Shown: positions 1 to 64,000 of the stretch, piece by piece | Layout: each line of letters begins with the position of its first letter | How positions within the stretch are numbered: the first letter of the stretch is position 1 | Source: Psychromonas sp. 14N.309.X.WAT.B.A12 | Lineage (GTDB): Bacteria > Pseudomonadota > Gammaproteobacteria > Enterobacterales > Psychromonadaceae | Assembly: GCF_030397575.1 (NCBI RefSeq) | Contig: NZ_JAPNXS010000003.1 | Coordinates: 248,001-312,000 of the forward strand | Direction: 5' to 3' | Length of the DNA stretch: 64,000 bases | Position numbers and translations under genes: made by a program | Notes under the pieces: model-generated | Databases searched by the model: none | What the model was told of the DNA's origin: nothing | Seen by the model: only the letters and a program-made list of their open reading frames with translations

Positions 1-2
1 TA

Positions 3-65
3 GCTGAAGGCTTTAATTCAATAACCGCCTTAATTGAAGGGACATTAAAAAAGATAAAAATCTAG
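3..65 (+). CDS. possible 3' end of an upstream gene
   Basis: One frame is open from the left edge of the window to a TAG stop at 63-65, giving about 20 residues with an ordinary composition and a basic end. It could be the tail of the gene upstream of pdhR, but 20 residues are too few to identify a family. It may equally be a chance open frame. Confidence 0.25.
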   Translation, partial: AEGFNSITALIEGTLKKIKI

Positions 66-108
66 ACATAAATTGTTAATTTTGTTAATTTCTATAGTTA
101 ACTATTAA

Positions 109-123
109 ATTGGTAATACCATT
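109..123. promoter_or_regulatory. PdhR operator upstream of pdhR
   Basis: The sequence ATTGGTAATACCATT matches the known E. coli PdhR box ATTGGTnnnACCAAT at all but one specified position. It is an imperfect inverted repeat lying 63 bp before the pdhR start. This position fits autorepression of the pdhR-aceEF-lpdA operon relieved by pyruvate, as known in E. coli. Binding in this organism is inferred. Confidence 0.8.
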
Positions 124-186
124 TTACATTCAACTGTTATTTGCTCGTAACATTAGCTTGTTACGTTTATATAATTTAAGGCTGTT

Positions 187-936
187 ATGACCTACGCAAA
201 AATTAAACAACCTAAACTTGCTGACGTGATTGAATCACAGTTAGAAAGCATGATTTTGGAAGGGCGTTTAGAATTGGGTGAGAAGTTATTACCTGAGCGT
301 GAATTAGCAAAACAGTTCGATGTTTCAAGACCATCATTACGTGAAGCAATTCAACGCTTAGAATCAAAAGGTCTATTAACACGTCGTCAAGGCGGTGGTA
401 CTTACGTAAAAGAAGAGTTACGCAACCAATTAACAGATCCGCTATTCGAGTTACTCAATTCGCATCCGGAATCTCAATATGATTTGCTGGAATTTCGTCA
501 TGCCATTGAAGGGTTTTCTGCTTATTATGCCGCGTTAAGAGGTACTTCTGACGATTTGCATAAAATAAAAACAACTTTCAATGCTATTGATATGGCAAAT
601 TCAGCTGGTAACATCGAACTAGAAATAGAATCGGTTGCTGAATTTTACCAGGCAGTTATCGAAGCATCACATAATGTAGTGTTTTTACACCTTGCGCGTG
701 GCATCAAGCCACTGTTGCAAAAAAACATTTCAGATAACGTGAAACAGCTTTACTTATATCCAGAAGTTGCAAAAAAAATTCATCAACATCGCTTCCAGTT
801 AATGGAAGCTATTTTGTCTAAGCAGCCGATGAAAGCAAAAGAAGCATCGGATCAGCATCTACATTATATTGAAGAAACACGCTTGGTTATGTTGCGTGAA
901 GAAAGTGCATTTAAACGTGAGTTAGGTGCTTTTTAA
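187..936 (+). CDS. pdhR: PdhR, pyruvate-responsive GntR-family repressor
   Basis: This 249-residue protein is a cytoplasmic repressor of the pyruvate dehydrogenase genes; in E. coli it releases DNA when it binds pyruvate. The N-terminal winged helix (about residues 8-75) carries the GntR pattern PERELAKQFDVSRPSLREAIQRLE followed by the wing RRQGGGTYV. The C-terminal all-helical FadR-type (FCD) effector domain contains the conserved segment HPESQYDLLEFRHA. Similarity to E. coli PdhR is high along the whole length. It is first in the cluster, followed by aceE after about 190 bp, and has a PdhR box upstream, so it is probably autoregulated. Confidence 0.95.
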   Translation: MTYAKIKQPKLADVIESQLESMILEGRLELGEKLLPERELAKQFDVSRPSLREAIQRLESKGLLTRRQGGGTYVKEELRNQLTDPLFELLNSHPESQYDLLEFRHAIEGFSAYYAALRGTSDDLHKIKTTFNAIDMANSAGNIELEIESVAEFYQAVIEASHNVVFLHLARGIKPLLQKNISDNVKQLYLYPEVAKKIHQHRFQLMEAILSKQPMKAKEASDQHLHYIEETRLVMLREESAFKRELGAF

Positions 937-1129
937 AACGACCTCCGCTTTATAGTATGGCGGGTCAGCTGCGGCTGTTATTCATACTTATACTGATAAT
1001 TATTTAGATTACTTATTGCCGAAATGGCATGCAGCGTGCTGTGAAGCAGGTAGTGTTTAATGTAAATAATTATACAAAAACGCTTGGCTTTCGAGCTGAG
1101 ATTATCTAGTGATATAGAAGGAAAGTGTC

Positions 1130-3790
1130 ATGACTGACATCTTAAAAGATATTGATGCACAAGAAACTTCTGAATGGCTTGAAGCATTAACAACCATTCT
1201 TGAAGATGAGGGCTCAGAACGTGCTCAATTTATCCTTGAGCAAGTGATGGAAAAAGCACGCGTTGAAGGTGTTAATTTGCCAACAGGCATCAACACTAAT
1301 TACGTAAATACCATTGCGGCATCTGATCAGCCAGCTTACCCTGGTGACCTTAAAGTAGAACAACGTATTCGTTCAATCATTCGTTGGAATGCGATTATGA
1401 TTGTTATGCGTGCTTCTAAAAAAGACTTAGACCTTGGTGGCCACATGGCTTCTTACCAGTCTGCGGCTGCGTTTTATGAAGTATGTTTCAACCATTTCTT
1501 CCGTGCACCAAACGAAACTGATGGCGGTGATTTAGTTTATTACCAAGGTCATATCTCTCCTGGTATCTACGCACGTGCTTTCCTTGAAGGCCGTTTAACA
1601 GAAGAGCAACTAGATAACTTCCGTCAAGAAGTTGATGGTAAAGGTCTACCTTCTTACCCTCACCCTAAATTACTACCAGAATTCTGGCAGTTCCCTACGG
1701 TATCTATGGGGCTAGGTCCAATTGCTGCTATCTACCAAGCACGTTTCCTTAAATACCTTGATGGTCGTGGTTTAAAACCAACTTCTGCACAACGTGTTTA
1801 TGCTTTCCTAGGTGATGGTGAGATGGATGAGCCTGAATCTCGTGGTTCATTATCATTCGCTTCACGTGAAAAACTAGATAACCTATGTTTCTTAATTAAC
1901 TGTAACTTACAGCGTCTAGATGGCCCAGTAATGGGTAACGGTAGCATCATTCAAGAACTAGAAGGCCTATTTACAGGTGCTGGTTGGAATGTTGTTAAAG
2001 TAATCTGGGGCAGTAACTGGGATGCATTAATTGCAAAAGATACGTCTGGTAAATTATTACAATTAATGGAAGAGACCGTTGATGGTGATTACCAAACATT
2101 CAAATCTAAAGACGGTGCTTATGTTCGTGAACATTTCTTTGGTAAATACCCAGAAACAGCTGCATTAGTCGCTGATATGACTGATGAAGAGATCTTTGCG
2201 CTTAAACGTGGTGGTCATGATTCATCTAAACTGTACGCTGCATTTAAAAATGCGGAAGATACAGCGGGTAAACCAACAGTAATTCTAGCTAAAACTGTTA
2301 AAGGTTACGGCATGGGTGCTGCAGCTGAGGGTAAAAACATTGCCCACGGCGTTAAGAAAATGAATGAAGATCATATTCAAAGCTTACGTGATCGTTTAGG
2401 TCTACAAGATTTAATCTCTGATGAAAAAGCGGCGACACTTCCTTACCTAACGCTTGAAGAAGGTTCTGAAGAGTACAAATACCTACACGGTAAGCGTGAA
2501 GCATTGATGGGTTACACGCCTAAGCGTCTACCTAAGTTTACTGAAAAACTAGCGGTACCAGAGTTAGATAAATTCTCTGCGCTTTTAGGCGAACAGAAAC
2601 GTGAAATCTCAACGACTATGGCTTACGTACGTATCCTAAACGTCTTGTTGAAAGATAAAGGTATTGGTAAAAATATCGTACCAATCATCGCCGATGAAGC
2701 ACGTACATTTGGTATGGAAGGTCTATTCCGTCAAGTGGGTATCTACAACCCACATGGCCAAGAGTACACGCCTGAAGACCGTGGTGTAGTGTCTTACTAC
2801 AAAGAAGCGACTTCTGGTCAGGTATTACAAGAAGGTATCAACGAACTTGGTTCTATGTCTTCTTGGGTTGCTGCTGCAACGTCATACAGCACTAATGACT
2901 TACCAATGATTCCATTCTACATCTACTACTCTATGTTTGGTTTCCAACGTATTGGTGATATGGCTTGGATGGCAGGTGACCAACAAGCACGTGGTTTCCT
3001 ATTAGGTGCTACTGCTGGTCGTACTACGCTAAATGGTGAAGGTCTACAGCACGAAGATGGTCACAGCCATATTCAAGCTAACACTATCCCTAACTGTGTT
3101 TCATACGACCCAACGTTTGCTTACGAGCTAGCGGTTATCGTTCAAGACGGTATTGAGCGTATGTACGGTGAGAAACAAGAAAACGTATTCTATTACCTAA
3201 CAGTAATGAACGAAAACTACGCAATGCCGGCTATGCCAGAAGGCGCTGAAGAAGGTATCCGTAAAGGTATCTACAAGTTTGATTCATTACCAGGTAAGAG
3301 CAAAGTACAACTACTAAGTTCAGGTACTATCATGAACGAAGTACGTGCTGCTGCAGCTATCCTAAGCGAAGAGTACGACGTTGCTTCTGATATCTTCTCT
3401 GTGACTTCATTCAATGAGTTAACACGTGATGGTCAAGACGTTGAACGTTACAACATGTTAAACCCTGAAGCAGAGCAAAAAACAGCTTACATTACTGATG
3501 TTCTAGGTACTGAGCCAACAATTGCTGCAACGGATTACATGAAAAACTATGCTGAACAAGTACGTGCATTTGTACCTGCTGAGTCATACAAAGTACTTGG
3601 TACTGATGGTTACGGTCGAAGTGATAGCCGTGAAAACTTACGTCGTCACTTCGAAGTTAATGCTGGTTACGTTGTTGTTGCTGCACTAACTGAACTAGCT
3701 AAACGTGGCGATGTTGAACGTAAAGTTGTAACAGAAGCGATTGCTAAATTTGATATTGATGTAAACAAAATCAACCCATTATTTGCATAA
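1130..3790 (+). CDS. aceE: AceE, pyruvate dehydrogenase E1 component (homodimeric)
   Basis: AceE is the thiamine-diphosphate-dependent E1 subunit that decarboxylates pyruvate and acetylates the lipoyl groups of AceF. At 886 residues it has the normal length of the bacterial homodimeric type (E. coli 887). The ThDP/Mg motif runs from GDGEMDEPES (residues 228-237) to NCN (257-259). Active-site histidines are visible in GGHMAS (His105) and QGHISPG (His141). A ribosome-binding site, GAAGGAAAG, precedes the ATG. It is followed by a stem-loop and then aceF. The gene uses optimal, ribosomal-protein-like codons, which suggests high expression. Confidence 0.98.
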   Translation: MTDILKDIDAQETSEWLEALTTILEDEGSERAQFILEQVMEKARVEGVNLPTGINTNYVNTIAASDQPAYPGDLKVEQRIRSIIRWNAIMIVMRASKKDLDLGGHMASYQSAAAFYEVCFNHFFRAPNETDGGDLVYYQGHISPGIYARAFLEGRLTEEQLDNFRQEVDGKGLPSYPHPKLLPEFWQFPTVSMGLGPIAAIYQARFLKYLDGRGLKPTSAQRVYAFLGDGEMDEPESRGSLSFASREKLDNLCFLINCNLQRLDGPVMGNGSIIQELEGLFTGAGWNVVKVIWGSNWDALIAKDTSGKLLQLMEETVDGDYQTFKSKDGAYVREHFFGKYPETAALVADMTDEEIFALKRGGHDSSKLYAAFKNAEDTAGKPTVILAKTVKGYGMGAAAEGKNIAHGVKKMNEDHIQSLRDRLGLQDLISDEKAATLPYLTLEEGSEEYKYLHGKREALMGYTPKRLPKFTEKLAVPELDKFSALLGEQKREISTTMAYVRILNVLLKDKGIGKNIVPIIADEARTFGMEGLFRQVGIYNPHGQEYTPEDRGVVSYYKEATSGQVLQEGINELGSMSSWVAAATSYSTNDLPMIPFYIYYSMFGFQRIGDMAWMAGDQQARGFLLGATAGRTTLNGEGLQHEDGHSHIQANTIPNCVSYDPTFAYELAVIVQDGIERMYGEKQENVFYYLTVMNENYAMPAMPEGAEEGIRKGIYKFDSLPGKSKVQLLSSGTIMNEVRAAAAILSEEYDVASDIFSVTSFNELTRDGQDVERYNMLNPEAEQKTAYITDVLGTEPTIAATDYMKNYAEQVRAFVPAESYKVLGTDGYGRSDSRENLRRHFEVNAGYVVVAALTELAKRGDVERKVVTEAIAKFDIDVNKINPLFA

Positions 3791-3797
3791 ATCAGTC

Positions 3798-3823
3798 TCG
3801 GTGTTAACACAAGTTAACACCGA
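3798..3823 (+). promoter_or_regulatory. stem-loop between aceE and aceF
   Basis: There is a perfect 11-bp stem (3798-3808 with 3813-3823) with an ACAA loop, directly after the aceE stop and before the aceF ribosome-binding site. Only a short T-run follows, so it is more likely an mRNA-stability or partial-termination element than a full terminator. Its function is inferred. Confidence 0.6.
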
Positions 3824-3847
3824 CTTTTATTGATTAGGAAAATTATT

Positions 3848-5392
3848 ATGTCTGAATTAAAAGAATTTTTACTACCTGATATTGGTGCTGATGCGGCTGA
3901 TATTACCGATATCTTAGTTGCAGTTGGCGATACTATTGCTGAAGACCAAGATGTATTAACGATTGAAGGTGATAAAGCGTCAATGGACGTACCTTCATCA
4001 GTTGCTGGTGTGGTTAAAGAGATCAAAGTAAACGTTGGTGACAGCGTTTCTGAAGGTAACCTAGTATTAATCGTTGAAGTAGCTGGTTCTGCCGCTGCTG
4101 AAGCACCTGCGGCTGAAGAAGCTCCGGCAGCAGCACCAGCAGAAGCGGCGGCTCCAGCAGCGGCAACTGCTGTAAAAGAACTTTGTGTGCCAGATATTGG
4201 TGGTGATGAAGTTGAAGTAACTGATATCTTAGTTGCTGTTGGTGATACGATTACTGAAGACCAAGATGTGATCACTGTTGAAGGTGATAAAGCATCAATG
4301 GACGTTCCTGCACCATTCGGTGGTGTTGTTAAAGAGATTAAAATCGCAACTGGCGATAAAGTATCTGAAGGTTCTTTAATCTTATTAGTTGAAGCTGAAG
4401 GCGAAGCACCAGCTGCTGCACCATCAGCGCCTGCTGAAGCTCCTAAAGCGGCTGCACCAGCAAAAGCTGAAGTTGCTGTAAACAAAGAAATTAAAGCGTC
4501 TCCATCAGTTCGTCGTATCGCACGTGAATTTGATTTAGACCTAAACGTAATTGCTGCTTCTGGTCCTAAAGGACGTACAACTAAAGAAGACGTGCAAAAA
4601 TACGTTAAAGGCCAATTACAAGCGGCTAAATCTGGTGGCGCTGGCGGCTTAGCTGTAGCAGCTGCACCTAAAGTTGATTTTGCAAAATTTGGTGAAGTGG
4701 AAGTGAAAGAACTTTCTCGCATCCAAAAAATATCTGGTCCTGCTTTACACCGTAACTGGGTAACTATCCCACACGTTACACAGTTCGATGAAGCTGATAT
4801 CACAGAGCTAGAAGAGTTCCGTAAAGAGCAAAATGCAATCGCACTTAAACAAGATCTAGGTGTTAAAATTAGCCCGTTAGTATTCATGATGAAAGCGGTA
4901 GCAAAAGCATTACAACAATACCCTAACTTCAATTCTTCATTATCTGAAGATGGTCAAAGCCTGATCCTGAAGAAATACTTCAACATCGGTATCGCAGTTG
5001 ATACACCAAATGGTTTAGTTGTACCAGTGGTTAAAGATGTATTAAACAAAGGTATTTTTGAAATCTGTCGTGATATCGCAGAGATCTCTAAGAAAGCCCG
5101 TGCTGGTAAATTAACTGCTAAAGATATGCAAGGTGGTAGCATGACTATCTCTAGCCTTGGTGGTATCGGTGGTACGCAATTTACACCAATCGTTAATGCA
5201 CCTGAAGTTGCAATCTTAGGTGTCTCTAAATCAGCGATTAAACCACAATGGAATGGTAAAGAATTTGAACCTCGTATGATGGTTCCTCTTGCTCTTTCTT
5301 ACGACCACCGTGTAATCGATGGTGCGGATGGTGCACGCTTTATTACTGCTGTTAACAAGCACTTATCTGATTTACGTACATTAATCTTATAA
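3848..5392 (+). CDS. aceF: AceF, dihydrolipoamide acetyltransferase E2
   Basis: AceF is the E2 core of pyruvate dehydrogenase; it transfers acetyl groups from lipoyl-lysine to CoA. The ATG at 3848 is chosen over an upstream TTG because AGGAAAA precedes it and the product starts directly with a lipoyl domain. The 514 residues contain two lipoyl domains (lysines 43 and 148 in GDKASMDVP), Ala/Pro-rich linkers, an E3-binding domain (about 217-254) and the catalytic domain ending in DHRVIDG (His487, Asp491). E. coli has three lipoyl domains; two are found in many relatives. The long antisense open frame is an artefact of the Ala-rich linkers. Confidence 0.97.
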
Positions 5393-5405
5393 ACTTTGTT
5401 AACTA

Positions 5406-5425
5406 GGTCGGCAGTTATGCCGACC
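5406..5425 (+). promoter_or_regulatory. stem-loop between aceF and lpdA
   Basis: A perfect 8-bp stem, GGTCGGCA/TGCCGACC, with a GTTA loop lies 14 bp after the aceF stop. No T-run follows, so it is probably an mRNA-stability or processing element rather than a terminator. Together with the aceE-aceF hairpin it brackets the aceF message. Confidence 0.5.
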
Positions 5426-5498
5426 ATTCATTTACATTCTATTAACATTTGAATAGACTAGAATTCTAATTCGAGTGTTCTTTTTTATAGAGGTCGTC

Positions 5499-6929
5499 AT
5501 GAGTAAAGAAATTAAAGCGCAGGTTGTTGTATTAGGTTCAGGCCCAGCTGGATATTCTGCAGCATTCCGTGCAGCAGATTTAGGTCTAGAAACTGTATTA
5601 ATCGAAAAGTATGACACACTTGGTGGTGTTTGTTTAAATGTTGGTTGTATCCCTTCTAAAGCTCTTTTACATGTTTCTAAAGTAATTGAAGAAGCAAAAG
5701 CATTATCTGAGCACGGTGTATTATTTGGTGAACCATCTACAGATATCGATAAAATCCGTATCTGGAAAGAAAAAGTAGTATCACAACTAACTGGTGGCCT
5801 GAAAGGCATGGCTAAAATGCGTAAAGTAACAACAGTAAATGGCTTTGGCCGTTTTACTGGTGCTAACACCATTGAAGCAACTAGTAGCGAAGGTGAAGTA
5901 ACAACAGTTACTTTTGATAACGCAATTATCGCTGCGGGGTCTCGTCCTGTTAAATTACCATTCATTCCACATGATGACCCTCGTGTTTGGGATTCAACAG
6001 ATGCACTAGAGCTTAAATCAGTGCCTAAACGTTTACTTATTTTAGGCGGTGGTATCATCGGTCTAGAAATGGGTACAGTATACAAATCATTAGGTTCAGA
6101 TGTTGATGTTGTAGAGTTCGCTGATCAATTAGTGCCTGCAGCTGATAAAGATATCGTGCAAGTTTACACTAAGAAAGTGAAAAACAAATTTAACATCATG
6201 CTAGAAACTAAAGTAACAGCTGTTGATGCTAAAGAAGACGCGTTATACGTTTCTTTTGAAGGTAAAAATGCACCAGCTGAAGCAAAAGCTTACGATGCAG
6301 TGTTAGTTGCTGTTGGTCGTGTACCAAATGGTCTATCACTGGATGCTGAAAAAGCTGGTATCACAGTTACTGAACGTGGTTTCATTGAAGTTGATAAGCA
6401 AATGCATACTAACGTACCACATATCCACGCTATCGGTGATATTGTTGGTCAACCTATGTTAGCGCATAAAGGTGTGCATGAAGCGCATGTTGCAGCTGAA
6501 GTTATTGCAGGGAAGAAGCATTACTTTGACCCTAAAACAATTCCTTCAATTGCTTACACAGAGCCAGAGATGGCTTGGGTTGGTGTAACTGAGAAAGAAG
6601 CGAAAGAGCAAGGCCTTAACTTCGAAAAATCAGTATTCCCATGGGCTGCGTCAGGTCGTGCAATTGCATCAGATTGTTCAGATGGTATGACTAAACTGAT
6701 TTTTGATAAAGATACACACCGCATCATTGGTGGTTCTGTAGTAGGTACTAATGCAGGTGAATTACTAGGTGAAATTGGCTTAGCAATTGAAATGGGTTGT
6801 GATGCAGAAGATATCGCATTAACTATTCATGCTCACCCAACGCTACATGAATCTGTTGGTCTAGCGGCTGAGATCTATGAAGGTTCAATTACTGATTTAC
6901 CAAATGCAAAAGCGGTAAAACGTAAGTAA
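5499..6929 (+). CDS. lpdA: LpdA, dihydrolipoamide dehydrogenase E3
   Basis: LpdA is the FAD-dependent E3 subunit shared by the 2-oxoacid dehydrogenases and the glycine cleavage system; it reoxidises dihydrolipoamide with NAD+. The ATG at 5499 has AGAGG upstream and gives 476 residues (E. coli 474); the upstream in-frame GTG lacks support. The FAD site is GSGPAG (13-18), the redox disulfide is in GGVCLNVGCIPSKALL (Cys45, Cys50), the NAD fold has GGGIIGLEMG, and the C-terminal catalytic segment is HAHPTLHES. It is the last gene of the pdh operon and is followed by a strong terminator. Confidence 0.97.
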   Translation: MSKEIKAQVVVLGSGPAGYSAAFRAADLGLETVLIEKYDTLGGVCLNVGCIPSKALLHVSKVIEEAKALSEHGVLFGEPSTDIDKIRIWKEKVVSQLTGGLKGMAKMRKVTTVNGFGRFTGANTIEATSSEGEVTTVTFDNAIIAAGSRPVKLPFIPHDDPRVWDSTDALELKSVPKRLLILGGGIIGLEMGTVYKSLGSDVDVVEFADQLVPAADKDIVQVYTKKVKNKFNIMLETKVTAVDAKEDALYVSFEGKNAPAEAKAYDAVLVAVGRVPNGLSLDAEKAGITVTERGFIEVDKQMHTNVPHIHAIGDIVGQPMLAHKGVHEAHVAAEVIAGKKHYFDPKTIPSIAYTEPEMAWVGVTEKEAKEQGLNFEKSVFPWAASGRAIASDCSDGMTKLIFDKDTHRIIGGSVVGTNAGELLGEIGLAIEMGCDAEDIALTIHAHPTLHESVGLAAEIYEGSITDLPNAKAVKRK

Positions 6930-6951
6930 TTAGATACTTAATTTGTTATTC

Positions 6952-6980
6952 AAAAGGCAACGTTAAGCGTTGCCTTTTTT
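6952..6980 (+). terminator. terminator of the pdhR-aceEF-lpdA operon
   Basis: An 11-bp stem (6952-6962 with 6968-6978) carrying GGCAACG/CGTTGCC and a TTAAG loop runs directly into a T-run. It is a classical intrinsic terminator. Confidence 0.9.
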
Positions 6981-7514
6981 GTTTCTGCTCAAATACCTCT
7001 CTTTAAAAAATGACATTCAATAATGTCATCTCTATTGTTTTTAGTGCTTACCTCTATAGTGTAATGACAAATAATTGCTTGTATAAAGAAATTGTAGTGA
7101 TTGCTGGTGTGTTGTTATAGCTATTAACATTATTTATTGGGTTTTTATTAAGCTTTATTTGTTAGTATTCAATATTTGCTGAGTTCAAAAGTAGTTCATC
7201 AAGTATTAATTAATTAAATAACGTTGAGCGATGAAATTTATTCCTACTTAACCCTTTCTCTTAACAAGAAATCAATTTAGTAAAAATACAAGATATTTTG
7301 TTTGCAGGTTTCTAAAACTATCCTATAGTTAATTTTACTGATGATATTTTTATCAAATAATGACATGAGATGAATGCATTTGTGTTTTTACCTTAATTTG
7401 ATAATATGATTGGGATTATATATAAGAGACTACCCAAGTAGTCCGCAAATAAAACAAAAATCGCCTGTCCATTGGAACTGGCACATATATTATAAATTTA
7501 AAATGGGTACTATT
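6981..7514. other. long AT-rich non-coding stretch before the regulator gene
   Basis: No credible gene is seen on either strand. It holds an 8-bp inverted repeat ATGACATT/AATGTCAT at 7010-7029, a candidate promoter at 7398-7426, and a small stem-loop GACTAC/GTAGTC at 7428-7443 at the expected transcript start. The rest shows no structure I recognise. Confidence 0.5.
7398..7426 (+). promoter_or_regulatory. sigma-70-like promoter of the inverted-domain regulator
   Basis: TTGATA and TATAAG are separated by exactly 17 bp. Transcription would start near 7433, inside a GACTAC-CCAA-GTAGTC stem-loop, giving a leader of about 80 nt before the ATG at 7515. Confidence 0.45.
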
Positions 7515-8345
7515 ATGTTAGAAAAAAGCTTAGTTGTGGGTGAATTCCACATTGATACGAGTCAAAATAGTTTGATTCATGGCAATCGTAAAGTTTACTT
7601 AGGTCCTTTACGTACATCTCTTTTACATTTCTTATGCAAAAATGTTAACTCAGTTGTTACACGTGAAGACTTAGCGCAACATGTGTGGGGGCGTTTAGTA
7701 ACTGACCACACAATTAACCAACATATTTCTCAATTACGTAAAAGTGTAGGTACATTAAGTCTACACGGTCTTAATATTTCTACTATTCCAAAACGTGGCT
7801 ACATTGCACGTATGGAAGGTTTAACAGTTTCTGATAATACTGTGTCACCAATGACGCAAGGTGAAACTACTGCAAATGCAATAACAAGTATGAAAGTACT
7901 GATTGTTGAAGGTGCTGCTGAAGGTCGTATTCAATTAATCGAACAATTAGAAGCATTAAATGTTTCTTATGTTGAAGGCGTTGCTACTACATTAGAAGCA
8001 GAGCGTTCTATTGCACTACAAGACTTTGATCTTATTATCGTTGATGCATTACTACCTGAATACTCAGGTCTAGAGTTAATTAAATCAATTCGTACAGGTC
8101 AAACTTCAGCTTCTGCCGATATCAGTATCTTAAACTCTCATCATGACGTTCAACGTGAGCTATTAGGTCTAAACAGCTTATTAGATGTTCAAGGTTTATT
8201 GTTAAAACCTTTTGAGTCAAACCGTTTGAAACAGATGTTAATGGTCGCTAGCAAGTCAAACGTGGTATTAAAACCACAAGCAGCTTATGAACTAGTACCA
8301 ACTAATGTTGTATCTGCTGAATTTAAAGTAGCTGTTAATAGTTAA
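7515..8345 (+). CDS. winged-helix regulator with C-terminal receiver-like domain
   Basis: This 276-residue protein joins an N-terminal OmpR/CadC-type winged helix (about 1-101, with VVTREDLAQHVWG and HISQLRKSVG) to a C-terminal CheY-like receiver domain (about 127-246). That is the reverse of the usual response-regulator order. The receiver keeps the phospho-acceptor Asp177 (LIIVDALLPEYSG) and Lys231 (LLLKPFE), but the acidic pair is Glu132-Gly133 instead of Asp-Asp. The ATG at 7515 is preferred over an ATG at 7503 and a TTG at 7410, because only it has an SD-like GGGTA. No sensor kinase is adjacent. Target genes are unknown; it is a single-gene unit between terminators. Confidence 0.8.
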   Translation: MLEKSLVVGEFHIDTSQNSLIHGNRKVYLGPLRTSLLHFLCKNVNSVVTREDLAQHVWGRLVTDHTINQHISQLRKSVGTLSLHGLNISTIPKRGYIARMEGLTVSDNTVSPMTQGETTANAITSMKVLIVEGAAEGRIQLIEQLEALNVSYVEGVATTLEAERSIALQDFDLIIVDALLPEYSGLELIKSIRTGQTSASADISILNSHHDVQRELLGLNSLLDVQGLLLKPFESNRLKQMLMVASKSNVVLKPQAAYELVPTNVVSAEFKVAVNS

Positions 8346-8376
8346 TCTAACGCTTAACCTTAACGCAACGACACTG

Positions 8377-8404
8377 ACCCTTACTAACTAGTAAGGGTTT
8401 TTTT
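8377..8404 (+). terminator. terminator after the winged-helix/receiver gene
   Basis: The stem ACCCTTACT/AGTAAGGGT with an AACT loop is followed by a run of seven T. It is a strong intrinsic terminator. Confidence 0.9.
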
Positions 8405-8499
8405 ATGCCTTTTTTTGCTGATAATCAGTAAAATAGTTCTCTCAGTTATTTTGGTTAGTATTATACTTCAGTCATTAATTGAGTGCAGAGAGTGACAGT

Positions 8500-8862
8500 A
8501 TGGAATTTGATTTTAAAAAAGACTATTTTAGCGGTAAAGCAACCGTTAAATTGTCAATGGGACATGAAGCCTTCGGTACTTGGCTAGAGCAGGAGGGCCA
8601 GGAAAAGCAGTGGGTGGAAGCATTATTAGTCGTCATCTCTGATTTACAACAACAAAAAATCTCTGAATATAAGCTGACTGGTGATGAGTTCGCTCTTTAC
8701 CTAACGACAGAAGAGGCAAGTATTAGTAATCATAGTTTACATATGCATGGATCTGATTTAGATGAAGCGAATGATTTAAACTTTTATGATCAAGAGATTG
8801 AAGCTGAGTGTGGATTGGAAGACTTTTTAAATTTATTGGAATCTTGGTTGGAATTTATTTAA
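8500..8862 (+). CDS. yacL: YacL family protein (UPF0231)
   Basis: This 120-residue protein matches the YacL/UPF0231 family in length and in the conserved segments KLSMGHEAFGTW, DLNFYDQE and CGLEDFLNLL. In E. coli yacL also lies just downstream of the lpd region (after acnB), so the position supports the call. The ATG at 8500 follows GCAGAGAGTGACAGT; an in-frame TTG at 8479 would add seven residues without family support. It is acidic, soluble and has no catalytic motif; its biochemical function is not established. Confidence 0.88.
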   Translation: MEFDFKKDYFSGKATVKLSMGHEAFGTWLEQEGQEKQWVEALLVVISDLQQQKISEYKLTGDEFALYLTTEEASISNHSLHMHGSDLDEANDLNFYDQEIEAECGLEDFLNLLESWLEFI

Positions 8863-8886
8863 TTGGTAAATAACCTTGTTGTTAAT

Positions 8887-8919
8887 CCTATAACGACAAT
8901 TTGTATAAGTCGTTATAGG
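8887..8919. terminator. hairpin between convergent yacL and mgtE
   Basis: A perfect 11-bp stem CCTATAACGAC/GTCGTTATAGG with an 11-nt loop is followed on the plus strand by TTTTAGATTT. It lies between two convergent genes. The T-run is better for yacL, but it may act in both directions. Confidence 0.7.
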
Positions 8920-8946
8920 TTTTAGATTTAAATAAGAGGACTTGAA

Positions 8947-10308
8947 CTAGTGGCGTAATACTAAGGTCGCCATACCTAGGAATGAAAACAAGCCAATCAC
9001 ATCGGTCACGGTTGTTAGTGCCATACCGCCAGCCAAGGCGGGGTCAATTTTATATTTGTGCATTAACAATGGAATACAAACCCCTGCAATACCTGCAATG
9101 GACAAATTAATAAACATTGCCCCGGCAATAATATAGCCTACTTGCATATCGCCTTTCCAAAGCACCACGGCAGTCGCCACTAAAATAGCCCAGATCATGC
9201 CATTTAATAGCCCAATCGCGGCTTCTTTGCCGATTAACCAACGTGTATTACTACTACTAATATGGCCAACAGCAATACCTCGTATAACCAGCGCTAAAGT
9301 TTGGTTACCTGCGATACCACCCATGCTCGGTACTATGGTCATTAATACGGCTAAGGTAGCAACTTGTTCTAATGTCGCTTCAAACATATTAGAAACAGAG
9401 GCAGCAATAAATGCGGCCATTAAGTTAACGGATAACCAGACAGTTCGACGTTTTGCACTGGGTAAAATAGGGGCAAAGGTATCTTCATCGTCATCCATAC
9501 CTGCCATACCCATCATCGAATGCTCAGCATTTTCACGGATAATATCAACAATATCATCAATGGTGATACGACCGAGCAGTTGCCTGTCATTATCAATTAC
9601 TGGAGCTGAAATCCAATCATGTCGTTCAAACAGCTTGGCTATTTCATTTTCTTCCATTAATGCCTGAAGTGGTTCAGTATCATGATTCATGACATCAGCA
9701 ATTAGTGAGTTCGGCTCTTCGGTAAGTAGTGTTGATAGTGAAACATCACCCAGTAACTTATTATCTGTGTCTACAACATATAGCGCATCGGTTGTATCAG
9801 GCAGTGAGCCTTTTAGACGTAAATAACGAAGCACTACCTCAATGGTCACATCTGGGCGCACTGTGGTGGTGTCGGTATTCATGATTGAGCCGGCAGTATC
9901 TTCTGGATAGGCTAATGCTAATTCAACACGTTGTCTATCTTGTGTGTCCATTTGCTCCAAAACAGCGCGGTAAACGCTATCTGGTATACCACGCAATACA
10001 TAGGCCAGGCCATCAGTTTCCATCCCCTCTGTTGCTGCTACGAGGTTGTCTGTGCCCATGAGGTTGATAATACCATCTTTAGCATCTTCATTTAGTTCTT
10101 CTAGGATTTCACCGTGTTGGTCATGGTCGGTTAGATTCCATAGTACTTTACGGTAACCAGGCGGAGATGATTCTAAAAGAAAGGCAACATCGCAGGCTGG
10201 CATTTTATCTAAAATACTGCGTGCTAAAACAAACATACCACTTTCAAGGGCTTTTTTTACTTCTTGAAGTCGTAGCTGGGTATTATCGACTTTAGTGTTT
10301 TCCAGCAT
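8947..10308 (-). CDS. mgtE: MgtE magnesium transporter
   Basis: MgtE is an inner-membrane Mg2+ channel/transporter gated by cytoplasmic Mg2+. At 453 residues it has the family's full architecture: an N-terminal helical MgtE_N domain (about 1-130), two CBS repeats (about 135-260, with EDTAGSIM and GRITIDDIVDIIRE), and five membrane helices from about 285 to the C-terminus, including the conserved GIAGNQTLAL segment. The ATG has an AGGAG ribosome-binding site. It is the last gene of the long minus-strand cluster, 14 bp after ptsO. No M-box riboswitch is seen; expression probably follows the cluster. Confidence 0.95.
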   Translation of the reverse strand: MLENTKVDNTQLRLQEVKKALESGMFVLARSILDKMPACDVAFLLESSPPGYRKVLWNLTDHDQHGEILEELNEDAKDGIINLMGTDNLVAATEGMETDGLAYVLRGIPDSVYRAVLEQMDTQDRQRVELALAYPEDTAGSIMNTDTTTVRPDVTIEVVLRYLRLKGSLPDTTDALYVVDTDNKLLGDVSLSTLLTEEPNSLIADVMNHDTEPLQALMEENEIAKLFERHDWISAPVIDNDRQLLGRITIDDIVDIIRENAEHSMMGMAGMDDDEDTFAPILPSAKRRTVWLSVNLMAAFIAASVSNMFEATLEQVATLAVLMTIVPSMGGIAGNQTLALVIRGIAVGHISSSNTRWLIGKEAAIGLLNGMIWAILVATAVVLWKGDMQVGYIIAGAMFINLSIAGIAGVCIPLLMHKYKIDPALAGGMALTTVTDVIGLFSFLGMATLVLRH

Positions 10309-10322
10309 ACCAACTCCTATAA

Positions 10323-10598
10323 TTATTCTTCTTCTAAAAATTTATTTTCGATTAATTCGGTTACCGCTTGCATTGCTTCTTGAGCTTGCGTGCCACTTGC
10401 TTCGATTTCAATCTCTTGTCCAAAACAGGTCTCTAGTACAAGTAATCCTAACACACTACCGGCATCGGCTTTTTTGCCATTGTGTGTAATGGTGATTTGA
10501 GCGTCAAATGCATTGACAAGTTCAACTAATTTGATGGTTGCGCGTGTATGTAACCCTAATTTGTTTTTTATTGTAATTGTTTGCTTAATGATATCCAA
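10323..10598 (-). CDS. ptsO: NPr (PtsO), nitrogen-PTS phosphocarrier
   Basis: NPr is the HPr-like phosphocarrier of the nitrogen-related PTS; it passes phosphate from PtsP to PtsN. The 91-residue protein has the HPr fold and the phosphorylated His17 in LGLHTRAT. The start is a TTG with GGAG nine bases upstream, supported by end-to-end alignment of its N-terminus with E. coli NPr. The residues after His17 are Thr-Arg-Ala rather than the usual Ala-Arg-Pro. It starts six bases after the rapZ stop, so translation is probably coupled. Confidence 0.93.
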   Translation of the reverse strand: MDIIKQTITIKNKLGLHTRATIKLVELVNAFDAQITITHNGKKADAGSVLGLLVLETCFGQEIEIEASGTQAQEAMQAVTELIENKFLEEE

Positions 10599-10604
10599 TC
10601 GGAA

Positions 10605-11447
10605 CTACTCCTTTAAACATTTGTGTTCTATCTGTACCTGATATTTATGCTTGAAACGCGCCGCTATTTGTTCAGTGACGTATACTGAACGGTGTTTTCC
10701 GCCAGTACAGCCAATTGCGACTGTGACATAATTACGGTTGTTCTGCTCTAAGTGTGGCAACCAATTTAAAAACAGGTTTTCTATATTGGTAATCGTCTCT
10801 TTGACAATCGGAAAGGTGCTTAAATAATCTTGAATGATCTTATCTTTACCTGAAAAAGCTTTTAACTCTTTTTCCCAATATGGATTAGGTAAAAAGCGCA
10901 CGTCAAACATATAGTCAGCGTCTTCTGGGTGAGCATATTTAAAGCCAAAAGATTGGAAAATAATAAGCAAGTTACTTTTTGTTGAACCCTGTAAATAGAT
11001 TTTGAGGTGTTCATTTAAGTTATGTACTGATAATGAAGTGGTATCAATAGAAAAAGCAGCCATCGATTTTAATGGCAGTAACATCTCATTTTCTAGTTCT
11101 AATGCTTGGGATAAAGAGAATTTCTTTTTTGAAAGAGGGTGCAAGCGTCGAGTTTCGCTATAACGCCTAATTAATTCACTGGTTAATGCATCAATATAGA
11201 TGATTTCCAATTCCACTTTCTTTTGAAGAGAGGCGATCAGTTGTTGTATCTGCTCAACTTTGGTTGGCATGTTACGGACATCTAAGCTCACAGCAACTTT
11301 ATTGTCTTTAGGGTCTAAAGTATCAATAAGTTGCTCGAGTAGTTGATAAGGTACACCGTCAACGCAGTTATAACCTAAGTCTTCGAGAACATGAAGTGCA
11401 ATTGTTTTTCCTGAGCCTGAGCGACCACTAATAACAATTAACTTCAT
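10605..11447 (-). CDS. rapZ: RapZ, RNase adapter protein
   Basis: RapZ binds the sRNA GlmZ and presents it to RNase E, tuning glucosamine-6-phosphate synthesis in enterobacteria. The 280-residue product has an N-terminal P-loop, GRSGSGKT (8-15), and the conserved C-terminal GCTGGKHRSVY segment with the basic RNA-binding tail. The ATG follows AGGAGA. It is encoded between ptsN and ptsO, as in most gammaproteobacteria. Whether GlmY/GlmZ exist in this organism cannot be seen here. Confidence 0.95.
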   Translation of the reverse strand: MKLIVISGRSGSGKTIALHVLEDLGYNCVDGVPYQLLEQLIDTLDPKDNKVAVSLDVRNMPTKVEQIQQLIASLQKKVELEIIYIDALTSELIRRYSETRRLHPLSKKKFSLSQALELENEMLLPLKSMAAFSIDTTSLSVHNLNEHLKIYLQGSTKSNLLIIFQSFGFKYAHPEDADYMFDVRFLPNPYWEKELKAFSGKDKIIQDYLSTFPIVKETITNIENLFLNWLPHLEQNNRNYVTVAIGCTGGKHRSVYVTEQIAARFKHKYQVQIEHKCLKE

Positions 11448-11463
11448 ACTTTCTCCTGTCTTT

Positions 11464-11907
11464 CTATAGTGTTAGTAATTCAAATAATTCTTGGGAATTT
11501 CCCGCACTGCGTAACTGACGTAAGAATTGTTTGTCTAATAACTTTTGGCTAATTTCTGATAGCGCCGAAAGGTATTCTTTACAAAGGTCTTCAGGTACAA
11601 AGATAGCGAATAATATATCCACTTTATTACCGTCATATGAATCGTAATCGATACCTGTTTCACATTGCAAAAAAACAGCCGTAGCAGGTAGCTCACTAGA
11701 AATTTTGACATGTGGAATAGCAATCCCAGACCCAACACCTGTTGACCCAATTTTTTCTCGTGCAATTAAGCTTTCAAACAATTCTTGGGCATCTAAATCG
11801 AGCTCCTTTGCTGCGATAAGGCTGATTTTTTCTAGAGCGCCTTTTTTGCTTGTGCAAGTAGTGTTACAGAATACCGATTGTTGATTTAATAGAGTAGATA
11901 TTTTCAT
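11464..11907 (-). CDS. ptsN: PtsN, EIIA-Ntr regulatory phosphotransferase protein
   Basis: PtsN is the terminal acceptor of the nitrogen PTS and, in relatives, controls potassium uptake and stress responses according to its phosphorylation state. The 147-residue protein has the EIIA-fructose-type fold and phosphorylated His66 in GSGIAIPHVKIS. It lies 95 bp downstream of rpoN, where hpf normally intervenes, and 16 bp upstream of rapZ. The ribosome-binding site is weak. Confidence 0.95.
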   Translation of the reverse strand: MKISTLLNQQSVFCNTTCTSKKGALEKISLIAAKELDLDAQELFESLIAREKIGSTGVGSGIAIPHVKISSELPATAVFLQCETGIDYDSYDGNKVDILFAIFVPEDLCKEYLSALSEISQKLLDKQFLRQLRSAGNSQELFELLTL

Positions 11908-12002
11908 AATAATAGTTAACTGTATTTAATGGACGCGCGAGTTTATCAGGTTAGCATTAAATGACTATAGTTAATCCTTATTTATTTGCATTACTTCTTA
12001 GT

Positions 12003-13448
12003 TCAAAGTAATTGTTTACGTTGATTAGAAGGCGGAATTCCTAAGGATTCACGGTATTTAGCAATAGTACGTCTTGCTACCTTAATACCTTTTTCTTCCA
12101 ACAACTGGGTGATTTTATTGTCGCTTAATGGTTTAGTTGTGGTTTCAGCTGAAACCAACTTTTTAATTAAAGCGCGAATAGCGGTTGATGAACATTCACC
12201 GCCTCCATTAGTAGCAACATGGCTAGAAAAGAAAAATTTCAGTTCATATATACCACGTGGAGTATGCATAAACTTTTGTGTTGTAACACGTGAAATAGTG
12301 GATTCATGCATTTCTACTTCAAATGCGACATCGTTTAATACCATTGGCTTCATGGACTCATCGCCATATTCAAAAAAGGCTTGTTGCTGTTGTACAATAC
12401 AATTAGCCACTTTTAATAAGGTATCGTTACGATTTTCTAAGCTTTTAATAAACCACTTAGCTTCTTGTAAGTGGCCTTTGATAAACTGAGAGTCAGTTTT
12501 ACTAATGTTACCTGAGCACATACTCGCGTATTGCTGGTTAATTGATAAATTAGGATCACAATCTTGATTTAGGGATACACGCCATTGCCCATTGATCTTT
12601 TTAACGTACACATCGGGAACAATATACTGCGTTTCGCTGGTTTCTACTCGGTTACCAGGGCGAGGCTCTAAGCTTTGAATTAAACGCATTATTTCAGCAA
12701 GTTGAGCTTCTTTTAGCTTACTTTTTCTGGCTAAAGTTCGGTAATCTCTATTACCTAATAGATCCATGTATTGCTCAAGGATTTGAATTGCTTCATTACG
12801 CCAAGGAGTCGTTTCTGGTAGTTGGCGTAATTGTATTTGTAAACATTCTTGGGTGGTACGTGCCGCAACCCCTAGTGGATCAAAGTGTTGAATGCGTTTA
12901 AGTACCACCTCTACTTCATCTAGTTCTAATTCTTCTAAATCTGTTTGTAAACTCTCTAAGATACTCTCACAGTCGGTGGTCAAGTAGCCTGATTCATCGA
13001 TAGAGTCAATAATCGCCATCGCGATTATTTGGTCGGTATCTGTAAAAGGTGTTAATTGCATTTGCCACAACAGATGGTCTTGTAGAGAGGTTGATGACTC
13101 GCCTTGATAAAGTGTATTTTCTCCCTCATAGGCAACGGCATTAGAAGTCGTTCCTGTGATTGGGGTGGAGTTATAAGATTCCTCCCACTCTTTTTCTGCA
13201 GGGAGATCATCAGAGAACTCTTGTTGAGTAATCGCTTCAGTAGTATCTAATACGCTGCTATCGGCTTCTTTAACCGTATCTTCTGACCCAGTTTGATCAT
13301 CTTGTTCGAGAAGAGGGTTAGAGTCCAAAGCATTCTGAATCTCTTGTTGTAGATCTAATGTTGAAAGCTGCAATAGTTTTATTGCTTGTTGTAATTGAGG
13401 GGTCATCGCTAATTGCTGACCCATTTTCAATTGTAAACCCTGTTTCAT
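12003..13448 (-). CDS. rpoN: RpoN, sigma-54 factor
   Basis: RpoN is the alternative sigma factor that needs AAA+ activators, serving nitrogen, motility and other regulons. The 481-residue protein has the Gln/Leu-rich region I ([18 protein letters not shown]), an acidic region II (about 50-110), the core-binding domain, and the C-terminal RpoN box [10 protein letters not shown]. The ATG at 13448 is preferred over the adjacent TTG at 13451; AGGAA lies upstream. It sits between lptB and ptsN in the standard order. Confidence 0.97.
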
Positions 13449-13481
13449 CAAAACATATCTTCCTGAACGTGTGGCAATAAC

Positions 13482-14207
13482 TTAAAGTTTAAACTCTTCA
13501 CCTAGATAAACGCGTTTTACATGATCGTTTGCAAGAATTTCATCTTGTGTACCTACAGCAATAATTTCCCCATGGCTTACTATATAGGAATGCTCACAAA
13601 CATCTAACGTTTCTCTTACATTATGGTCAGTGATTAATACACCTAAACCACGATCTCGTAATTGCTGAATAATATTTTTTATATCAATTACTGAAATCGG
13701 GTCAACCCCTGCAAAAGGTTCATCCAGTAGAATAAATTTGGGCTCGGTTGCTAGTGCGCGTGCTATTTCTACACGGCGTCGCTCTCCACCCGATAAACTC
13801 ATTCCTTTGTTATCACGAATATGAGTAATATGAAACTCTTCCAATAGTGTATTGAGCTTCTCATCGCGTTGCTTTTGCGTTAATTCTTTACGGGTTTGTA
13901 GAATACCCATAATGTTTTCTGTCACGGTTAAACGTCGAAAAATAGATGCTTCTTGTGGCAGGTAGCCAATGCCTTTTTGTGCACGAATATGCATTGGGTT
14001 ACTAGAAATATCTTCGTCATCAATGACGATGCTACCTTGGTCTTGTTTCACTAAACCAACGACCATATAAAAAGAGGTGGTTTTACCTGCACCATTAGGG
14101 CCTAGTAAACCTACTATTTCACCGGTTTTTACTGTTAAACCAACACCATTTACTACAGTTCGGCCTTTATAACTTTTAACTAACCCCGTTGCGCGTAACT
14201 CTGCCAT
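13482..14207 (-). CDS. lptB: LptB, LPS export ABC transporter ATPase
   Basis: LptB powers extraction of lipopolysaccharide from the inner membrane with LptFG. The 241-residue ATPase has Walker A GPNGAGKT (36-43), the signature LSGGERRR, Walker [14 protein letters not shown] and the H-loop LITDHNVRE. It starts two bases after the lptA stop and is followed by rpoN. LptF and LptG are not in the window. Confidence 0.97.
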
Positions 14208-14209
14208 AG

Positions 14210-14749
14210 TTATTTGTTGCCTGTGTTTGAAGTTGAGTTAGTGTCTTTAGATTTTTCAAATTGAGCAGGTAAAAAGATGGTTTTTACACGCTCTTTTTTA
14301 TTTTGGTCTGTACTAACATTAAGCTCTTGTGTTGCTAAGAAATACTCAATCTCAGCACCATTAACTTGGCTATCCAATTGCTTCACTTGTGCATTTTTAG
14401 TTAAGGTTATTTTACCTTTAGCCACATCATAGGTAATTTTTTTAGCTTCAGCATCCAATGGTTTTCCATCATCTTGAATTTGATGGAAAACAGAGGTATT
14501 ACCTTCAGCAATCATTAATTCATGATTAGGTTTTTCACCTCGGATCACGGTTAATTTATCTGCTGTGATTTTAATCGAACCTTGAGTTAGTAATACTTCA
14601 TCAGTAAAAATAATAGTATTGGTTTTCAAACTCGCATGCTGCTTAACTGAAGAAACATGGATAGGTTGGTTATAATCAGACTCTAATGCAATCACATTGG
14701 CATTAAACAATGAAATGCTCAGTAAGCATGCTAATTTATTTAGGTTCAT
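14210..14749 (-). CDS. lptA: LptA, periplasmic LPS-transport bridge protein
   Basis: LptA forms the periplasmic beta-jellyroll bridge carrying LPS from LptC to LptD. The 179-residue precursor has a signal peptide (about residues 1-21, ending near NVIALES) and the OstA-like repeats, including [11 protein letters not shown] and [11 protein letters not shown]. The ATG lies inside the 3' end of lptC (14-bp overlap), so translation is likely coupled. The C-terminus is Lys/Asn/Ser-rich and disordered-looking. Confidence 0.93.
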
Positions 14750-15299
14750 TAAAGTACACCGCTTTTATATTCGAATTAAGTTTCATCTCTTCAGCTTCTA
14801 TAGACGTCCACATTCCTACACCTTCATGTTTAAGTTGTGGCCCTGTCCAAGTTACTTTTAAATCACTGGTGATCACTTTAGTATCCAGCATTATCGTTGC
14901 TTGTGCAGTAGACATAGTCTGCACCATTTGATCTTCTGTTATATTTTTAATAAATACATTGCCAGATAACAATAGGTTATTCTTCTCTTTCAACGTGCCC
15001 TTTATACTGGTTAGTTGCCAGATACTGACCACACTGGTTTCTTGATCTTTATGGTAGATAACAACTTTAGGATGTTCAAATAAGGTCGTATCATCCTCTG
15101 GATAGTTAGTTGCTTTATCAGCAAATACACGATAATCATTAAAACCAGTTTGGTCGTAATGATTACTTTGCAAGTTATCGGCAATATAGCTTGGGTGATG
15201 ATCTGGTAATGCAGGATACTCTGTATCCGTTGAGAAATAGACCCATACCGCACAAGCGATAAACAGGACAATAAAAGGGATGCTTTGACGTTTGTTCAT
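14736..15299 (-). CDS. lptC: LptC, inner-membrane LPS transport protein
   Basis: LptC receives LPS from LptBFG and hands it to LptA. The 187-residue protein has a single N-terminal membrane anchor (about 7-24) followed by a periplasmic beta-jellyroll domain with the LptC/YrbK segments HYDQTGFNDYRVFADKAT and NLLLSGNVFIKN. Its ATG directly abuts the kdsC stop codon, and its end overlaps lptA. Confidence 0.93.
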   Translation of the reverse strand: MNKRQSIPFIVLFIACAVWVYFSTDTEYPALPDHHPSYIADNLQSNHYDQTGFNDYRVFADKATNYPEDDTTLFEHPKVVIYHKDQETSVVSIWQLTSIKGTLKEKNNLLLSGNVFIKNITEDQMVQTMSTAQATIMLDTKVITSDLKVTWTGPQLKHEGVGMWTSIEAEEMKLNSNIKAVYFNEPK

Positions 15300-15848
15300 T
15301 TATTCGCTTTTACCTTGTGTCATAGAAAGTTGTCCATGACATTGTAAAAATAGATCACAAATTTCGCGAACAGCCCCAAACCCACCTTTTATAGTAGTGA
15401 TTAAATCTGCTTTTTGTAATACCAGTGGGTGTGCGTCATTTACTGCAATACCTAACCCTGCCAGTTGTATGACAGGAAGATCTACCACATCGTCACCGAT
15501 ATAAGCTGTTTGCTCAGCTGTTAAATTCAATTGAGTCAACAAGTCTTTATAAACGCTTAACTTGTCATCTTTACCTTGATAAATATGCTTAACGCCTAAG
15601 GCATTCATTCTGGTGCTAACAATGTTAGATTGGCGACCTGTAATAATAGCGACTTCAATACCTTGTTGCATAATCGCTTTAAGCCCAAAGCCATCTTTTG
15701 TATGAAATGCTTTTAGCTCTTCGCCGTCATTTCCCAGGTAAATGCGGCCATCAGAAAAAACACCATCAACATCGCATACAAAAAGTTTTATTTTTTGTGC
15801 GCGTTGAAAATTATCTTGGCTGATTTTTCCATAGGGGGTATCTATCAT
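15300..15848 (-). CDS. kdsC: KdsC, KDO-8-phosphate phosphatase
   Basis: KdsC removes phosphate from 3-deoxy-manno-octulosonate 8-phosphate in LPS core synthesis. This 182-residue HAD-superfamily enzyme has the capless tetramer-type pattern: motif I LFVCDVDGVFSDG (Asp26, Asp28), motif II IITGRQS, and motif IV YIGDDVVDLP. It is the first gene of the minus-strand lpt-rpoN cluster. The isomerase kdsD and the exchanger yrbG, which usually precede it, are absent here. Confidence 0.95.
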   Translation of the reverse strand: MIDTPYGKISQDNFQRAQKIKLFVCDVDGVFSDGRIYLGNDGEELKAFHTKDGFGLKAIMQQGIEVAIITGRQSNIVSTRMNALGVKHIYQGKDDKLSVYKDLLTQLNLTAEQTAYIGDDVVDLPVIQLAGLGIAVNDAHPLVLQKADLITTIKGGFGAVREICDLFLQCHGQLSMTQGKSE

Positions 15849-16218
15849 GTATCGACTCTTTTTTTAAATACAGCAAATCTATTATCAAAATATCAAAGTC
15901 CGCAAAGGATCGCGAGCATTGTTTATTGTTATCAATTTATGAAATCAAAATATGTGCCAATCATAACAAGACTGTTTCATATTACATAGATTAAACCGTA
16001 TTAATGTTACTATTAATGTCATCCTCTAGAAACTTACAGCGATATACTTTGTCTGTAATAATGAAATAAGGTGATTGGACCTCCTAAGTTTCGCTTATTT
16101 CTGAATTTATAGGTAAAATCCAACTCAAACCGTTACTTATCTCGATTCTGACTGATTAAGTCCTTTAAGTGATTTATTAATCAGACTAAACTTTCTTTTT
16201 CTTAGAGAAAAGGTATTT
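15849..16218. other. divergent intergenic region kdsC/mlaF
   Basis: This 370-bp AT-rich stretch separates the divergent kdsC and mlaF operons and must hold both promoters. No gene or clear hairpin is seen. In E. coli this position holds yrbG and kdsD, of which no remnant is recognisable. Confidence 0.5.
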
Positions 16219-17025
16219 ATGTCAACACAACATATTGTAATTAATCAACTTAGTTTTAAGCGACAACAAAAAATCATATTTGATAATATAGATATGCAGT
16301 TTGAACAAGGCAAAATCACAGCCGTATTAGGGCCAAGTGGTATTGGTAAAACGACGTTGTTAAAATTGATTGGTGGTCAAATTCCTGCTAACAGCGGAGA
16401 AGTACTGTTCAATGGCATATCAATTCATGACTGTTCTGAAAAAGCGTTATATCAAGCTCGTAAAAAAATGGGCATGCTATTTCAAAGTGGCGCATTGTTT
16501 AATGACTTAACTGTCTTCGAAAATGTTGCTTTTCCTCTGAGGGAACATACTCAATTAGATGAAAAGTTGTTAACTACTTTAGTATTAATGAAACTTCATG
16601 CGGTAGGTCTGCGCGGTGCAAAGGATCTTTATCCATCACAATTATCTGGTGGTATGGCAAGACGAGTTGCATTGGCTCGCGCTATTGCACTTGATCCCGA
16701 AGTGGTAATGTATGATGAGCCTTTTACGGGCCAAGATCCTATATCAATGAATGTATTATTAAAGTTAGTAAAGCAACTCAATGACACGTTAGGCTTAACC
16801 TCTATTATTGTTTCTCATGATGTAAACGAGGTCTTGTCAATCGCGGATAATGTTTATGTTTTTGCGGATCAAAAAATCATTGCGCAAGGCTCTGTAGAAG
16901 AGGTGTTAGCACAAAAGGACAATGCATTGTTGCAACAATTTCTCGAGGGGGCTGTTCAAGGTCCTGTGCCTTTTCATCTGCCTGCAAGTGATTACTTAGT
17001 AGATTTACAAGAGGCCAATCGATAA
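16219..17025 (+). CDS. mlaF: MlaF, phospholipid transport ATPase
   Basis: MlaF is the cytoplasmic ATPase of the MlaFEDB complex, which moves phospholipids between the inner membrane and periplasmic MlaC to keep outer-membrane asymmetry. The 268-residue protein has Walker A GPSGIGKT (38-45), the signature LSGGMARR, Walker B VVMYDEPFTGQDP and the H-loop IVSHDVNE. Its stop overlaps the mlaE start by one base (TAATG). It heads the mlaFEDCB-ibaG-murA operon. Confidence 0.96.
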   Translation: MSTQHIVINQLSFKRQQKIIFDNIDMQFEQGKITAVLGPSGIGKTTLLKLIGGQIPANSGEVLFNGISIHDCSEKALYQARKKMGMLFQSGALFNDLTVFENVAFPLREHTQLDEKLLTTLVLMKLHAVGLRGAKDLYPSQLSGGMARRVALARAIALDPEVVMYDEPFTGQDPISMNVLLKLVKQLNDTLGLTSIIVSHDVNEVLSIADNVYVFADQKIIAQGSVEEVLAQKDNALLQQFLEGAVQGPVPFHLPASDYLVDLQEANR

Positions 17026-17801
17026 TGAGTTCATTTTTACAAGCGATTGGGGCTTACACATTACAGTTAATTCAACGTGCAGGTAAGTCTGCATTAATGT
17101 TTTACCGTACTTTATTTACCAAGCCTCACCCTAAATTATTTCAGCTTACTGTTGCTCAGATATTTCATCTAGGCATTTTATCTTTACCGATCATTGTTAC
17201 CGCGGGTCTGTTTATTGGTATGGTGCTGAGTTTACAAGGCTATTATGTATTAGTTGATTATGCGGCTGAAGAAAGTTTAGGCAGTATGGTCGCTTTATCA
17301 CTTTTACGTGAACTTGGGCCGGTAGTTGCTGCCTTATTGTTTGCCGGAAGAGCAGGATCTGCTTTGACTGCTGAAATTGGCCTAATGCAAAGTACAGAGC
17401 AAATAGCGAGCATGGAAATGATGGCGGTTTCGCCATTGAAACGTGTTATTGCACCACGCCTGATTGCTGGCATCATTGCCTTACCTTTATTAACACTGCT
17501 ATTTAATGTCGTAGCAATATGGGGTGGCTATTTAATAGGCGTAAGTTGGATGGGCATAGATGGCGGCGCCTTTTGGTCTGTGATGGAAGGTAGTGTTAAT
17601 TTCATTCCTGATGTTGGCAATGGTATGATCAAAAGTCTTATCTTTGCGTTAATTGTTACTTGGGTTGCTTTATATAATGGTTTCCACACTGTGCCAAATG
17701 CACAGGGAATTAGTAGAGCAACAACAAAAACTGTAGTACTAGCTTCGTTACTTGTTTTAGGAATGGACTTTTTACTGACTGTTATTATGTTTGGGGGCTA
17801 G
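17025..17801 (+). CDS. mlaE: MlaE, phospholipid transport permease
   Basis: MlaE is the integral membrane permease of the Mla complex. The 258-residue protein has five or six predicted membrane helices and the MlaE-family signature ELGPVVAALLFAGRAGSALTAE followed by QIASMEMM. The start overlaps the mlaF stop, and mlaD starts one base after its own stop, so the genes are translationally linked. Confidence 0.96.
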   Translation: MSSFLQAIGAYTLQLIQRAGKSALMFYRTLFTKPHPKLFQLTVAQIFHLGILSLPIIVTAGLFIGMVLSLQGYYVLVDYAAEESLGSMVALSLLRELGPVVAALLFAGRAGSALTAEIGLMQSTEQIASMEMMAVSPLKRVIAPRLIAGIIALPLLTLLFNVVAIWGGYLIGVSWMGIDGGAFWSVMEGSVNFIPDVGNGMIKSLIFALIVTWVALYNGFHTVPNAQGISRATTKTVVLASLLVLGMDFLLTVIMFGG

Positions 17802-17802
17802 A

Positions 17803-18273
17803 ATGTCACAGAAAAAATTAGAAATTTGGGTTGGTTTATTTGTTGTTGCTGCTATTGCCGCATTTGCTATTTTGTCTTTCAGTGTTGCTGGGTTGTCTTT
17901 CAAAGGGGAAGGCAATAGTTATACGCTTGAAGCTAACTTTAGTAATGTGGGGGGGTTAAAACCACGTGCGCCAGTTAAATTAGGTGGTGTAGTCGTAGGG
18001 CGAGTTGAATCTATCTCTTTGGATAAAGATACTTATACGCCTTTAGTTAAGTTATCTATGTATGAAAATCAAGGTTACTTCCCTGAAACATCATCACTCG
18101 CAATCCTTACTTCGGGTCTACTGGGTGAACAATATATTGGTATTAAACCTGGGTTTGTGGACGATGGCATTGAGATGCTAGGCGATGGTGATGCGATTGA
18201 AGATACAAAATCAGCATTAGTATTAGAAGACCTGATTGGTCAGTTTATCTACTCTATTAATAAGGACGACTAA
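17803..18273 (+). CDS. mlaD: MlaD, MCE-domain lipid-binding subunit
   Basis: MlaD forms a membrane-anchored hexameric ring with a central lipid channel on the Mla permease. The 156-residue protein has one N-terminal membrane helix (about 7-27) and a single MCE domain (about 38-117, with VGGLKPRAPVKLGGVVVGRV and LTSGLLGEQYIGI). The ATG at 17803 has GGGG just upstream and starts one base after the mlaE stop; an in-frame TTG at 17791 lies within mlaE and is less likely. Confidence 0.95.
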   Translation: MSQKKLEIWVGLFVVAAIAAFAILSFSVAGLSFKGEGNSYTLEANFSNVGGLKPRAPVKLGGVVVGRVESISLDKDTYTPLVKLSMYENQGYFPETSSLAILTSGLLGEQYIGIKPGFVDDGIEMLGDGDAIEDTKSALVLEDLIGQFIYSINKDD

Positions 18274-18274
18274 C

Positions 18275-18901
18275 ATGCGTTTATTTATTTCTATTATTGC
18301 CCTGTTATATACACTTTCGTTTTCTGCATTTGCTGCAGACACTGATGGCGGGTTAACTGATCCAAACCAAACATTAAAAACATTATCTAAGCAAACTTTT
18401 GCACGCTTAGAGAGTGAGAGAAGTAAATTAGCTGAGCAGCCTGAATACATTAAGGTGATCATTAATGAAGAGTTATTGCCTTATTTTGATTACAAATATG
18501 CAGCTTATAGTGTCGTTGGTGCAAATTTAAAAAATACAACGGCAGAGCAACGTGAAAACTTTGTTAATGCGTTCCGTACTTACTTAATTAATGCTTACGG
18601 CCATATATTAATTAAATATGATCAACAGACCTTAACAATACTCGATAATAATAACTTTAAGGGTAAGAAAATAGTCAGTATTCCTGTTAGAATGCGCGAC
18701 AATAATGGACAAGTAACACAATTAAGCTTCAAGTTGCGTAAAAACAAAAAAACGGGCGAGTGGAAAGTGTTTGATGTGATTGCTGAAGGTATCAGTATGT
18801 TAGATACCAAAAGAACAGAATTTGGTTCTTTAATTCAGAAACAAGGTATCGATGAAGTGATTAAATTACTTCTAGAAAAAAATGATGAGTTTGAATCATG
18901 A
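18275..18901 (+). CDS. mlaC: MlaC, periplasmic phospholipid shuttle
   Basis: MlaC is the soluble periplasmic carrier between the MlaA outer-membrane complex and MlaFEDB. The 208-residue precursor has a signal peptide ending in SAFA (cleavage after about residue 20) and the Ttg2D/MlaC domain, with FDYKYAAYSVVG and the conserved WKVFDVIAEGISML near the C-terminus. The ATG at 18275 follows AAGGACGAC one base after the mlaD stop. It ends in an ATGA overlap with mlaB. Confidence 0.95.
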   Translation: MRLFISIIALLYTLSFSAFAADTDGGLTDPNQTLKTLSKQTFARLESERSKLAEQPEYIKVIINEELLPYFDYKYAAYSVVGANLKNTTAEQRENFVNAFRTYLINAYGHILIKYDQQTLTILDNNNFKGKKIVSIPVRMRDNNGQVTQLSFKLRKNKKTGEWKVFDVIAEGISMLDTKRTEFGSLIQKQGIDEVIKLLLEKNDEFES

Positions 18902-19149
18902 GTAGTCACTTTTTATTTGACCGAGAATTATTACTTGCTGGTTTAAGCAAGCAAGTTTATCCCGAGATAAATACGTACCAGAGCGTAACGCATCTTGATT
19001 TATCACAGTTAGATAATATTGACTCGGCAGGTGTTGCTTATTTAGTGCAAATTAAAACCCAATACCCAGCAATTTTAATGATTAATGCATCAGCTAAATT
19101 ATTTGTGTTAGCTGAGCTTTACGGTGTTGAAAACCTTTTTGAAAAATAG
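18898..19149 (+). CDS. mlaB: MlaB, STAS-domain subunit of the Mla transporter
   Basis: MlaB is a small cytoplasmic STAS-domain protein that stabilises MlaF. The 83-residue product shows the STAS core with HLDLSQLDNIDSAGVAYLVQI, containing the conserved Asp-Ser pair. Its ATG overlaps the mlaC stop (ATGA). Confidence 0.92.
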   Translation: MSSHFLFDRELLLAGLSKQVYPEINTYQSVTHLDLSQLDNIDSAGVAYLVQIKTQYPAILMINASAKLFVLAELYGVENLFEK

Positions 19150-19158
19150 TGGTTGTAT

Positions 19159-20686
<1,528 letters not shown>

Positions 20687-20707
20687 TACTAAATAGCCTT
20701 ATTATCT

Positions 20708-20734
20708 AAAAAGAAAGCTTCGGCTTTCTTTTTT
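20708..20734 (+). terminator. terminator of the mla-murA operon
   Basis: An 11-bp stem with GAAAGC/GCTTTC capped by a stable TTCG tetraloop runs into a T-run. It is a classical intrinsic terminator; its A-run side could also serve degS on the other strand. Confidence 0.92.
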
Positions 20735-20764
20735 GTTTTGAAATAGATTATTAAATAAACCTAA

Positions 20765-21829
20765 CTATTGTTGTAACTCACCGATACGGACATTTAATAC
20801 GTGTTCTTTACCTTGCCTGATAATAGTGATTTCCGTTTCTGTTCCTGGTTTTATTTTAGCTATCTTATCCATGGTTAGAATCAAGTTGACGGCATCTTTA
20901 TTGTCGATTTTTAAGATAATATCATTTTTCAACATCCCCGCTTTTTGTGCCGGACCTCCTTCTGTAATTTTCTTTACTATAATGCTGTTTTTAGCTTCTA
21001 AACCCCATAAACGTGCGACTAGGGGATCTAGGTTTTCAGCCTCAATTCCTAAAGAGCCTCGAATCACTCGGCCGTCTTTAATAATGCCTTGCATTACATG
21101 GCTGGCTAAACGGTAAGGGATGGCAAAGCTAATACCATAAGTTACATTACTATTGCCGGTATAAAATTCCGAAGTATTAATACCTACAAGTTCTCCTCGG
21201 CTGTTAATTAAAGCACCACCAGAGTTACCTTCATTAATTGCTGCATCGGTCTGAATAAAGTCTTGTCGTCCAGTACTACTCATTCCGCCACGACCAGTCG
21301 CACTGATCACGCCTTGAGTGATAGTTTGTCCTAAATTGTAAGGATTACCTATGGCTAATACCACATCGCCTATTTCAGGGGAGTACTCTGCATTTTGTGG
21401 CATAACAGGTAAGTTCTCTCCGTCTATTTGTAAAACCGCTAAGTCAGTGATCACATCACTACCAATAATATTAGCAGTAAATAAACGGCCGTCTTGCAAG
21501 GCGATGAGAATCTGGTCAGCTTGTGCAATAACGTGGTGGTTAGTTAAAATATAGCCTTTTGCATCGAGTATGATACCCGAACCTAACCCTGTTGGTTGTA
21601 GTTGTTGTTTAGTTCCTAAACTAGAATCGATATATTGTTGTGAATAGATATTTACAACAGAAGGAGCGGATTTTTTGACAGCGTCAGAATAGCTGATGAT
21701 ATTAGGCAACTGATCATCTTGATTAGTAAAATGCTTTAATATGGTTGGACTATAAATAATTACAGCCGCAAGAAACAATCCCCATAAAATAGGTTTCAAG
21801 AGATAGTTTGAATAATGCTTTAGTTTCAT
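20765..21829 (-). CDS. degS: DegS, inner-membrane regulatory serine protease
   Basis: DegS senses misfolded outer-membrane proteins and makes the first cut in anti-sigma factor RseA, starting the sigma-E response. The 354-residue protein has one N-terminal membrane anchor (about 12-30), a trypsin-like domain with His99 (ILTNHHVI), Asp129 (ITDLAVLQ) and Ser203 (NEGNSGGALI), and a single C-terminal PDZ domain. One PDZ plus an uncleaved anchor separates it from DegQ/DegP. It is separated from degQ by pyruvate kinase; the two are usually adjacent. Confidence 0.93.
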   Translation of the reverse strand: MKLKHYSNYLLKPILWGLFLAAVIIYSPTILKHFTNQDDQLPNIISYSDAVKKSAPSVVNIYSQQYIDSSLGTKQQLQPTGLGSGIILDAKGYILTNHHVIAQADQILIALQDGRLFTANIIGSDVITDLAVLQIDGENLPVMPQNAEYSPEIGDVVLAIGNPYNLGQTITQGVISATGRGGMSSTGRQDFIQTDAAINEGNSGGALINSRGELVGINTSEFYTGNSNVTYGISFAIPYRLASHVMQGIIKDGRVIRGSLGIEAENLDPLVARLWGLEAKNSIIVKKITEGGPAQKAGMLKNDIILKIDNKDAVNLILTMDKIAKIKPGTETEITIIRQGKEHVLNVRIGELQQ

Positions 21830-21930
21830 AACTTTTATTTATTCATAGCCAATACAAAAAATGGAGGTTTAGTATATAGAAAACTTTAGGCAGGCGAAAA
21901 ATACTTTTTGATTTAATGCGGTAGCACAAT

Positions 21931-21958
21931 AAAAAACATCGCCTAGAGGCGATGTTTT
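21931..21958 (-). terminator. terminator of the pyruvate kinase gene
   Basis: An 11-bp perfect stem AAAACATCGCC/GGCGATGTTTT with a TAGA loop ends, on the minus strand, in a T-rich run. It lies downstream of the pyruvate kinase stop and upstream of degS. Confidence 0.88.
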
Positions 21959-22019
21959 GAAAGGTAAATTAAAGACTAGTAATTGATAAGCATTAAAACT
22001 AGTCTCTAAGGTTAGTCTA

Positions 22020-23429
22020 TTAAGCGATAACGTGTACTGATGAAGTATTTGTTACACCTGAATCAACTAGTGCACCAGCAACCATTACTACTTTGTCACC
22101 AGCGACAACCAAACCTTGCTCTTTCGCTAACTCCATACCTAATTTGTAGAAGCTTTCCATTGAGTCTTGTTGCTCAATCACTTTAGCAGAAACACCTTTA
22201 GTTAATGCTAATTGTTGACGAGTTTTAGCATTGCTTGTTAGCGCTAAAATAGGCGTAGATGGGAAGTATTTACGTAATGAACGAGCAGACTTACCAGCAC
22301 TTGTAGCAACAATGATTAACTTCGCACCTAATTGCTCAGCATTTTTAACTGCACCGCTACAGATAGCTTCAGTGATACGTAGATCAGTTTCTTTCTCGTC
22401 TAGTTTTGGAGGAAGAATGCTGTCAGTACGTGAACAGATAGTCGCCATGATATCTACTGCTTCTGCTGGGTATTTACCTTTAGCAGACTCACCAGAAAGC
22501 ATTACTGCATCTGTACCATCAATGATTGCATTTGCTACGTCGCCCGCTTCTGCACGAGTTGGACGTGGATTTTTGATCATAGAATCAAGCATTTGTGTTG
22601 CAGTGATAACTGGTTTACGCGCTTTATTTGCTTTTTCGATCATCATTTTTTGTGCAAAGATTACTTCTTCAACTGCGATTTCAACGCCTAAGTCACCACG
22701 TGCAACCATGATTGCATCTGAAACAGCTAGGATTTCATCGAAGTTATCAACACCTTCTTGGTTTTCAATTTTAGAGATAATTTGGATGTTTTCTCCACCG
22801 TTAGCTTTCAGCAGTTCACGGATCTCTAAAACGTCTTCTTTCTTACGGATAAATGAAGCTGCGATGAAATCAACATCTTGCTCACAACCAAAGATTAAAT
22901 CGCCTTTATCTTTTGTAGATAAAGCAGGCAGTTGAACTTTAACACCTGGTAAGTTAACACCTTTGTTCTCGCCTAGCTCACCTGTATTGATAACAGTACA
23001 AACAACGTTAGTATCAGTGATGCTTTTAACCGTCATTTCGATTAAGCCATCATCTAGTAGTACTGTGTTACCTACAACAAGGTCTTTAGTTAGATCTTCG
23101 TATGTAACAGCAACGATTGTGTTATTACCAACAATTGTTTGGTCTGTAGAAAGAGTGAACTCCTGACCAGCCGTTAGTAGAACATCGTTACCATTTTCTA
23201 ATTTTACTGTACGTATTTCAGGACCTTTAGTATCTAAAAGAACAGCTACATTTTTGCCTGTTTCTTCGCATACTTCACGGATACGTGTAATACGAGTACC
23301 GTGTTCTACAAAATCGCCATGAGAGAAGTTAAGACGCATAACGTTCATACCGTTCTCAACTAGTTTTGCTAACATTTCTTTAGATTCTGATTTTGGGCCT
23401 ATCGTACATACAATTTTTGTTTTTCTCAC
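22020..23429 (-). CDS. pykF: pyruvate kinase, PykF type
   Basis: Pyruvate kinase makes pyruvate and ATP from phosphoenolpyruvate and ADP in glycolysis. The 469-residue protein matches the short, fructose-1,6-bisphosphate-activated PykF class in length and N-terminus ([11 protein letters not shown]). Active-site segments include [24 protein letters not shown] and the signature [10 protein letters not shown]. The start is GTG with GGAG upstream, aligning with the ATG of E. coli PykF. It is a single-gene unit with its own terminator, placed between degS and degQ. Confidence 0.93.
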
Positions 23430-23610
23430 CGTCTTTTCTCCAAGAGTGATTGTGCTTTTTTACTTACTTTTATTTACTGTTTCTATTCAAAATTATTGTT
23501 TTAATTATGTCGCATATTTTACAAGAATTTATTGAAGAAAAAATTATTTATAATCAATAAAGGTCTATTAAGTGCATGTTTATGTAAATTTATTACATTT
23601 TTTTGTGATC

Positions 23611-24948
23611 TTAGTTAATAATTATATATATTGGACGATTATTTCGCATAATATTCAGGGCTGTTACCATTTTTGAATCTGCCAATGCTTCGATAAGTTG
23701 TTGTTGGTTTTTCACTTGAGTACGATTTACTGCAATAATCACATCGTCTTTGAGTAAACCTAAGCGTTCAGCTTCAGATGCTTTTTCAACATTAACCACA
23801 TTCACACCGGCAGTGACTTGTCCTTCATCTGCATCTTTTAATGTTGCACCTTCGAAAATGATAGCAGGTGCTTTAGCTTGTAGATTATCGCCTTCGCCGC
23901 CTAAGATAACAGTAAGTGTTTTAACTTCATCCTTTTGTATCACTTTTAATGATATTTCCTTGCCGGCACTGAGAGAGCCAATTTTAGCGCGTAATGCGGC
24001 AAAGGATTTGATATTCGCCCCGTTAATCGCGGTGATCACATCACCTGCTTTTAGGCCTGCTTTATCCGCAGCAGAGTCTGGTGTTACTTGGTAAATAAAT
24101 GCACCATAATTTACATCCAGTCCAATGCTTTGAGCAAGGTCTGGTGTGACTTCTCCACCTTTAATTCCAAGTATTCCTCGGCGTATTTCACCAAACTCTA
24201 GTAATTGCTGCATCAGGTTTTTAACCATGTTTGCTGGAATGGCAAACGCGATCCCTATATTACCGCCATTAGGGCCTAAAATAGCTGTATTAATTCCGAT
24301 TAACTCTCCTTTTAAATTAATCAAGGCTCCGCCAGAGTTACCGCTGTTAATGGCAGCATCTGTTTGTATATAGTTTTCTAAGTTTTGTAAGTTCAAACCA
24401 CTGCGGCCTAACGCGCTAACAATGCCTGAAGTAACTGTTTGTCCTAAACCAAAAGGGTTACCGATGGCAATGGTAAAATCACCGACTTGCAATTTATCGG
24501 AGTTAGCAAATGTCATGGCAACTAAAGGTTGTTTACTGTCTATCTGTAAGAGTGCAATATCACTTTGAATATCTTGTCCTACTACTTTAGCTTGGTACTG
24601 ATGCCCTGAAATCAATTTAATGAGGATGCTATTAGCATTTTTTATCACATGGTAATTAGTGATGATATAACCTTGTTCAGCATCCACAATAACCCCTGAG
24701 CCTAATCCTGAAAAAGGTTGGGTAGGAGCATTTGGTTCTAAAAACTTCAACAGATCTTGTGCATCTTTAGTTAGGATCTTACTTGCTCCCGATACTGAAA
24801 TATCTACAACAGCAGGGCTCACTTTTTTAATCAAAGGGGCAAGACTAGGGACGTTGTTACCGTCGACAGTGAGTGGTAATGCTGCGTAATTAAAGGTACT
24901 TGTACAAAGCATGATAATAAGTAGAATAAATCGAAGAGGCATATTCAT
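23611..24948 (-). CDS. degQ: DegQ-type periplasmic serine protease/chaperone
   Basis: This HtrA-family periplasmic quality-control protease has 445 residues: a signal peptide (about 1-23, cleaved near NYAALP), a trypsin-like domain with the triad in TNYHVI, SDIALLQ and NSGNSGGALI, and two PDZ domains (about 245-335 and 350-440). Two PDZ domains and a relatively short LA loop favour DegQ over DegP, which I cannot fully exclude. It is divergent from zapE. Confidence 0.9.
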   Translation of the reverse strand: MNMPLRFILLIIMLCTSTFNYAALPLTVDGNNVPSLAPLIKKVSPAVVDISVSGASKILTKDAQDLLKFLEPNAPTQPFSGLGSGVIVDAEQGYIITNYHVIKNANSILIKLISGHQYQAKVVGQDIQSDIALLQIDSKQPLVAMTFANSDKLQVGDFTIAIGNPFGLGQTVTSGIVSALGRSGLNLQNLENYIQTDAAINSGNSGGALINLKGELIGINTAILGPNGGNIGIAFAIPANMVKNLMQQLLEFGEIRRGILGIKGGEVTPDLAQSIGLDVNYGAFIYQVTPDSAADKAGLKAGDVITAINGANIKSFAALRAKIGSLSAGKEISLKVIQKDEVKTLTVILGGEGDNLQAKAPAIIFEGATLKDADEGQVTAGVNVVNVEKASEAERLGLLKDDVIIAVNRTQVKNQQQLIEALADSKMVTALNIMRNNRPIYIIIN

Positions 24949-25186
24949 TGTAGTTCCTTACTCTTTAACCATGAACAATAATGGGCTTAAAAAGTTAACT
25001 ATAAAAGAATATTGGTAACAGAGCAAAGCAACGACCTTTCGTGTATGGCTAAAAAATAGAGTTTAATTAAAGCTAATTTCGCGAGATATCCCGCAAAACT
25101 TATGAAACATAGTAAATGGGGCTATATAAAAGCCCTTTAAATATGCTATACAAAGGTTAATTTTACTGAATCATTAAGACATTATT

Positions 25187-26296
25187 GTGACACCAATTGC
25201 TCGATACCAAGAAGATTTATTAAAACCAACGTTTTTTGCTGATTCGGCACAACTACAAGCGATCACCATGTTGCAACGTTTGTATGATGAGCTATTGAAC
25301 AAAGAAGTCACTCCTGCAGTGAAAACTTCTTTACTACAGCGTTTATTTAAATCCACGAATGATACAGCTAAACATATTAAAGGTTTGTATTTTTACGGCG
25401 GAGTAGGGCGAGGCAAAACCTACCTAGTTGATCTATTTTACGACAGCATCGAAAGCCCTCGTAAAAAACGCCTACATTTCCATCACTTCATGTTGCAAGT
25501 TCATAAAAAACTCACACAACTGCAAGGTCAAGTTAATCCATTAAAAGAGATTGCAAAACAGTTTGCTAGTGAAACGGATATTATCTGTTTTGACGAGTTT
25601 TTTGTTGAAGATATTACCGATGCTATGATTTTAGCAGGTATGTTTGAAGCTTTGTTTTCAGAGGGGGTTATTTTAGTAGCGACCTCTAATATCCATCCTG
25701 AATACCTATATCGTAATGGTTTACAACGAGCACGTTTTCTTCCTGCAATAGAGCTTATCAAAACTAATTGTGAAATCTTTAATCTAGATGGCGGTGTGGA
25801 TTACCGATTAGGGCGTTTAATTGAAGCGGAAGTATATCATTACCCTCTAACCAGAGAGGCGGATAAACAAATTAAAAGTAGTTTTGAAACCTTTGCGAGT
25901 GGCAAGAAACACTATAACGCTGTTATTAAAATTAATGATCGTCCTTTAACGACCATTGCAAAAAGTCATGATACCTTGAGTATTGAATTTACAGAGTTAT
26001 GTGATGGCCCACGTAGTGTCCACGATTATATTGAATTAGCTATTTTATATCGTACTGTCTTAGTTTCAAATATCCCACAGATGAACGACCAACATAATGA
26101 TATCACTCGACGTTTTATTGCCATGGTGGATGAGTTTTACGATCGTAATGTGGTATTAATTATGTCGGCAGAAGTGAAGGTCATTGAGCTTTATAAAGGC
26201 ACTCGCTTAGCTTTTGAGTTCCAACGTTGTGTTTCACGTTTATTAGAGATGCAAAGTAAAGCGTATTTGAGTAAAGCTCATCATCTAGATATTTAA
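25187..26296 (+). CDS. zapE: ZapE, AFG1-like cell-division ATPase
   Basis: ZapE is an ATPase that associates with the FtsZ ring late in division. The 369-residue AFG1-family protein has Walker A GGVGRGKT (71-78), Walker B IICFDEFFVEDI and the conserved HFHHFMLQVH segment. The start is GTG; the N-terminus MTPIARYQEDL aligns with E. coli ZapE, but no clear ribosome-binding site is visible. It lies upstream of rplM as in relatives; zapG, which usually neighbours degQ, is missing. Confidence 0.93.
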   Translation: MTPIARYQEDLLKPTFFADSAQLQAITMLQRLYDELLNKEVTPAVKTSLLQRLFKSTNDTAKHIKGLYFYGGVGRGKTYLVDLFYDSIESPRKKRLHFHHFMLQVHKKLTQLQGQVNPLKEIAKQFASETDIICFDEFFVEDITDAMILAGMFEALFSEGVILVATSNIHPEYLYRNGLQRARFLPAIELIKTNCEIFNLDGGVDYRLGRLIEAEVYHYPLTREADKQIKSSFETFASGKKHYNAVIKINDRPLTTIAKSHDTLSIEFTELCDGPRSVHDYIELAILYRTVLVSNIPQMNDQHNDITRRFIAMVDEFYDRNVVLIMSAEVKVIELYKGTRLAFEFQRCVSRLLEMQSKAYLSKAHHLDI

Positions 26297-26446
26297 TCGC
26301 AAAATTAATCACTTACATTACCTGTTTGGTTATTGAACAATTTGTTAAGAATGACCAATTTATCACTTGTGAAAAACTTGTTCATAAATATGCAATAAAC
26401 AGGTGATCTCCAGTGTACTTTTCTATACAATATGGCCGCCCACGTT

Positions 26447-26473
26447 ATCCACCTCCCCTATTTTATGGTGGAT
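26447..26473 (+). promoter_or_regulatory. stem-loop in the rplM leader
   Basis: The inverted repeat ATCCACC/GGTGGAT (7 bp, 13-nt loop) lies about 110 nt before rplM, downstream of a possible -10 element around 26424-26432. Gammaproteobacterial rplM leaders are reported to be targets of L13 autoregulation, so a structured leader is expected. That this exact hairpin is the target is inference. Confidence 0.4.
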
Positions 26474-26527
26474 CTGTTTACGCTAGACGTATTCGAAGGG
26501 ATACGAAAAGGCGAAAAAATACATTTT

Positions 26528-26557
26528 AGATTACAAATTTGTAGTCTTACTTTTTTT
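26528..26557 (+). promoter_or_regulatory. terminator-like hairpin just before rplM
   Basis: The stem AGATTAC/GTAGTCT (one wobble pair) with a six-base loop is followed by TAC and seven T, ending 25 nt before the rplM start. It has the look of a weak intrinsic terminator and could act as a transcriptional attenuator of the ribosomal operon. Confidence 0.4.
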
Positions 26558-26582
26558 AAATCATTAATTTGGGTATAACTTA

Positions 26583-27011
26583 ATGAAAACTTTTGTTGCA
26601 AAACCAGCTGAAGTAAAACGCGACTGGTTCGTAGTTGACGCTGAAGGTAAAACACTAGGTCGTTTAGCTACTGAAATCGCTTTACGTTTACGCGGTAAAC
26701 ATAAAGCTGAATACACTCCGCACGTTGATACTGGCGATTACATTATCGTTATCAACGCAGAGAAAGTTGCTGTAACAGGCAATAAAGCTAAAGGTAAAAT
26801 TTACTACCACCACACAGGTTTCATCGGTGGCATTAAAGCAATTAGCTTTGAAGACTTAATCGTACGTGCTCCTGAGCGTGTTATTGAAAAAGCTGTAAAT
26901 GGTATGCTTCCACGTGGTCCACTAGGCCGCGCAATGTACCGTAAATTGAAAGTTTATGCTGGTTCTGAGCATCAACATTCTGCACAGCAACCACAAGTTT
27001 TAGACATCTAA
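26583..27011 (+). CDS. rplM: 50S ribosomal protein L13
   Basis: L13 is an early-assembly protein of the large ribosomal subunit. The 142-residue protein has the typical length and segments ([58 protein letters not shown]). It is co-transcribed with rpsI after a 15-bp gap. Codon use is strongly biased, as expected for a highly expressed gene. The upstream leader of about 285 bp holds two stem-loops. Confidence 0.98.
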
Positions 27012-27026
27012 TAGGAATATAAAACA

Positions 27027-27416
27027 ATGGCAAATCAATACTACGGCACAGGTCGTCGCAAAAGCTCTACAGCTCGTGTGTTTTTAAAAGCAGGTAGTGG
27101 TCAAATCACTATCAACAAACGTAACCTAGATGAATACTTCGGTCGTGAAACTGCATGTATGGTTGTTCGTCAACCATTAGTGTTAGTAGACGCTGCTGAA
27201 AAATTCGACCTAAACATCACTGTTAAAGGTGGTGGTACTACTGGTCAATCTGGTGCAATCCGTTTAGGCATCACTCGTGCATTAATGCAGTTTGATGAAA
27301 CACTACGTTCTGAATTACGTGGTGCTGGCTTCGTTACACGTGATGCTCGTAAAGTTGAACGTAAGAAAGTCGGTTTACATAAAGCACGTAAACGTCCACA
27401 GTTCTCTAAACGTTAA
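27027..27416 (+). CDS. rpsI: 30S ribosomal protein S9
   Basis: S9 is a small-subunit protein whose C-terminal tail contacts P-site tRNA. The 129-residue protein starts [17 protein letters not shown] and ends in the invariant basic tail [18 protein letters not shown] precedes the ATG. It is the last gene of rplM-rpsI and is followed by a strong terminator. Confidence 0.98.
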
Positions 27417-27434
27417 TATCGTTTCACGAACTGC

Positions 27435-27467
27435 AAAAAAGCCCAGTTTATACTGGGCTTTTTTTTT
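27435..27467 (+). terminator. terminator of rplM-rpsI
   Basis: The stem AAAAAAGCCCAGT/ACTGGGCTTTTTT with a TTAT loop is followed by further T residues. It is a strong intrinsic terminator. Confidence 0.93.
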
Positions 27468-27527
27468 ACTTGTTTTTTAACAAGCTGCACTTTAAGGTTA
27501 GTATACAAATCCCATTAGGAGAAGATC

Positions 27528-28052
27528 ATGTTGAACGAAACCATGGTTCAAAAATTAAACGAACAAATTAATTTAGAGTTTTACTCTTCAAACTTGTATT
27601 TACAAATGAGCGCATGGTGTGAAGATCAAGGCTATGAAGGGGCTGCTACTATGTTACGCACTCATGCAACAGAAGAGATGGAGCACATGAACCGCTTATT
27701 CACTTATGTGAGTGAAACAGGTGCATTGCCAATTTTAGGCTCTATCGATGCTCCTCCTTTTGAATTTAAGTCTTTAAAAGAAGTATTTGAAGAAACTTAT
27801 AAACATGAATGTCTTATTACTAAAGAGATTAATGAGTTAACGCACGTTGCTTTCTCTACGCATGATTATTCAACATTTAACTTCTTACAATGGTATGTTG
27901 CAGAGCAGCACGAAGAAGAGAAATTATTTAAAGGTATTTTAGATAAGATTTCTTTAGTGGGTGAAGATGGAAAAGCATTATATTGGATTGATAAAGATTT
28001 AGCTGAAATCGCAAAAACAGGCGCGACATCTATCATGGATAATAACGCGTAA
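27528..28052 (+). CDS. ftnA: FtnA, non-haem ferritin
   Basis: FtnA forms a 24-subunit iron-storage shell with ferroxidase centres. The 174-residue protein carries the ferroxidase ligands Glu17 ([12 protein letters not shown]), Glu50 and His53 (ATEEMEHM) and a second-site pattern in [20 protein letters not shown] lies upstream of the ATG. It is a single-gene unit between rpsI and sspA, a place where many relatives carry petABC. No Fur box was recognised in the short promoter region. Confidence 0.95.
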
Positions 28053-28095
28053 GTTATTCAGACCACCTAATCTACATTTAAAAATCGATATTGAT

Positions 28096-28125
28096 AAAGC
28101 ATGGTATATAAGCCATGCTTTTTAT
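28096..28125 (+). terminator. terminator of ftnA
   Basis: The stem AAAGCATGG/CCATGCTTT with an eight-base loop is followed by TTTATC. It is a moderately strong intrinsic terminator. Confidence 0.75.
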
Positions 28126-28330
28126 CTATCTCATCGGATGAGTATGACCAACCACCATCTAATCTGGTATACTTCTTAGTCTACTCAGAGAATCAAATAA
28201 AATCTAAATGCTAAAACTAAGAACTACAAGTTATTGTTTCTAAAATAATCTTACTTGCACTGAGTTACTTATTTAAGAATGTATATTGGCGCGATATTTA
28301 TTGATCGTCAAGGGCTTCTTTTTTATTTCT

Positions 28331-28373
28331 CGGCAATGGTGTCACTGTGATGTCATTGCCGTTTGTGTTTTTT
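28331..28373 (+). promoter_or_regulatory. stem-loop and T-run in the sspA leader
   Basis: The inverted repeat CGGCAATG/CATTGCCG (28331-28338 with 28354-28361) encloses 15 nt and is followed by TTTGTGTTTTTT, ending about 35 nt before the sspA start. It resembles a terminator or attenuator in the sspAB leader. The rest of the 353-bp gap between ftnA and sspA shows the ftnA terminator and no gene. Confidence 0.5.
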
Positions 28374-28405
28374 AAACACTCAATTTTAACTACTAGGGGT
28401 ATTCC

Positions 28406-29041
28406 ATGGCTGTAGCTGTAAATAAACGTTCTGTAATGACGTTGTTCTCAGGACCATCTGATTTATATAGTCACCAAACACGTATCGTGTTGGCTGAAAA
28501 AGGCGTTAACGTTGACATTACTTATGTTGACCACGAAAACCCATCTGAAGAGTTAGCTGAAATAACACCAAATAACGACTTACCAACATTGGTAGACCGT
28601 GAATTAGTGTTATATAACTCACGTATCATCATGGAATATCTAGATGAGCGTTTCCCTCATCCACCACTAATGCCTGTTTACCCAGTTGAACGAGCAAAAA
28701 GCCGTTCTTTAATGCAGCGTATTGAGAATGAATGGTACCCATTAGTACCAGTTATCTTATCTGGCGATACTGCAAAAGCTGAAGCAGCACGTGCGACATT
28801 ACGTTCAAAAATTCTTGAAGTAGCACCAGTATTTGATCACTTTGCCTACTTCATGTCGGAAGAGTTCACGATTGTTGATTGCTACATGGCACCATTATTA
28901 TGGCGTTTACCGGAATTAAAAATTGATCTAGGCTATGATAATGTTACAGGTCTTAAAAGTTACATGGTTAAGATCTTTGAACGAGAGTCGTTTCAAGCAT
29001 CAATGACTGAAACTGAACGTGAAATCCGTGTTGGTGGTTAA
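28406..29041 (+). CDS. sspA: SspA, stringent starvation protein A
   Basis: SspA is a GST-like protein that binds RNA polymerase and helps switch transcription in stationary phase and stress. The 211-residue protein has an N-terminal thioredoxin-like domain (MTLFSGPSDLYSHQTRIVLAEKG, LPTLVDRELVLYNSRIIMEYLDE) and a C-terminal helical domain (EEFTIVDCYMAPLLWRLP). The surface pocket PHPP conserved in SspA is present. AGGGG precedes the ATG. It is followed by sspB after 25 bp. Confidence 0.96.
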   Translation: MAVAVNKRSVMTLFSGPSDLYSHQTRIVLAEKGVNVDITYVDHENPSEELAEITPNNDLPTLVDRELVLYNSRIIMEYLDERFPHPPLMPVYPVERAKSRSLMQRIENEWYPLVPVILSGDTAKAEAARATLRSKILEVAPVFDHFAYFMSEEFTIVDCYMAPLLWRLPELKIDLGYDNVTGLKSYMVKIFERESFQASMTETEREIRVGG

Positions 29042-29066
29042 TCTTTAGATTTTGTAGGTATTTAAA

Positions 29067-29486
29067 ATGTCGGATATGTTAATACAACGCCCTTATTTAA
29101 TGCGTGCTTTCTATGACTGGATAGTTGATAGTGAATGTACGCCTCATGTAATTGTTGATGCAACAAAACCCCATGTTGATGTACCGCAGCAGTTTGTTGA
29201 AAATGGGAAAATAGTACTGAATATAGCACCACGTTCAGTATTAGATTTTTCATTAGATGATAGTGCCTTATCGTTTAATGCACGTTTTTCAGGCCAACCA
29301 ACACAGGTTTATGTACCTTTATATGCAATTGAAGGTATCTATGCGCGTGAAAATGGTGCGGGTACTATTTTTCCTGAAGAACCTGCTTATAATGATTTAG
29401 AGTTTGGCATTGAAGCTGTTGATAGTGAAGTAGAAGAAAAGCCTAAAAGTTCAGGTAAAAAACCTACGTTAACTGTTGTTAAGTAA
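29067..29486 (+). CDS. sspB: SspB, ClpXP specificity-enhancing factor
   Basis: SspB tethers ssrA-tagged and other substrates to ClpXP. The 139-residue protein has the conserved substrate-binding domain (about 1-112, with YDWIVDSECTPHVIVDA and YVPLYAIEGIYARENGAG), an acidic flexible linker, and the short C-terminal ClpX-binding tail PTLTVVK. It is the second gene of the sspAB operon and is followed by a terminator. Confidence 0.96.
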   Translation: MSDMLIQRPYLMRAFYDWIVDSECTPHVIVDATKPHVDVPQQFVENGKIVLNIAPRSVLDFSLDDSALSFNARFSGQPTQVYVPLYAIEGIYARENGAGTIFPEEPAYNDLEFGIEAVDSEVEEKPKSSGKKPTLTVVK

Positions 29487-29510
29487 ATCTATAAGATGCT
29501 AACGTTAAAT

Positions 29511-29537
29511 AAAAACCGAGCATTGCTCGGTTTTTTT
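29511..29537 (+). terminator. terminator of sspAB
   Basis: A 10-bp stem with ACCGAGC/GCTCGGT and an ATT loop is followed by seven T. It is a strong intrinsic terminator. Confidence 0.92.
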
Positions 29538-29706
29538 ATGCGTGATGAAAAAGCATAGAAAAATGACTTAGTCTTCTGCCAGAAAATTAACGAAAAGTTG
29601 TTAACTCTTTAATAGTTGTTCTCTTTATGCAACTTATAACGAAGAAATAAGTTATTTTAATAAGTAAAACAGATCTGTTAATGACTATAATTGATATTAA
29701 TTCAGA

Positions 29707-30675
29707 TTATGCTATTTCAACTAGTGGTGTTTCAGCAAAGTGTTTTTTAGCAAAAGCCACACGCTCTTCGACACTCATTTTCTCAGCGTCCTTGAGACTT
29801 TCAACTAATTTTAAACGCGGCAAAATACCTGTGCCATTAGCAATTTGAATTGCTAAACCAGGGCGAGCATTTAACTCTAACAGCATCGGCCCCAAATCCC
29901 TGTCTAATACCATATCAGTACCTAAATAACCCATACCTGACATTTCATAGCAACTAGCGGCTAAGTAAATTAAACGTTCCCATTTAGGAACATTAAGCAG
30001 TTTTAGCTCTTTATTTGTATCAGGGTGACGCTCAACGGGCATATCAAATTGTACGGCGTTAATCGCTTTACCAGTTCCAATATCAATACCGACGCCAACG
30101 GCTCCTTGATGAAGGTTCGCCTTACCATCGGAAGCTGCTGTTGATAAACGCATCATGGCCATCACAGGAAAGCCTTTAAAGACGATAACACGGACATCAG
30201 GCACACCTTCAAAGCTAAAACCATCAAAGGCACTATCAAATTGAATTAAGCCCTCTACAACGGCTACGTCAGCGCTACCACCAAGGCTAAATAGTCCAGC
30301 TAAGATATCTGTAACATGACGTTTAATATCAGCTAAGGTTTCTTCACTGCCATTGGGCTTGTAATAACGGCCATTTTCGATCTTAGTAATCACTAAGATA
30401 CCTTTACCGCCACTGCCTTTGGCAGGCTTGATAACAAAGCCTGGTGTGTTTTCAATGAAGCTAGCTACTTTCTCAACTTCTGCTTGCATTGATATAACAC
30501 CCAATAGCGCTGGGGTGGTGACGTTAGCTTCTCGGGCAATAATCTTAGTTTTTAATTTGTTATCAACCAAAGGGTATAGACGGCGTGGGTTATAACGACC
30601 AACGTAACCACTGTTACGCTGGTTCATACCCATAATACCTTTTTTTCTAAGTTTAAAAGGACTAGAGAAAAACAT
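29707..30675 (-). CDS. RimK-like ATP-grasp ligase (alpha-L-glutamate ligase-like)
   Basis: This 322-residue ATP-grasp protein belongs to the RimK-related 'alpha-L-glutamate ligase-like' family that travels with a 7TM inactive transglutaminase and a retropepsin-like protease. Visible motifs are the nucleotide-binding loop KPAKGSGGKG (83-92) and the metal-binding ELNARPG (267-273). By family analogy it would ligate an amino acid to a carboxylate of a peptide or metabolite; the substrate is unknown. The ATG follows AGGAG inside the end of the upstream gene. It is third in the operon and has no signal peptide, so it should act in the cytoplasm. Confidence 0.85.
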   Translation of the reverse strand: MFFSSPFKLRKKGIMGMNQRNSGYVGRYNPRRLYPLVDNKLKTKIIAREANVTTPALLGVISMQAEVEKVASFIENTPGFVIKPAKGSGGKGILVITKIENGRYYKPNGSEETLADIKRHVTDILAGLFSLGGSADVAVVEGLIQFDSAFDGFSFEGVPDVRVIVFKGFPVMAMMRLSTAASDGKANLHQGAVGVGIDIGTGKAINAVQFDMPVERHPDTNKELKLLNVPKWERLIYLAASCYEMSGMGYLGTDMVLDRDLGPMLLELNARPGLAIQIANGTGILPRLKLVESLKDAEKMSVEERVAFAKKHFAETPLVEIA

Positions 30676-30678
30676 TGT

Positions 30679-32217
30679 TTACTCCTTATCCGCCAATGGT
30701 TTAAATCGGCGTAATTCTAATAAACGGTATCCAGTATAACTACCTAAAATCAATACAAAAGACATCACAACAAACTGTAAGCCGATAAAATTAAACATCA
30801 GGTGACGCGCTACTTCATTACTCATAATAAAGTAAGCAAGTACAGCAACAACTAAGCTACCACCACCTTGAGTAAACACCTCTTTAGGACCTTCTTCTTC
30901 CCATAGCACTGACATTCGTTCAATAGTCCAAGATAAAATGATCATTGGGAAGAAGGTGACCTTTAAGCCCTCCGTTAAACCAAGTTTGTAAGACAGCACA
31001 CCAAATAAGGCAATCAAGAGAATTACCATGATAATCACGGTAGATATCCTCGAGACTAGTAATAAATTTAGGTGGGATAGGTAGGAACGAATAAATAGAC
31101 CCACTGCAACTAATAAGATAAAGCCAATTAACCCAGTTACTAAGCTGGTTTGAATAAAGGCCATTGCAATCAACACAGGCATAAAGGTGCCAGATGTTTT
31201 TAGGCCAATTAATACGCGCATAATTACTACAATCAATACACCCAATGGGATCATTAGAATCCCTTTAAATAAAGATTGATCTTCAACTGGTAAGCTATGT
31301 ATTGAGAAGTTAAATAGGTGCTCATTATCGGTTTTTTGCAGGATAGCAGCTAGGGCAGGTTGATCCTGTTGGATCATAGAAAAGCTGACTTTAGAATTAA
31401 CTCCGCCGGTCAATTCTAATAAGGCTTTACCACTTTGATCCCATAATAATAGATTAGTGCGATCTACCGCTTTAACAGTTGAAGCATCAAATAATCGAGA
31501 CTCAATTTTGCCATCTTTCTCTTGGAAAACTTGTACCAAAGGTTGTAAATGTTGACGGCGTCGACCATCTTCAAGGACTAATGCACCTATGCGTTTATTA
31601 GGTATTTTAGCTTCATTTAACAGCGCCATTAGTACATCAGTTTTAGTTGCTTTACCGGCGAGTACTAAGCTCACGTTTTGGTTTGGATCATCTGCATTTA
31701 ATTGTTTTAACAATTCACGTGTAAAGCTAAATGCATCAGCGCTTGTTTTTAAAGAGTCTTGAATGATATCTGAACTGGCTGCTAAATCTGCAGCAACGCC
31801 TGCACCACCATATTCAATGTCTACAAGCTCCGGCATTTTACTAATTGCTTGATCTTGGCTTTCATCATCAACTAGCAACTGAATATTGTAATACAGGGTT
31901 TGCGGGCCTTCAGCTTGGCGGATAGTCCATTGCGCTTGTGGGTGGTTATCTTCATATAAAAACGATAAACCATAACCAGGAGACGCCGCATTTTGGCTAA
32001 TTTGAGTAAAGCCTGCTTGTGTAAAAGGTGTCGTTAACGAAGCTAATATAGCCTTATCAGTCGCGTCAAATTCAACCTTAGCATCAATATTCCAGACCGT
32101 TCTTGTCTCGCCTGGCATCCAAGGGATATCAAAGGCCATATGGCGTTGAATAGTTTGTGTAATACCTAATACAAACAAGCCAGCCACTAAGGTGTAAAAG
32201 AAAATACGTGCGTTCAT
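30679..32217 (-). CDS. inactive transglutaminase fused to 7 TM helices
   Basis: The 512-residue membrane protein has one N-terminal helix (about 5-22), a periplasmic region to about 315 that fits the family's degenerate transglutaminase-like domain, and seven further helices (about 318-505). No convincing Cys-His-Asp triad is visible; in fact the periplasmic region has no cysteine. Its steady pairing with an ATP-grasp ligase and a retropepsin-like protease suggests a membrane receptor or transporter for a peptide-like ligand, but this is inference. It lies 11 bp after the lipoprotein gene and 3 bp before the ligase gene. Confidence 0.82.
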   Translation of the reverse strand: MNARIFFYTLVAGLFVLGITQTIQRHMAFDIPWMPGETRTVWNIDAKVEFDATDKAILASLTTPFTQAGFTQISQNAASPGYGLSFLYEDNHPQAQWTIRQAEGPQTLYYNIQLLVDDESQDQAISKMPELVDIEYGGAGVAADLAASSDIIQDSLKTSADAFSFTRELLKQLNADDPNQNVSLVLAGKATKTDVLMALLNEAKIPNKRIGALVLEDGRRRQHLQPLVQVFQEKDGKIESRLFDASTVKAVDRTNLLLWDQSGKALLELTGGVNSKVSFSMIQQDQPALAAILQKTDNEHLFNFSIHSLPVEDQSLFKGILMIPLGVLIVVIMRVLIGLKTSGTFMPVLIAMAFIQTSLVTGLIGFILLVAVGLFIRSYLSHLNLLLVSRISTVIIMVILLIALFGVLSYKLGLTEGLKVTFFPMIILSWTIERMSVLWEEEGPKEVFTQGGGSLVVAVLAYFIMSNEVARHLMFNFIGLQFVVMSFVLILGSYTGYRLLELRRFKPLADKE

Positions 32218-32228
32218 GGTGTTCCTTA

Positions 32229-33002
32229 CTATTTATCCTGAGGTTGGTATTTTGGGTGGATATAATCTTGGCTTACATCAACTAAAATAACATCTTGTAT
32301 GAAGCTACGCCCGATCAGAACTGGGAAGTCCATATGTTGGCGATCAGTTAACGTAAACTCTGATTTATGTGCCACACCACCAATACGTACATGTAATTCA
32401 ACCACTGGACGGCGATCATATTCACCAGGCTCGCTTGATTGTAATATTTTTACATAACGTACCACTGGCGCTTCAATGATTTTCTTATCACCATCTTTGT
32501 TATGAGTAATATTAAATTTTACCCAATCCTTTCCATCACGTTCGAATTCTTGTATTTCAACTGCATTAATCGAAGAGGTAGTTGCACCTGTATCGATACG
32601 TGCTTTAAAGTTCTCTTTTGCTTTAGTGACATAAATCCATTCAGCTTGACCTAATACCGTTTTATCTAAGTAATCAGGTTTTTTCGTTTCCTTTACTATT
32701 TGCTTGCTACTCTTTGCTCTTGATCTTTCCATTAAGATCTTCTGTTGAAGTTCTTCATCAAGCTTCTGCTTTTCTTGTTTAAGCTGTTCTAAATTACTTT
32801 TTGCTTCGGCTAGTTCAAGTTGTTTTTGTTCGGCATCCACTTTTGATTCTGTTAAAGCCGTTTCTAATTCAGTAATTTTAGTTTCTTGGGCTTGTAGTGT
32901 TGTCTCAATTTTTTGTGTTTCCTCATCGGTCGAAATAGAGATACATCCAACGGTCAAAAATAGGGTTGAAAGTGTAATGATGGCCGTTCTCTTTAAAAGC
33001 AT
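32229..33002 (-). CDS. retropepsin-like lipoprotein ('ATP-dependent zinc protease' family)
   Basis: The ATG at 33002 (AGAGGAA upstream) gives 257 residues starting with a lipoprotein signal whose lipobox is LTVGC (Cys20); the frame extends further upstream but without a signal. Residues about 25-100 form a Glu/Lys/Gln-rich coiled coil. The C-terminal domain (about 115-250) carries the aspartic-protease motif IDTGATTSS (Asp137) and VLIGRSFI, typical of the retropepsin-like family long annotated as 'ATP-dependent zinc protease'. It heads the operon with the 7TM protein and the ATP-grasp ligase, and is probably periplasmic, anchored in a membrane. Confidence 0.85.
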   Translation of the reverse strand: MLLKRTAIITLSTLFLTVGCISISTDEETQKIETTLQAQETKITELETALTESKVDAEQKQLELAEAKSNLEQLKQEKQKLDEELQQKILMERSRAKSSKQIVKETKKPDYLDKTVLGQAEWIYVTKAKENFKARIDTGATTSSINAVEIQEFERDGKDWVKFNITHNKDGDKKIIEAPVVRYVKILQSSEPGEYDRRPVVELHVRIGGVAHKSEFTLTDRQHMDFPVLIGRSFIQDVILVDVSQDYIHPKYQPQDK

Positions 33003-33486
33003 GAAGATTCCTCTAGTACTGGTGAAAAATAAAAATATGGTATCAGTTTGACACATAAATATCAGTTATAAATTGTCATCAAATTACCAGTATTTCCGTT
33101 TATTAACCTTTATTTAGGCTTTTTAACGCTCGTTCATCTCACAGCGCTAAATACCGCTTCAATCATCTCAATATAATATGAATTTATAGCTTATAGATTT
33201 ATAAAAAGGCCCCAAGTTGTCTACTGCAAAGACAATTAATGGCTTTTTTTATAGTGCCTTATTAATAAATTGAGCGGGCATGTCTAATACGTTACTTATA
33301 GTGATAAAGTTTAAATTGATTGCTATAGGTAAAATGTTATTAATGCATGCCTTGTTGTAATAGGCATTGGAGTCAGCTTGTATAAAAAAGTTCCTTTCGG
33401 ATATGATGACTTAAATTTGTGTTATTGGTTCAGAACAAATTAAGTCGCCATTAACCAGCTCAGCTAGAGTAAGGTGGATTACATTT
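33003..33486. other. non-coding region between lnt and the retropepsin operon
   Basis: This stretch lies downstream of lnt and upstream of the lipoprotein gene, both on the minus strand. It must hold the promoter of the three-gene operon and the terminator of lnt. A two-part hairpin lies at 33203-33250, and a smaller repeat, ATGCCT/AGGCAT, near 33345-33366. No gene is recognised. Confidence 0.5.
33203..33250 (-). terminator. probable terminator of the miaB-lnt operon
   Basis: The outer stem AAAAAGGCC/GGCTTTTTT and inner stem TTGTCT/AGACAA are separated by an internal loop. On the minus strand it would end lnt transcripts with five T. The plus-strand T-run is longer (seven), so a plus-strand small RNA terminator is an alternative. 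Confidence 0.55.
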
Positions 33487-35061
33487 TTATGGACGTTTAA
33501 TTAAATATAGCGCACTGAGTAATGCCAATAAGCAGAGCATAAATAGAGGTGTTTGCCCAACACGCTGATAAGGTGTAAAGCCATAAGCAGGTTGTACTTC
33601 TTGGCGTAATACCGCATCAACATTTGATGGGAGACGCTCTATTTCTTGTCCTTTACTATCAAAAATAGCGGTTATGCCATTGTTTGTGCTACGTAATAGA
33701 GGTCTACCTAATTCAATTGCACGCATTCGTGCAATTTCTAAATGTTGTGCAGGGCCAATAGAATGACCAAACCAAGCATCATTACTTAGGGTAAGTATTA
33801 GTCCGGTTTTCTCATGTATATTTTCACGTAATAATTCTGGAAAAGCAATTTCATAACAAAGCGCCGCAGCCAAAGTAGTATCTGCAAATTTCAGGTTAGC
33901 TTGGTGTGCACCACCGCGTTGAAAACTTGACATAGGCAGATTGAAATAGGGCGCTAGGGGGCGTAATAAACTTTCAAATGGCACAAATTCACCAATTGGT
34001 AATAGCTGGTGCTTAGAATAACGGTTAGGGCTGGTTTGAGAGTAGCCTTGGTTACTTGGAAGCTGCCCTAACATGATGATGCTATTAAAATACTCATCTT
34101 TATTAATATCGTAATTAATAATGCCGGTTAATAGTGTTTTGTTCTCTTCTTCTAGCTTGCGTGATAAAGACTGTAAGAAACGTTGCATATCAATTTCTAA
34201 GGCCGCAATAGCGGATTCAGGCCAAATAATCAGTTCAGCTTGTTGTTTTGAATCTTCATTTTGTTCAGCGGTTTCTGTTGAAGCAACATCATTTTTAATA
34301 CCTGATAAACCTAAGTATTTTAAAATAGAAGGGTAAAGCTGGTCCGGCTCCCACTTTTGATTTTGGTCTATATTACCTTGTACTAAGGCAACCTTAATAG
34401 GTGCTTGCAATTCAGTAAAAGACAGTTGTTTTAAGCTATAACCACTCATCACTATTGATAAAATCAGCAGCGAAGCAAACTTTTGAGATTGCTTTAATAG
34501 TATTAAGGTTAAGCATGCACAAATCAGCATAATGGCTAAGGTAATACCTTGCACACCTAAAATAGGAGCGAATCCGACTAATGGTGTATCAGCATGGCTA
34601 TAACCTAAATAAGCCCAAGGAAATCCTGTTAAGAACCAACCTCTAACCCAATCCATAATTAGCCAGAAACTGGGGAGGATTAATAATAATCGAATCATAT
34701 CTGATTGAGTTGGGATTCGATAACTGAGCCATAAAGCGAGACTAGGGAAGATAGCTAAATATGCACAAAGTAAAACAATCAGTAAGGCGCTAGCAATAAA
34801 TGGCATCCCGCCAAACAGATCCATGCTGACATAGATCCAGTGTAAGGTAGCGACAAACATAGAAAGGTTAAAAACAAAGCTAACGAGGAATAATTTTTTA
34901 TGGTGAAGTTTGGCTTGTTTTAATAATAAGAACAGCCCAACAAAGGAGGGATATAATACCCACCATTGTTGAAATGGAGCAAATGCAAATACTTGAATTG
35001 CCCCTAACAATGCAGCCACAATTAATTGACCATACAGAGAAGAGGTAATGTTAGTTAGCAT
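33487..35061 (-). CDS. lnt: Lnt, apolipoprotein N-acyltransferase
   Basis: Lnt adds the third acyl chain to lipoproteins at the outer face of the inner membrane. The protein (524 residues from the ATG at 35061) has six or more N-terminal membrane helices and a C-terminal nitrilase-like domain with the catalytic Glu in IIWPESAIAA and Cys in AALCYEIAFPE. A TTG at 35073 overlapping the corC stop is an alternative start that adds four residues. It is the last gene of miaB-phoH-ybeY-corC-lnt. Confidence 0.94.
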   Translation of the reverse strand: MLTNITSSLYGQLIVAALLGAIQVFAFAPFQQWWVLYPSFVGLFLLLKQAKLHHKKLFLVSFVFNLSMFVATLHWIYVSMDLFGGMPFIASALLIVLLCAYLAIFPSLALWLSYRIPTQSDMIRLLLILPSFWLIMDWVRGWFLTGFPWAYLGYSHADTPLVGFAPILGVQGITLAIMLICACLTLILLKQSQKFASLLILSIVMSGYSLKQLSFTELQAPIKVALVQGNIDQNQKWEPDQLYPSILKYLGLSGIKNDVASTETAEQNEDSKQQAELIIWPESAIAALEIDMQRFLQSLSRKLEEENKTLLTGIINYDINKDEYFNSIIMLGQLPSNQGYSQTSPNRYSKHQLLPIGEFVPFESLLRPLAPYFNLPMSSFQRGGAHQANLKFADTTLAAALCYEIAFPELLRENIHEKTGLILTLSNDAWFGHSIGPAQHLEIARMRAIELGRPLLRSTNNGITAIFDSKGQEIERLPSNVDAVLRQEVQPAYGFTPYQRVGQTPLFMLCLLALLSALYLIKRP

Positions 35062-35069
35062 AGGTTTAC

Positions 35070-35942
35070 TCAATCTTTTTTAAGTTCTTTTTTTAATTCT
35101 CGAGGTACACGGACTTGAAGTTGTATTAAGCGACGATTGTCAGCATGGGTTACTTTAAACTTATGTTCACCAACAGTGATTTTTTCTCCACGACTTGGTA
35201 AATGGCCAAGCTCATGCAAAATATATCCGCCTATAGTGTCTTGAATTTCCGGGTTATATTCGGTTTCAAAGAATTCGTTAAAGTCAGCTAACGTGGTTAA
35301 TGCACTAACTGCATAACTGCGTTTACCAATCTTTCGGATCTCGTCTTGTTCTTCATAATCGAATTCATCTTCGATTTCACCAACAATCACTTCTAAAATA
35401 TCTTCGATAGTGACTAAGCCTGATACACCACCATATTCATCAACAACAATGGCCATGTGATAACGTTGGCTTCGGAATTCTTTTAATAATGTATCTAAAC
35501 GTTTGCTTTCAGGGACAACAACAGCTTCACGCAGAATATCGTCTATTTTAAAGTCGTCAGGGTTAGAGCTAAAACCGTATTGAAGTAGATCTTTTGCTAA
35601 TAATAAACCTACAATATGGTCTTTATCTTCAGTGATCACTGGGAAACGAGAATGAGCTGAATTGATAATTTCAGGTAACAGCTCTTCAACAGGTTGAGAC
35701 AACCCAAGTGTTACCATTTGTGAGCGTGGGATCATAATGTCTCTAACACGCAATTTAGAGACATCAATAACGCCTTTTATCATTTCTTTAGTTTTTTGAT
35801 CGATCACTTGGCGGTCTTTCGCGCTATCGATCACGTCTAATAATTCATCTTGGCTTTTAGGTTCGCCTTGAAATAGGTTACCTATTTTATCGAGCAAACC
35901 TTCTTTAGGCTGCTCGTTACTAGAATGATAATCTTCCGACAT
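35070..35942 (-). CDS. corC: CorC/YbeX family CBS-domain protein
   Basis: This 290-residue cytoplasmic protein has paired CBS domains (about 65-190, with RDIMIPRSQMVTL and VDEYGGVSGLVTIEDILEVIVGEIEDE) and a C-terminal CorC_HlyC domain. CorC was linked to CorA-dependent Co/Mg efflux; YbeX has more recently been tied to ribosome metabolism, which fits its place beside ybeY. Its stop overlaps the possible TTG start of lnt. Confidence 0.92.
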   Translation of the reverse strand: MSEDYHSSNEQPKEGLLDKIGNLFQGEPKSQDELLDVIDSAKDRQVIDQKTKEMIKGVIDVSKLRVRDIMIPRSQMVTLGLSQPVEELLPEIINSAHSRFPVITEDKDHIVGLLLAKDLLQYGFSSNPDDFKIDDILREAVVVPESKRLDTLLKEFRSQRYHMAIVVDEYGGVSGLVTIEDILEVIVGEIEDEFDYEEQDEIRKIGKRSYAVSALTTLADFNEFFETEYNPEIQDTIGGYILHELGHLPSRGEKITVGEHKFKVTHADNRRLIQLQVRVPRELKKELKKD

Positions 35943-35951
35943 TAATTTTAT

Positions 35952-36428
35952 TTACTCTTTTTCGCTTATATAAGGGTCACTATAACCTAACTCAATCATA
36001 AGTTCGGTTTCAATGCCTTCCATCACTTCTGCTTCTTCATCTTCTATATGGTCGTAACCTAAAAGATGTAGCGTGCCGTGAATCAGCATATGTGCCCAAT
36101 GTGAAATTAACGGTTTTTGTTGTTCCGTCGCTTCCTGTTCTACTACTGCTTTACAGACTACCAGATCACCCAATAAAGGTAATGTGATCCCTGGTGGGTT
36201 CTGAAAAGGAAAAGATAAGACATTTGTTGGTTTATCTTTTCCTCGATAATCAGCGTTTAATTGCTGACTTTCTTCGCAGTCTACAATACGAACCGTCAAT
36301 TCAGCAAGGTCTCGTTTATGATCGCTTACTTTGATGATAGCCGCACTTACCCATTTTTCCAGTTGTGCTAGGTCGGGTAAGGCTTGCTGGTCTTCACTAG
36401 CAAGCTGTAAATCAACATATAATTCCAT
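35952..36428 (-). CDS. ybeY: YbeY, rRNA-maturation endoribonuclease
   Basis: YbeY is a zinc-dependent ribonuclease involved in 16S rRNA 3' end maturation and ribosome quality control. The 158-residue protein has the zinc motif [18 protein letters not shown] with its three histidines, and the [19 protein letters not shown] segment. Its ATG overlaps the phoH stop by one base, so translation is coupled. Confidence 0.95.
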
Positions 36429-37462
36429 TAAGCGTTTCTCGCTTCGCTTTCTGCTATTTCCGCTTTTCTGTCAAAGGCATCATATGCTTTAACAATACGA
36501 GCAACAACTGGATGACGTACAACATCATCAGCTAGGAAGAAATTAAAGCTAATACCTTCATCAACTTCACCCAACACTTCAATAGCATGGCGTAAACCAG
36601 ACTTCTGATGGCGAGGTAAATCGATTTGAGTGATATCACCCGTAATAACAGCTGTTGAGTTAAAGCCAATACGTGTTAAGAACATTTTCATTTGCTCTGT
36701 TGTGGTATTTTGGCTTTCATCAAGAATTACAAAAGCATCATTTAATGTACGACCGCGCATGTAAGCAAGTGGCGCAATTTCAATAATGTTTTTTTCAATT
36801 AATTTTTCTACTTTCTCAAACCCAAGCATCTCAAATAACGCATCATAAAGTGGGCGGAGGTAAGGGTCTACTTTTTGCGATAAATCACCAGGTAGGAAGC
36901 CTAGTTTCTCACCCGCTTCAACGGCTGGTCGAGTCAATAAAATACGACGCACTTCTTGGCGCTCAAGTGCTTCAACGGCACAAGCAACTGCTAAGTAAGT
37001 TTTACCTGTACCTGCAGGGCCAACGCCAAAGCTGATATCACTACGTAAAATATTACTAACATATTTAGTTTGATTTTCACCACGAGGTTTAATTACACCA
37101 CGTTTAGTCTTGATAGTAAGGCTTTTAAAACCAACTTCTTGAGATTCCACTTTCACTTCTAATAAGCGATGTTCGCTAATCAAGTTTTGTAACGCAAGGT
37201 GTACATCTTCGTCGGTTAGACGACCAATTTTTCCTTTTACTGGTTGCGTTTCAATGTACAGGTCATTAATTAACTCACTGCCAGCTTGTGCATAACGGTG
37301 CTCACCAACAATTTGAAAGTGTGCATCTTTGTAGATCACTTCAACACCTAAACGGCGTTCAATTTGTTTAATATTGTCGTCAAAAGAGCCGCATAAGACC
37401 GCTAAGCGATCTTTATCGGCAGGAACTAAATCAAGATGAATTGTGGTTAATTTTGTGCTCAA
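36428..37462 (-). CDS. ybeZ: PhoH-like ATPase YbeZ
   Basis: This PhoH-family P-loop ATPase (344 residues) is thought to work with YbeY in RNA metabolism. Walker A is GPAGTGKT, Walker [10 protein letters not shown], followed by the conserved [10 protein letters not shown]. An N-terminal KH-like region precedes the ATPase. The start is TTG with AAGG upstream; the N-terminal alignment with E. coli YbeZ ([21 protein letters not shown]) supports it. It is 15 bp after miaB and overlaps ybeY. Confidence 0.94.
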
Positions 37463-37477
37463 GTATAAAGACCTTAT

Positions 37478-38899
37478 TTATGCTGGGATAAAAGTTTCAA
37501 CGCCAAGTTTGTTTGTATTTTTATTTACAATGTCACTTGGACGAATCGATTCACGTAAGTTCATTTCAGACTCACCGCGTATAAACTTACCACGGATAGA
37601 GTTAGTATGGACTTCTGTGATTTCAACATCAACAAAACCACCGATAGAACGATGATCACCTTCAAAGTTTACGATGCGGTTATTTTCAGTACGGCCACAT
37701 AACTCCATAATATTCTTACGAGATGGACCTTCGACTAAAATACGTTGTACAGAACCAACCATACGACGTCCAATTAATTGTGAATGTTGGTGAATACGAT
37801 CTTGTAAAATCGCTAAACGTTTCTTTTTCGTCTCTAAATCTACATCATCGGGCATATCTGCAGCGGGCGTACCAGGACGTTGGCTGTAGATGAAACTGTA
37901 GCTTGTATCAAATCCAATATGGTTAATTAAATCCATCGTTTCTTGGAAATCTTGGTCAGTTTCATTTGGGAAACCAACGATGAAGTCAGAGCTAATCGTT
38001 AAGTTTGGACGTACCGCTTTTAATGCAGCAATTTTTTCTTTGTACTGCGCTACAGTATGACCACGTTTCATTAGGTTCAAGATGCGGTCTGCGCCGGCTT
38101 GTACAGGCAGATGTAAAAAATCAACTAACTCAGGTGTGTCACGATAAACATCGATAATCTCATCGGTAAAGTCGATTGGGTTACTTGTTGTGTAACGTAA
38201 GCGATCGATACCATCGATAGAGGCAACATAGCGTAATAACTCAGGGAAACTACATTCGTCTCCATCATGCATCTCACCGATGTAAGAGTTTACGTTTTGA
38301 CCTAATAGATTAATTTCACGTACGCCTTGTTCAGCCAATTGTGCAACTTCTAATAAAATATCATCTAATGGGCGGCTAACTTCTTCACCTCGAGTGTAAG
38401 GTACAACACAGAACGTGCAGTACTTAGAGCAGCCTTCCATAATAGAAACAAAGGCCGTTGCACCTTCCGCTTTTGGCTCAGGCATAGAGTCAAATTTTTC
38501 AATTTCAGGGAAGCTAACATCCACGACTGTGCCTTTGTTATCTTGCACTTCTTTGATCATTTTTGGTAAACGATGCAGTGTTTGTGGGCCAAATACAATA
38601 TCCACATAAGGGGCACGGCGACGAATCGCTTTACCTTCTTGTGATGCAACACAACCACCGACACCAATCACGATGTTAGGATTTTTATCTTTTAGTTTTT
38701 TCCAACGGCCAAGCTGATGAAATACTTTTTCTTGTGCTTTTTCACGGATAGAACAAGTATTTAATAAAATTACGTCAGCATTTTCTGCTTCATCAACGGA
38801 AGTGTAACCGTTACTTGCATTTAAAAGGTCCGCCATTTTTGATGAATCGTACTCATTCATCTGACAACCCCATGTTTTAACGTGTAATTTCATGCTCAT
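37478..38899 (-). CDS. miaB: MiaB, tRNA methylthiotransferase
   Basis: MiaB is a radical-SAM enzyme that adds the 2-methylthio group to i6A37 of tRNAs reading UNN codons. The 473-residue protein has an N-terminal [4Fe-4S] site (Cys12, Cys49, Cys83), the radical-SAM motif CSKYCTFC (Cys157, 161, 164) and a C-terminal TRAM domain. ATG 38899 is used; an ATG two codons later is possible. It heads the operon and is divergent from ubiF, as in E. coli. Confidence 0.96.
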
Positions 38900-39124
38900 A
38901 TCTATTGCCTATTATGCTGACTAAATTAGTGTGTTTCTTAAAACGAGGTCGCATTTTACGCACTTCAAAGCAATCATGCTACTGTTTGTTTGCTAGCATG
39001 GCGTTTATCGTAAATGTTGGGAAAAACTAATTTTTAAGCTATTAAAAAAACTAGGTTTTTTTACCCTAAATGACATCTTTTTACGTACAATCATAAATTC
39101 AAGAAAGTGACAGTTGAGGCATTG

Positions 39125-40285
39125 ATGGTAAATACGAAAATAATAATTGTAGGTGGGGGGATGGTTGGTGCGCTATCAGCTCTATTACTCGCAAAACAGG
39201 GTAGTACTGTGCATCTAATTGAAAAATCTACCTTTGTTATGCCTAACAACAATGATCCTGTGGATCTTCGCGTATCTGCCTTCAGCGCGCAAAGCAAACA
39301 TTTACTTGAATTAGCCGGTGTTTGGAAAGATATTCCTAAAGAGCGCCTTTGTCCGTATAAAGGGTTGCAAACGTGGGAAAAAGGCAGCCAGAAACTGATT
39401 TTTTCGAGTGATGATATCGGTGCTGAACAATTGGGGTACATTGCTGAAAATAGGTGGATTCAAGCTGTATTATGGCAGGCATTACAAGGCATGCCTAACG
39501 TGCATATATATCAAGAAATGCAAGTTGCTAATGTTCAACAAGATCCAAAACAGGTTGTCGTTACCCTTCAAAACCACCAAGTTATTCAGGCTGAACTGTT
39601 ATTAGCTTGTGATGGTGCCAATTCAGCAGTACGTAATCATTTACAGATGCCGATGACCAGTTGGGATTATCGCCATCACTGTCTATTAATTAATATCACC
39701 ACTAACTGTGCTCAGCAGGATATAACATGGCAAGAGTTTAGAGAGACTGGTCCTTGTGCTTTTTTACCTTTAGCCGGTCACCATGCGAGTTTAGTTTGGT
39801 ATCACAGCCCACAAAAGATTAAGCATTTGCAAAGCCTTAACAATCTGCAGTTAAAGCAGGTCATTAAAGATGAATTTCCTATCTTAGACTTTGAGTTTGA
39901 AGTGGATGCAAAGGGGAGCTTTCCATTAACTCGTCGCCACGCTCAACATTATTATCAGGGCCGAGTTGCTTTGCTGGGAGACGCGGCACATACCATTAAT
40001 CCGTTAGCGGGGCAGGGAGTTAACCTAGGTTTTAAAGATGTGCAATGTCTAGTGGCATTATTAACTGAATGCAGTGATTTAGGCATACCCGAAATATTAA
40101 AGCGTTATCAATGTAAACGAAAACCTGCGAACTTATTAATGCAAACTGGCATGGATATTTTTTATAAAGTGAGTAAATCCGAATCGAATTTGATGCGTGT
40201 ACTACGTAAAAGTTTTCTAGGTGCCGCTCAGCAATCTGGACAGTTGAAAACACGGGTTATGCGCTATGCAATGGGGATTAATTAG
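39125..40285 (+). CDS. ubiF: UbiF, ubiquinone-synthesis FAD monooxygenase
   Basis: UbiF hydroxylates demethoxyubiquinol late in ubiquinone synthesis. The 386-residue flavoprotein has the FAD motif GGGMVG (10-15), the DG motif in LLACDGANSAVRN and the second FAD motif GDAAHTINPLAGQGVNLGFKD. UbiH and UbiI share these motifs; the divergent position next to miaB, as in E. coli, favours UbiF. The ATG at 39125 follows GAGG; an upstream in-frame GTG at 39107 lacks support. Confidence 0.88.
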   Translation: MVNTKIIIVGGGMVGALSALLLAKQGSTVHLIEKSTFVMPNNNDPVDLRVSAFSAQSKHLLELAGVWKDIPKERLCPYKGLQTWEKGSQKLIFSSDDIGAEQLGYIAENRWIQAVLWQALQGMPNVHIYQEMQVANVQQDPKQVVVTLQNHQVIQAELLLACDGANSAVRNHLQMPMTSWDYRHHCLLINITTNCAQQDITWQEFRETGPCAFLPLAGHHASLVWYHSPQKIKHLQSLNNLQLKQVIKDEFPILDFEFEVDAKGSFPLTRRHAQHYYQGRVALLGDAAHTINPLAGQGVNLGFKDVQCLVALLTECSDLGIPEILKRYQCKRKPANLLMQTGMDIFYKVSKSESNLMRVLRKSFLGAAQQSGQLKTRVMRYAMGIN

Positions 40286-40304
40286 ACTCAAATAGAAACT
40301 TAAA

Positions 40305-40339
40305 AATCTTCTAGGCTAATGAGGTTAACCTAGAAGATT
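40305..40339 (-). terminator. terminator between convergent ubiF and maeA
   Basis: A perfect 11-bp stem AATCTTCTAGG/CCTAGAAGATT with a 13-nt loop is followed on the minus strand by TTTAAG. It is best placed to end maeA transcripts, and may also stop ubiF. Confidence 0.75.
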
Positions 40340-40361
40340 GAGAGGAGTTTATTGTTTTAAT

Positions 40362-42044
40362 TTAGAAAGAAGTACGGCGATAATCACGGTATTGCGGTAG
40401 CCAGAAATTAGCCTGTAAACGGCGGTGCATATTCTCGTTAGTCACCGGTAATGCTAGGTTATCTTCTATTGCTTGTAGCGCAACGGCACAGGCAATTTTC
40501 TCACTGATTTTTTGAATTGCTTTTAATGGTGGTAATAAAGCGCCAGGTGCTTTTTCATATTCCATTGAAGCGTCAGCTAATGCTTGGCTTGCTACCATTA
40601 ACATATTGTCACTAATACCTGTAGCACGTGCAGCTAATACACCTAAGCCAATCCCTGGGAAAATGTAACTGTTGTTACATTGTGACACTTCAAAAGACTG
40701 TTCGTTGTACACAGTGTTCGGGAAAGGGCTACCTGTTGCAATAATTGCTTTGCCTTTACTCCAGTTAGTGATCTCTTGTGGTGTCGCTTCAACGCGAGAC
40801 GTTGGGTTAGAGAGCGGTAATACAATTGGGTTTTCAGTATTTTCACACAGGGCTTCTACCACACTCTGCGTAAATAGGCCTTTCTGACCACTTACACCAA
40901 ATAATACAGTGATTTTAGCTTGTTTCACGACCTGCTCTAGACCTAGTTTCTGACTCTTATCCCAGTTTTCAATATCAGTTTCTTTTTGGACAAGTGGCAC
41001 TTGGAAAGGTTGTAGCTCAGTCATGTTATCTGTTAATAAACCATAACGGTCAACCATAAATACTTGTTTACGTGCTTGCTCTTCAGTTAAACCTTCACGC
41101 TGCATTTGACGGATAATATGCTCTGCGATACCACAACCAGCCGAACCAGCACCTAAAAAGGCGATATTTTGTTCGCTTAGCTTTTGCCCTTTATTCAAAC
41201 AAGCAGCGATTAATGTGCCTACTGATACAGCTGCCGTTCCTTGAATATCATCATTGAAACAACATAGTTGATCGCGATATTTGTTTAATAGTGGTGTTGC
41301 ATTGGTTTGTGCAAAATCTTCAAATTGTAATAATACTTCTGGCCAACGACGTTTCACGGCTTGAATAAATAGGTCAACAAATTCGTTGTACTCTTCACCA
41401 TTGATACGTGGGTTACGCCACCCCATGTACATTGGATCTTCAAGTAATTGTGTATTATTAGTACCTACATCTAATAAAATAGGTAAACAGTGAGCAGGGC
41501 TGATACCACCGCAAGCTGTGTATAATGCTAATTTACCAATAGGGATGCCCATACCACCGATCCCTTGGTCGCCTAATCCTAAAATGCGCTCACCATCAGT
41601 TACTACAATGACTTTTACATTTTGCTTAGTTGCATTTTGTAGCATGTCATCAATTTTATGACGCTCAGGGTAAGAGATAAATAAACCACGTTTGCGGCGG
41701 TAGATTTTAGAAAACTTTTCACAAGCTTGACCTACTGTTGGGGTGTAAATCAATGGCATCACTTCTTCGATATGTTGCTCGATTAGGTGATGAAATAACG
41801 TTTCATTAGTATCTTGAATATTACGTAAGTAAATATGTTTATCTAAATCACTAGAGAAAGATGATAACTGTTGATAAGCACGTAAAGATTGCTCTTCAAT
41901 GGTTTCAATGGTGTGTGGTAATAACCCGGTTAAATTAAAGTTATCACGTTCTTCAGATGAGAAAGCGCTTCCTTTATTTAGTAGCGGTGCTTCTAGCAGA
42001 GCTGGACCAGCAAAGGGGATATATAAAGGACGTTTATTTGGCAT
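40362..42044 (-). CDS. maeA: NAD-dependent malic enzyme
   Basis: MaeA oxidatively decarboxylates malate to pyruvate with NAD+. The 560-residue protein has the length of the E. coli MaeA (SfcA) class without the phosphotransacetylase-like tail of MaeB. Motifs include [13 protein letters not shown], the metal-binding [11 protein letters not shown] and the nucleotide-binding [13 protein letters not shown]. It is a single-gene unit; the ribosome-binding site is weak. Its product, pyruvate, feeds the pdh complex encoded at the start of the window. Confidence 0.95.
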
Positions 42045-42164
42045 AATAAATTCTTCTCAGTAGACAAAAGCGTAAGGCGAAATGCTATTTAAGTGCATTA
42101 TGTGAAAGTTGTGTGGATCTTATAAAAATATTGTTACTTGATCATTAAATAACTTCATTTTTTG

Positions 42165-43073
42165 TTAGATTAATGCAAGTTTATCTTTTTTGAAGTGATC
42201 TTTTAAATAATCTATCAATAATCTTAACTTTTTCGAGTCTGCTCCGCCTGGTGGGAACACCGCATAGACATCAATATCATTTAATTGATAATCAGCGAGT
42301 ACTTGCACTAAGCTCCCTTGTTTTAATTTTGGCTGGGCGTCATAGAGAGGGATACGACCAATACCATGCCCGCCTTCTACAAAGGCAGTTCGTGCCGCAG
42401 CATTATTAGTACTTATTTTCCCGGTTAACTTTACTGTATAGGATCTTTTACCTTTTTTTAGGGTAACAGAGTGTCCTGCTAATTGATAAATAACCCATTG
42501 ATGGGACGCTAATTGTGCTGGTGTGCTAGGCTGACCGTATTTGGTCAAATAATCAGGAGAAGCATATAAATGCGTAGTTAGGCTAGATAGCTTGGTTGCC
42601 TGCAACCCTGAATCTGTTAATGCAGCACCTCGAATAGCAATATCAAAGCCTTCTCTAATAATATTAACCACTTCATCACTTAGGTTGACTTCTAATTGTA
42701 TGCTTGGGTAGTGCTGAGCAAAAGCATTTAAGGCAGGCACAATCGCATGTAATCCGACACTCATAGGACAACTAATTTTGATGAGTCCTGTTGGGTTTTC
42801 TTTTAAGTTTTCGATCTGTTGATTGGCAGCTAATGCGGCGTCAACAATCACTTTACAACGTTGATAATATTGTTCACCAGCCTCTGTTAAGGCGATACTT
42901 CGCGTTGAACGATTAAGTAATTTTATGCCTAATTGTGTTTCTAGTTTTTTAAGGTGATAACTCACCACAGCACGTGATAGCTTTAAATGCTTAGCCGCTG
43001 CGCTAAAGTTGCCTTGCTCAATCACTTGGGCAAACACAACCATACTTTTTAACTGTTCAAATGAGAGTTCCAT
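42165..43073 (-). CDS. LysR-family transcriptional regulator
   Basis: This 302-residue LysR protein has an N-terminal winged helix (about 5-65, with GNFSAAAKHLKLSRAVVSYHLKKLE) and a periplasmic-binding-like effector domain (about 92-295). It is divergent from a DJ-1/PfpI gene across 184 bp, a standard layout for a LysR regulator and its target. The gap contains the palindrome ATTGTAT-N9-ATACAAT, a likely operator. The effector is unknown. Confidence 0.88.
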   Translation of the reverse strand: MELSFEQLKSMVVFAQVIEQGNFSAAAKHLKLSRAVVSYHLKKLETQLGIKLLNRSTRSIALTEAGEQYYQRCKVIVDAALAANQQIENLKENPTGLIKISCPMSVGLHAIVPALNAFAQHYPSIQLEVNLSDEVVNIIREGFDIAIRGAALTDSGLQATKLSSLTTHLYASPDYLTKYGQPSTPAQLASHQWVIYQLAGHSVTLKKGKRSYTVKLTGKISTNNAAARTAFVEGGHGIGRIPLYDAQPKLKQGSLVQVLADYQLNDIDVYAVFPPGGADSKKLRLLIDYLKDHFKKDKLALI

Positions 43074-43110
43074 AAACCTACGACGCGAATAATGACATGT
43101 AATAAGCTCT

Positions 43111-43133
43111 ATTGTATCAATTTTTAATACAAT
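43111..43133. promoter_or_regulatory. candidate LysR operator
   Basis: The inverted repeat ATTGTAT-N9-ATACAAT contains the T-N11-A pattern of LysR boxes. It lies 38 bp from the LysR start and 125 bp from the divergent DJ-1 gene. Binding is inferred from position and symmetry. Confidence 0.5.
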
Positions 43134-43257
43134 GATGTTGATAAAGTATGCATTGTTCAGTTTTGGTGTGAGTCTATAATGAATTCAATCGCTACCGATA
43201 TCGATCACTTAATCAGTATTACTAGCAATTAAATACATTTAAAATGAGGTTATTATC

Positions 43258-43944
43258 ATGAGCAAGAAAATTTTAATGGTTATCACATCGCATGATCAAC
43301 TAGGCGACACAGGCAAAAAAACTGGTTTCTGGATTGAAGAATTTGCAGCACCTTATTACGTATTTAAAGATGCTGGTTTAGACATTACATTAGCATCGCC
43401 TTTAGGTGGTCAACCACCGATTGACCCATCAAGCGAATTAGATGATTTTGTTACAGATGCCACTAAACGTTTCGATAAAGATCAAGAAACAAAACAACAC
43501 TTAGCTAATACAGTGGCGCTGTCTTCAGTTAATCAAGCTGATTTTGATGCAGTATTCTATCCTGGTGGTCACGGACCTTTATGGGATTTAGCTACAGATG
43601 CTACTTCAATTGCCTTAATTGAGTCGTTCTTAGGTGCAAATAAACCTGTCGGTGCAGTATGCCATGCAAGTGCTGTATTATTAGATGTAAAAGACAGTGC
43701 AGGTGAGTTTGCAGTTAAAGGCAAAGCGATTGCAGGTTTCACAAACAGTGAAGAAGAAGCTGTTCAACTAACTGATATTGTGCCTTTCTTAGTAGAAGAT
43801 GAACTCATTAAACGTGGTGCAGATTACCAAAAAGCCGATGATTGGACTGCTTTTGCCGTGCAAGATGGTTTAATTATCTCTGGTCAAAACCCTGCTAGTT
43901 CAGAGCTGGTGGCTGAAAAATTATTAGCACAACTAGACGCTTAA
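43258..43944 (+). CDS. DJ-1/PfpI family protein, Hsp31-like
   Basis: This 228-residue class-I glutamine-amidotransferase-fold protein resembles Hsp31-type glyoxalase III and chaperones. The nucleophile elbow is GAVCHASAV (Cys135, His136), with a conserved acidic residue near Glu27 (GFWIEEFAAPY) and the YPGGHGPLWDL segment. Members detoxify methylglyoxal or protect proteins; which applies here is not shown. The ribosome-binding site is AGG. It is probably controlled by the divergent LysR gene and is followed by a terminator. Confidence 0.85.
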   Translation: MSKKILMVITSHDQLGDTGKKTGFWIEEFAAPYYVFKDAGLDITLASPLGGQPPIDPSSELDDFVTDATKRFDKDQETKQHLANTVALSSVNQADFDAVFYPGGHGPLWDLATDATSIALIESFLGANKPVGAVCHASAVLLDVKDSAGEFAVKGKAIAGFTNSEEEAVQLTDIVPFLVEDELIKRGADYQKADDWTAFAVQDGLIISGQNPASSELVAEKLLAQLDA

Positions 43945-43963
43945 TCTATCGCTACACTTGTTG

Positions 43964-43994
43964 ACCGCAATGAATGTTATTCATTGCGGTTTTT
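43964..43994 (+). terminator. terminator after the Hsp31-like gene
   Basis: A perfect 11-bp stem ACCGCAATGAA/TTCATTGCGGT with a TGTTA loop is followed by TTTT. It may serve the convergent small Zn-ribbon gene as well. Confidence 0.88.
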
Positions 43995-44003
43995 AAGGAT
44001 AAA

Positions 44004-44192
44004 TCAATTATCGCTACTGACAGTTACACTTAACTCACCACTACCATCATCACAGACAAAGAAGTTAATAGGCTGACAACAGACTTGGCAATCTTCTATA
44101 TATTCTTGGTCAGTATCAGAAGGGTCTAATAAGATCACTATACTCTCACCGCAATAAGGACAGTGGATATTTTCTTCTTGAAGGAATGCCAT
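44004..44192 (-). CDS. CPXCG-motif cysteine-rich protein
   Basis: This 62-residue acidic protein has two Cys pairs, CPYCG (11-15) and CQVC (about 35-38) plus a further Cys, typical of the small 'CPXCG motif-containing cysteine-rich' family, probably a zinc ribbon. The ATG follows GAGGAGAA. The function of the family is unknown. It is a single gene, convergent with the Hsp31-like gene. Confidence 0.85.
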   Translation of the reverse strand: MAFLQEENIHCPYCGESIVILLDPSDTDQEYIEDCQVCCQPINFFVCDDGSGELSVTVSSDN

Positions 44193-44431
44193 CTTGTGTT
44201 TCTCCTCTGAATACTTATTTCATTTAATAATAATGTAACTTATCTTTTTGTTTTAATATCAAGTTGCTTTTATAGTAATACCAATCTAATTGATTAATGG
44301 ATCTGTTTTACTTATTACATTAAGTCGTTTTTGTAACGAAAATTTAGGGGACTTATTTAATCTAATGGAATGAGTATAGTGACTGACGAATCATGAATAC
44401 TTCAATGAACCTTAATAAGGAAAAGTAGGCG

Positions 44432-45019
44432 ATGAATATTGCGATATACATATATGACAATGCAGAGGTGCTTGATTTCTCTGGACCATTTGAAGTGTTG
44501 AGCACTGCGAAACGATTGGCTAATAAAGATTGGGATATTTTTTTAGTTTCTGAAATGTCGAATCTGGTGCAAGCGCGGGGTGGTTTCCCTGTGAAAGCGC
44601 ATTATTCATTTGTAGATCACCCAAGTATTGATCTACTTATTGTAGTTGGCGGTGTACATACTGAAGAAATGCAAAAGACGAAGGTCATCAACTGGATTAC
44701 CGATGTGGCAGCTCAATCATCAAAGGTATTATCTGTTTGTACTGGCGCATTTTTGTTAGCAGAAGCGGGTTTATTAGATGGTTTGAAAGTAACAACGCAT
44801 TGGGAAGATATCGAAGACTTAAGAAAGACTTATCCTTTATTGCAGGTAATTAGTGGTCAACGATGGGTCGCGCAAGATAAATATATCACTTCGGGAGGGA
44901 TATCCGCTGGTATTGATATGAGTTTACAGTTAGTGTCTGAATTGGATTCTTTGTCTTTAGCTGAAAAGACTGCTAAGCAAATGGAATACCACTGGCAAAA
45001 AACACCACTTAATACTTAG
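44432..45019 (+). CDS. DJ-1/PfpI family protein, isonitrile hydratase-like
   Basis: This 195-residue protein has the DJ-1/PfpI fold of the isonitrile-hydratase and AraC-N-terminal type: Asp15 in EVLDFSGPFEV, the nucleophile Cys103 in LSVCTGAFLLAEAGLLDG, THWED, and TSGGISAGIDMSL. The Asp/Cys pair matches catalytic positions of isonitrile hydratase, but activity cannot be claimed from sequence. It lacks the AraC DNA-binding domain, so it is not a regulator of that type. It is followed 28 bp later by a LysE-type exporter. Confidence 0.82.
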   Translation: MNIAIYIYDNAEVLDFSGPFEVLSTAKRLANKDWDIFLVSEMSNLVQARGGFPVKAHYSFVDHPSIDLLIVVGGVHTEEMQKTKVINWITDVAAQSSKVLSVCTGAFLLAEAGLLDGLKVTTHWEDIEDLRKTYPLLQVISGQRWVAQDKYITSGGISAGIDMSLQLVSELDSLSLAEKTAKQMEYHWQKTPLNT

Positions 45020-45047
45020 TAGTATTTGATATTAAAAAGGCCTACAG

Positions 45048-45683
45048 ATGGATATTGTAAATTATCTACCCGAACTATTGTCTGTCACTGTGATTGCTAT
45101 TTTTATGGCAATCAGTCCTGGTGCTGACTTTGTGATGATCACTCGTAATAGTCTATTTCATGGCAGGCAAAGTGGCCTTTATTCTGCACTGGGCATAGGG
45201 TTAGCGATCTGGATACATGTTGCTTACTCTATTGCAGGCTTGGCCATAATCATCTCTAAATCTATTCTGTTATTTTCATTAATAAAATATCTTGGTGCGG
45301 CTTATCTCATCTATATTGGTTATAAAACCTTGACTGCTAAAAGTAAACTCAATGACATGCAACAAACGGATAGCGAGCCATTATCTAACTTTGCTGCGTT
45401 AAAGTTAGGTTTTATTACTAATGCTTTAAATCCGAAAACTACTTTGTTCTTCTTAAGCTTATTTACACAGGTGGTCAACCCCTCTACGCCTGTATCGATA
45501 CAAATACTATATGGGCTGATTATTTGTTTGGCACATATTGCTTGGTTTTCAATGGTCTCTATGTTTTTTAGCCACCCTGCATTAGTGAGTAAATTTAATA
45601 TTCACAAACAAAAAATAGAAAAGGTTGTAGGTAGTGTATTAATTGGTTTTGGTATAAAGGTTGCTGTAACAACTAACAACTAA
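45048..45683 (+). CDS. LysE/RhtB family amino-acid exporter
   Basis: This 211-residue inner-membrane protein has the LysE/RhtB layout of about six helices and the conserved N-terminal motif ISPGADFVMITRNSLFHGRQSGLYSALGIG plus ALNPKTTLFF. The family exports amino acids or their analogues; the substrate is unknown. It is probably co-transcribed with the DJ-1 gene upstream. Its last codons and stop lie in a 7-bp tandem repeat. Confidence 0.88.
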   Translation: MDIVNYLPELLSVTVIAIFMAISPGADFVMITRNSLFHGRQSGLYSALGIGLAIWIHVAYSIAGLAIIISKSILLFSLIKYLGAAYLIYIGYKTLTAKSKLNDMQQTDSEPLSNFAALKLGFITNALNPKTTLFFLSLFTQVVNPSTPVSIQILYGLIICLAHIAWFSMVSMFFSHPALVSKFNIHKQKIEKVVGSVLIGFGIKVAVTTNN

Positions 45684-45694
45684 CAACTAACAAC
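45668..45694. repeat. 7-bp tandem repeat AACAACT across a stop codon
   Basis: Nearly four copies of AACAACT begin inside the last codons of the LysE-type gene and run past its TAA. Because the unit is 7 bp, a gain or loss of one copy would change the reading frame at the very C-terminus. Confidence 0.85.
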
Positions 45695-46171
45695 AAGCAA
45701 AGTCGAAAAACATTGATAAGCGGATAGTAGTCTACCCAAGCATGTTTAAGGGCTATTACTGGGATACCCATAGATATTGTTTTTCTATTATGCATTTATG
45801 CATTCTTTTCATATCTGATTTTTAACAAAAACAGGAAATTTACCTTTGTTTTCTTGATCAATTTGACAAACAATATAAACCAAAATAAATAATGTTTGCT
45901 TCAAATAATAGCATTGTATTGTTACCAACTCTTACTATTCTGTTTCATTCTTGTTGTTAGTCAAATACCTTAATCTTTGCTTCTTTATTAACATAATGAT
46001 CATATAACAAGCTTAACCTTTTAGGTTTTCTCGAATATGTAATCATCTAAGATCCTTTCTTAATATTCTGATTTTAAATGAAAAAACAGTTATTTTTCTT
46101 AATATCTCTACTAAGTTACCTTGCTTTTATATGGTTATTTTAAAGTAATTTTTTTGTTAAAGTATATTTAC

Positions 46172-46183
46172 TTAGCTTGCTAA
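46172..46183. promoter_or_regulatory. SlyA-type operator 1
   Basis: TTAGCTTGCTAA is a near-perfect copy of the known SlyA consensus TTAGCAAGCTAA, differing only in the central dinucleotide. It lies 57 bp upstream of the slyA-type gene. Confidence 0.75.
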
Positions 46184-46207
46184 CTAATGTTAAGGTGCGC
46201 GTTTTTG

Positions 46208-46221
46208 GTTAGCCTGCTAAC
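46208..46221. promoter_or_regulatory. SlyA-type operator 2
   Basis: GTTAGCCTGCTAAC again has the TTAGC-N2-GCTAA pattern. It is centred 37 bp from operator 1 and just before the ribosome-binding site, so binding would block transcription of the operon, including the regulator's own gene. Confidence 0.75.
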
Positions 46222-46239
46222 TATTATTTGGAGGCCTTA

Positions 46240-46719
46240 ATGGATAAACAAGTACCTTTTCATGAAACGCTCAATTTAACCTTGATCGGTAATATGGGGC
46301 GGGTAAACCGTTTATGCCGTGAAGCTGTGACTCATGCGGTTGAACCCTTAGGTCTGACACAATCGCGTTGGACGACTTTGATGCATATAAAAATGTTATC
46401 GGAAGGTGTGACGCAGTTAGAGATTGCGCATAGTTTATCTATCGAAATGCCATCTTTGACTCGAACATTAAAACAGTTGGAAGAACAGTCATTAATTATT
46501 CGACGTATCGATGAGCAAGATAAACGCAGCAAAAAGATTTATTTTACTGAACAAGGACGGGAAATATTAAGCACTCTGCAAGCGGAAATCGATGAAATAA
46601 CACAAAAAATTTATAGTGGGTTAAATCTGCAACAGCTTGATGCAATGGCCCATACTTTAATTAAACTAGAGCAAAATGCACAAACATGTATTAAACAGCA
46701 AATGCAAAAGAAAGGCTAA
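46240..46719 (+). CDS. slyA: SlyA-like MarR-family regulator
   Basis: This 159-residue winged-helix regulator aligns with SlyA along its length (LGLTQSRWTTLMHI, IEMPSLTRTLKQLEEQSLIIRR, DKRSKKIYFTEQG). SlyA-type proteins repress or derepress efflux and virulence genes and respond to small aromatic compounds. The ATG at 46240 follows TTGGAGGCC; the upstream TTG is part of that site. Two SlyA-like boxes precede it. It is followed after three bases by the HlyD-type gene, so it likely controls its own efflux operon. Confidence 0.85.
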   Translation: MDKQVPFHETLNLTLIGNMGRVNRLCREAVTHAVEPLGLTQSRWTTLMHIKMLSEGVTQLEIAHSLSIEMPSLTRTLKQLEEQSLIIRRIDEQDKRSKKIYFTEQGREILSTLQAEIDEITQKIYSGLNLQQLDAMAHTLIKLEQNAQTCIKQQMQKKG

Positions 46720-46722
46720 GAA

Positions 46723-47787
46723 ATGACACCAGAAGAAAAATTTACACATTACGTTAGATATTCAGTGATTGGGTTTATCTGCGTGTTTATCTATTACTTG
46801 ATTGCTGATGTGTTTTTACCTGTAACGCCACAGGCGCGTGTATATCATTCAGTGGTACAAATCTCTCCACAGATTAGTGGCAGAATTGTCAATGTAGCTG
46901 TTAATGATAACCAAACAGTCAAAGCAGGGGATCTGCTGTTTGAGATTGATCCTGGGCCTTATCAGTTAGCATTACAACAAGCACAATTAACATTGGCAGA
47001 TGCACGCCTTCAGAACAAACGTTTTGATAGCAATATAAAAGCAATACAGGCTCAAATTGCTGCATCTAAGGCTACGCTTCATGAGAAAAAGTTATTAAAA
47101 GAGAGAGGCGAAAAGCTATTTAAACAGAAAACAGTTTCTCAGCAAGATTTAGAAAGTCTGCTTGCTAATTATGAAGTTAGTAAGGCCAATCAAGCTGCCT
47201 TAGAGGCACAGTTATCAGAAGCAATATTAGCTCGTGGTGATAAAGGGGAAGATAACCTAGCGATTCGTCATGCTGTTAACCAAGTGTCACAGGCAGAACT
47301 TAATTTATCTTACACCAAAGTAAGGGCGTTAAGTGATGGGGTAGTAACTAACTTACAATTATTAGATGGCTCCTATGCCACAGCAGGGAAACCATTATTA
47401 GCAGTGGTCTCTAAAAAAGCAGATTTAGTGGCAGATTTCAGAGAAAAATCGTTGATGAATATGCATAAAGATAGCTTAGCAAGAGTGGTGTTTGATAGTC
47501 GCCCTGGTGAAGTTTATCAAGCTAAAATAAGCAGTTTTGAAGCGGGTGTGAGCAGTGGTCAATTAAGTGCAAATGGTTTATTGAGCACAACAGAAACTAG
47601 TACGCGTTGGGTGCGAGATGCACAGCGTCAGCGCCTTCATTTTACTGTGCTCGGTGATACTCAATTTCTCTCATTAATGCCAAGTGGAGCACGTGCAACG
47701 GTGCAATTATTACCTGATAACATTATTGGACAGTGGTTTGGGGCGTTGCAAATTCGCTTGATTAGTTGGTTGCATTACATCTATTAA
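46723..47787 (+). CDS. HlyD-family membrane fusion protein
   Basis: This 354-residue periplasmic adaptor has one N-terminal membrane helix (about 12-30), a split biotinyl/lipoyl-like domain (SPQISGRIVNVAVNDNQTVKAGD and LSYTKVRALSDGVVTNL), a coiled-coil hairpin (about 75-180) and a beta-barrel domain. It resembles the EmrA/AaeA group. With the following FUSC-type protein it should form an aromatic-acid or drug efflux pump. It starts three bases after slyA. Confidence 0.9.
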   Translation: MTPEEKFTHYVRYSVIGFICVFIYYLIADVFLPVTPQARVYHSVVQISPQISGRIVNVAVNDNQTVKAGDLLFEIDPGPYQLALQQAQLTLADARLQNKRFDSNIKAIQAQIAASKATLHEKKLLKERGEKLFKQKTVSQQDLESLLANYEVSKANQAALEAQLSEAILARGDKGEDNLAIRHAVNQVSQAELNLSYTKVRALSDGVVTNLQLLDGSYATAGKPLLAVVSKKADLVADFREKSLMNMHKDSLARVVFDSRPGEVYQAKISSFEAGVSSGQLSANGLLSTTETSTRWVRDAQRQRLHFTVLGDTQFLSLMPSGARATVQLLPDNIIGQWFGALQIRLISWLHYIY

Positions 47788-47797
47788 GGGAGGCGTT

Positions 47798-48850
47798 ATG
47801 ACACAAATAACTAAAGCAAAGCCACCAGAATTGGATGGAAATGGGTTACGTCAAGCATTAAGGGTTGCTGGTGGTTGTACTCTTGGCTTTACTATTTGTA
47901 AGTTACTGGAATGGCCCTACGGTATCTTTTTTACGGTTTACCCAATGTTGATACTAGGTTTGGTCCCGACCATAAGTAAAAGTGTAATTGGGCAATTTTT
48001 TGGCTCAGCTTTATACTGTGCTTTTGTTGTATTAGTATTGCAGGGCTACTTTTCTCATTTACCTGTAGTCATGACCGGACTCACTTTTTTAAGTTTTTGT
48101 GTATTGTTTTTTGTAATGAGCAATGGCCGCGCTTTTTTATTTGGTGCCTTAGGCGTAGTTAGCCTGTCGATTCAATTACATTATTCTAGCTATATTGATC
48201 AAACAAGCAGCATATATCCATTAATTGTCAGCAATATAACTGCAATTACATTAACAGTAATGATTGGATTGTTAATGCATTTCATTTTTCCTGATGTAAG
48301 TCCTCGTTCCGCGAGGAGTTTACCGAGTAAAAGCAAAGAGAGTATTCGTCACGAAGTATTGTTATGTGCAAGTGTGGCAACATTATCATTTGTTGCTTTC
48401 CAAGTGCTTGATTTAAATGATTCTATTTCTGCGCAAGCGTCAACAGTTTTAATTCTTTTTTCTCTGTGTTGGAAAGCGGTTGGCACCGCAAGTTGGCGTA
48501 GAGCACTAGGGACTTTTATTGGTTGTAATATCGCCTTAGTATCACAATTACTTTTATATAATCACGCTGATGTTTTATTATTTTCTGTTTTTATATTATG
48601 GTTGTTGTCTTTTATCTTTGCTCGTTTTCATATTTTAGGAGGCGGGGCACCAGGCATAGGCTTTGGTGTGTTAACGACTTTTGGTATTTTATTTGGTCAG
48701 TATTTAGGGCCAGACAAGACATTTTTTTATAGCACTCTATATCGTTTTAGCTCTGTTTCAGTGGCTATCGTTGTGAGTTTAAGTGCTGTTTATATTATGC
48801 ATCTTATCTTGAATCGTTTTAGCGTTACACGCCACCACACCTATCTATAA
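47798..48850 (+). CDS. FUSC/DUF2955-type inner-membrane efflux protein
   Basis: This 350-residue protein has about ten membrane helices in two similar halves and resembles the membrane parts of AaeB-type FUSC exporters, without the large cytoplasmic domain. It fits the DUF2955 family found beside HlyD adaptors. The ATG has a strong GGGAGG site. The substrate is unknown; by context it is induced by SlyA ligands. Confidence 0.8.
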   Translation: MTQITKAKPPELDGNGLRQALRVAGGCTLGFTICKLLEWPYGIFFTVYPMLILGLVPTISKSVIGQFFGSALYCAFVVLVLQGYFSHLPVVMTGLTFLSFCVLFFVMSNGRAFLFGALGVVSLSIQLHYSSYIDQTSSIYPLIVSNITAITLTVMIGLLMHFIFPDVSPRSARSLPSKSKESIRHEVLLCASVATLSFVAFQVLDLNDSISAQASTVLILFSLCWKAVGTASWRRALGTFIGCNIALVSQLLLYNHADVLLFSVFILWLLSFIFARFHILGGGAPGIGFGVLTTFGILFGQYLGPDKTFFYSTLYRFSSVSVAIVVSLSAVYIMHLILNRFSVTRHHTYL

Positions 48851-48865
48851 TTTCAGGGACAGATC

Positions 48866-48928
48866 ATGAGTATTAATTTATTTTTTATCATGGTGACAGT
48901 GTTGAACTATATTGAGTACAAACCATGA
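48866..48928 (+). CDS. possible 20-residue hydrophobic peptide
   Basis: A 21-codon frame begins at an ATG with AGGGACAG upstream and ends in a TGA that overlaps the next gene's ATG (ATGA). The product would be a short hydrophobic peptide beginning MSINLFFIMVTV. The ribosome-binding site and stop-start overlap suggest a translated leader coupled to the downstream gene, but 20 codons may arise by chance. Confidence 0.35.
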   Translation: MSINLFFIMVTVLNYIEYKP

Positions 48929-49386
48929 AAAACATTATCATTATTCTCATCTTTCTTGCTTTTGGCTTATACCAATGGATAAGCAATAAGAGTAAAAATA
49001 ATACCAATGTAGTGCAGAAAAAAGAGACACCTGCACTGTCCATCAAGCGTGATGTAAGTGAAGATATTCAAGCTGCTTACCAAGCTAAAAAGCGCGAAAT
49101 ACAAGTAACAGGAAGCGGTGTTGTTGTTAAGTTATTAAAAGATGACAACCAAGGATCTCGTCATCAAAAGTTCATTCTACGACTAACCTCTGGCCAAACT
49201 ATTTTATTTGCTCATAATATCGATTTAGCACCGCGTATTAATAATATTGCTCGTGGTGACCGTATTGAGTTTTATGGACAATATGAATGGAATGCGCAAG
49301 GAGGCGTTGTGCATTGGACACATAAAGATCCGAAAGGTAAACATCTAGCAGGTTGGTTAAAGCATAAAGGTGAAATATATCAGTAA
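48925..49386 (+). CDS. DUF3465-like membrane-anchored protein
   Basis: This 153-residue protein has one N-terminal membrane helix (about 3-17), a charged linker, and a small beta-rich domain (about 60-153) with VTGSGVVVKLLKDD, HQKFILRLTSGQTILFAHNIDLAPRI and DRIEFYGQYEWNAQGGVVHWTH, matching the DUF3465 family. The fold looks OB-like. The function is unknown. It starts inside the stop of a possible leader peptide and may be co-transcribed with the slyA efflux operon. Confidence 0.8.
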   Translation: MKNIIIILIFLAFGLYQWISNKSKNNTNVVQKKETPALSIKRDVSEDIQAAYQAKKREIQVTGSGVVVKLLKDDNQGSRHQKFILRLTSGQTILFAHNIDLAPRINNIARGDRIEFYGQYEWNAQGGVVHWTHKDPKGKHLAGWLKHKGEIYQ

Positions 49387-49452
49387 AGATCGCGGTGTTT
49401 ACCTTATTAGTTCTCAGGTAAAATAGTCTTTAATGTTATTTTAGGAGGCAAA

Positions 49453-49857
49453 ATGTCGAGTATTTCTGGTAGCTGTTTATGCGGGAAAGTTTATTTTGAA
49501 AGTGAAAATGACTTTAATGATTTTCATTTATGTCATTGTGTTCAATGTCAAAAAGTAACTGGTTCAGCACATGCTGCAAATATTTTTACTCAACCTAACA
49601 ATATTAAATGGCTTAGTGGCGAAAGCTTAGTTAAGCGCTTTGATGTGCCTGGTCGAGCAATCTCAACAGCTTTTTGTGGGGAATGTGGCGCCCCAGTACC
49701 TTACCTTTCCCGTAATCAAAAGGATTTAATCATTCCCGTTGGTTGTCTTAATGGTGTCCCTAACATTGCTCCACAGGACAATATTTTTTGCTCAGAAAAG
49801 GCCGCCTGGTATGATCAAGGTATTATTGCTAAGTCTTTCGATAAATTTCCTGACTAA
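49453..49857 (+). CDS. GFA-family zinc protein
   Basis: This 134-residue protein has the GFA/CENP-V zinc-binding pattern: GSCLCGKV (Cys8, Cys10), FHLCHCVQCQKVTGS and FCGECGAP. The family is named after a glutathione-dependent formaldehyde-activating enzyme, but most members have no proven activity. AGGAGG lies just upstream of the ATG. It is probably a single gene. Confidence 0.85.
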   Translation: MSSISGSCLCGKVYFESENDFNDFHLCHCVQCQKVTGSAHAANIFTQPNNIKWLSGESLVKRFDVPGRAISTAFCGECGAPVPYLSRNQKDLIIPVGCLNGVPNIAPQDNIFCSEKAAWYDQGIIAKSFDKFPD

Positions 49858-50156
49858 ATATCCTCAGTTCTGGATAAGCAAAATGATACGACACCATTCT
49901 TTTTACGGGTTTTTGCGTTAAATGATCTCTCAATAATCCGTCATTACTTCAATGATTTACCTTGAACTAGGCAAAACTAACGGCGCCGTATCGTCATAAA
50001 ATATAATATTGTGATTTTAAATATAATTCCGCTTCCATTAACCAGAATCTAGGTTAAATAAGCTGCATTTTAGCGGCTTTTATACCCGCTGTTTTCCTAC
50101 AATAAATACTAATACTGTAGTCAATTTTCCTTAGCTGGAAATTTCAATTAAATAGA

Positions 50157-50172
50157 AATGATAACTATTATT
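50157..50172. promoter_or_regulatory. Fur-like box 1
   Basis: AATGATAACTATTATT matches most of the core of the Fur consensus GATAATGATAATCATTATC. It ends six bases before the -35 element of the operon promoter. Confidence 0.55.
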
Positions 50173-50178
50173 AAATGG

Positions 50179-50207
50179 TTGAGTTTTTCTTTTTTATTGT
50201 TGATAAT
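50179..50207 (+). promoter_or_regulatory. promoter of the Ni-SOD operon
   Basis: TTGAGT and GATAAT are separated by exactly 17 bp. The -10 element lies inside Fur-like box 2, so Fur binding would exclude RNA polymerase. Confidence 0.55.
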
Positions 50208-50220
50208 GATTCTTATTACT
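50202..50220. promoter_or_regulatory. Fur-like box 2
   Basis: GATAATGATTCTTATTACT matches the 19-bp Fur consensus at 14 positions, including the first nine. It overlaps the -10 element. Confidence 0.6.
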
Positions 50221-50247
50221 TTTTATTGTTGATTAAGTGAGGGCGCC

Positions 50248-50691
50248 ATGCAAAGCTGGGAAAATTTAACCAAAAGAGCTAATAAAGCTTATTCAAGCAA
50301 TGAATTCTCTGATGCAGTTATTTTGAATCAACAAGCGCTAAACACCTTAGAAACCATTTTTCATGACAATTTTCCGCTTGATGCGGAATCTTATATTTCA
50401 GCTGCTGCCGTCAGTTTTTTGAATCTTGCTGATGCCTATAGCGCATTGGAAAACCTATTATTAGCAAACAGCCAATATGAGAACGGTATTAACTTTCTAC
50501 AGGCGGTGCTGACACGCGCCGATGTTGATGGCCGACATTATTGTTTAGTCATGCATGCCATCACCCGAATTCGTTGTGAATGGGAGATGTTTAATGAAAA
50601 ACAAGCTAAGCAATCACCTGACGATGAACCACAATCATTCAGTACATTTATTGGTTATGGGACTTATTCTAAAAAAGTCATCCACCATTAA
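50248..50691 (+). CDS. TPR-like protein of the Ni-SOD operon
   Basis: This 147-residue soluble protein looks all-helical, with tetratricopeptide-like repeats (about 5-40, 50-85 and 88-115: ANKAYSSNEFSDAVILNQQAL, FLNLADAYSALENLLLANSQYENG). No signal peptide and no enzyme motif is seen. It is the first gene behind the Fur-type promoter and is followed by a His-rich peptide, SodN and SodX. A role in SodN maturation or nickel handling is inferred from position only. Confidence 0.75.
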   Translation: MQSWENLTKRANKAYSSNEFSDAVILNQQALNTLETIFHDNFPLDAESYISAAAVSFLNLADAYSALENLLLANSQYENGINFLQAVLTRADVDGRHYCLVMHAITRIRCEWEMFNEKQAKQSPDDEPQSFSTFIGYGTYSKKVIHH

Positions 50692-50740
50692 CTCTCTGCC
50701 TCTATAGAGGTCTTTTATGTTTACCAGAAAGGAAGTAAAG

Positions 50741-50953
50741 ATGAAAAAAATATTAAAAAGCTCAACGGTGTTAAGTGCACTAATGGCGGTTAGCCAAGTT
50801 GCACAAGCTCACCCGGGACATGACCATTCTCATTGGGCGAGTAATTCCATTCATTTATTAACAGTATTTGCTGTTGCTGCAGTGGCTGTTGTTGGCATTG
50901 TGTATAAAAAAAATCGTGATAAAAACAGCGCAAAAAAAGGAGAGCAAGTATGA
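50741..50953 (+). CDS. small His-rich membrane peptide of the Ni-SOD operon
   Basis: The ATG at 50741 has a strong AAAGGAAG site and yields 70 residues; an ATG at 50717 with AGAGG would add eight residues. The product has a signal peptide (about 1-23, ending VAQA), then HPGHDHSHW, one membrane helix (about 36-53) and a basic tail. After cleavage the new N-terminus would be His-Pro-Gly-His, suited to binding Ni2+ or another metal. Its stop overlaps the sodN start (ATGA). I do not recognise a named family; the HPGHDH start resembles that of HupE/UreJ-type nickel permeases. Confidence 0.75.
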   Translation: MKKILKSSTVLSALMAVSQVAQAHPGHDHSHWASNSIHLLTVFAVAAVAVVGIVYKKNRDKNSAKKGEQV

Positions 50954-51453
50954 TTCATCGTCTTATTAAATCGATCGATACAGCAGTTAACTTTAAAACA
51001 GTAAAAGCACACTGTGATATTCCATGTAAGATTTATGACCCATCTACAGCGCAGCTTGCTGCATTAAGCTGTGTACGTTTGATGGATTTAATCAAAGAAG
51101 TAGAGGATAAAGGTACGTTAGGTGTTACAGATTACGCACAAGTCGCACGTCTAGTTACTGAGAAAGAGTCTGCAAGTACTGAAGTGAAAGAAGCAGTACG
51201 TATCATTTGGGGGGATTACTTTAAAGCACCACGGTTTGAGCAACTACCTAATGCCCACCAATTGACTCATAGTATTATGCTACAAGCTTCGAAATGTAAG
51301 CAAAGTATTGCGCGACAAGAAGGTGAGAAACTTGTTGAATTAGTTAATGAATTTGCTGCTGCATTTTGGCTGACAAAAGGTGTGAAAACTTACACAGCTG
51401 CTTGTCCTTACCCACCAGCACTGGATGTTGTTTACCCTGATCTTAAGGCCTAA
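50950..51453 (+). CDS. sodN: nickel superoxide dismutase
   Basis: SodN disproportionates superoxide with a nickel centre bound by the N-terminal hook of the mature protein. The 167-residue precursor has a 20-residue leader followed by HCDIPCKIYDP (His21, Cys22, Cys26), the diagnostic Ni-binding hook, then a four-helix-bundle region. Cleavage before His21 is needed to make the active site. The ATG follows AAGGAGAG and overlaps the upstream stop. The leader is not a classical Sec signal, so the enzyme is probably cytoplasmic. Confidence 0.95.
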   Translation: MIHRLIKSIDTAVNFKTVKAHCDIPCKIYDPSTAQLAALSCVRLMDLIKEVEDKGTLGVTDYAQVARLVTEKESASTEVKEAVRIIWGDYFKAPRFEQLPNAHQLTHSIMLQASKCKQSIARQEGEKLVELVNEFAAAFWLTKGVKTYTAACPYPPALDVVYPDLKA

Positions 51454-51484
51454 ACGTGTTTATTTTAATTAAGTTAGGTTGATA

Positions 51485-51778
51485 ATGCTAAGCGTGGTTA
51501 AGATACAAGGTATGAGCATGGCTCCTCGACTTAAGGATGGAGACTATGTGGTGATTAATCGTTTCTATCCTCGGATAAAAGTCGGTCACCTTGTGGTTGT
51601 TAACCACGCCACTTATCACCATATGATTAAACGAGTGCAAAAAATCAATAGCAATGGGTCGCTGTGGTTAACTGGTGAGAATGAAACCAGTGTTCAACCT
51701 GAAGTAATGGGGTGGATTCCGGAGGCTCGTATTTTGGGTAAAGTTATTTTTTGTATTCGTGCTAAATCGGCATCGTGA
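51485..51778 (+). CDS. sodX: SodX, Ni-SOD maturation protease
   Basis: This 97-residue protein is a minimal S24/S26-type serine protease of the kind that removes the SodN leader. The catalytic Ser11 lies in IQGMSMAPRLKDGDYVV and Lys49 in YHHMIKRVQKI, the signal-peptidase Ser/Lys dyad. It has no membrane helix, unlike signal peptidase I. The ATG at 51485 lies 31 bp after sodN; a TTG at 51479 is an alternative. Confidence 0.9.
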   Translation: MLSVVKIQGMSMAPRLKDGDYVVINRFYPRIKVGHLVVVNHATYHHMIKRVQKINSNGSLWLTGENETSVQPEVMGWIPEARILGKVIFCIRAKSAS

Positions 51779-52092
51779 GTTATTGTTTTTTATTCTTTTA
51801 ATATAGTGCTTTATTTAAATCATAAAAGCCTATTCCATTTTCAATAAACTCTTTTTCATACATCTATTTAGTAGTACTATTATGTTCATCAAAATTAAGT
51901 CAATAAAAATATTTTTTTAGTGTTGAGTGTGGATCATATTCACGAATCATTTGCGATCTAAGTGTAATAAATTTCATCTTTAGATTGCTCATAGAAATGT
52001 AATCAATCACAATGCACGCCTGTTGGCTCTAAGGTAATAATGGGTCATAGTATGCTTCGACTCAAACGTCGACTTTCTCTACTTAACTATAA
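51779..52092. other. intergenic region sodX-thiB
   Basis: No gene is seen. A 9-bp stem (51953-51961 with 51980-51988, one wobble) with an 18-nt loop is visible. None of the conserved TPP-riboswitch segments (CTGAGA, ACCTGAT) was found, although thiB leaders often carry this riboswitch. Confidence 0.5.
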
Positions 52093-53106
52093 ATGGATGA
52101 CATAGTGAAAAAGAAATTAACAACGTTATTAATATCAGGGACTTTGATGGCAACACCTACGTTGGCTGCTTCTGCTCAAGAAAAACTAACGGTTTATACT
52201 TACAGCTCTTTTGCTTCTGAATGGGGGCCTGGGCCTAAAATTGAAGCCTCTTTTGAAAAGTTTTGTAACTGTGACCTGGAGTTTATTGCCTTAGATGATG
52301 GTGTCACAATCCTCAATCGTTTGCGCTTAGAAGGTAAAAGTAGCGAAGCAGATATTTTATTAGGGTTAGACGATAGTTTAATGGCTACCGCTAAAAAAAG
52401 TAATTTACTGGCTAAGCATAATATTGACTTGGGACGAGTGAATGTAGAAGACGGCTGGAAAGATGATACGTTTGTGCCTTTCGATTATGGCTATTTTGCC
52501 TTTATTTACAACAGTGAAAAATTAAAAAATCCTCCTAAAAGCATGAAAGAGTTAGTGGAAGAACGCGATGATCTTAAAATCATTTATCAAGATCCGCGTA
52601 CTTCAACGCCTGGATTGGGTTTTATGCTGTGGCTGAAGACTATTTATGGTGAAAAAGCACCAGAGGCTTGGGAAAAGCTAGCTGCTAAAACGGTAACTGT
52701 GACAAAAGGCTGGTCTGAGTCATACAGCATGTTTTTAAAAGGTGAAGCTGATATGGTGCTGTCTTATACCACATCACCTGCGTACCATATTATTGCTGAA
52801 GGTAAGCAACAATATGTAGCTGCTAGTTTTAGTGAAGGTCATTATCGTCAAGTGGAAGTCGCTGCCATTGTGAAAAATACAAAACACAAAAAATTGGCGA
52901 CAACTTTTATGAGTTTCATGTTGAGTGATGCGTTCCAATCTGAAATCGCAACAGGAAACTGGATGTACCCTGTCACTAACGTACTTTTACCTACTGAGTT
53001 CGAGCAGTTAACATTGCCAGTTAAAATGTTAACTTGCGATAGTGAGCAAGTAGATAAATATCGTAAAGCATGGACAAGAGAGTGGTTAACATCTTTAACC
53101 GAATAA
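52093..53106 (+). CDS. thiB: ThiB, thiamine-binding periplasmic protein
   Basis: ThiB binds thiamine and its phosphates in the periplasm for the ThiPQ importer. The 337-residue precursor has a signal peptide (ending near TLAASA) and closely follows E. coli ThiB: LTVYTYSSFASEWGPGP, FDYGYFAFIYNSEKLKNPP, IYQDPRTSTPGLG, TVTKGWSESY. A GTG at 52105 (MKKKLTTLLIS) would give a more typical signal peptide and is a real alternative. It is first in thiBPQ. Confidence 0.93.
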   Translation: MDDIVKKKLTTLLISGTLMATPTLAASAQEKLTVYTYSSFASEWGPGPKIEASFEKFCNCDLEFIALDDGVTILNRLRLEGKSSEADILLGLDDSLMATAKKSNLLAKHNIDLGRVNVEDGWKDDTFVPFDYGYFAFIYNSEKLKNPPKSMKELVEERDDLKIIYQDPRTSTPGLGFMLWLKTIYGEKAPEAWEKLAAKTVTVTKGWSESYSMFLKGEADMVLSYTTSPAYHIIAEGKQQYVAASFSEGHYRQVEVAAIVKNTKHKKLATTFMSFMLSDAFQSEIATGNWMYPVTNVLLPTEFEQLTLPVKMLTCDSEQVDKYRKAWTREWLTSLTE

Positions 53107-53127
53107 GCGGTTAGCTAAGGTCATCGA

Positions 53128-54750
53128 GTGATACTGAAACAGATTAAAAAGGTTCAAATGCCTGGGTTGTTACTCTCTTTTGGCATTTTTTTGTTTGTGT
53201 CGATGGCCGTCGGTACTTTATTAACACATTCATCTGACCTAGATCTCGCTATGATCTGGTCAGATAGCTATTACAGGCACATCACTAAATTTAGCTTTTA
53301 TCAGGCATTTCTATCTACTCTGTTAAGCGTAGTGTTAGCGATACCCATAAGTCATGCTCTCTCAAGACGAACATTTTGGGGGAAAAACTTTTTACTGAAG
53401 CTACTAGCGACAACTTTAGTGTTACCTGTGCTTGTTGCTGTATTTGGTATTCTTGCCATTTACGGCAACAGCGGTTTATTAGCCAACGTGTTTGCGTATT
53501 TTGAAATAAACCTACCTTTTTCTATCTTTGGTTTGAATGGTATTTTATTAGCACATGTTTTCTTTAATTTACCCTTTGCCTGTCGTCTCTTCTTACAAGG
53601 CTTAAACTCTATCCCCGAGAAACAACATCAACTGGCTAGTCATTTAGGCTTAAAACATTGGAATAAATTTCGCTTAGTCGAGTGGCCTTACATTGCAGGG
53701 CAAATTCCCCATGCCGCCGGTTTAATCTTTATGCTTTGTTTTACCAGCTTTGCGACGGTTATGGCACTCGGTGGCGGGCCTAAATCAACCACTATCGAGT
53801 TGGCTATCTATCAAGCGATAAAATTTGATTTTGATTTACAAGCAGGAGCTTTATTGGCGCTATGGCAAATCTGTTTATGTGCGATATTAGCGATATTTAT
53901 TCAAAAGATTTCTCGCTCTGCATTATTGAGTACCAACTTTCAAGGCACAACCAATACGTTTCCTCATGATACTTTTTTATCTAAGTGCTGGGATATGTTT
54001 TGGATTGTATTTATTGCACTATTAGTTGTCCCCCCTTTAGCCATGGTACTTATCTCAGGTATTAACCCCAAAATTTGGGGCGTCATTGCAGATCTAGGGT
54101 TTTGGCTTGCCTTAAAGAATTCAATTATGATTGCTGTTTTTGCTGGTTTGATTGCAGTTGTTTTTGCTTTTTTTATTCTTTTAGCAAGTCGTCAATGGCG
54201 TTTAGTTGGGCTGAATAACCGAGCAGATAAAATAGAGATGTTAGCCACTATTATCTTGGTGACTCCGGGGCTAGTGATTAGTACTGGTTTGTTTTTACTG
54301 TTACGCGAATTCTCTAGCTTTTCTTCCCTGTCTTTGTATATTGTTATTGCTGTGAACGCATTGATGGCTTTGCCTTTCACGCTTAAAAGTTTAGCGGTCC
54401 CTATGTTACAAAATGCTCAGAAGTACGAACTTTTATGCCGTAGCTTAGGTATTTTTTCGTTGTACCGTATTTACTGGGTGGAATGGAAATCACTAAAACG
54501 TCCCATCTTGCAGGCTATGTCTTTGAGCTTTGTATTATCTATCGGCGATTTAAGTGCGATTGCGTTATTTGGTAGTCATTCTTTCAGTACATTGCCCTTG
54601 TATTTATTTCAGCTTCTGGGGAGTTATCAGTTAGACTCTGCTGCTGTCGTTTCATTGGTTTTATTAATATTAAGTGTGGGGACCTTTATAGTGATTGAAA
54701 GTCTATTTAAAGAGGCAACACCCCAGACAAAAAGAGCAAAGCATGATTGA
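53128..54750 (+). CDS. thiP: ThiP, thiamine ABC transporter permease
   Basis: ThiP is the fused two-domain permease of the thiamine importer. The 540-residue protein has about twelve membrane helices, with two EAA-type loops, HLGLKHWNKFRLVEWPYI and SLGIFSLYRIYWVEWKSL, one per half. The start is GTG with AAGG upstream, 21 bp after thiB. It overlaps thiQ by 8 bp. Confidence 0.94.
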   Translation: MILKQIKKVQMPGLLLSFGIFLFVSMAVGTLLTHSSDLDLAMIWSDSYYRHITKFSFYQAFLSTLLSVVLAIPISHALSRRTFWGKNFLLKLLATTLVLPVLVAVFGILAIYGNSGLLANVFAYFEINLPFSIFGLNGILLAHVFFNLPFACRLFLQGLNSIPEKQHQLASHLGLKHWNKFRLVEWPYIAGQIPHAAGLIFMLCFTSFATVMALGGGPKSTTIELAIYQAIKFDFDLQAGALLALWQICLCAILAIFIQKISRSALLSTNFQGTTNTFPHDTFLSKCWDMFWIVFIALLVVPPLAMVLISGINPKIWGVIADLGFWLALKNSIMIAVFAGLIAVVFAFFILLASRQWRLVGLNNRADKIEMLATIILVTPGLVISTGLFLLLREFSSFSSLSLYIVIAVNALMALPFTLKSLAVPMLQNAQKYELLCRSLGIFSLYRIYWVEWKSLKRPILQAMSLSFVLSIGDLSAIALFGSHSFSTLPLYLFQLLGSYQLDSAAVVSLVLLILSVGTFIVIESLFKEATPQTKRAKHD

Positions 54751-55453
54751 GTTTTCACAAGTCTATTATCACTATCAGCAACAAAACTTTACGTTTGATC
54801 TGAATATTAAAGAGGCCAGCATCGTCGCTATTTTAGGGCCCAGTGGTGCAGGTAAAAGTACTTTACTCAATTTATTAACTGGCTTCATTGATCCTGTTAA
54901 AGGGGATATAGCGATTAATGGAAAATCAATATTACAGCGTGCTCCACATCAGCGACCATTGTCTATTCTATTCCAAAATAATAACCTGTTTAGCCACTTA
55001 TCAGCCTACGATAATATTGGTTTAGGGCTACACCCAGGGTTAAAACTCAATGAACAACATAAGAAACGTTTGCAAACTGCTGCGCTACAGGTCGGAGTTG
55101 AGGATTTATTAGAACGTTTCCCTGCGCAGTTATCCGGTGGAGAGCAGCAGCGTGTAGCGCTTGCTCGCTGTTTTGCTCAACATAAACCTATTTTATTATT
55201 GGATGAACCTTTTTCGGCATTAGATCCCATTTTACGTGTGTCAATGTTAGAGCATGTAAAATCGTTAGCCGAATCTGAAGGTGTCACTATATTAATGGTG
55301 ACACATCATATTGATGATGCACGAGCTATTGCATCGGACTTTATTTTTGTAGATCAAGGCAAAGCATTAAACGTTGAAAAGATAGCAAACTTAAATACCA
55401 GCCATCAAAACATCAGTCTTGCTAGCTTTTTGAGTGCAGAGGTCAATCAATAA
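54743..55453 (+). CDS. thiQ: ThiQ, thiamine ABC transporter ATPase
   Basis: ThiQ powers thiamine import through ThiP. The 236-residue ATPase has Walker A GPSGAGKST, the Q-loop FQNNNLFSHL, the signature LSGGEQQRVALAR, Walker B ILLLDEPFSALDP and the H-loop MVTHHIDDA. The ATG at 54743 lies inside the end of thiP; the upstream TTG-initiated frame adds residues that overlap thiP and is rejected. It is the last gene of the operon. Confidence 0.94.
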   Translation: MIEFSQVYYHYQQQNFTFDLNIKEASIVAILGPSGAGKSTLLNLLTGFIDPVKGDIAINGKSILQRAPHQRPLSILFQNNNLFSHLSAYDNIGLGLHPGLKLNEQHKKRLQTAALQVGVEDLLERFPAQLSGGEQQRVALARCFAQHKPILLLDEPFSALDPILRVSMLEHVKSLAESEGVTILMVTHHIDDARAIASDFIFVDQGKALNVEKIANLNTSHQNISLASFLSAEVNQ

Positions 55454-55466
55454 ATCATGTTCGACT

Positions 55467-56447
55467 TTATCGACGGAGTATTATCTTTCTTGCTATTAAT
55501 TCTACGCCAGCTTGGTAACGTTTAGCTGATGCATTCAGTGCTAATGCTAATGCACTGTCTGCAATTAACTCAAATTGTTGAGGTAATGAGTTAATTTTAA
55601 TAGGTAAGAAGTCGAGTAATCGGTTATCACCAAAAGTCCCTAGTTTCAGCTTATCCATTAGTGTTGGTTGTTCAATTAACACATCCAAAATACCTTCCAA
55701 TAAAGTATAAGAAGTCACAATAATTGCATCTGGCAATTTATTTTCTGCCATCCATGTACTTAAAATAGCTTTGCCTGACTCACTATTAAAGTTATCACCA
55801 TAACCACTAACAGCTATTAAACCTCGCTCTTTTACTTGTGCTTCAAAACCGGCATGACGTTGTCGAGAAATATTAAGGTTAGGTAATGCCCCAATTAAAC
55901 CAATTGTTTTTACATCTTTTGAAATTAAAGAAGCGGTTAACTCATAAGCGCCATCAAAGTCTTCGCTGATCACACATCCAAAATGCTCATCATCTAAAGC
56001 TCGGTCAATGGCGATGATTGGAGTGCCTTGTTGTTGAATAGGAAGATAGTAATCACTGCTATTGGCTAATGAACTAGCCACAAATAACGCATCGATACGA
56101 CGGCTTAGTAATGCCTTTACCAAGTTCTTTTCAGTCTCTGGATCGTCGTCGGAACAGCCAATGAGAATTTGGTATCCAGCTTTACGGGAGTTATATTCTA
56201 ATAGTTTTGCGAGCTTGGTATAACTGCTGTTTTCAAGATCTGGAATAATTAAACCAAAGGAGCGACTGCTGCCTGCGCGTAAAGAAGAGGCTGCATGATC
56301 TGGGCTATAGTTATGTTCATTAACTACAGTCATGACTTTTAATTGGGTCTTTTCACTGATTCGATACTGCTTTGCTTTACCGTTAATGACATAACTGGCA
56401 GTGGTTTTTGAAACACCTGCTAGTTTTGCAATTTTATCTAATGTCAT
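55467..56447 (-). CDS. cra: Cra (FruR), LacI-family catabolite repressor/activator
   Basis: Cra represses glycolytic and fructose genes and activates gluconeogenic ones; fructose-1-phosphate releases it from DNA. The 326-residue protein (ATG 56447, AAGGA upstream) has the LacI helix-turn-helix MTLDKIAKLAGVSKTTASYVING and a ribose-binding-like effector domain matching Cra (DDDPETEKNLVKALLSRRIDALFVASS). It is divergent from fruBKA, and three Cra operators lie between them. Confidence 0.93.
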   Translation of the reverse strand: MTLDKIAKLAGVSKTTASYVINGKAKQYRISEKTQLKVMTVVNEHNYSPDHAASSLRAGSSRSFGLIIPDLENSSYTKLAKLLEYNSRKAGYQILIGCSDDDPETEKNLVKALLSRRIDALFVASSLANSSDYYLPIQQQGTPIIAIDRALDDEHFGCVISEDFDGAYELTASLISKDVKTIGLIGALPNLNISRQRHAGFEAQVKERGLIAVSGYGDNFNSESGKAILSTWMAENKLPDAIIVTSYTLLEGILDVLIEQPTLMDKLKLGTFGDNRLLDFLPIKINSLPQQFELIADSALALALNASAKRYQAGVELIARKIILRR

Positions 56448-56520
56448 TGTGAAGATCCTTAATTTTGTCGGTAAGATCATATTTATGACGATCTTTTTTA
56501 TTAACTGGTTGCATTATACG

Positions 56521-56534
56521 CTGAATCGATTCAG
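56521..56534. promoter_or_regulatory. Cra operator 1
   Basis: CTGAATCGATTCAG is a perfect palindrome matching the Cra consensus (TGAAWCSNT). It lies 74 bp before the cra start and may autoregulate cra. Confidence 0.85.
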
Positions 56535-56542
56535 TATAAAAG

Positions 56543-56556
56543 CTGAAACGATTCAG
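56543..56556. promoter_or_regulatory. Cra operator 2
   Basis: CTGAAACGATTCAG is centred 22 bp, about two helical turns, from operator 1, which would favour cooperative binding. Confidence 0.85.
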
Positions 56557-56642
56557 TTGTGTTTTTAACTTTTTAAAAGAGCGATTTTATAACGTGTTTT
56601 TAGCTGGTTAATTAACTTAACTGAATTTTTTTACACTATTTG

Positions 56643-56656
56643 CTGAATCGATTCAG
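56643..56656. promoter_or_regulatory. Cra operator 3
   Basis: CTGAATCGATTCAG is identical to operator 1. It lies 55 bp before fruB and exactly 100 bp from operator 2, where bound Cra would block fruBKA transcription. Confidence 0.87.
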
Positions 56657-56711
56657 TTAGGCGAAAGTGTAATGGTTAATTTTATAAATAAAAAGTGAGA
56701 GGTTCAGGTTG

Positions 56712-57845
56712 ATGCTGAAACTAACCAATAACGACATTACCATGGCGCAGGTTGCTAAGGATAAAATAGCTGCTATTAAAGCGATTGCAAAGCAGATGAA
56801 TAACCGAGATTTAGTTACTGCGGACTATGTGGACGGTATGCTAAATCGAGAGTTACAAAACTCAACATTCTTAGGTAACGGTATTGCCATCCCACATGGC
56901 ACAACCGATACCCGATCTTTAGTTAATCAAACTGGCGTAGTAATTCATCACTTCCCCAATGGAGTTAATTGGGGAGATAACAACTTAGTTTATGTAGCGA
57001 TTGGTATCGCTGCTAAATCCGATGAACATTTAGATATCTTGAAGCAGTTAACCAAGGTGTTATCCGTTGATGGGGTAGAAGAGAAACTAAAAGCTGCAAC
57101 CAATAAAGAAGACATTATTTCGTTATTAAATGGTGACGTGCAATTTGAGGCTGATTTCAATCAACAGCTTATTCAATTAAATTTTCCAGCGACAGACATA
57201 ATCGAAATAACTGCGGTTGCTGGTGGTTTATTAAAAAAACAAGGTGCTGTGGATAACCAGTTTGTTGCAGAGTTAGTCGTTAAAGAACCAACTCATTTGG
57301 GCAACGGCTTATGGCTTGTTAGCGAGAATAAAGCCGTTAAACGTTCTGCGATGGCTTTTGTGACAACGAATGAACTGTGTAATGTAAATGGTAAAGAAGT
57401 GAAAGGTTTGATTGCTATTGCGGCATGCAACCAAGCACATCATGCTTTTTTAAAGGCGCTAAGCACTTGTATTTTTGAACAACAACAAGCGCAGTTGTTA
57501 GCTAGTTCTCCAGATAAATTAATCGAATATTTTACTGTAAATGAGCACGTTGAAACCACAACTGATGGAGCATTGAGCGACACATTTAAGATCAATAATA
57601 CTCATGGGTTACATGCTCGTCCAAGTGCAATGTTAGTGGCTACAGCTAAATTATTTAACGCCAATATTATGGTTAAAAACCTAGATGGTGAGCCAAAATC
57701 AGTTAACGCTAAAAGCTTGATGAAGGTCATTGGACTAGGCGTTAAATATGGAGATAGGTTGCAATTTACCGTTGACGGTGATGATGCATCGGCAGCATTA
57801 AAAGCGATCGGTGAAGCCATTACATCTGGATTAAGCGAGGGATAA
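56712..57845 (+). CDS. fruB: FruB, fructose PTS diphosphoryl transfer protein
   Basis: FruB carries phosphate to the fructose permease. The 377-residue protein has an N-terminal EIIA-fructose domain (phosphorylated His62 in GNGIAIPHGTTD), a central linker domain, and a C-terminal HPr-like FPr domain (His301 in NTHGLHARPSAM). Length matches E. coli FruB (376). The ATG at 56712 is preferred over the preceding TTG. It is first in fruBKA. Confidence 0.95.
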   Translation: MLKLTNNDITMAQVAKDKIAAIKAIAKQMNNRDLVTADYVDGMLNRELQNSTFLGNGIAIPHGTTDTRSLVNQTGVVIHHFPNGVNWGDNNLVYVAIGIAAKSDEHLDILKQLTKVLSVDGVEEKLKAATNKEDIISLLNGDVQFEADFNQQLIQLNFPATDIIEITAVAGGLLKKQGAVDNQFVAELVVKEPTHLGNGLWLVSENKAVKRSAMAFVTTNELCNVNGKEVKGLIAIAACNQAHHAFLKALSTCIFEQQQAQLLASSPDKLIEYFTVNEHVETTTDGALSDTFKINNTHGLHARPSAMLVATAKLFNANIMVKNLDGEPKSVNAKSLMKVIGLGVKYGDRLQFTVDGDDASAALKAIGEAITSGLSEG

Positions 57846-57847
57846 AA

Positions 57848-58807
57848 ATGAGTGGCTCAAATAATAAAGTAGTAACCATCACTTTGAACCCAGCATTAGA
57901 TCTAACGGGTAGTGTAAGTGAATTGAATCTAGGGACAGTAAATCTAGCACATCAAGGTTCACTCCATGCAGCTGGTAAAGGTGTCAATGTTGCTAGAGTA
58001 CTTTCAGACTTAGGTGCTGACGTTACGGTAACTGGTTTTTTAGGGCGCGATAATGACGCTTTATTTTGTACTTTATTTGAAGAAATGAATGCACAAGATC
58101 AGTTTATTCGCGTAGATGGCGCTACACGTATTAACGTGAAATTAGTAGAAGAAAGTGGTCAGGTCAGCGATATCAACTTTCCCGGTGTCAAGGTAACTGC
58201 ACAAGCTATCTCTGAATTTGAAACAAATTTATGGGCGCTAGCAGAAACACATCACTTTTTTGTGTTAGCCGGAAGCCTACCGACCGGTATTACACCAGAA
58301 TTGTGTGCAAGCTGGATTAAAAAGCTCCATGACATGGGTAAAAAAGTTATTTTTGATAGTAGCCGTGCTGCATTAGTTGCTGGGTTAACAGCACAACCTT
58401 GGTTAATTAAACCTAATGATGAAGAATTATCTGAATTAGTAGGGACAAAGCTTGCTTCTGCGCAGGCTTGCCAACAAGCTGCCGAGAATTTAGCGGCTAA
58501 AGGGATTGATAATGTAGTGGTTTCATTGGGAGAAAAAGGAGTGATGTGGCTAGCTAAGGACAAACAGGAACTTCAATGGCGTTTTGCCCAACCGCCTAAA
58601 ATGACTGTCGTTAGCACGGTTGGAGCCGGCGATACCCTAGTGGCTGGTTTGTGCTGGGGACATTTACAGGCATGGCAGCCAGAACAGACTTTATCCTTTG
58701 CTACTGCTCTTTCAGCTTTGGCTGTTTCGCAAGTTGGCGTAGGGATAGAAAGTATTGAAACCGTTACTGAACTACAAAAAAAAGTAACGTTAAATAACCT
58801 TTTTTAA
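57848..58807 (+). CDS. fruK: FruK, 1-phosphofructokinase
   Basis: FruK converts fructose-1-phosphate, made during uptake, to fructose-1,6-bisphosphate. This 319-residue PfkB-family kinase has TLNPALDLT near the start, HAAGKGVNVARVLSDLG, and the catalytic motif VSTVGAGDTLVAG with its Asp. It begins two bases after fruB. By removing fructose-1-phosphate it also tunes Cra activity. Confidence 0.95.
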   Translation: MSGSNNKVVTITLNPALDLTGSVSELNLGTVNLAHQGSLHAAGKGVNVARVLSDLGADVTVTGFLGRDNDALFCTLFEEMNAQDQFIRVDGATRINVKLVEESGQVSDINFPGVKVTAQAISEFETNLWALAETHHFFVLAGSLPTGITPELCASWIKKLHDMGKKVIFDSSRAALVAGLTAQPWLIKPNDEELSELVGTKLASAQACQQAAENLAAKGIDNVVVSLGEKGVMWLAKDKQELQWRFAQPPKMTVVSTVGAGDTLVAGLCWGHLQAWQPEQTLSFATALSALAVSQVGVGIESIETVTELQKKVTLNNLF

Positions 58808-58837
58808 TAGTTTTAGAAACTGAGTTAAGGATTGATT

Positions 58838-60583
58838 ATGAAAAATATAGTGATGGTAACTGCTTGCCCAAGTGGTGTTGCAAATAGCATTATTGCTGCG
58901 GCTTTATTAAAAAAAGCGGCTCAAACATTAAATATAGAAGCAGTGATTGAATGCCAGTCAACTGTGTTGCCTGTTGAGGTGTTAACTGAGCAACAAATTG
59001 CTGATGCTGACGCTGTGTTGATTGTTAGTAATGGCGAAATCGATAACAGCCGTTTTCTAGGTAAAAAAGTGTATCAAGGAGATATTTCAGAATGCACTAG
59101 TGACGCAACATTATGGTTAGAGACAGCATTAACTAAATTAACGGTATTGGATGCAACACAAGTAACTGAAATTTCTGCACCTTCATCTTCACTTTCTGAA
59201 ACTGATAGTGTGAAACATATTGTTGCTATTACCGCTTGTCCTACGGGTGTTGCACATACCTTTATGGCTGCGGAAGCATTAGAAGCAGAAGCGAAGCGTC
59301 AAGGTTTTAGTATTAAAGTCGAAACACGTGGCTCGGTAGGAGCAAAAAATCAATTAACTGATCAGGACATCAGTTCTGCTGATTTAGTTATTATTGCTGC
59401 AGATATTGAAGTGTCTTTAGATCGTTTTAATGGCAAACGTTTATATAAAACCAGTACAAGCCTTGCCCTAAAGAAGACTCAACAAGAGATCGATAAAGCG
59501 TTTGCTGAAGCGAGTATTTATAAAGGAACGGGTAACTCAAGCAATACTGCTACAGAAGAGAAAAAAGGTGCTTATAAACATCTAATGACAGGTGTTTCGC
59601 ATATGCTGCCTGTGGTTATTGCAGGTGGTTTATTAATTGCCTTGTCCTTTGTCTTTGGTATTGAAGCCTTTAAAGAAGAGGGGACTTTAGCGGCAACACT
59701 AATGGATATAGGTGGCGGTGCAGCCTTTGCGTTAATGATTCCAGTTTTAGCAGGGTTTATTGCCTTTTCAATTGCTGACAGACCTGGATTGGCACCTGGA
59801 TTAATTGGAGGTATGTTAGCGAGTCAATTAGGTGCTGGTTTCCTTGGCGGGATTGCTGCTGGTTTTATTGCAGGTTATGCGGCTAAGTTTATTGCTGACA
59901 AGGTATCACTCCCGCAATCTATGGAAGCATTGAAACCTATTTTAATTATTCCGTTTTTAGCGAGTTTAGTTACAGGTCTAGTGATGATTTATATCGTTGG
60001 TGGTCCGGTGGCTGCAATTATGGCCGCATTAACTGACTTTTTGACTAATATGGGCTCAACAAATGCGGTGCTATTAGGCATAGTACTAGGTTGTATGATG
60101 TGTTTTGACCTAGGTGGTCCAGTTAATAAAGCAGCTTACACCTTTGGTGTTGGTTTGTTAGCATCTCAGTCATATGGGCCAATGGCTGCTATTATGGCGG
60201 CGGGTATGGTACCTGCTTTAGGGATGGGCTTAGCGACTTTCTTAGCGAAACAAAAGTTTATTGCCACTGAACAAGAAGCAGGTAAAGCCTCTTTTGTATT
60301 AGGGTTATGTTTTATTTCTGAAGGTGCGATTCCATTTGCAGCTAAAGATCCAATGCGCGTGATTCCAAGCTGTATGTTAGGTGGCGCAATTACTGGTGGT
60401 TTATCTATGTTATTCGGTGCGCAGTTATTAGCACCTCATGGTGGATTGTTTGTACTACTTATTCCAAACGCAATTACACCTGTATTAATGTATTTGGTAG
60501 CGATTGCCGCAGGGACATTAGTGACTGGTTTTACTTATGCTTTTTTAAAAAATAAAGCGGATGTTAAAGCCGCTAGTGCATAA
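58838..60583 (+). CDS. fruA: FruA, fructose-specific PTS permease EIIBC
   Basis: FruA imports fructose as fructose-1-phosphate. The 581-residue protein has an N-terminal IIB' domain (Cys10 in VTACPSGVANS, probably non-catalytic), a functional IIB domain (Cys134 in ITACPTGVAHTFMAAEAL) and an EIIC domain with about ten helices (about 230-575). The ATG at 58838 follows AAGGATTG. It ends the operon, followed by a very strong bidirectional terminator. Confidence 0.95.
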   Translation: MKNIVMVTACPSGVANSIIAAALLKKAAQTLNIEAVIECQSTVLPVEVLTEQQIADADAVLIVSNGEIDNSRFLGKKVYQGDISECTSDATLWLETALTKLTVLDATQVTEISAPSSSLSETDSVKHIVAITACPTGVAHTFMAAEALEAEAKRQGFSIKVETRGSVGAKNQLTDQDISSADLVIIAADIEVSLDRFNGKRLYKTSTSLALKKTQQEIDKAFAEASIYKGTGNSSNTATEEKKGAYKHLMTGVSHMLPVVIAGGLLIALSFVFGIEAFKEEGTLAATLMDIGGGAAFALMIPVLAGFIAFSIADRPGLAPGLIGGMLASQLGAGFLGGIAAGFIAGYAAKFIADKVSLPQSMEALKPILIIPFLASLVTGLVMIYIVGGPVAAIMAALTDFLTNMGSTNAVLLGIVLGCMMCFDLGGPVNKAAYTFGVGLLASQSYGPMAAIMAAGMVPALGMGLATFLAKQKFIATEQEAGKASFVLGLCFISEGAIPFAAKDPMRVIPSCMLGGAITGGLSMLFGAQLLAPHGGLFVLLIPNAITPVLMYLVAIAAGTLVTGFTYAFLKNKADVKAASA

Positions 60584-60628
60584 TCATATTAAATAAGTGT
60601 GATTGCTATAAATTAGATTGATAAAACT

Positions 60629-60669
60629 AAAAAGGGGGATAACGATTAAGATCGTTATCCCCCTTTTTT
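60629..60669. terminator. bidirectional terminator between fruA and proB
   Basis: An 18-bp perfect stem (60629-60646 with 60651-60668), including GGGGGATAACGAT, with a TAAG loop has a T-run on each strand's 3' side. It separates the convergent fruBKA and proB. Confidence 0.95.
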
Positions 60670-60692
60670 AATCAACCAACTTAATGTTGCAA

Positions 60693-61793
60693 TTAATCTG
60701 CTGATTCGTGTTCTAGTACTGCGATGTTTTTATCAGAAACTAATGGACCCGTTTGGTGATGCGAGTCGCTTTCATCTTCAGTAATATAGTTAAGTAAGCA
60801 ACTACTGTAGTTTGCTTCTGCTTTCGCTACGTGTTTACCATCGTCACTTCGGATTAATATCGTATCACCCGCAGAGAATTCCCCATGAACCTCAAGGATT
60901 TCATTACTAGTTAGTTGGTCACAATGTTCATCGAGTGGGTATTCAAATCCATCTTCAATAACGACTTCGCCTTGAGCTTTTGATGTATGTGTCATCCAAT
61001 GTAAGTCTTCTTCCATTGGTTTCGCATAAGGGGCAAAAATAGTACCTGGATTTTTACCTAATATTAATTGTTCAAAAGAGTGCTCTTTAAAGCCGTTAAT
61101 GATGTAAGTGGTTAAACCATGTGATGTTGCTTTTTCTGCAGCTTCTATTTTAGTTTGCATACCACCAGTACCTACACTGCTATGTGCGCCACCGGCCATA
61201 TCGAAAATACTTTGGTCGATAGTATTAACGTTTTTAATCATTACCGCATCGTCATTAGTATGCGGATTTTTATCGTATAGACCATCGATATCTGAGCAGA
61301 TAATTAAAGCATCTGCATCCGCCGCTGCGGCTACCATTGCAGATAGATTGTCGTTATCGCCTACTTTTAATGCGTCAGTTGTTACTACATCATTTTCATT
61401 TACTACCGGTAAAATACCATGGTCAAGTAATGCAAAAATAGTTTCACGTACACTGTCGTAACGTTCACGGTCTTGGAAGTCACCGTGAGTTAATAAAATT
61501 TGTGCAGAAGGGAAATCAAAGAAACGATCCCAAGCAGCCATCATCTCGTTTTGACCCGCTGCAGCCATCGCTTTTTTTATTGGTAATGAAGGCTTGTCAA
61601 TGTTGCCAAAGAAGTGAGCGCCTGCGGCTACTGAGCCTGAAGATACCAGGATGACTTCTGTGCCTCTGTCTCGGCATTGTAAAATAAATTTGGCGATATG
61701 TAATAGGTAACGAGAACTGCAGCCTTTTCTTTCAGGGGCTATTAGTGCACTACCAACTTTTAATACAATTCGATTCCACTTATGATTTTTCAT
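60693..61793 (-). CDS. proB: ProB, glutamate 5-kinase
   Basis: ProB phosphorylates glutamate in the first step of proline synthesis. The 366-residue protein has an amino-acid-kinase domain (about 1-255, with VLKVGSALI, LVSSGSVAAG, VVNENDVVTTD and GTGGMQTKIEAA) and a C-terminal PUA domain (about 275-360). The usual partner proA is not adjacent downstream; the next gene is the convergent fruA. Confidence 0.94.
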   Translation of the reverse strand: MKNHKWNRIVLKVGSALIAPERKGCSSRYLLHIAKFILQCRDRGTEVILVSSGSVAAGAHFFGNIDKPSLPIKKAMAAAGQNEMMAAWDRFFDFPSAQILLTHGDFQDRERYDSVRETIFALLDHGILPVVNENDVVTTDALKVGDNDNLSAMVAAAADADALIICSDIDGLYDKNPHTNDDAVMIKNVNTIDQSIFDMAGGAHSSVGTGGMQTKIEAAEKATSHGLTTYIINGFKEHSFEQLILGKNPGTIFAPYAKPMEEDLHWMTHTSKAQGEVVIEDGFEYPLDEHCDQLTSNEILEVHGEFSAGDTILIRSDDGKHVAKAEANYSSCLLNYITEDESDSHHQTGPLVSDKNIAVLEHESAD

Positions 61794-62250
61794 ATTTTCT
61801 CTTTTAGCTTTTTACTGCATTACTCTTTATTCTTATATACAACATTAATCGCAAGAGTAAGAAGCGATTAACTGCTTTAGATGACTATGTTAAATCAGCA
61901 ATTTCATAGCTCTATTCGGATAATTAGTTTGTTAGATTGTGTTTTAGGAACGGGTGGATCTTGGAGGGGGAAGGTTTGTTGATATACGATAATTTCTCAT
62001 GAGAGCCATTATTTTATGTCCTGCCTTACTAGGTTGATTCAAAGATTAATTACATAAAAAAAAGAGTCTTAAATATGTAATCAAATCTAGTGTAACATAT
62101 TTATAACAACTTTTTGTTTAATTTTTAGTCACAGGAAATAGACTCGTTATACCTTGGAAAGTTCAGGCTTTATTATAAATCTACTTTTGATTGTCGTACT
62201 TTTATTTTATACTTTAGCGCTCACCTTCAAAAACCTATTAAAAACAAAAA

Positions 62251-62287
62251 ATAGTCATTGGCTATTAAACTAATTGAAACTAACAAT
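62251..62287. promoter_or_regulatory. OxyR-type binding site upstream of ahpC
   Basis: The spacing ATAG-N7-CTAT-N7-ATTG-N7-CAAT follows exactly the four-element OxyR pattern ATAG-N7-CTAT-N7-ATAG-N7-CTAT; the first half is perfect and the second conserved in symmetry. It ends directly before the -35 element, the position expected for activation. Confidence 0.72.
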
Positions 62288-62316
62288 TTTACCTATTGAG
62301 ATTTTTACTACATAAT
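62288..62316 (+). promoter_or_regulatory. ahpC promoter
   Basis: TTTACC and CATAAT are separated by 17 bp, directly downstream of the OxyR-type site. The weak -35 element fits an activator-dependent promoter. Confidence 0.55.
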
Positions 62317-62381
62317 GCTTCTCATGGACTCGAGGAACGAGTTCAAAAAGTAAATAACCCAAACTTAATAGGAATATCAAA

Positions 62382-62939
62382 ATGATCAATACTAAATTGA
62401 AACCATTCAACGCAAGTGCTTTTAAATCTGGTGAGTTCGTAGAAATTTCAGAAAAAGACGTACTAGGTAAATGGTCTATCTTTTTCTTCTACCCAGCTGA
62501 CTTTACTTTTGTATGTCCTACTGAATTAGGTGACGTTGCTGATCACTACGAAGAATTACAAAAGCGTGGCGTAGAAGTTTTCTCTGTATCAACTGATACT
62601 CACTTCACTCACAAAGCATGGCACGACAGTTCAGAGACTATTGGTAAAATCAACTACTTCATGGTTGGTGACCAATCAGGTAACATCACAAATAACTTCA
62701 ACGTTATGCGTGAAGGTCAAGGCCTTGCAGACCGTGCTACATTCCTAATCGATCCAGAAGGTACAATCCAAGCAATGGAAATCACTGCTGAAGGTATTGG
62801 CCGTGACGCTGAAGACTTACTACGTAAAGTTAAAGCTGCTCAATATGTTGCTGCTCACCCAGGTGAAGTATGTCCAGCAAAATGGAAAGAAGGTGAAGAA
62901 ACTCTAGCTCCTTCTTTAGACCTAGTAGGTAAAATCTAA
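62382..62939 (+). CDS. ahpC: AhpC, alkyl hydroperoxide reductase peroxiredoxin
   Basis: AhpC reduces hydrogen peroxide and organic peroxides and is recycled by AhpF. The 185-residue typical 2-Cys peroxiredoxin has the peroxidatic Cys45 in [11 protein letters not shown] and resolving Cys164 in [17 protein letters not shown] precedes the ATG. Codon use is strongly biased toward high expression. It is followed by ahpF after a hairpin-rich gap. Confidence 0.97.
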
Positions 62940-62948
62940 GTCTAAAAA

Positions 62949-63007
62949 GCTAAGTAACTTGTTTGTTGCTTAGCACTAAATAGACCTTAGTCTGCAAGAC
63001 TGAGGTC
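62949..63007 (+). promoter_or_regulatory. tandem stem-loops between ahpC and ahpF
   Basis: Two successive hairpins, each with one wobble pair, are seen: 62949-62974 (10-bp stem GCTAAGTAAC/GTTGCTTAGC) and 62983-63007 (11-bp stem GACCTTAGTCT/AGACTGAGGTC). A further 7-bp hairpin CACGTTT/AAACGTG lies at 63079-63098. They may partly terminate transcripts or protect ahpC mRNA. Confidence 0.55.
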
Positions 63008-63135
63008 ATTTAAAAATAGATTTTTATAAAGCCTTATTGACGAGAGAGTCGATTTTTAAATTAACCAATTTGCTTACTCACGTTTTTTACTAAACGTGCA
63101 CAAACACAGCTATAAAAAATTACAAAGGTGGGATT

Positions 63136-64000
63136 ATGTTAGACCAAAATATGAAGACGCAATTAAAAGCGTACTTAGACAACTTAAAAACTGAAGTAAA
63201 ACTTGTTCTTAGTCTTGATGACAGTGAAACTGCTAAAAAACTGAAAACACTGGCAACTGATATTGCATCATTGCATGATAAAGTATCTGTAGTTGAAGAT
63301 CAATCTGCAAGTACTCGTAAACCAATCATGCAAGTGGTTAATCCAACGAAAAATACAGCTATCGGTTTCGCTGGTTTACCAATGGGTCACGAATTCACAT
63401 CGTTAGTATTAGCATTATTGCATACTGGTGGTCACCCAATGAAAATTGATGCAGAAGTGATTGAGCAAGTACGCAACCTTGAAGGGGAGTTTAACTTTGA
63501 AGTATTCATCTCTCTAAGCTGTCAGAACTGTCCTGATGTTGTACAAGCATTAAACATGATGGCTGCAATTAACCCAAACATCAAAGCGACTATGATTGAT
63601 GGTGGTGCGTTTCAAGACGAAGTTGCAGAGCGTAACATCATGGCTGTACCAAGCGTATACTTAAACGGTGAAGTATTTACACAGGGCCGTATCACATTAA
63701 CTGAAATCTTAAGTAAAGTTGATACGGGGGCTGCGAAAAAACAAGCTGCGGCGTTAAATGAAAAAGAACCATATGAAGTACTCGTTGTTGGTGGTGGTCC
63801 TGCAGGTGCATCTGCAGCTATTTACGCTGCTCGTAAAGGTATTCGTACTGGTGTTGTTGCTGAACGTTTCGGCGGACAAGTAATGGATACAATGGCGATT
63901 GAAAACTTTATCTCTGTAAAAGAGACTCAAGGTCCTAAATTAGCTGCTGCTCTTGAAGAACACGTTAAAGAATACGATGTAGATATCATGAATGAGCAAC
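63136..64000 (+). CDS. ahpF: AhpF, alkyl hydroperoxide reductase flavoprotein (5' part)
   Basis: AhpF transfers electrons from NADH to AhpC. The visible 288 residues include the N-terminal tandem thioredoxin-like domains with the redox CQNC in [10 protein letters not shown] and the start of the FAD domain ([19 protein letters not shown]). The reading frame runs off the right edge, so about half the roughly 520-residue protein is missing. The ATG at 63136 has AAAGGTGGG upstream. Confidence 0.95.

Follow-up and report, generated by a model that had tools for sequence, protein, structure and literature searches.

How could a protease outside the cytoplasm, a membrane protein with a dead enzyme domain and a cytosolic ligase serve one process? 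A run of three genes in Psychromonas sp. 14N.309.X.WAT.B.A12 raises this question. The genes lie in a window of 64,000 nucleotides, the whole stretch of DNA that was analysed, where a sequence-only reading had noted a retropepsin-like lipoprotein, an inactive transglutaminase with a 7TM part and a RimK-like ligase. That reading reportedly drew on comparative genomics, probably Iyer et al. 2009. Its statement that the three families travel together stands, but their naming and the 2025 study of the system in Pseudomonas aeruginosa by Lormand et al. (PMC12239564), used here in excerpts, were missing from it.

The window carries an Rlo operon

The three genes are an Rlo operon, encoding the retropepsin RloA, the inactive-transglutaminase/7TM protein RloB and the RimK-like ligase RloC (Table 1). 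Indeed, rloA, rloB and rloC form a single operon-like run; the ORF coordinates bear out the earlier description of three tightly spaced minus-strand genes, with gaps of 3 and 11 bp, and the motifs named with them, IDTGA, KPAKGSGGKG and ELNARPG, are all found in the translations. RloA carries a lipobox, which supports its earlier assignment as a lipoprotein, and the retropepsin assignment is supported by IDTGA together with a PF05618 match (E 8.6e-42 in a Pfam profile scan). In the same scan, RloB matches PF14400 (E 3.5e-47) and PF14402 (E 1.7e-109), combining an inactive transglutaminase with a 7TM part, and RloC, an intact ATP-grasp protein, matches PF14397 (E 1.3e-94); against TIGR02291 it scores 466 bits, above the cut-off of 314. 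The narrow NCBIfam models stay below their cut-offs in the window (RloA3 109 of 210 bits, RloA2 100 of 250, RloA1 88 of 280, RloB 315 of 900). A disulfide cysteine pair is absent from the window RloA; this pair was treated as a described trait of Rlo, not as part of its definition.

Translated from the first ATG (32229-33056), RloA has 275 aa, and from 33002 it has 257 aa; the latter start gives the better lipoprotein signal. The operon is flanked by sspA-sspB on the plus strand at one side and lnt on the minus strand at the other, and two ORFs past lnt are presumably corC and ybeY, which they resemble. A promoter scan returned 6 sites versus 13 expected by chance, none of them in the gap upstream of rloA, and the repeats around the operon resemble background. 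Among the best 80 of 554 confirmed relatives from named genomes, the closest matches of the window RloB are from Psychromonas, at 90 and 84% identity.

Table 1. Positions of the Rlo genes and their parts in the window
Feature	Position	Strand	Description
RloC	29707..30675	minus	322 aa; cytosolic ATP-grasp, alpha-L-glutamate ligase-like (TIGR02291, PF14397)
RloB	30679..32217	minus	512 aa; N-terminal TM helix, periplasmic inactive transglutaminase domain, C-terminal 7TM (PF14400, PF14402)
RloB periplasmic domain, residues 38-288	31354..32106	minus	transglutaminase/cysteine-protease fold without catalytic triad
RloB 7TM part, residues 311-492	30742..31287	minus	conserved charges; R334, R377, E433-R434 invariant
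RloA	32229..33002	minus	lipoprotein retropepsin; ORF open from 33056
RloA signal peptide and lipobox	32943..33002	minus	Ile after the lipidated Cys; no Asp at +2
RloA stalk	32658..32942	minus	about 95 residues, heptad-rich
RloA retropepsin domain (PF05618)	32250..32657	minus	catalytic Asp codon 32592-32594

Relation to known systems

In P. aeruginosa the operon is PA1768-PA1767-PA1766 (PMC7314104, in excerpt), named and studied as rlo by Lormand et al. in 2025. According to the excerpts of that study (PMC12239564), cells without all three RloA proteases do not grow at low salt, form weaker biofilms, become more sensitive to beta-lactams and change shape, and deletion of rloB or rloC fully rescues growth at low salt and partially reverses the other changes. 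RloA cleaves runs of at least 8 glutamates in vitro and its catalytic Asp is essential; no exported native protein with at least 8 consecutive glutamates was found in P. aeruginosa. The excerpts leave the physiological substrate open, and the earlier statement that the substrate is not established was correct. A literature search on the names RloA, RloB and RloC also brings up a Campylobacter genome paper, and the inactive transglutaminases of polymorphic toxins (PMC3482391, in excerpt) were set aside as proteins other than RloB.

The window operon shares with the excerpted P. aeruginosa RloABC (PMC12239564) its gene content and order, the exported DTG retropepsin, the ATP-grasp protein, the dead transglutaminase with a 7TM part and the basic substrate-contact residues. 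However, in the window RloA is a lipoprotein on a stalk of about 95 residues, and the published disulfide cysteines are missing from it, whereas P. aeruginosa RloA, with its catalytic Asp48, has no space for such a stalk; the window RloB, in turn, has a gap at the catalytic Cys position. RimK-RimB is likewise a pair of a RimK-fold ligase and a PF05618 retropepsin, but RimB is described, in the part of PMC11957791 consulted, as cytosolic and without an RloB partner, whereas the window RloA carries a lipobox, and the window operon has no cytosolic protease adjacent to RimK. The Anbu/Alpha-E/transglutaminase/ATP-grasp operons (PMC5666114, in excerpt) also combine an ATP-grasp ligase, a transglutaminase fold and a peptidase; a scan of seven proteins encoded around the window operon found neither Anbu nor Alpha-E. 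One rlo operon, in a genome from a different class of the phylum, adjoins Alpha-E, transglutaminase and proteasome-like (Anbu-type) genes (L208:3021-5543).

The rlo genes co-occur across genomes

We surveyed a sample of 276 genomes of the window's class, one genome per species, taking PF14402 above 300 bits as a strong RloB match and TIGR02291 above its cut-off as an RloC match. PF14402 matches occur in 59 genomes: 46 strong, 6 of a type with a live transglutaminase, and 7 others (L084-L088, L090 and L091, with no gene found at L091). The strong PF14402 set and the TIGR02291 set are the identical 46 of 276 genomes. In all 46 (45 loci and the window) rloB and rloC are adjacent, and RloA stands alongside in 43; adjacency was called with the window proteins as queries, so a very divergent RloA could escape. 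Any PF05618 gene is found in 45 of the 46 rlo genomes versus 83 of the 230 others. The co-occurrence is thus not due to chance, and this part of the earlier reading is strongly borne out. The gene order A-B-C holds in 80 of 80 named relatives, which are the best 80 of 554 confirmed and therefore a biased sample.

The three operons without an adjacent RloA (L049, L059, L074) all have a dead transglutaminase domain; PF05618 finds nothing in the genome with L059 (G244). Dead triads also mark a third set (L084-L087, L089, L090), in which the RloB-like gene lacks an adjacent RloC; RloA lies near that gene in five of the six. At L089:5609-8790 a true RimK gene stands beside the RloB-like and RloA genes, and RimK may replace RloC there.

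RloA as a stalked lipoprotein

The form of RloA was followed in 81 rows, the window and the best 80 of 554 confirmed named relatives, and the counts that follow hold for this set. A motif pattern matched 76 rows, and 74 of these have a lipobox, 104-132 residues (median 117) ahead of the catalytic Asp. After the remaining rows had been read by eye, 80 of 81 were lipoproteins, the exception being a Tolumonas protein (L137). Asp at +2 is the usual inner-membrane retention signal, and it occurs in none of the 74 lipobox rows. All 76 scored rows are free of cysteine beyond the motif. On a home-made measure rather than a coiled-coil program, the median heptad score of the stalk is 0.625 versus 0.275 for shuffled sequences, and 72% of the 74 exceed the 95th percentile of the shuffles. 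All 81 rows retain the catalytic Asp, and 78 have DTG or DSG; of the other three, two are degenerate and one has an unread base. Three stalked relatives, L124, L136 and L043, have a degenerate DTG (DDE, DTA and DPG), and, judged from these motifs, could possibly be pseudo-proteases.

Of 42 RloA neighbours in the class sample, the window apart, 7 are of the stalked lipoprotein kind, including L067 with a single late Cys. Among the other 35, 30 have cysteines near +66 to +83 and +113 to +132, three lack the pair, and L063 and L065 were unscored; the RloA of L058 has four cysteines. On the 7TM-part tree (83 rows, a quick method, with long branches flagged, including L210 and L083) the lipoprotein label needs two changes. 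A gap at the RloB catalytic-Cys column occurs only in the 8 of 59 rows paired with a lipoprotein RloA. The Cys pair is described as conserved among periplasmic RloA orthologs in the excerpts of Lormand et al. (PMC12239564). The window RloA is predicted, from its sequence, to be a lipoprotein of the outer membrane, to have a stalk of about 95 residues and to lack disulfide cysteines, a form new here; our literature search for a lipoprotein coiled-coil form of an RloA-type protease found no paper.

RloB and RloC

The RloC model (pLDDT 90) has RimK and ArgX/LysX as its nearest solved folds, and a sequence search against solved structures gave no match at E 0.01. Loss of catalytic residues was looked for in the ligase and the protease, and they are retained instead; those of RloC are conserved in 46 of 46 operons of the class sample, in support of the ligase having been called intact. 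The Arg of the RimK NLH(R/Q)G motif is Gln in RloC, so the acceptor may differ. The RloB model (pLDDT 81) has a periplasmic domain whose fold matches 3isr; the sequence search against solved structures returned one row, at chance level. The triad columns of the window RloB read gap, Q and D, as expected of the inactive transglutaminase proposed earlier, and cysteine is absent not just from the periplasmic domain, as had been noted, but from the entire protein. Of 59 aligned RloB rows, the triad is complete in six and incomplete in the other 53.

A clade with a live transglutaminase triad

Cys-His-Asp is kept in the RloB relatives of nine loci (L078-L083, L202-L204), and a pattern check found the triad incomplete in L205-L210. 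Two of the live-type proteins, scanned with Pfam, match PF01841 (E 2.3e-16 and 4.7e-17). Their 7TM part and RloC are homologous to those of the window, but RloA is absent from the fetched stretches of all nine loci. A TPR-protein gene lies 3' of RloC in nine of nine, followed in seven by the gene for a signal-bearing protein (L202 reaches the end of its contig, and L083 lacks such a gene there). This protein is probably an outer-membrane beta-barrel, though the barrel assignment is weak, its best named match being EpsL, well below cut-off. The nine loci form one clade on the 7TM-part tree and may thus reflect one event. A PF05618 gene is found elsewhere in three of the six live-type genomes of the class sample. 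The idea that a live transglutaminase substitutes for RloA meets two sets of exceptions, these three live-type genomes with a PF05618 gene and the three operons noted above, whose domain is dead although RloA is not adjacent.

The locus L083:5476-7992 holds an RloB-RloC fusion, a single 838-aa ORF with an intact-looking triad. At L210:5900-7958, from another class, RloC stands beside a protein of 373 aa that has the 7TM part and yields no transglutaminase match. Taken with the live-type clade, L210 makes the 7TM part and the ligase look like the constant core, with the periplasmic enzyme as the variable part, as far as gene content tells. No description of the live form was found in the titles and abstract openings searched, a range that did not take in Iyer et al. 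2009.

Neighbouring genes and glutamyl chemistry

In 7 of 46 operons rloC is immediately followed by an AstE/AspA-type gene with a signal, and in 2 more such a gene lies farther away (two of the proteins were scanned); six of the seven belong to one starred clade. At L206:8890-11981, genes for a glutathione-synthetase-like ATP-grasp ligase and a MATCAP/QEGLA carboxypeptidase stand just upstream of rloA. These neighbours and the RimK of L089 point to glutamyl chemistry. The window's own genome holds a separate RimK, AstE-like and RimB locus (L002:1-1914, contig C39). PF14401 (RLAN) had no match in this genome, and the controls likewise matched nowhere. We also considered Rlo as a substitute for osmotic glucans (opgG) and rejected it: PF04349 occurs in 14 of 46 rlo genomes versus 33 of 230 others (Fisher p 0.016, kinship uncorrected), with two in the window genome, and since the two show no mutual avoidance, simple substitution does not hold.

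Proposed mechanism and alternatives

We propose that the window encodes the lipoprotein form of an envelope-stress operon, in which a product is made, presented and trimmed, and we consider this, on balance, probable. RloC, with its RimK fold, would build an alpha-glutamyl oligomer or polymer in the cytosol, free or bound to a carrier. RloB would keep RloC near its own cytosolic C-terminus, pass or present the product across the inner membrane through its 7TM core, and bind it in the periplasm with its dead transglutaminase domain. RloA, lipid-anchored in the outer membrane with the stalk inward (about 10 nm or more if helical), would trim the glutamyl chain in the periplasm, thus limiting its amount or length. 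At the level of sequence, the basis is the gene identity, the intact ligase and protease sites, the dead transglutaminase, the lipobox, the stalk and one relative's RloB-RloC fusion. We infer the product in the window organism, transport by RloB and the outer-membrane location of RloA; the chain would be glutamyl by analogy with in-vitro work in another genus and with RimK, and the carrier and site of action would be as drawn here. That the protease and the membrane protein may act on the ligase's product was already supposed in the sequence-only reading. A build-up outside that is harmful without RloA and relieved by removal of RloB or RloC fits the published genetics. Against this loop stand the three operons without adjacent RloA, the degenerate DTG of L124, L136 and L043, the Gln in RloC, the unmatched narrow RloA1-3 and RloB models, and poly-glutamate cleavage known in vitro only (PMC12239564, in excerpt).

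Dead enzyme domains often turn into binding domains, and RloB could be a sensor or transducer whose dead domain binds a periplasmic ligand while the 7TM part regulates RloC; RloA would then set the level of the ligand, and nothing would be transported. Its C-terminus lies with RloC in the fusion, and rloB loss suppresses the protease mutant as rloC loss does (PMC12239564, in excerpt). However, at L210 the 7TM part and RloC occur without any transglutaminase-type match, the conserved membrane-part charges would fit a substrate path, and a periplasmic RloA still requires an RloC-dependent product outside; we regard sensing as unlikely, and presentation or export by RloB as the more likely role. 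The polymer may, alternatively, never be free: RloC would glutamylate an envelope protein or lipid-linked precursor, RloA would remove the glutamates, and RloB would be a scaffold. The fold of RloC, close to RimK and LysX/ArgX, suits this, as do the precedent of RimK-RimB on RpsF (PMC11957791, in excerpt) and the beta-lactam sensitivity and shape defects of Rlo mutants (PMC12239564, in excerpt). Yet a cytosolic ligase must then act ahead of export, and neither our analysis nor the excerpts of PMC12239564 gave an acceptor, so that we hold this possible but somewhat doubtful.

It is also conceivable that in the lipoprotein clade RloA and RloB mainly link the two membranes physically, outer to inner, catalysis being secondary. 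The lipid anchor and long stalk occur in almost every row of the window and best 80 of 554, and three relatives with a degenerate motif retain both; in Shewanella vesiculosa, vesicle release also increases when an RloB relative is disrupted (PMC12096838, in excerpt). The catalytic Asp, retained throughout the same 81 rows, and the DTG or DSG of 78 of them argue otherwise, as does the essential Asp of P. aeruginosa RloA (PMC12239564, in excerpt), although the stalk has no room there, and a mainly structural role seems quite improbable. Returning to the loop of making, presenting and trimming, we put forward, tentatively and with low confidence, a wider form: RloB-RloC may be the core of a trans-envelope exporter of an alpha-glutamyl polymer, a 7TM carrier with docked ligase, joined by a processing enzyme in the periplasm, whether retropepsin or live cysteine enzyme of transglutaminase type, and, in some lineages, by an outer-membrane element (a lipid-anchored stalk, or TPR protein and beta-barrel), of which the window would be the stalk version.

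Significance

The Rlo operon, the protease chemistry and the genetics in Pseudomonas are published, as excerpted from PMC12239564; new here are the stalked lipoprotein RloA, the apparent 7TM and ligase core, and the live-triad clade without adjacent RloA. In P. aeruginosa, Rlo governs low-salt survival, beta-lactam sensitivity, cell shape and biofilms (PMC12239564, in excerpt). Our comparison splits what is constant, the 7TM part and the ligase, from what varies: the type of enzyme, retropepsin or live transglutaminase, and whether it is soluble or lipid-anchored. The picture of a short soluble periplasmic protease, drawn from Pseudomonas, may not apply in relatives such as Vibrio, Aeromonas, Shewanella, Halomonas and Psychromonas. 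The stalked RloA and the live-transglutaminase branch thus narrow the possible workings of the Rlo system.
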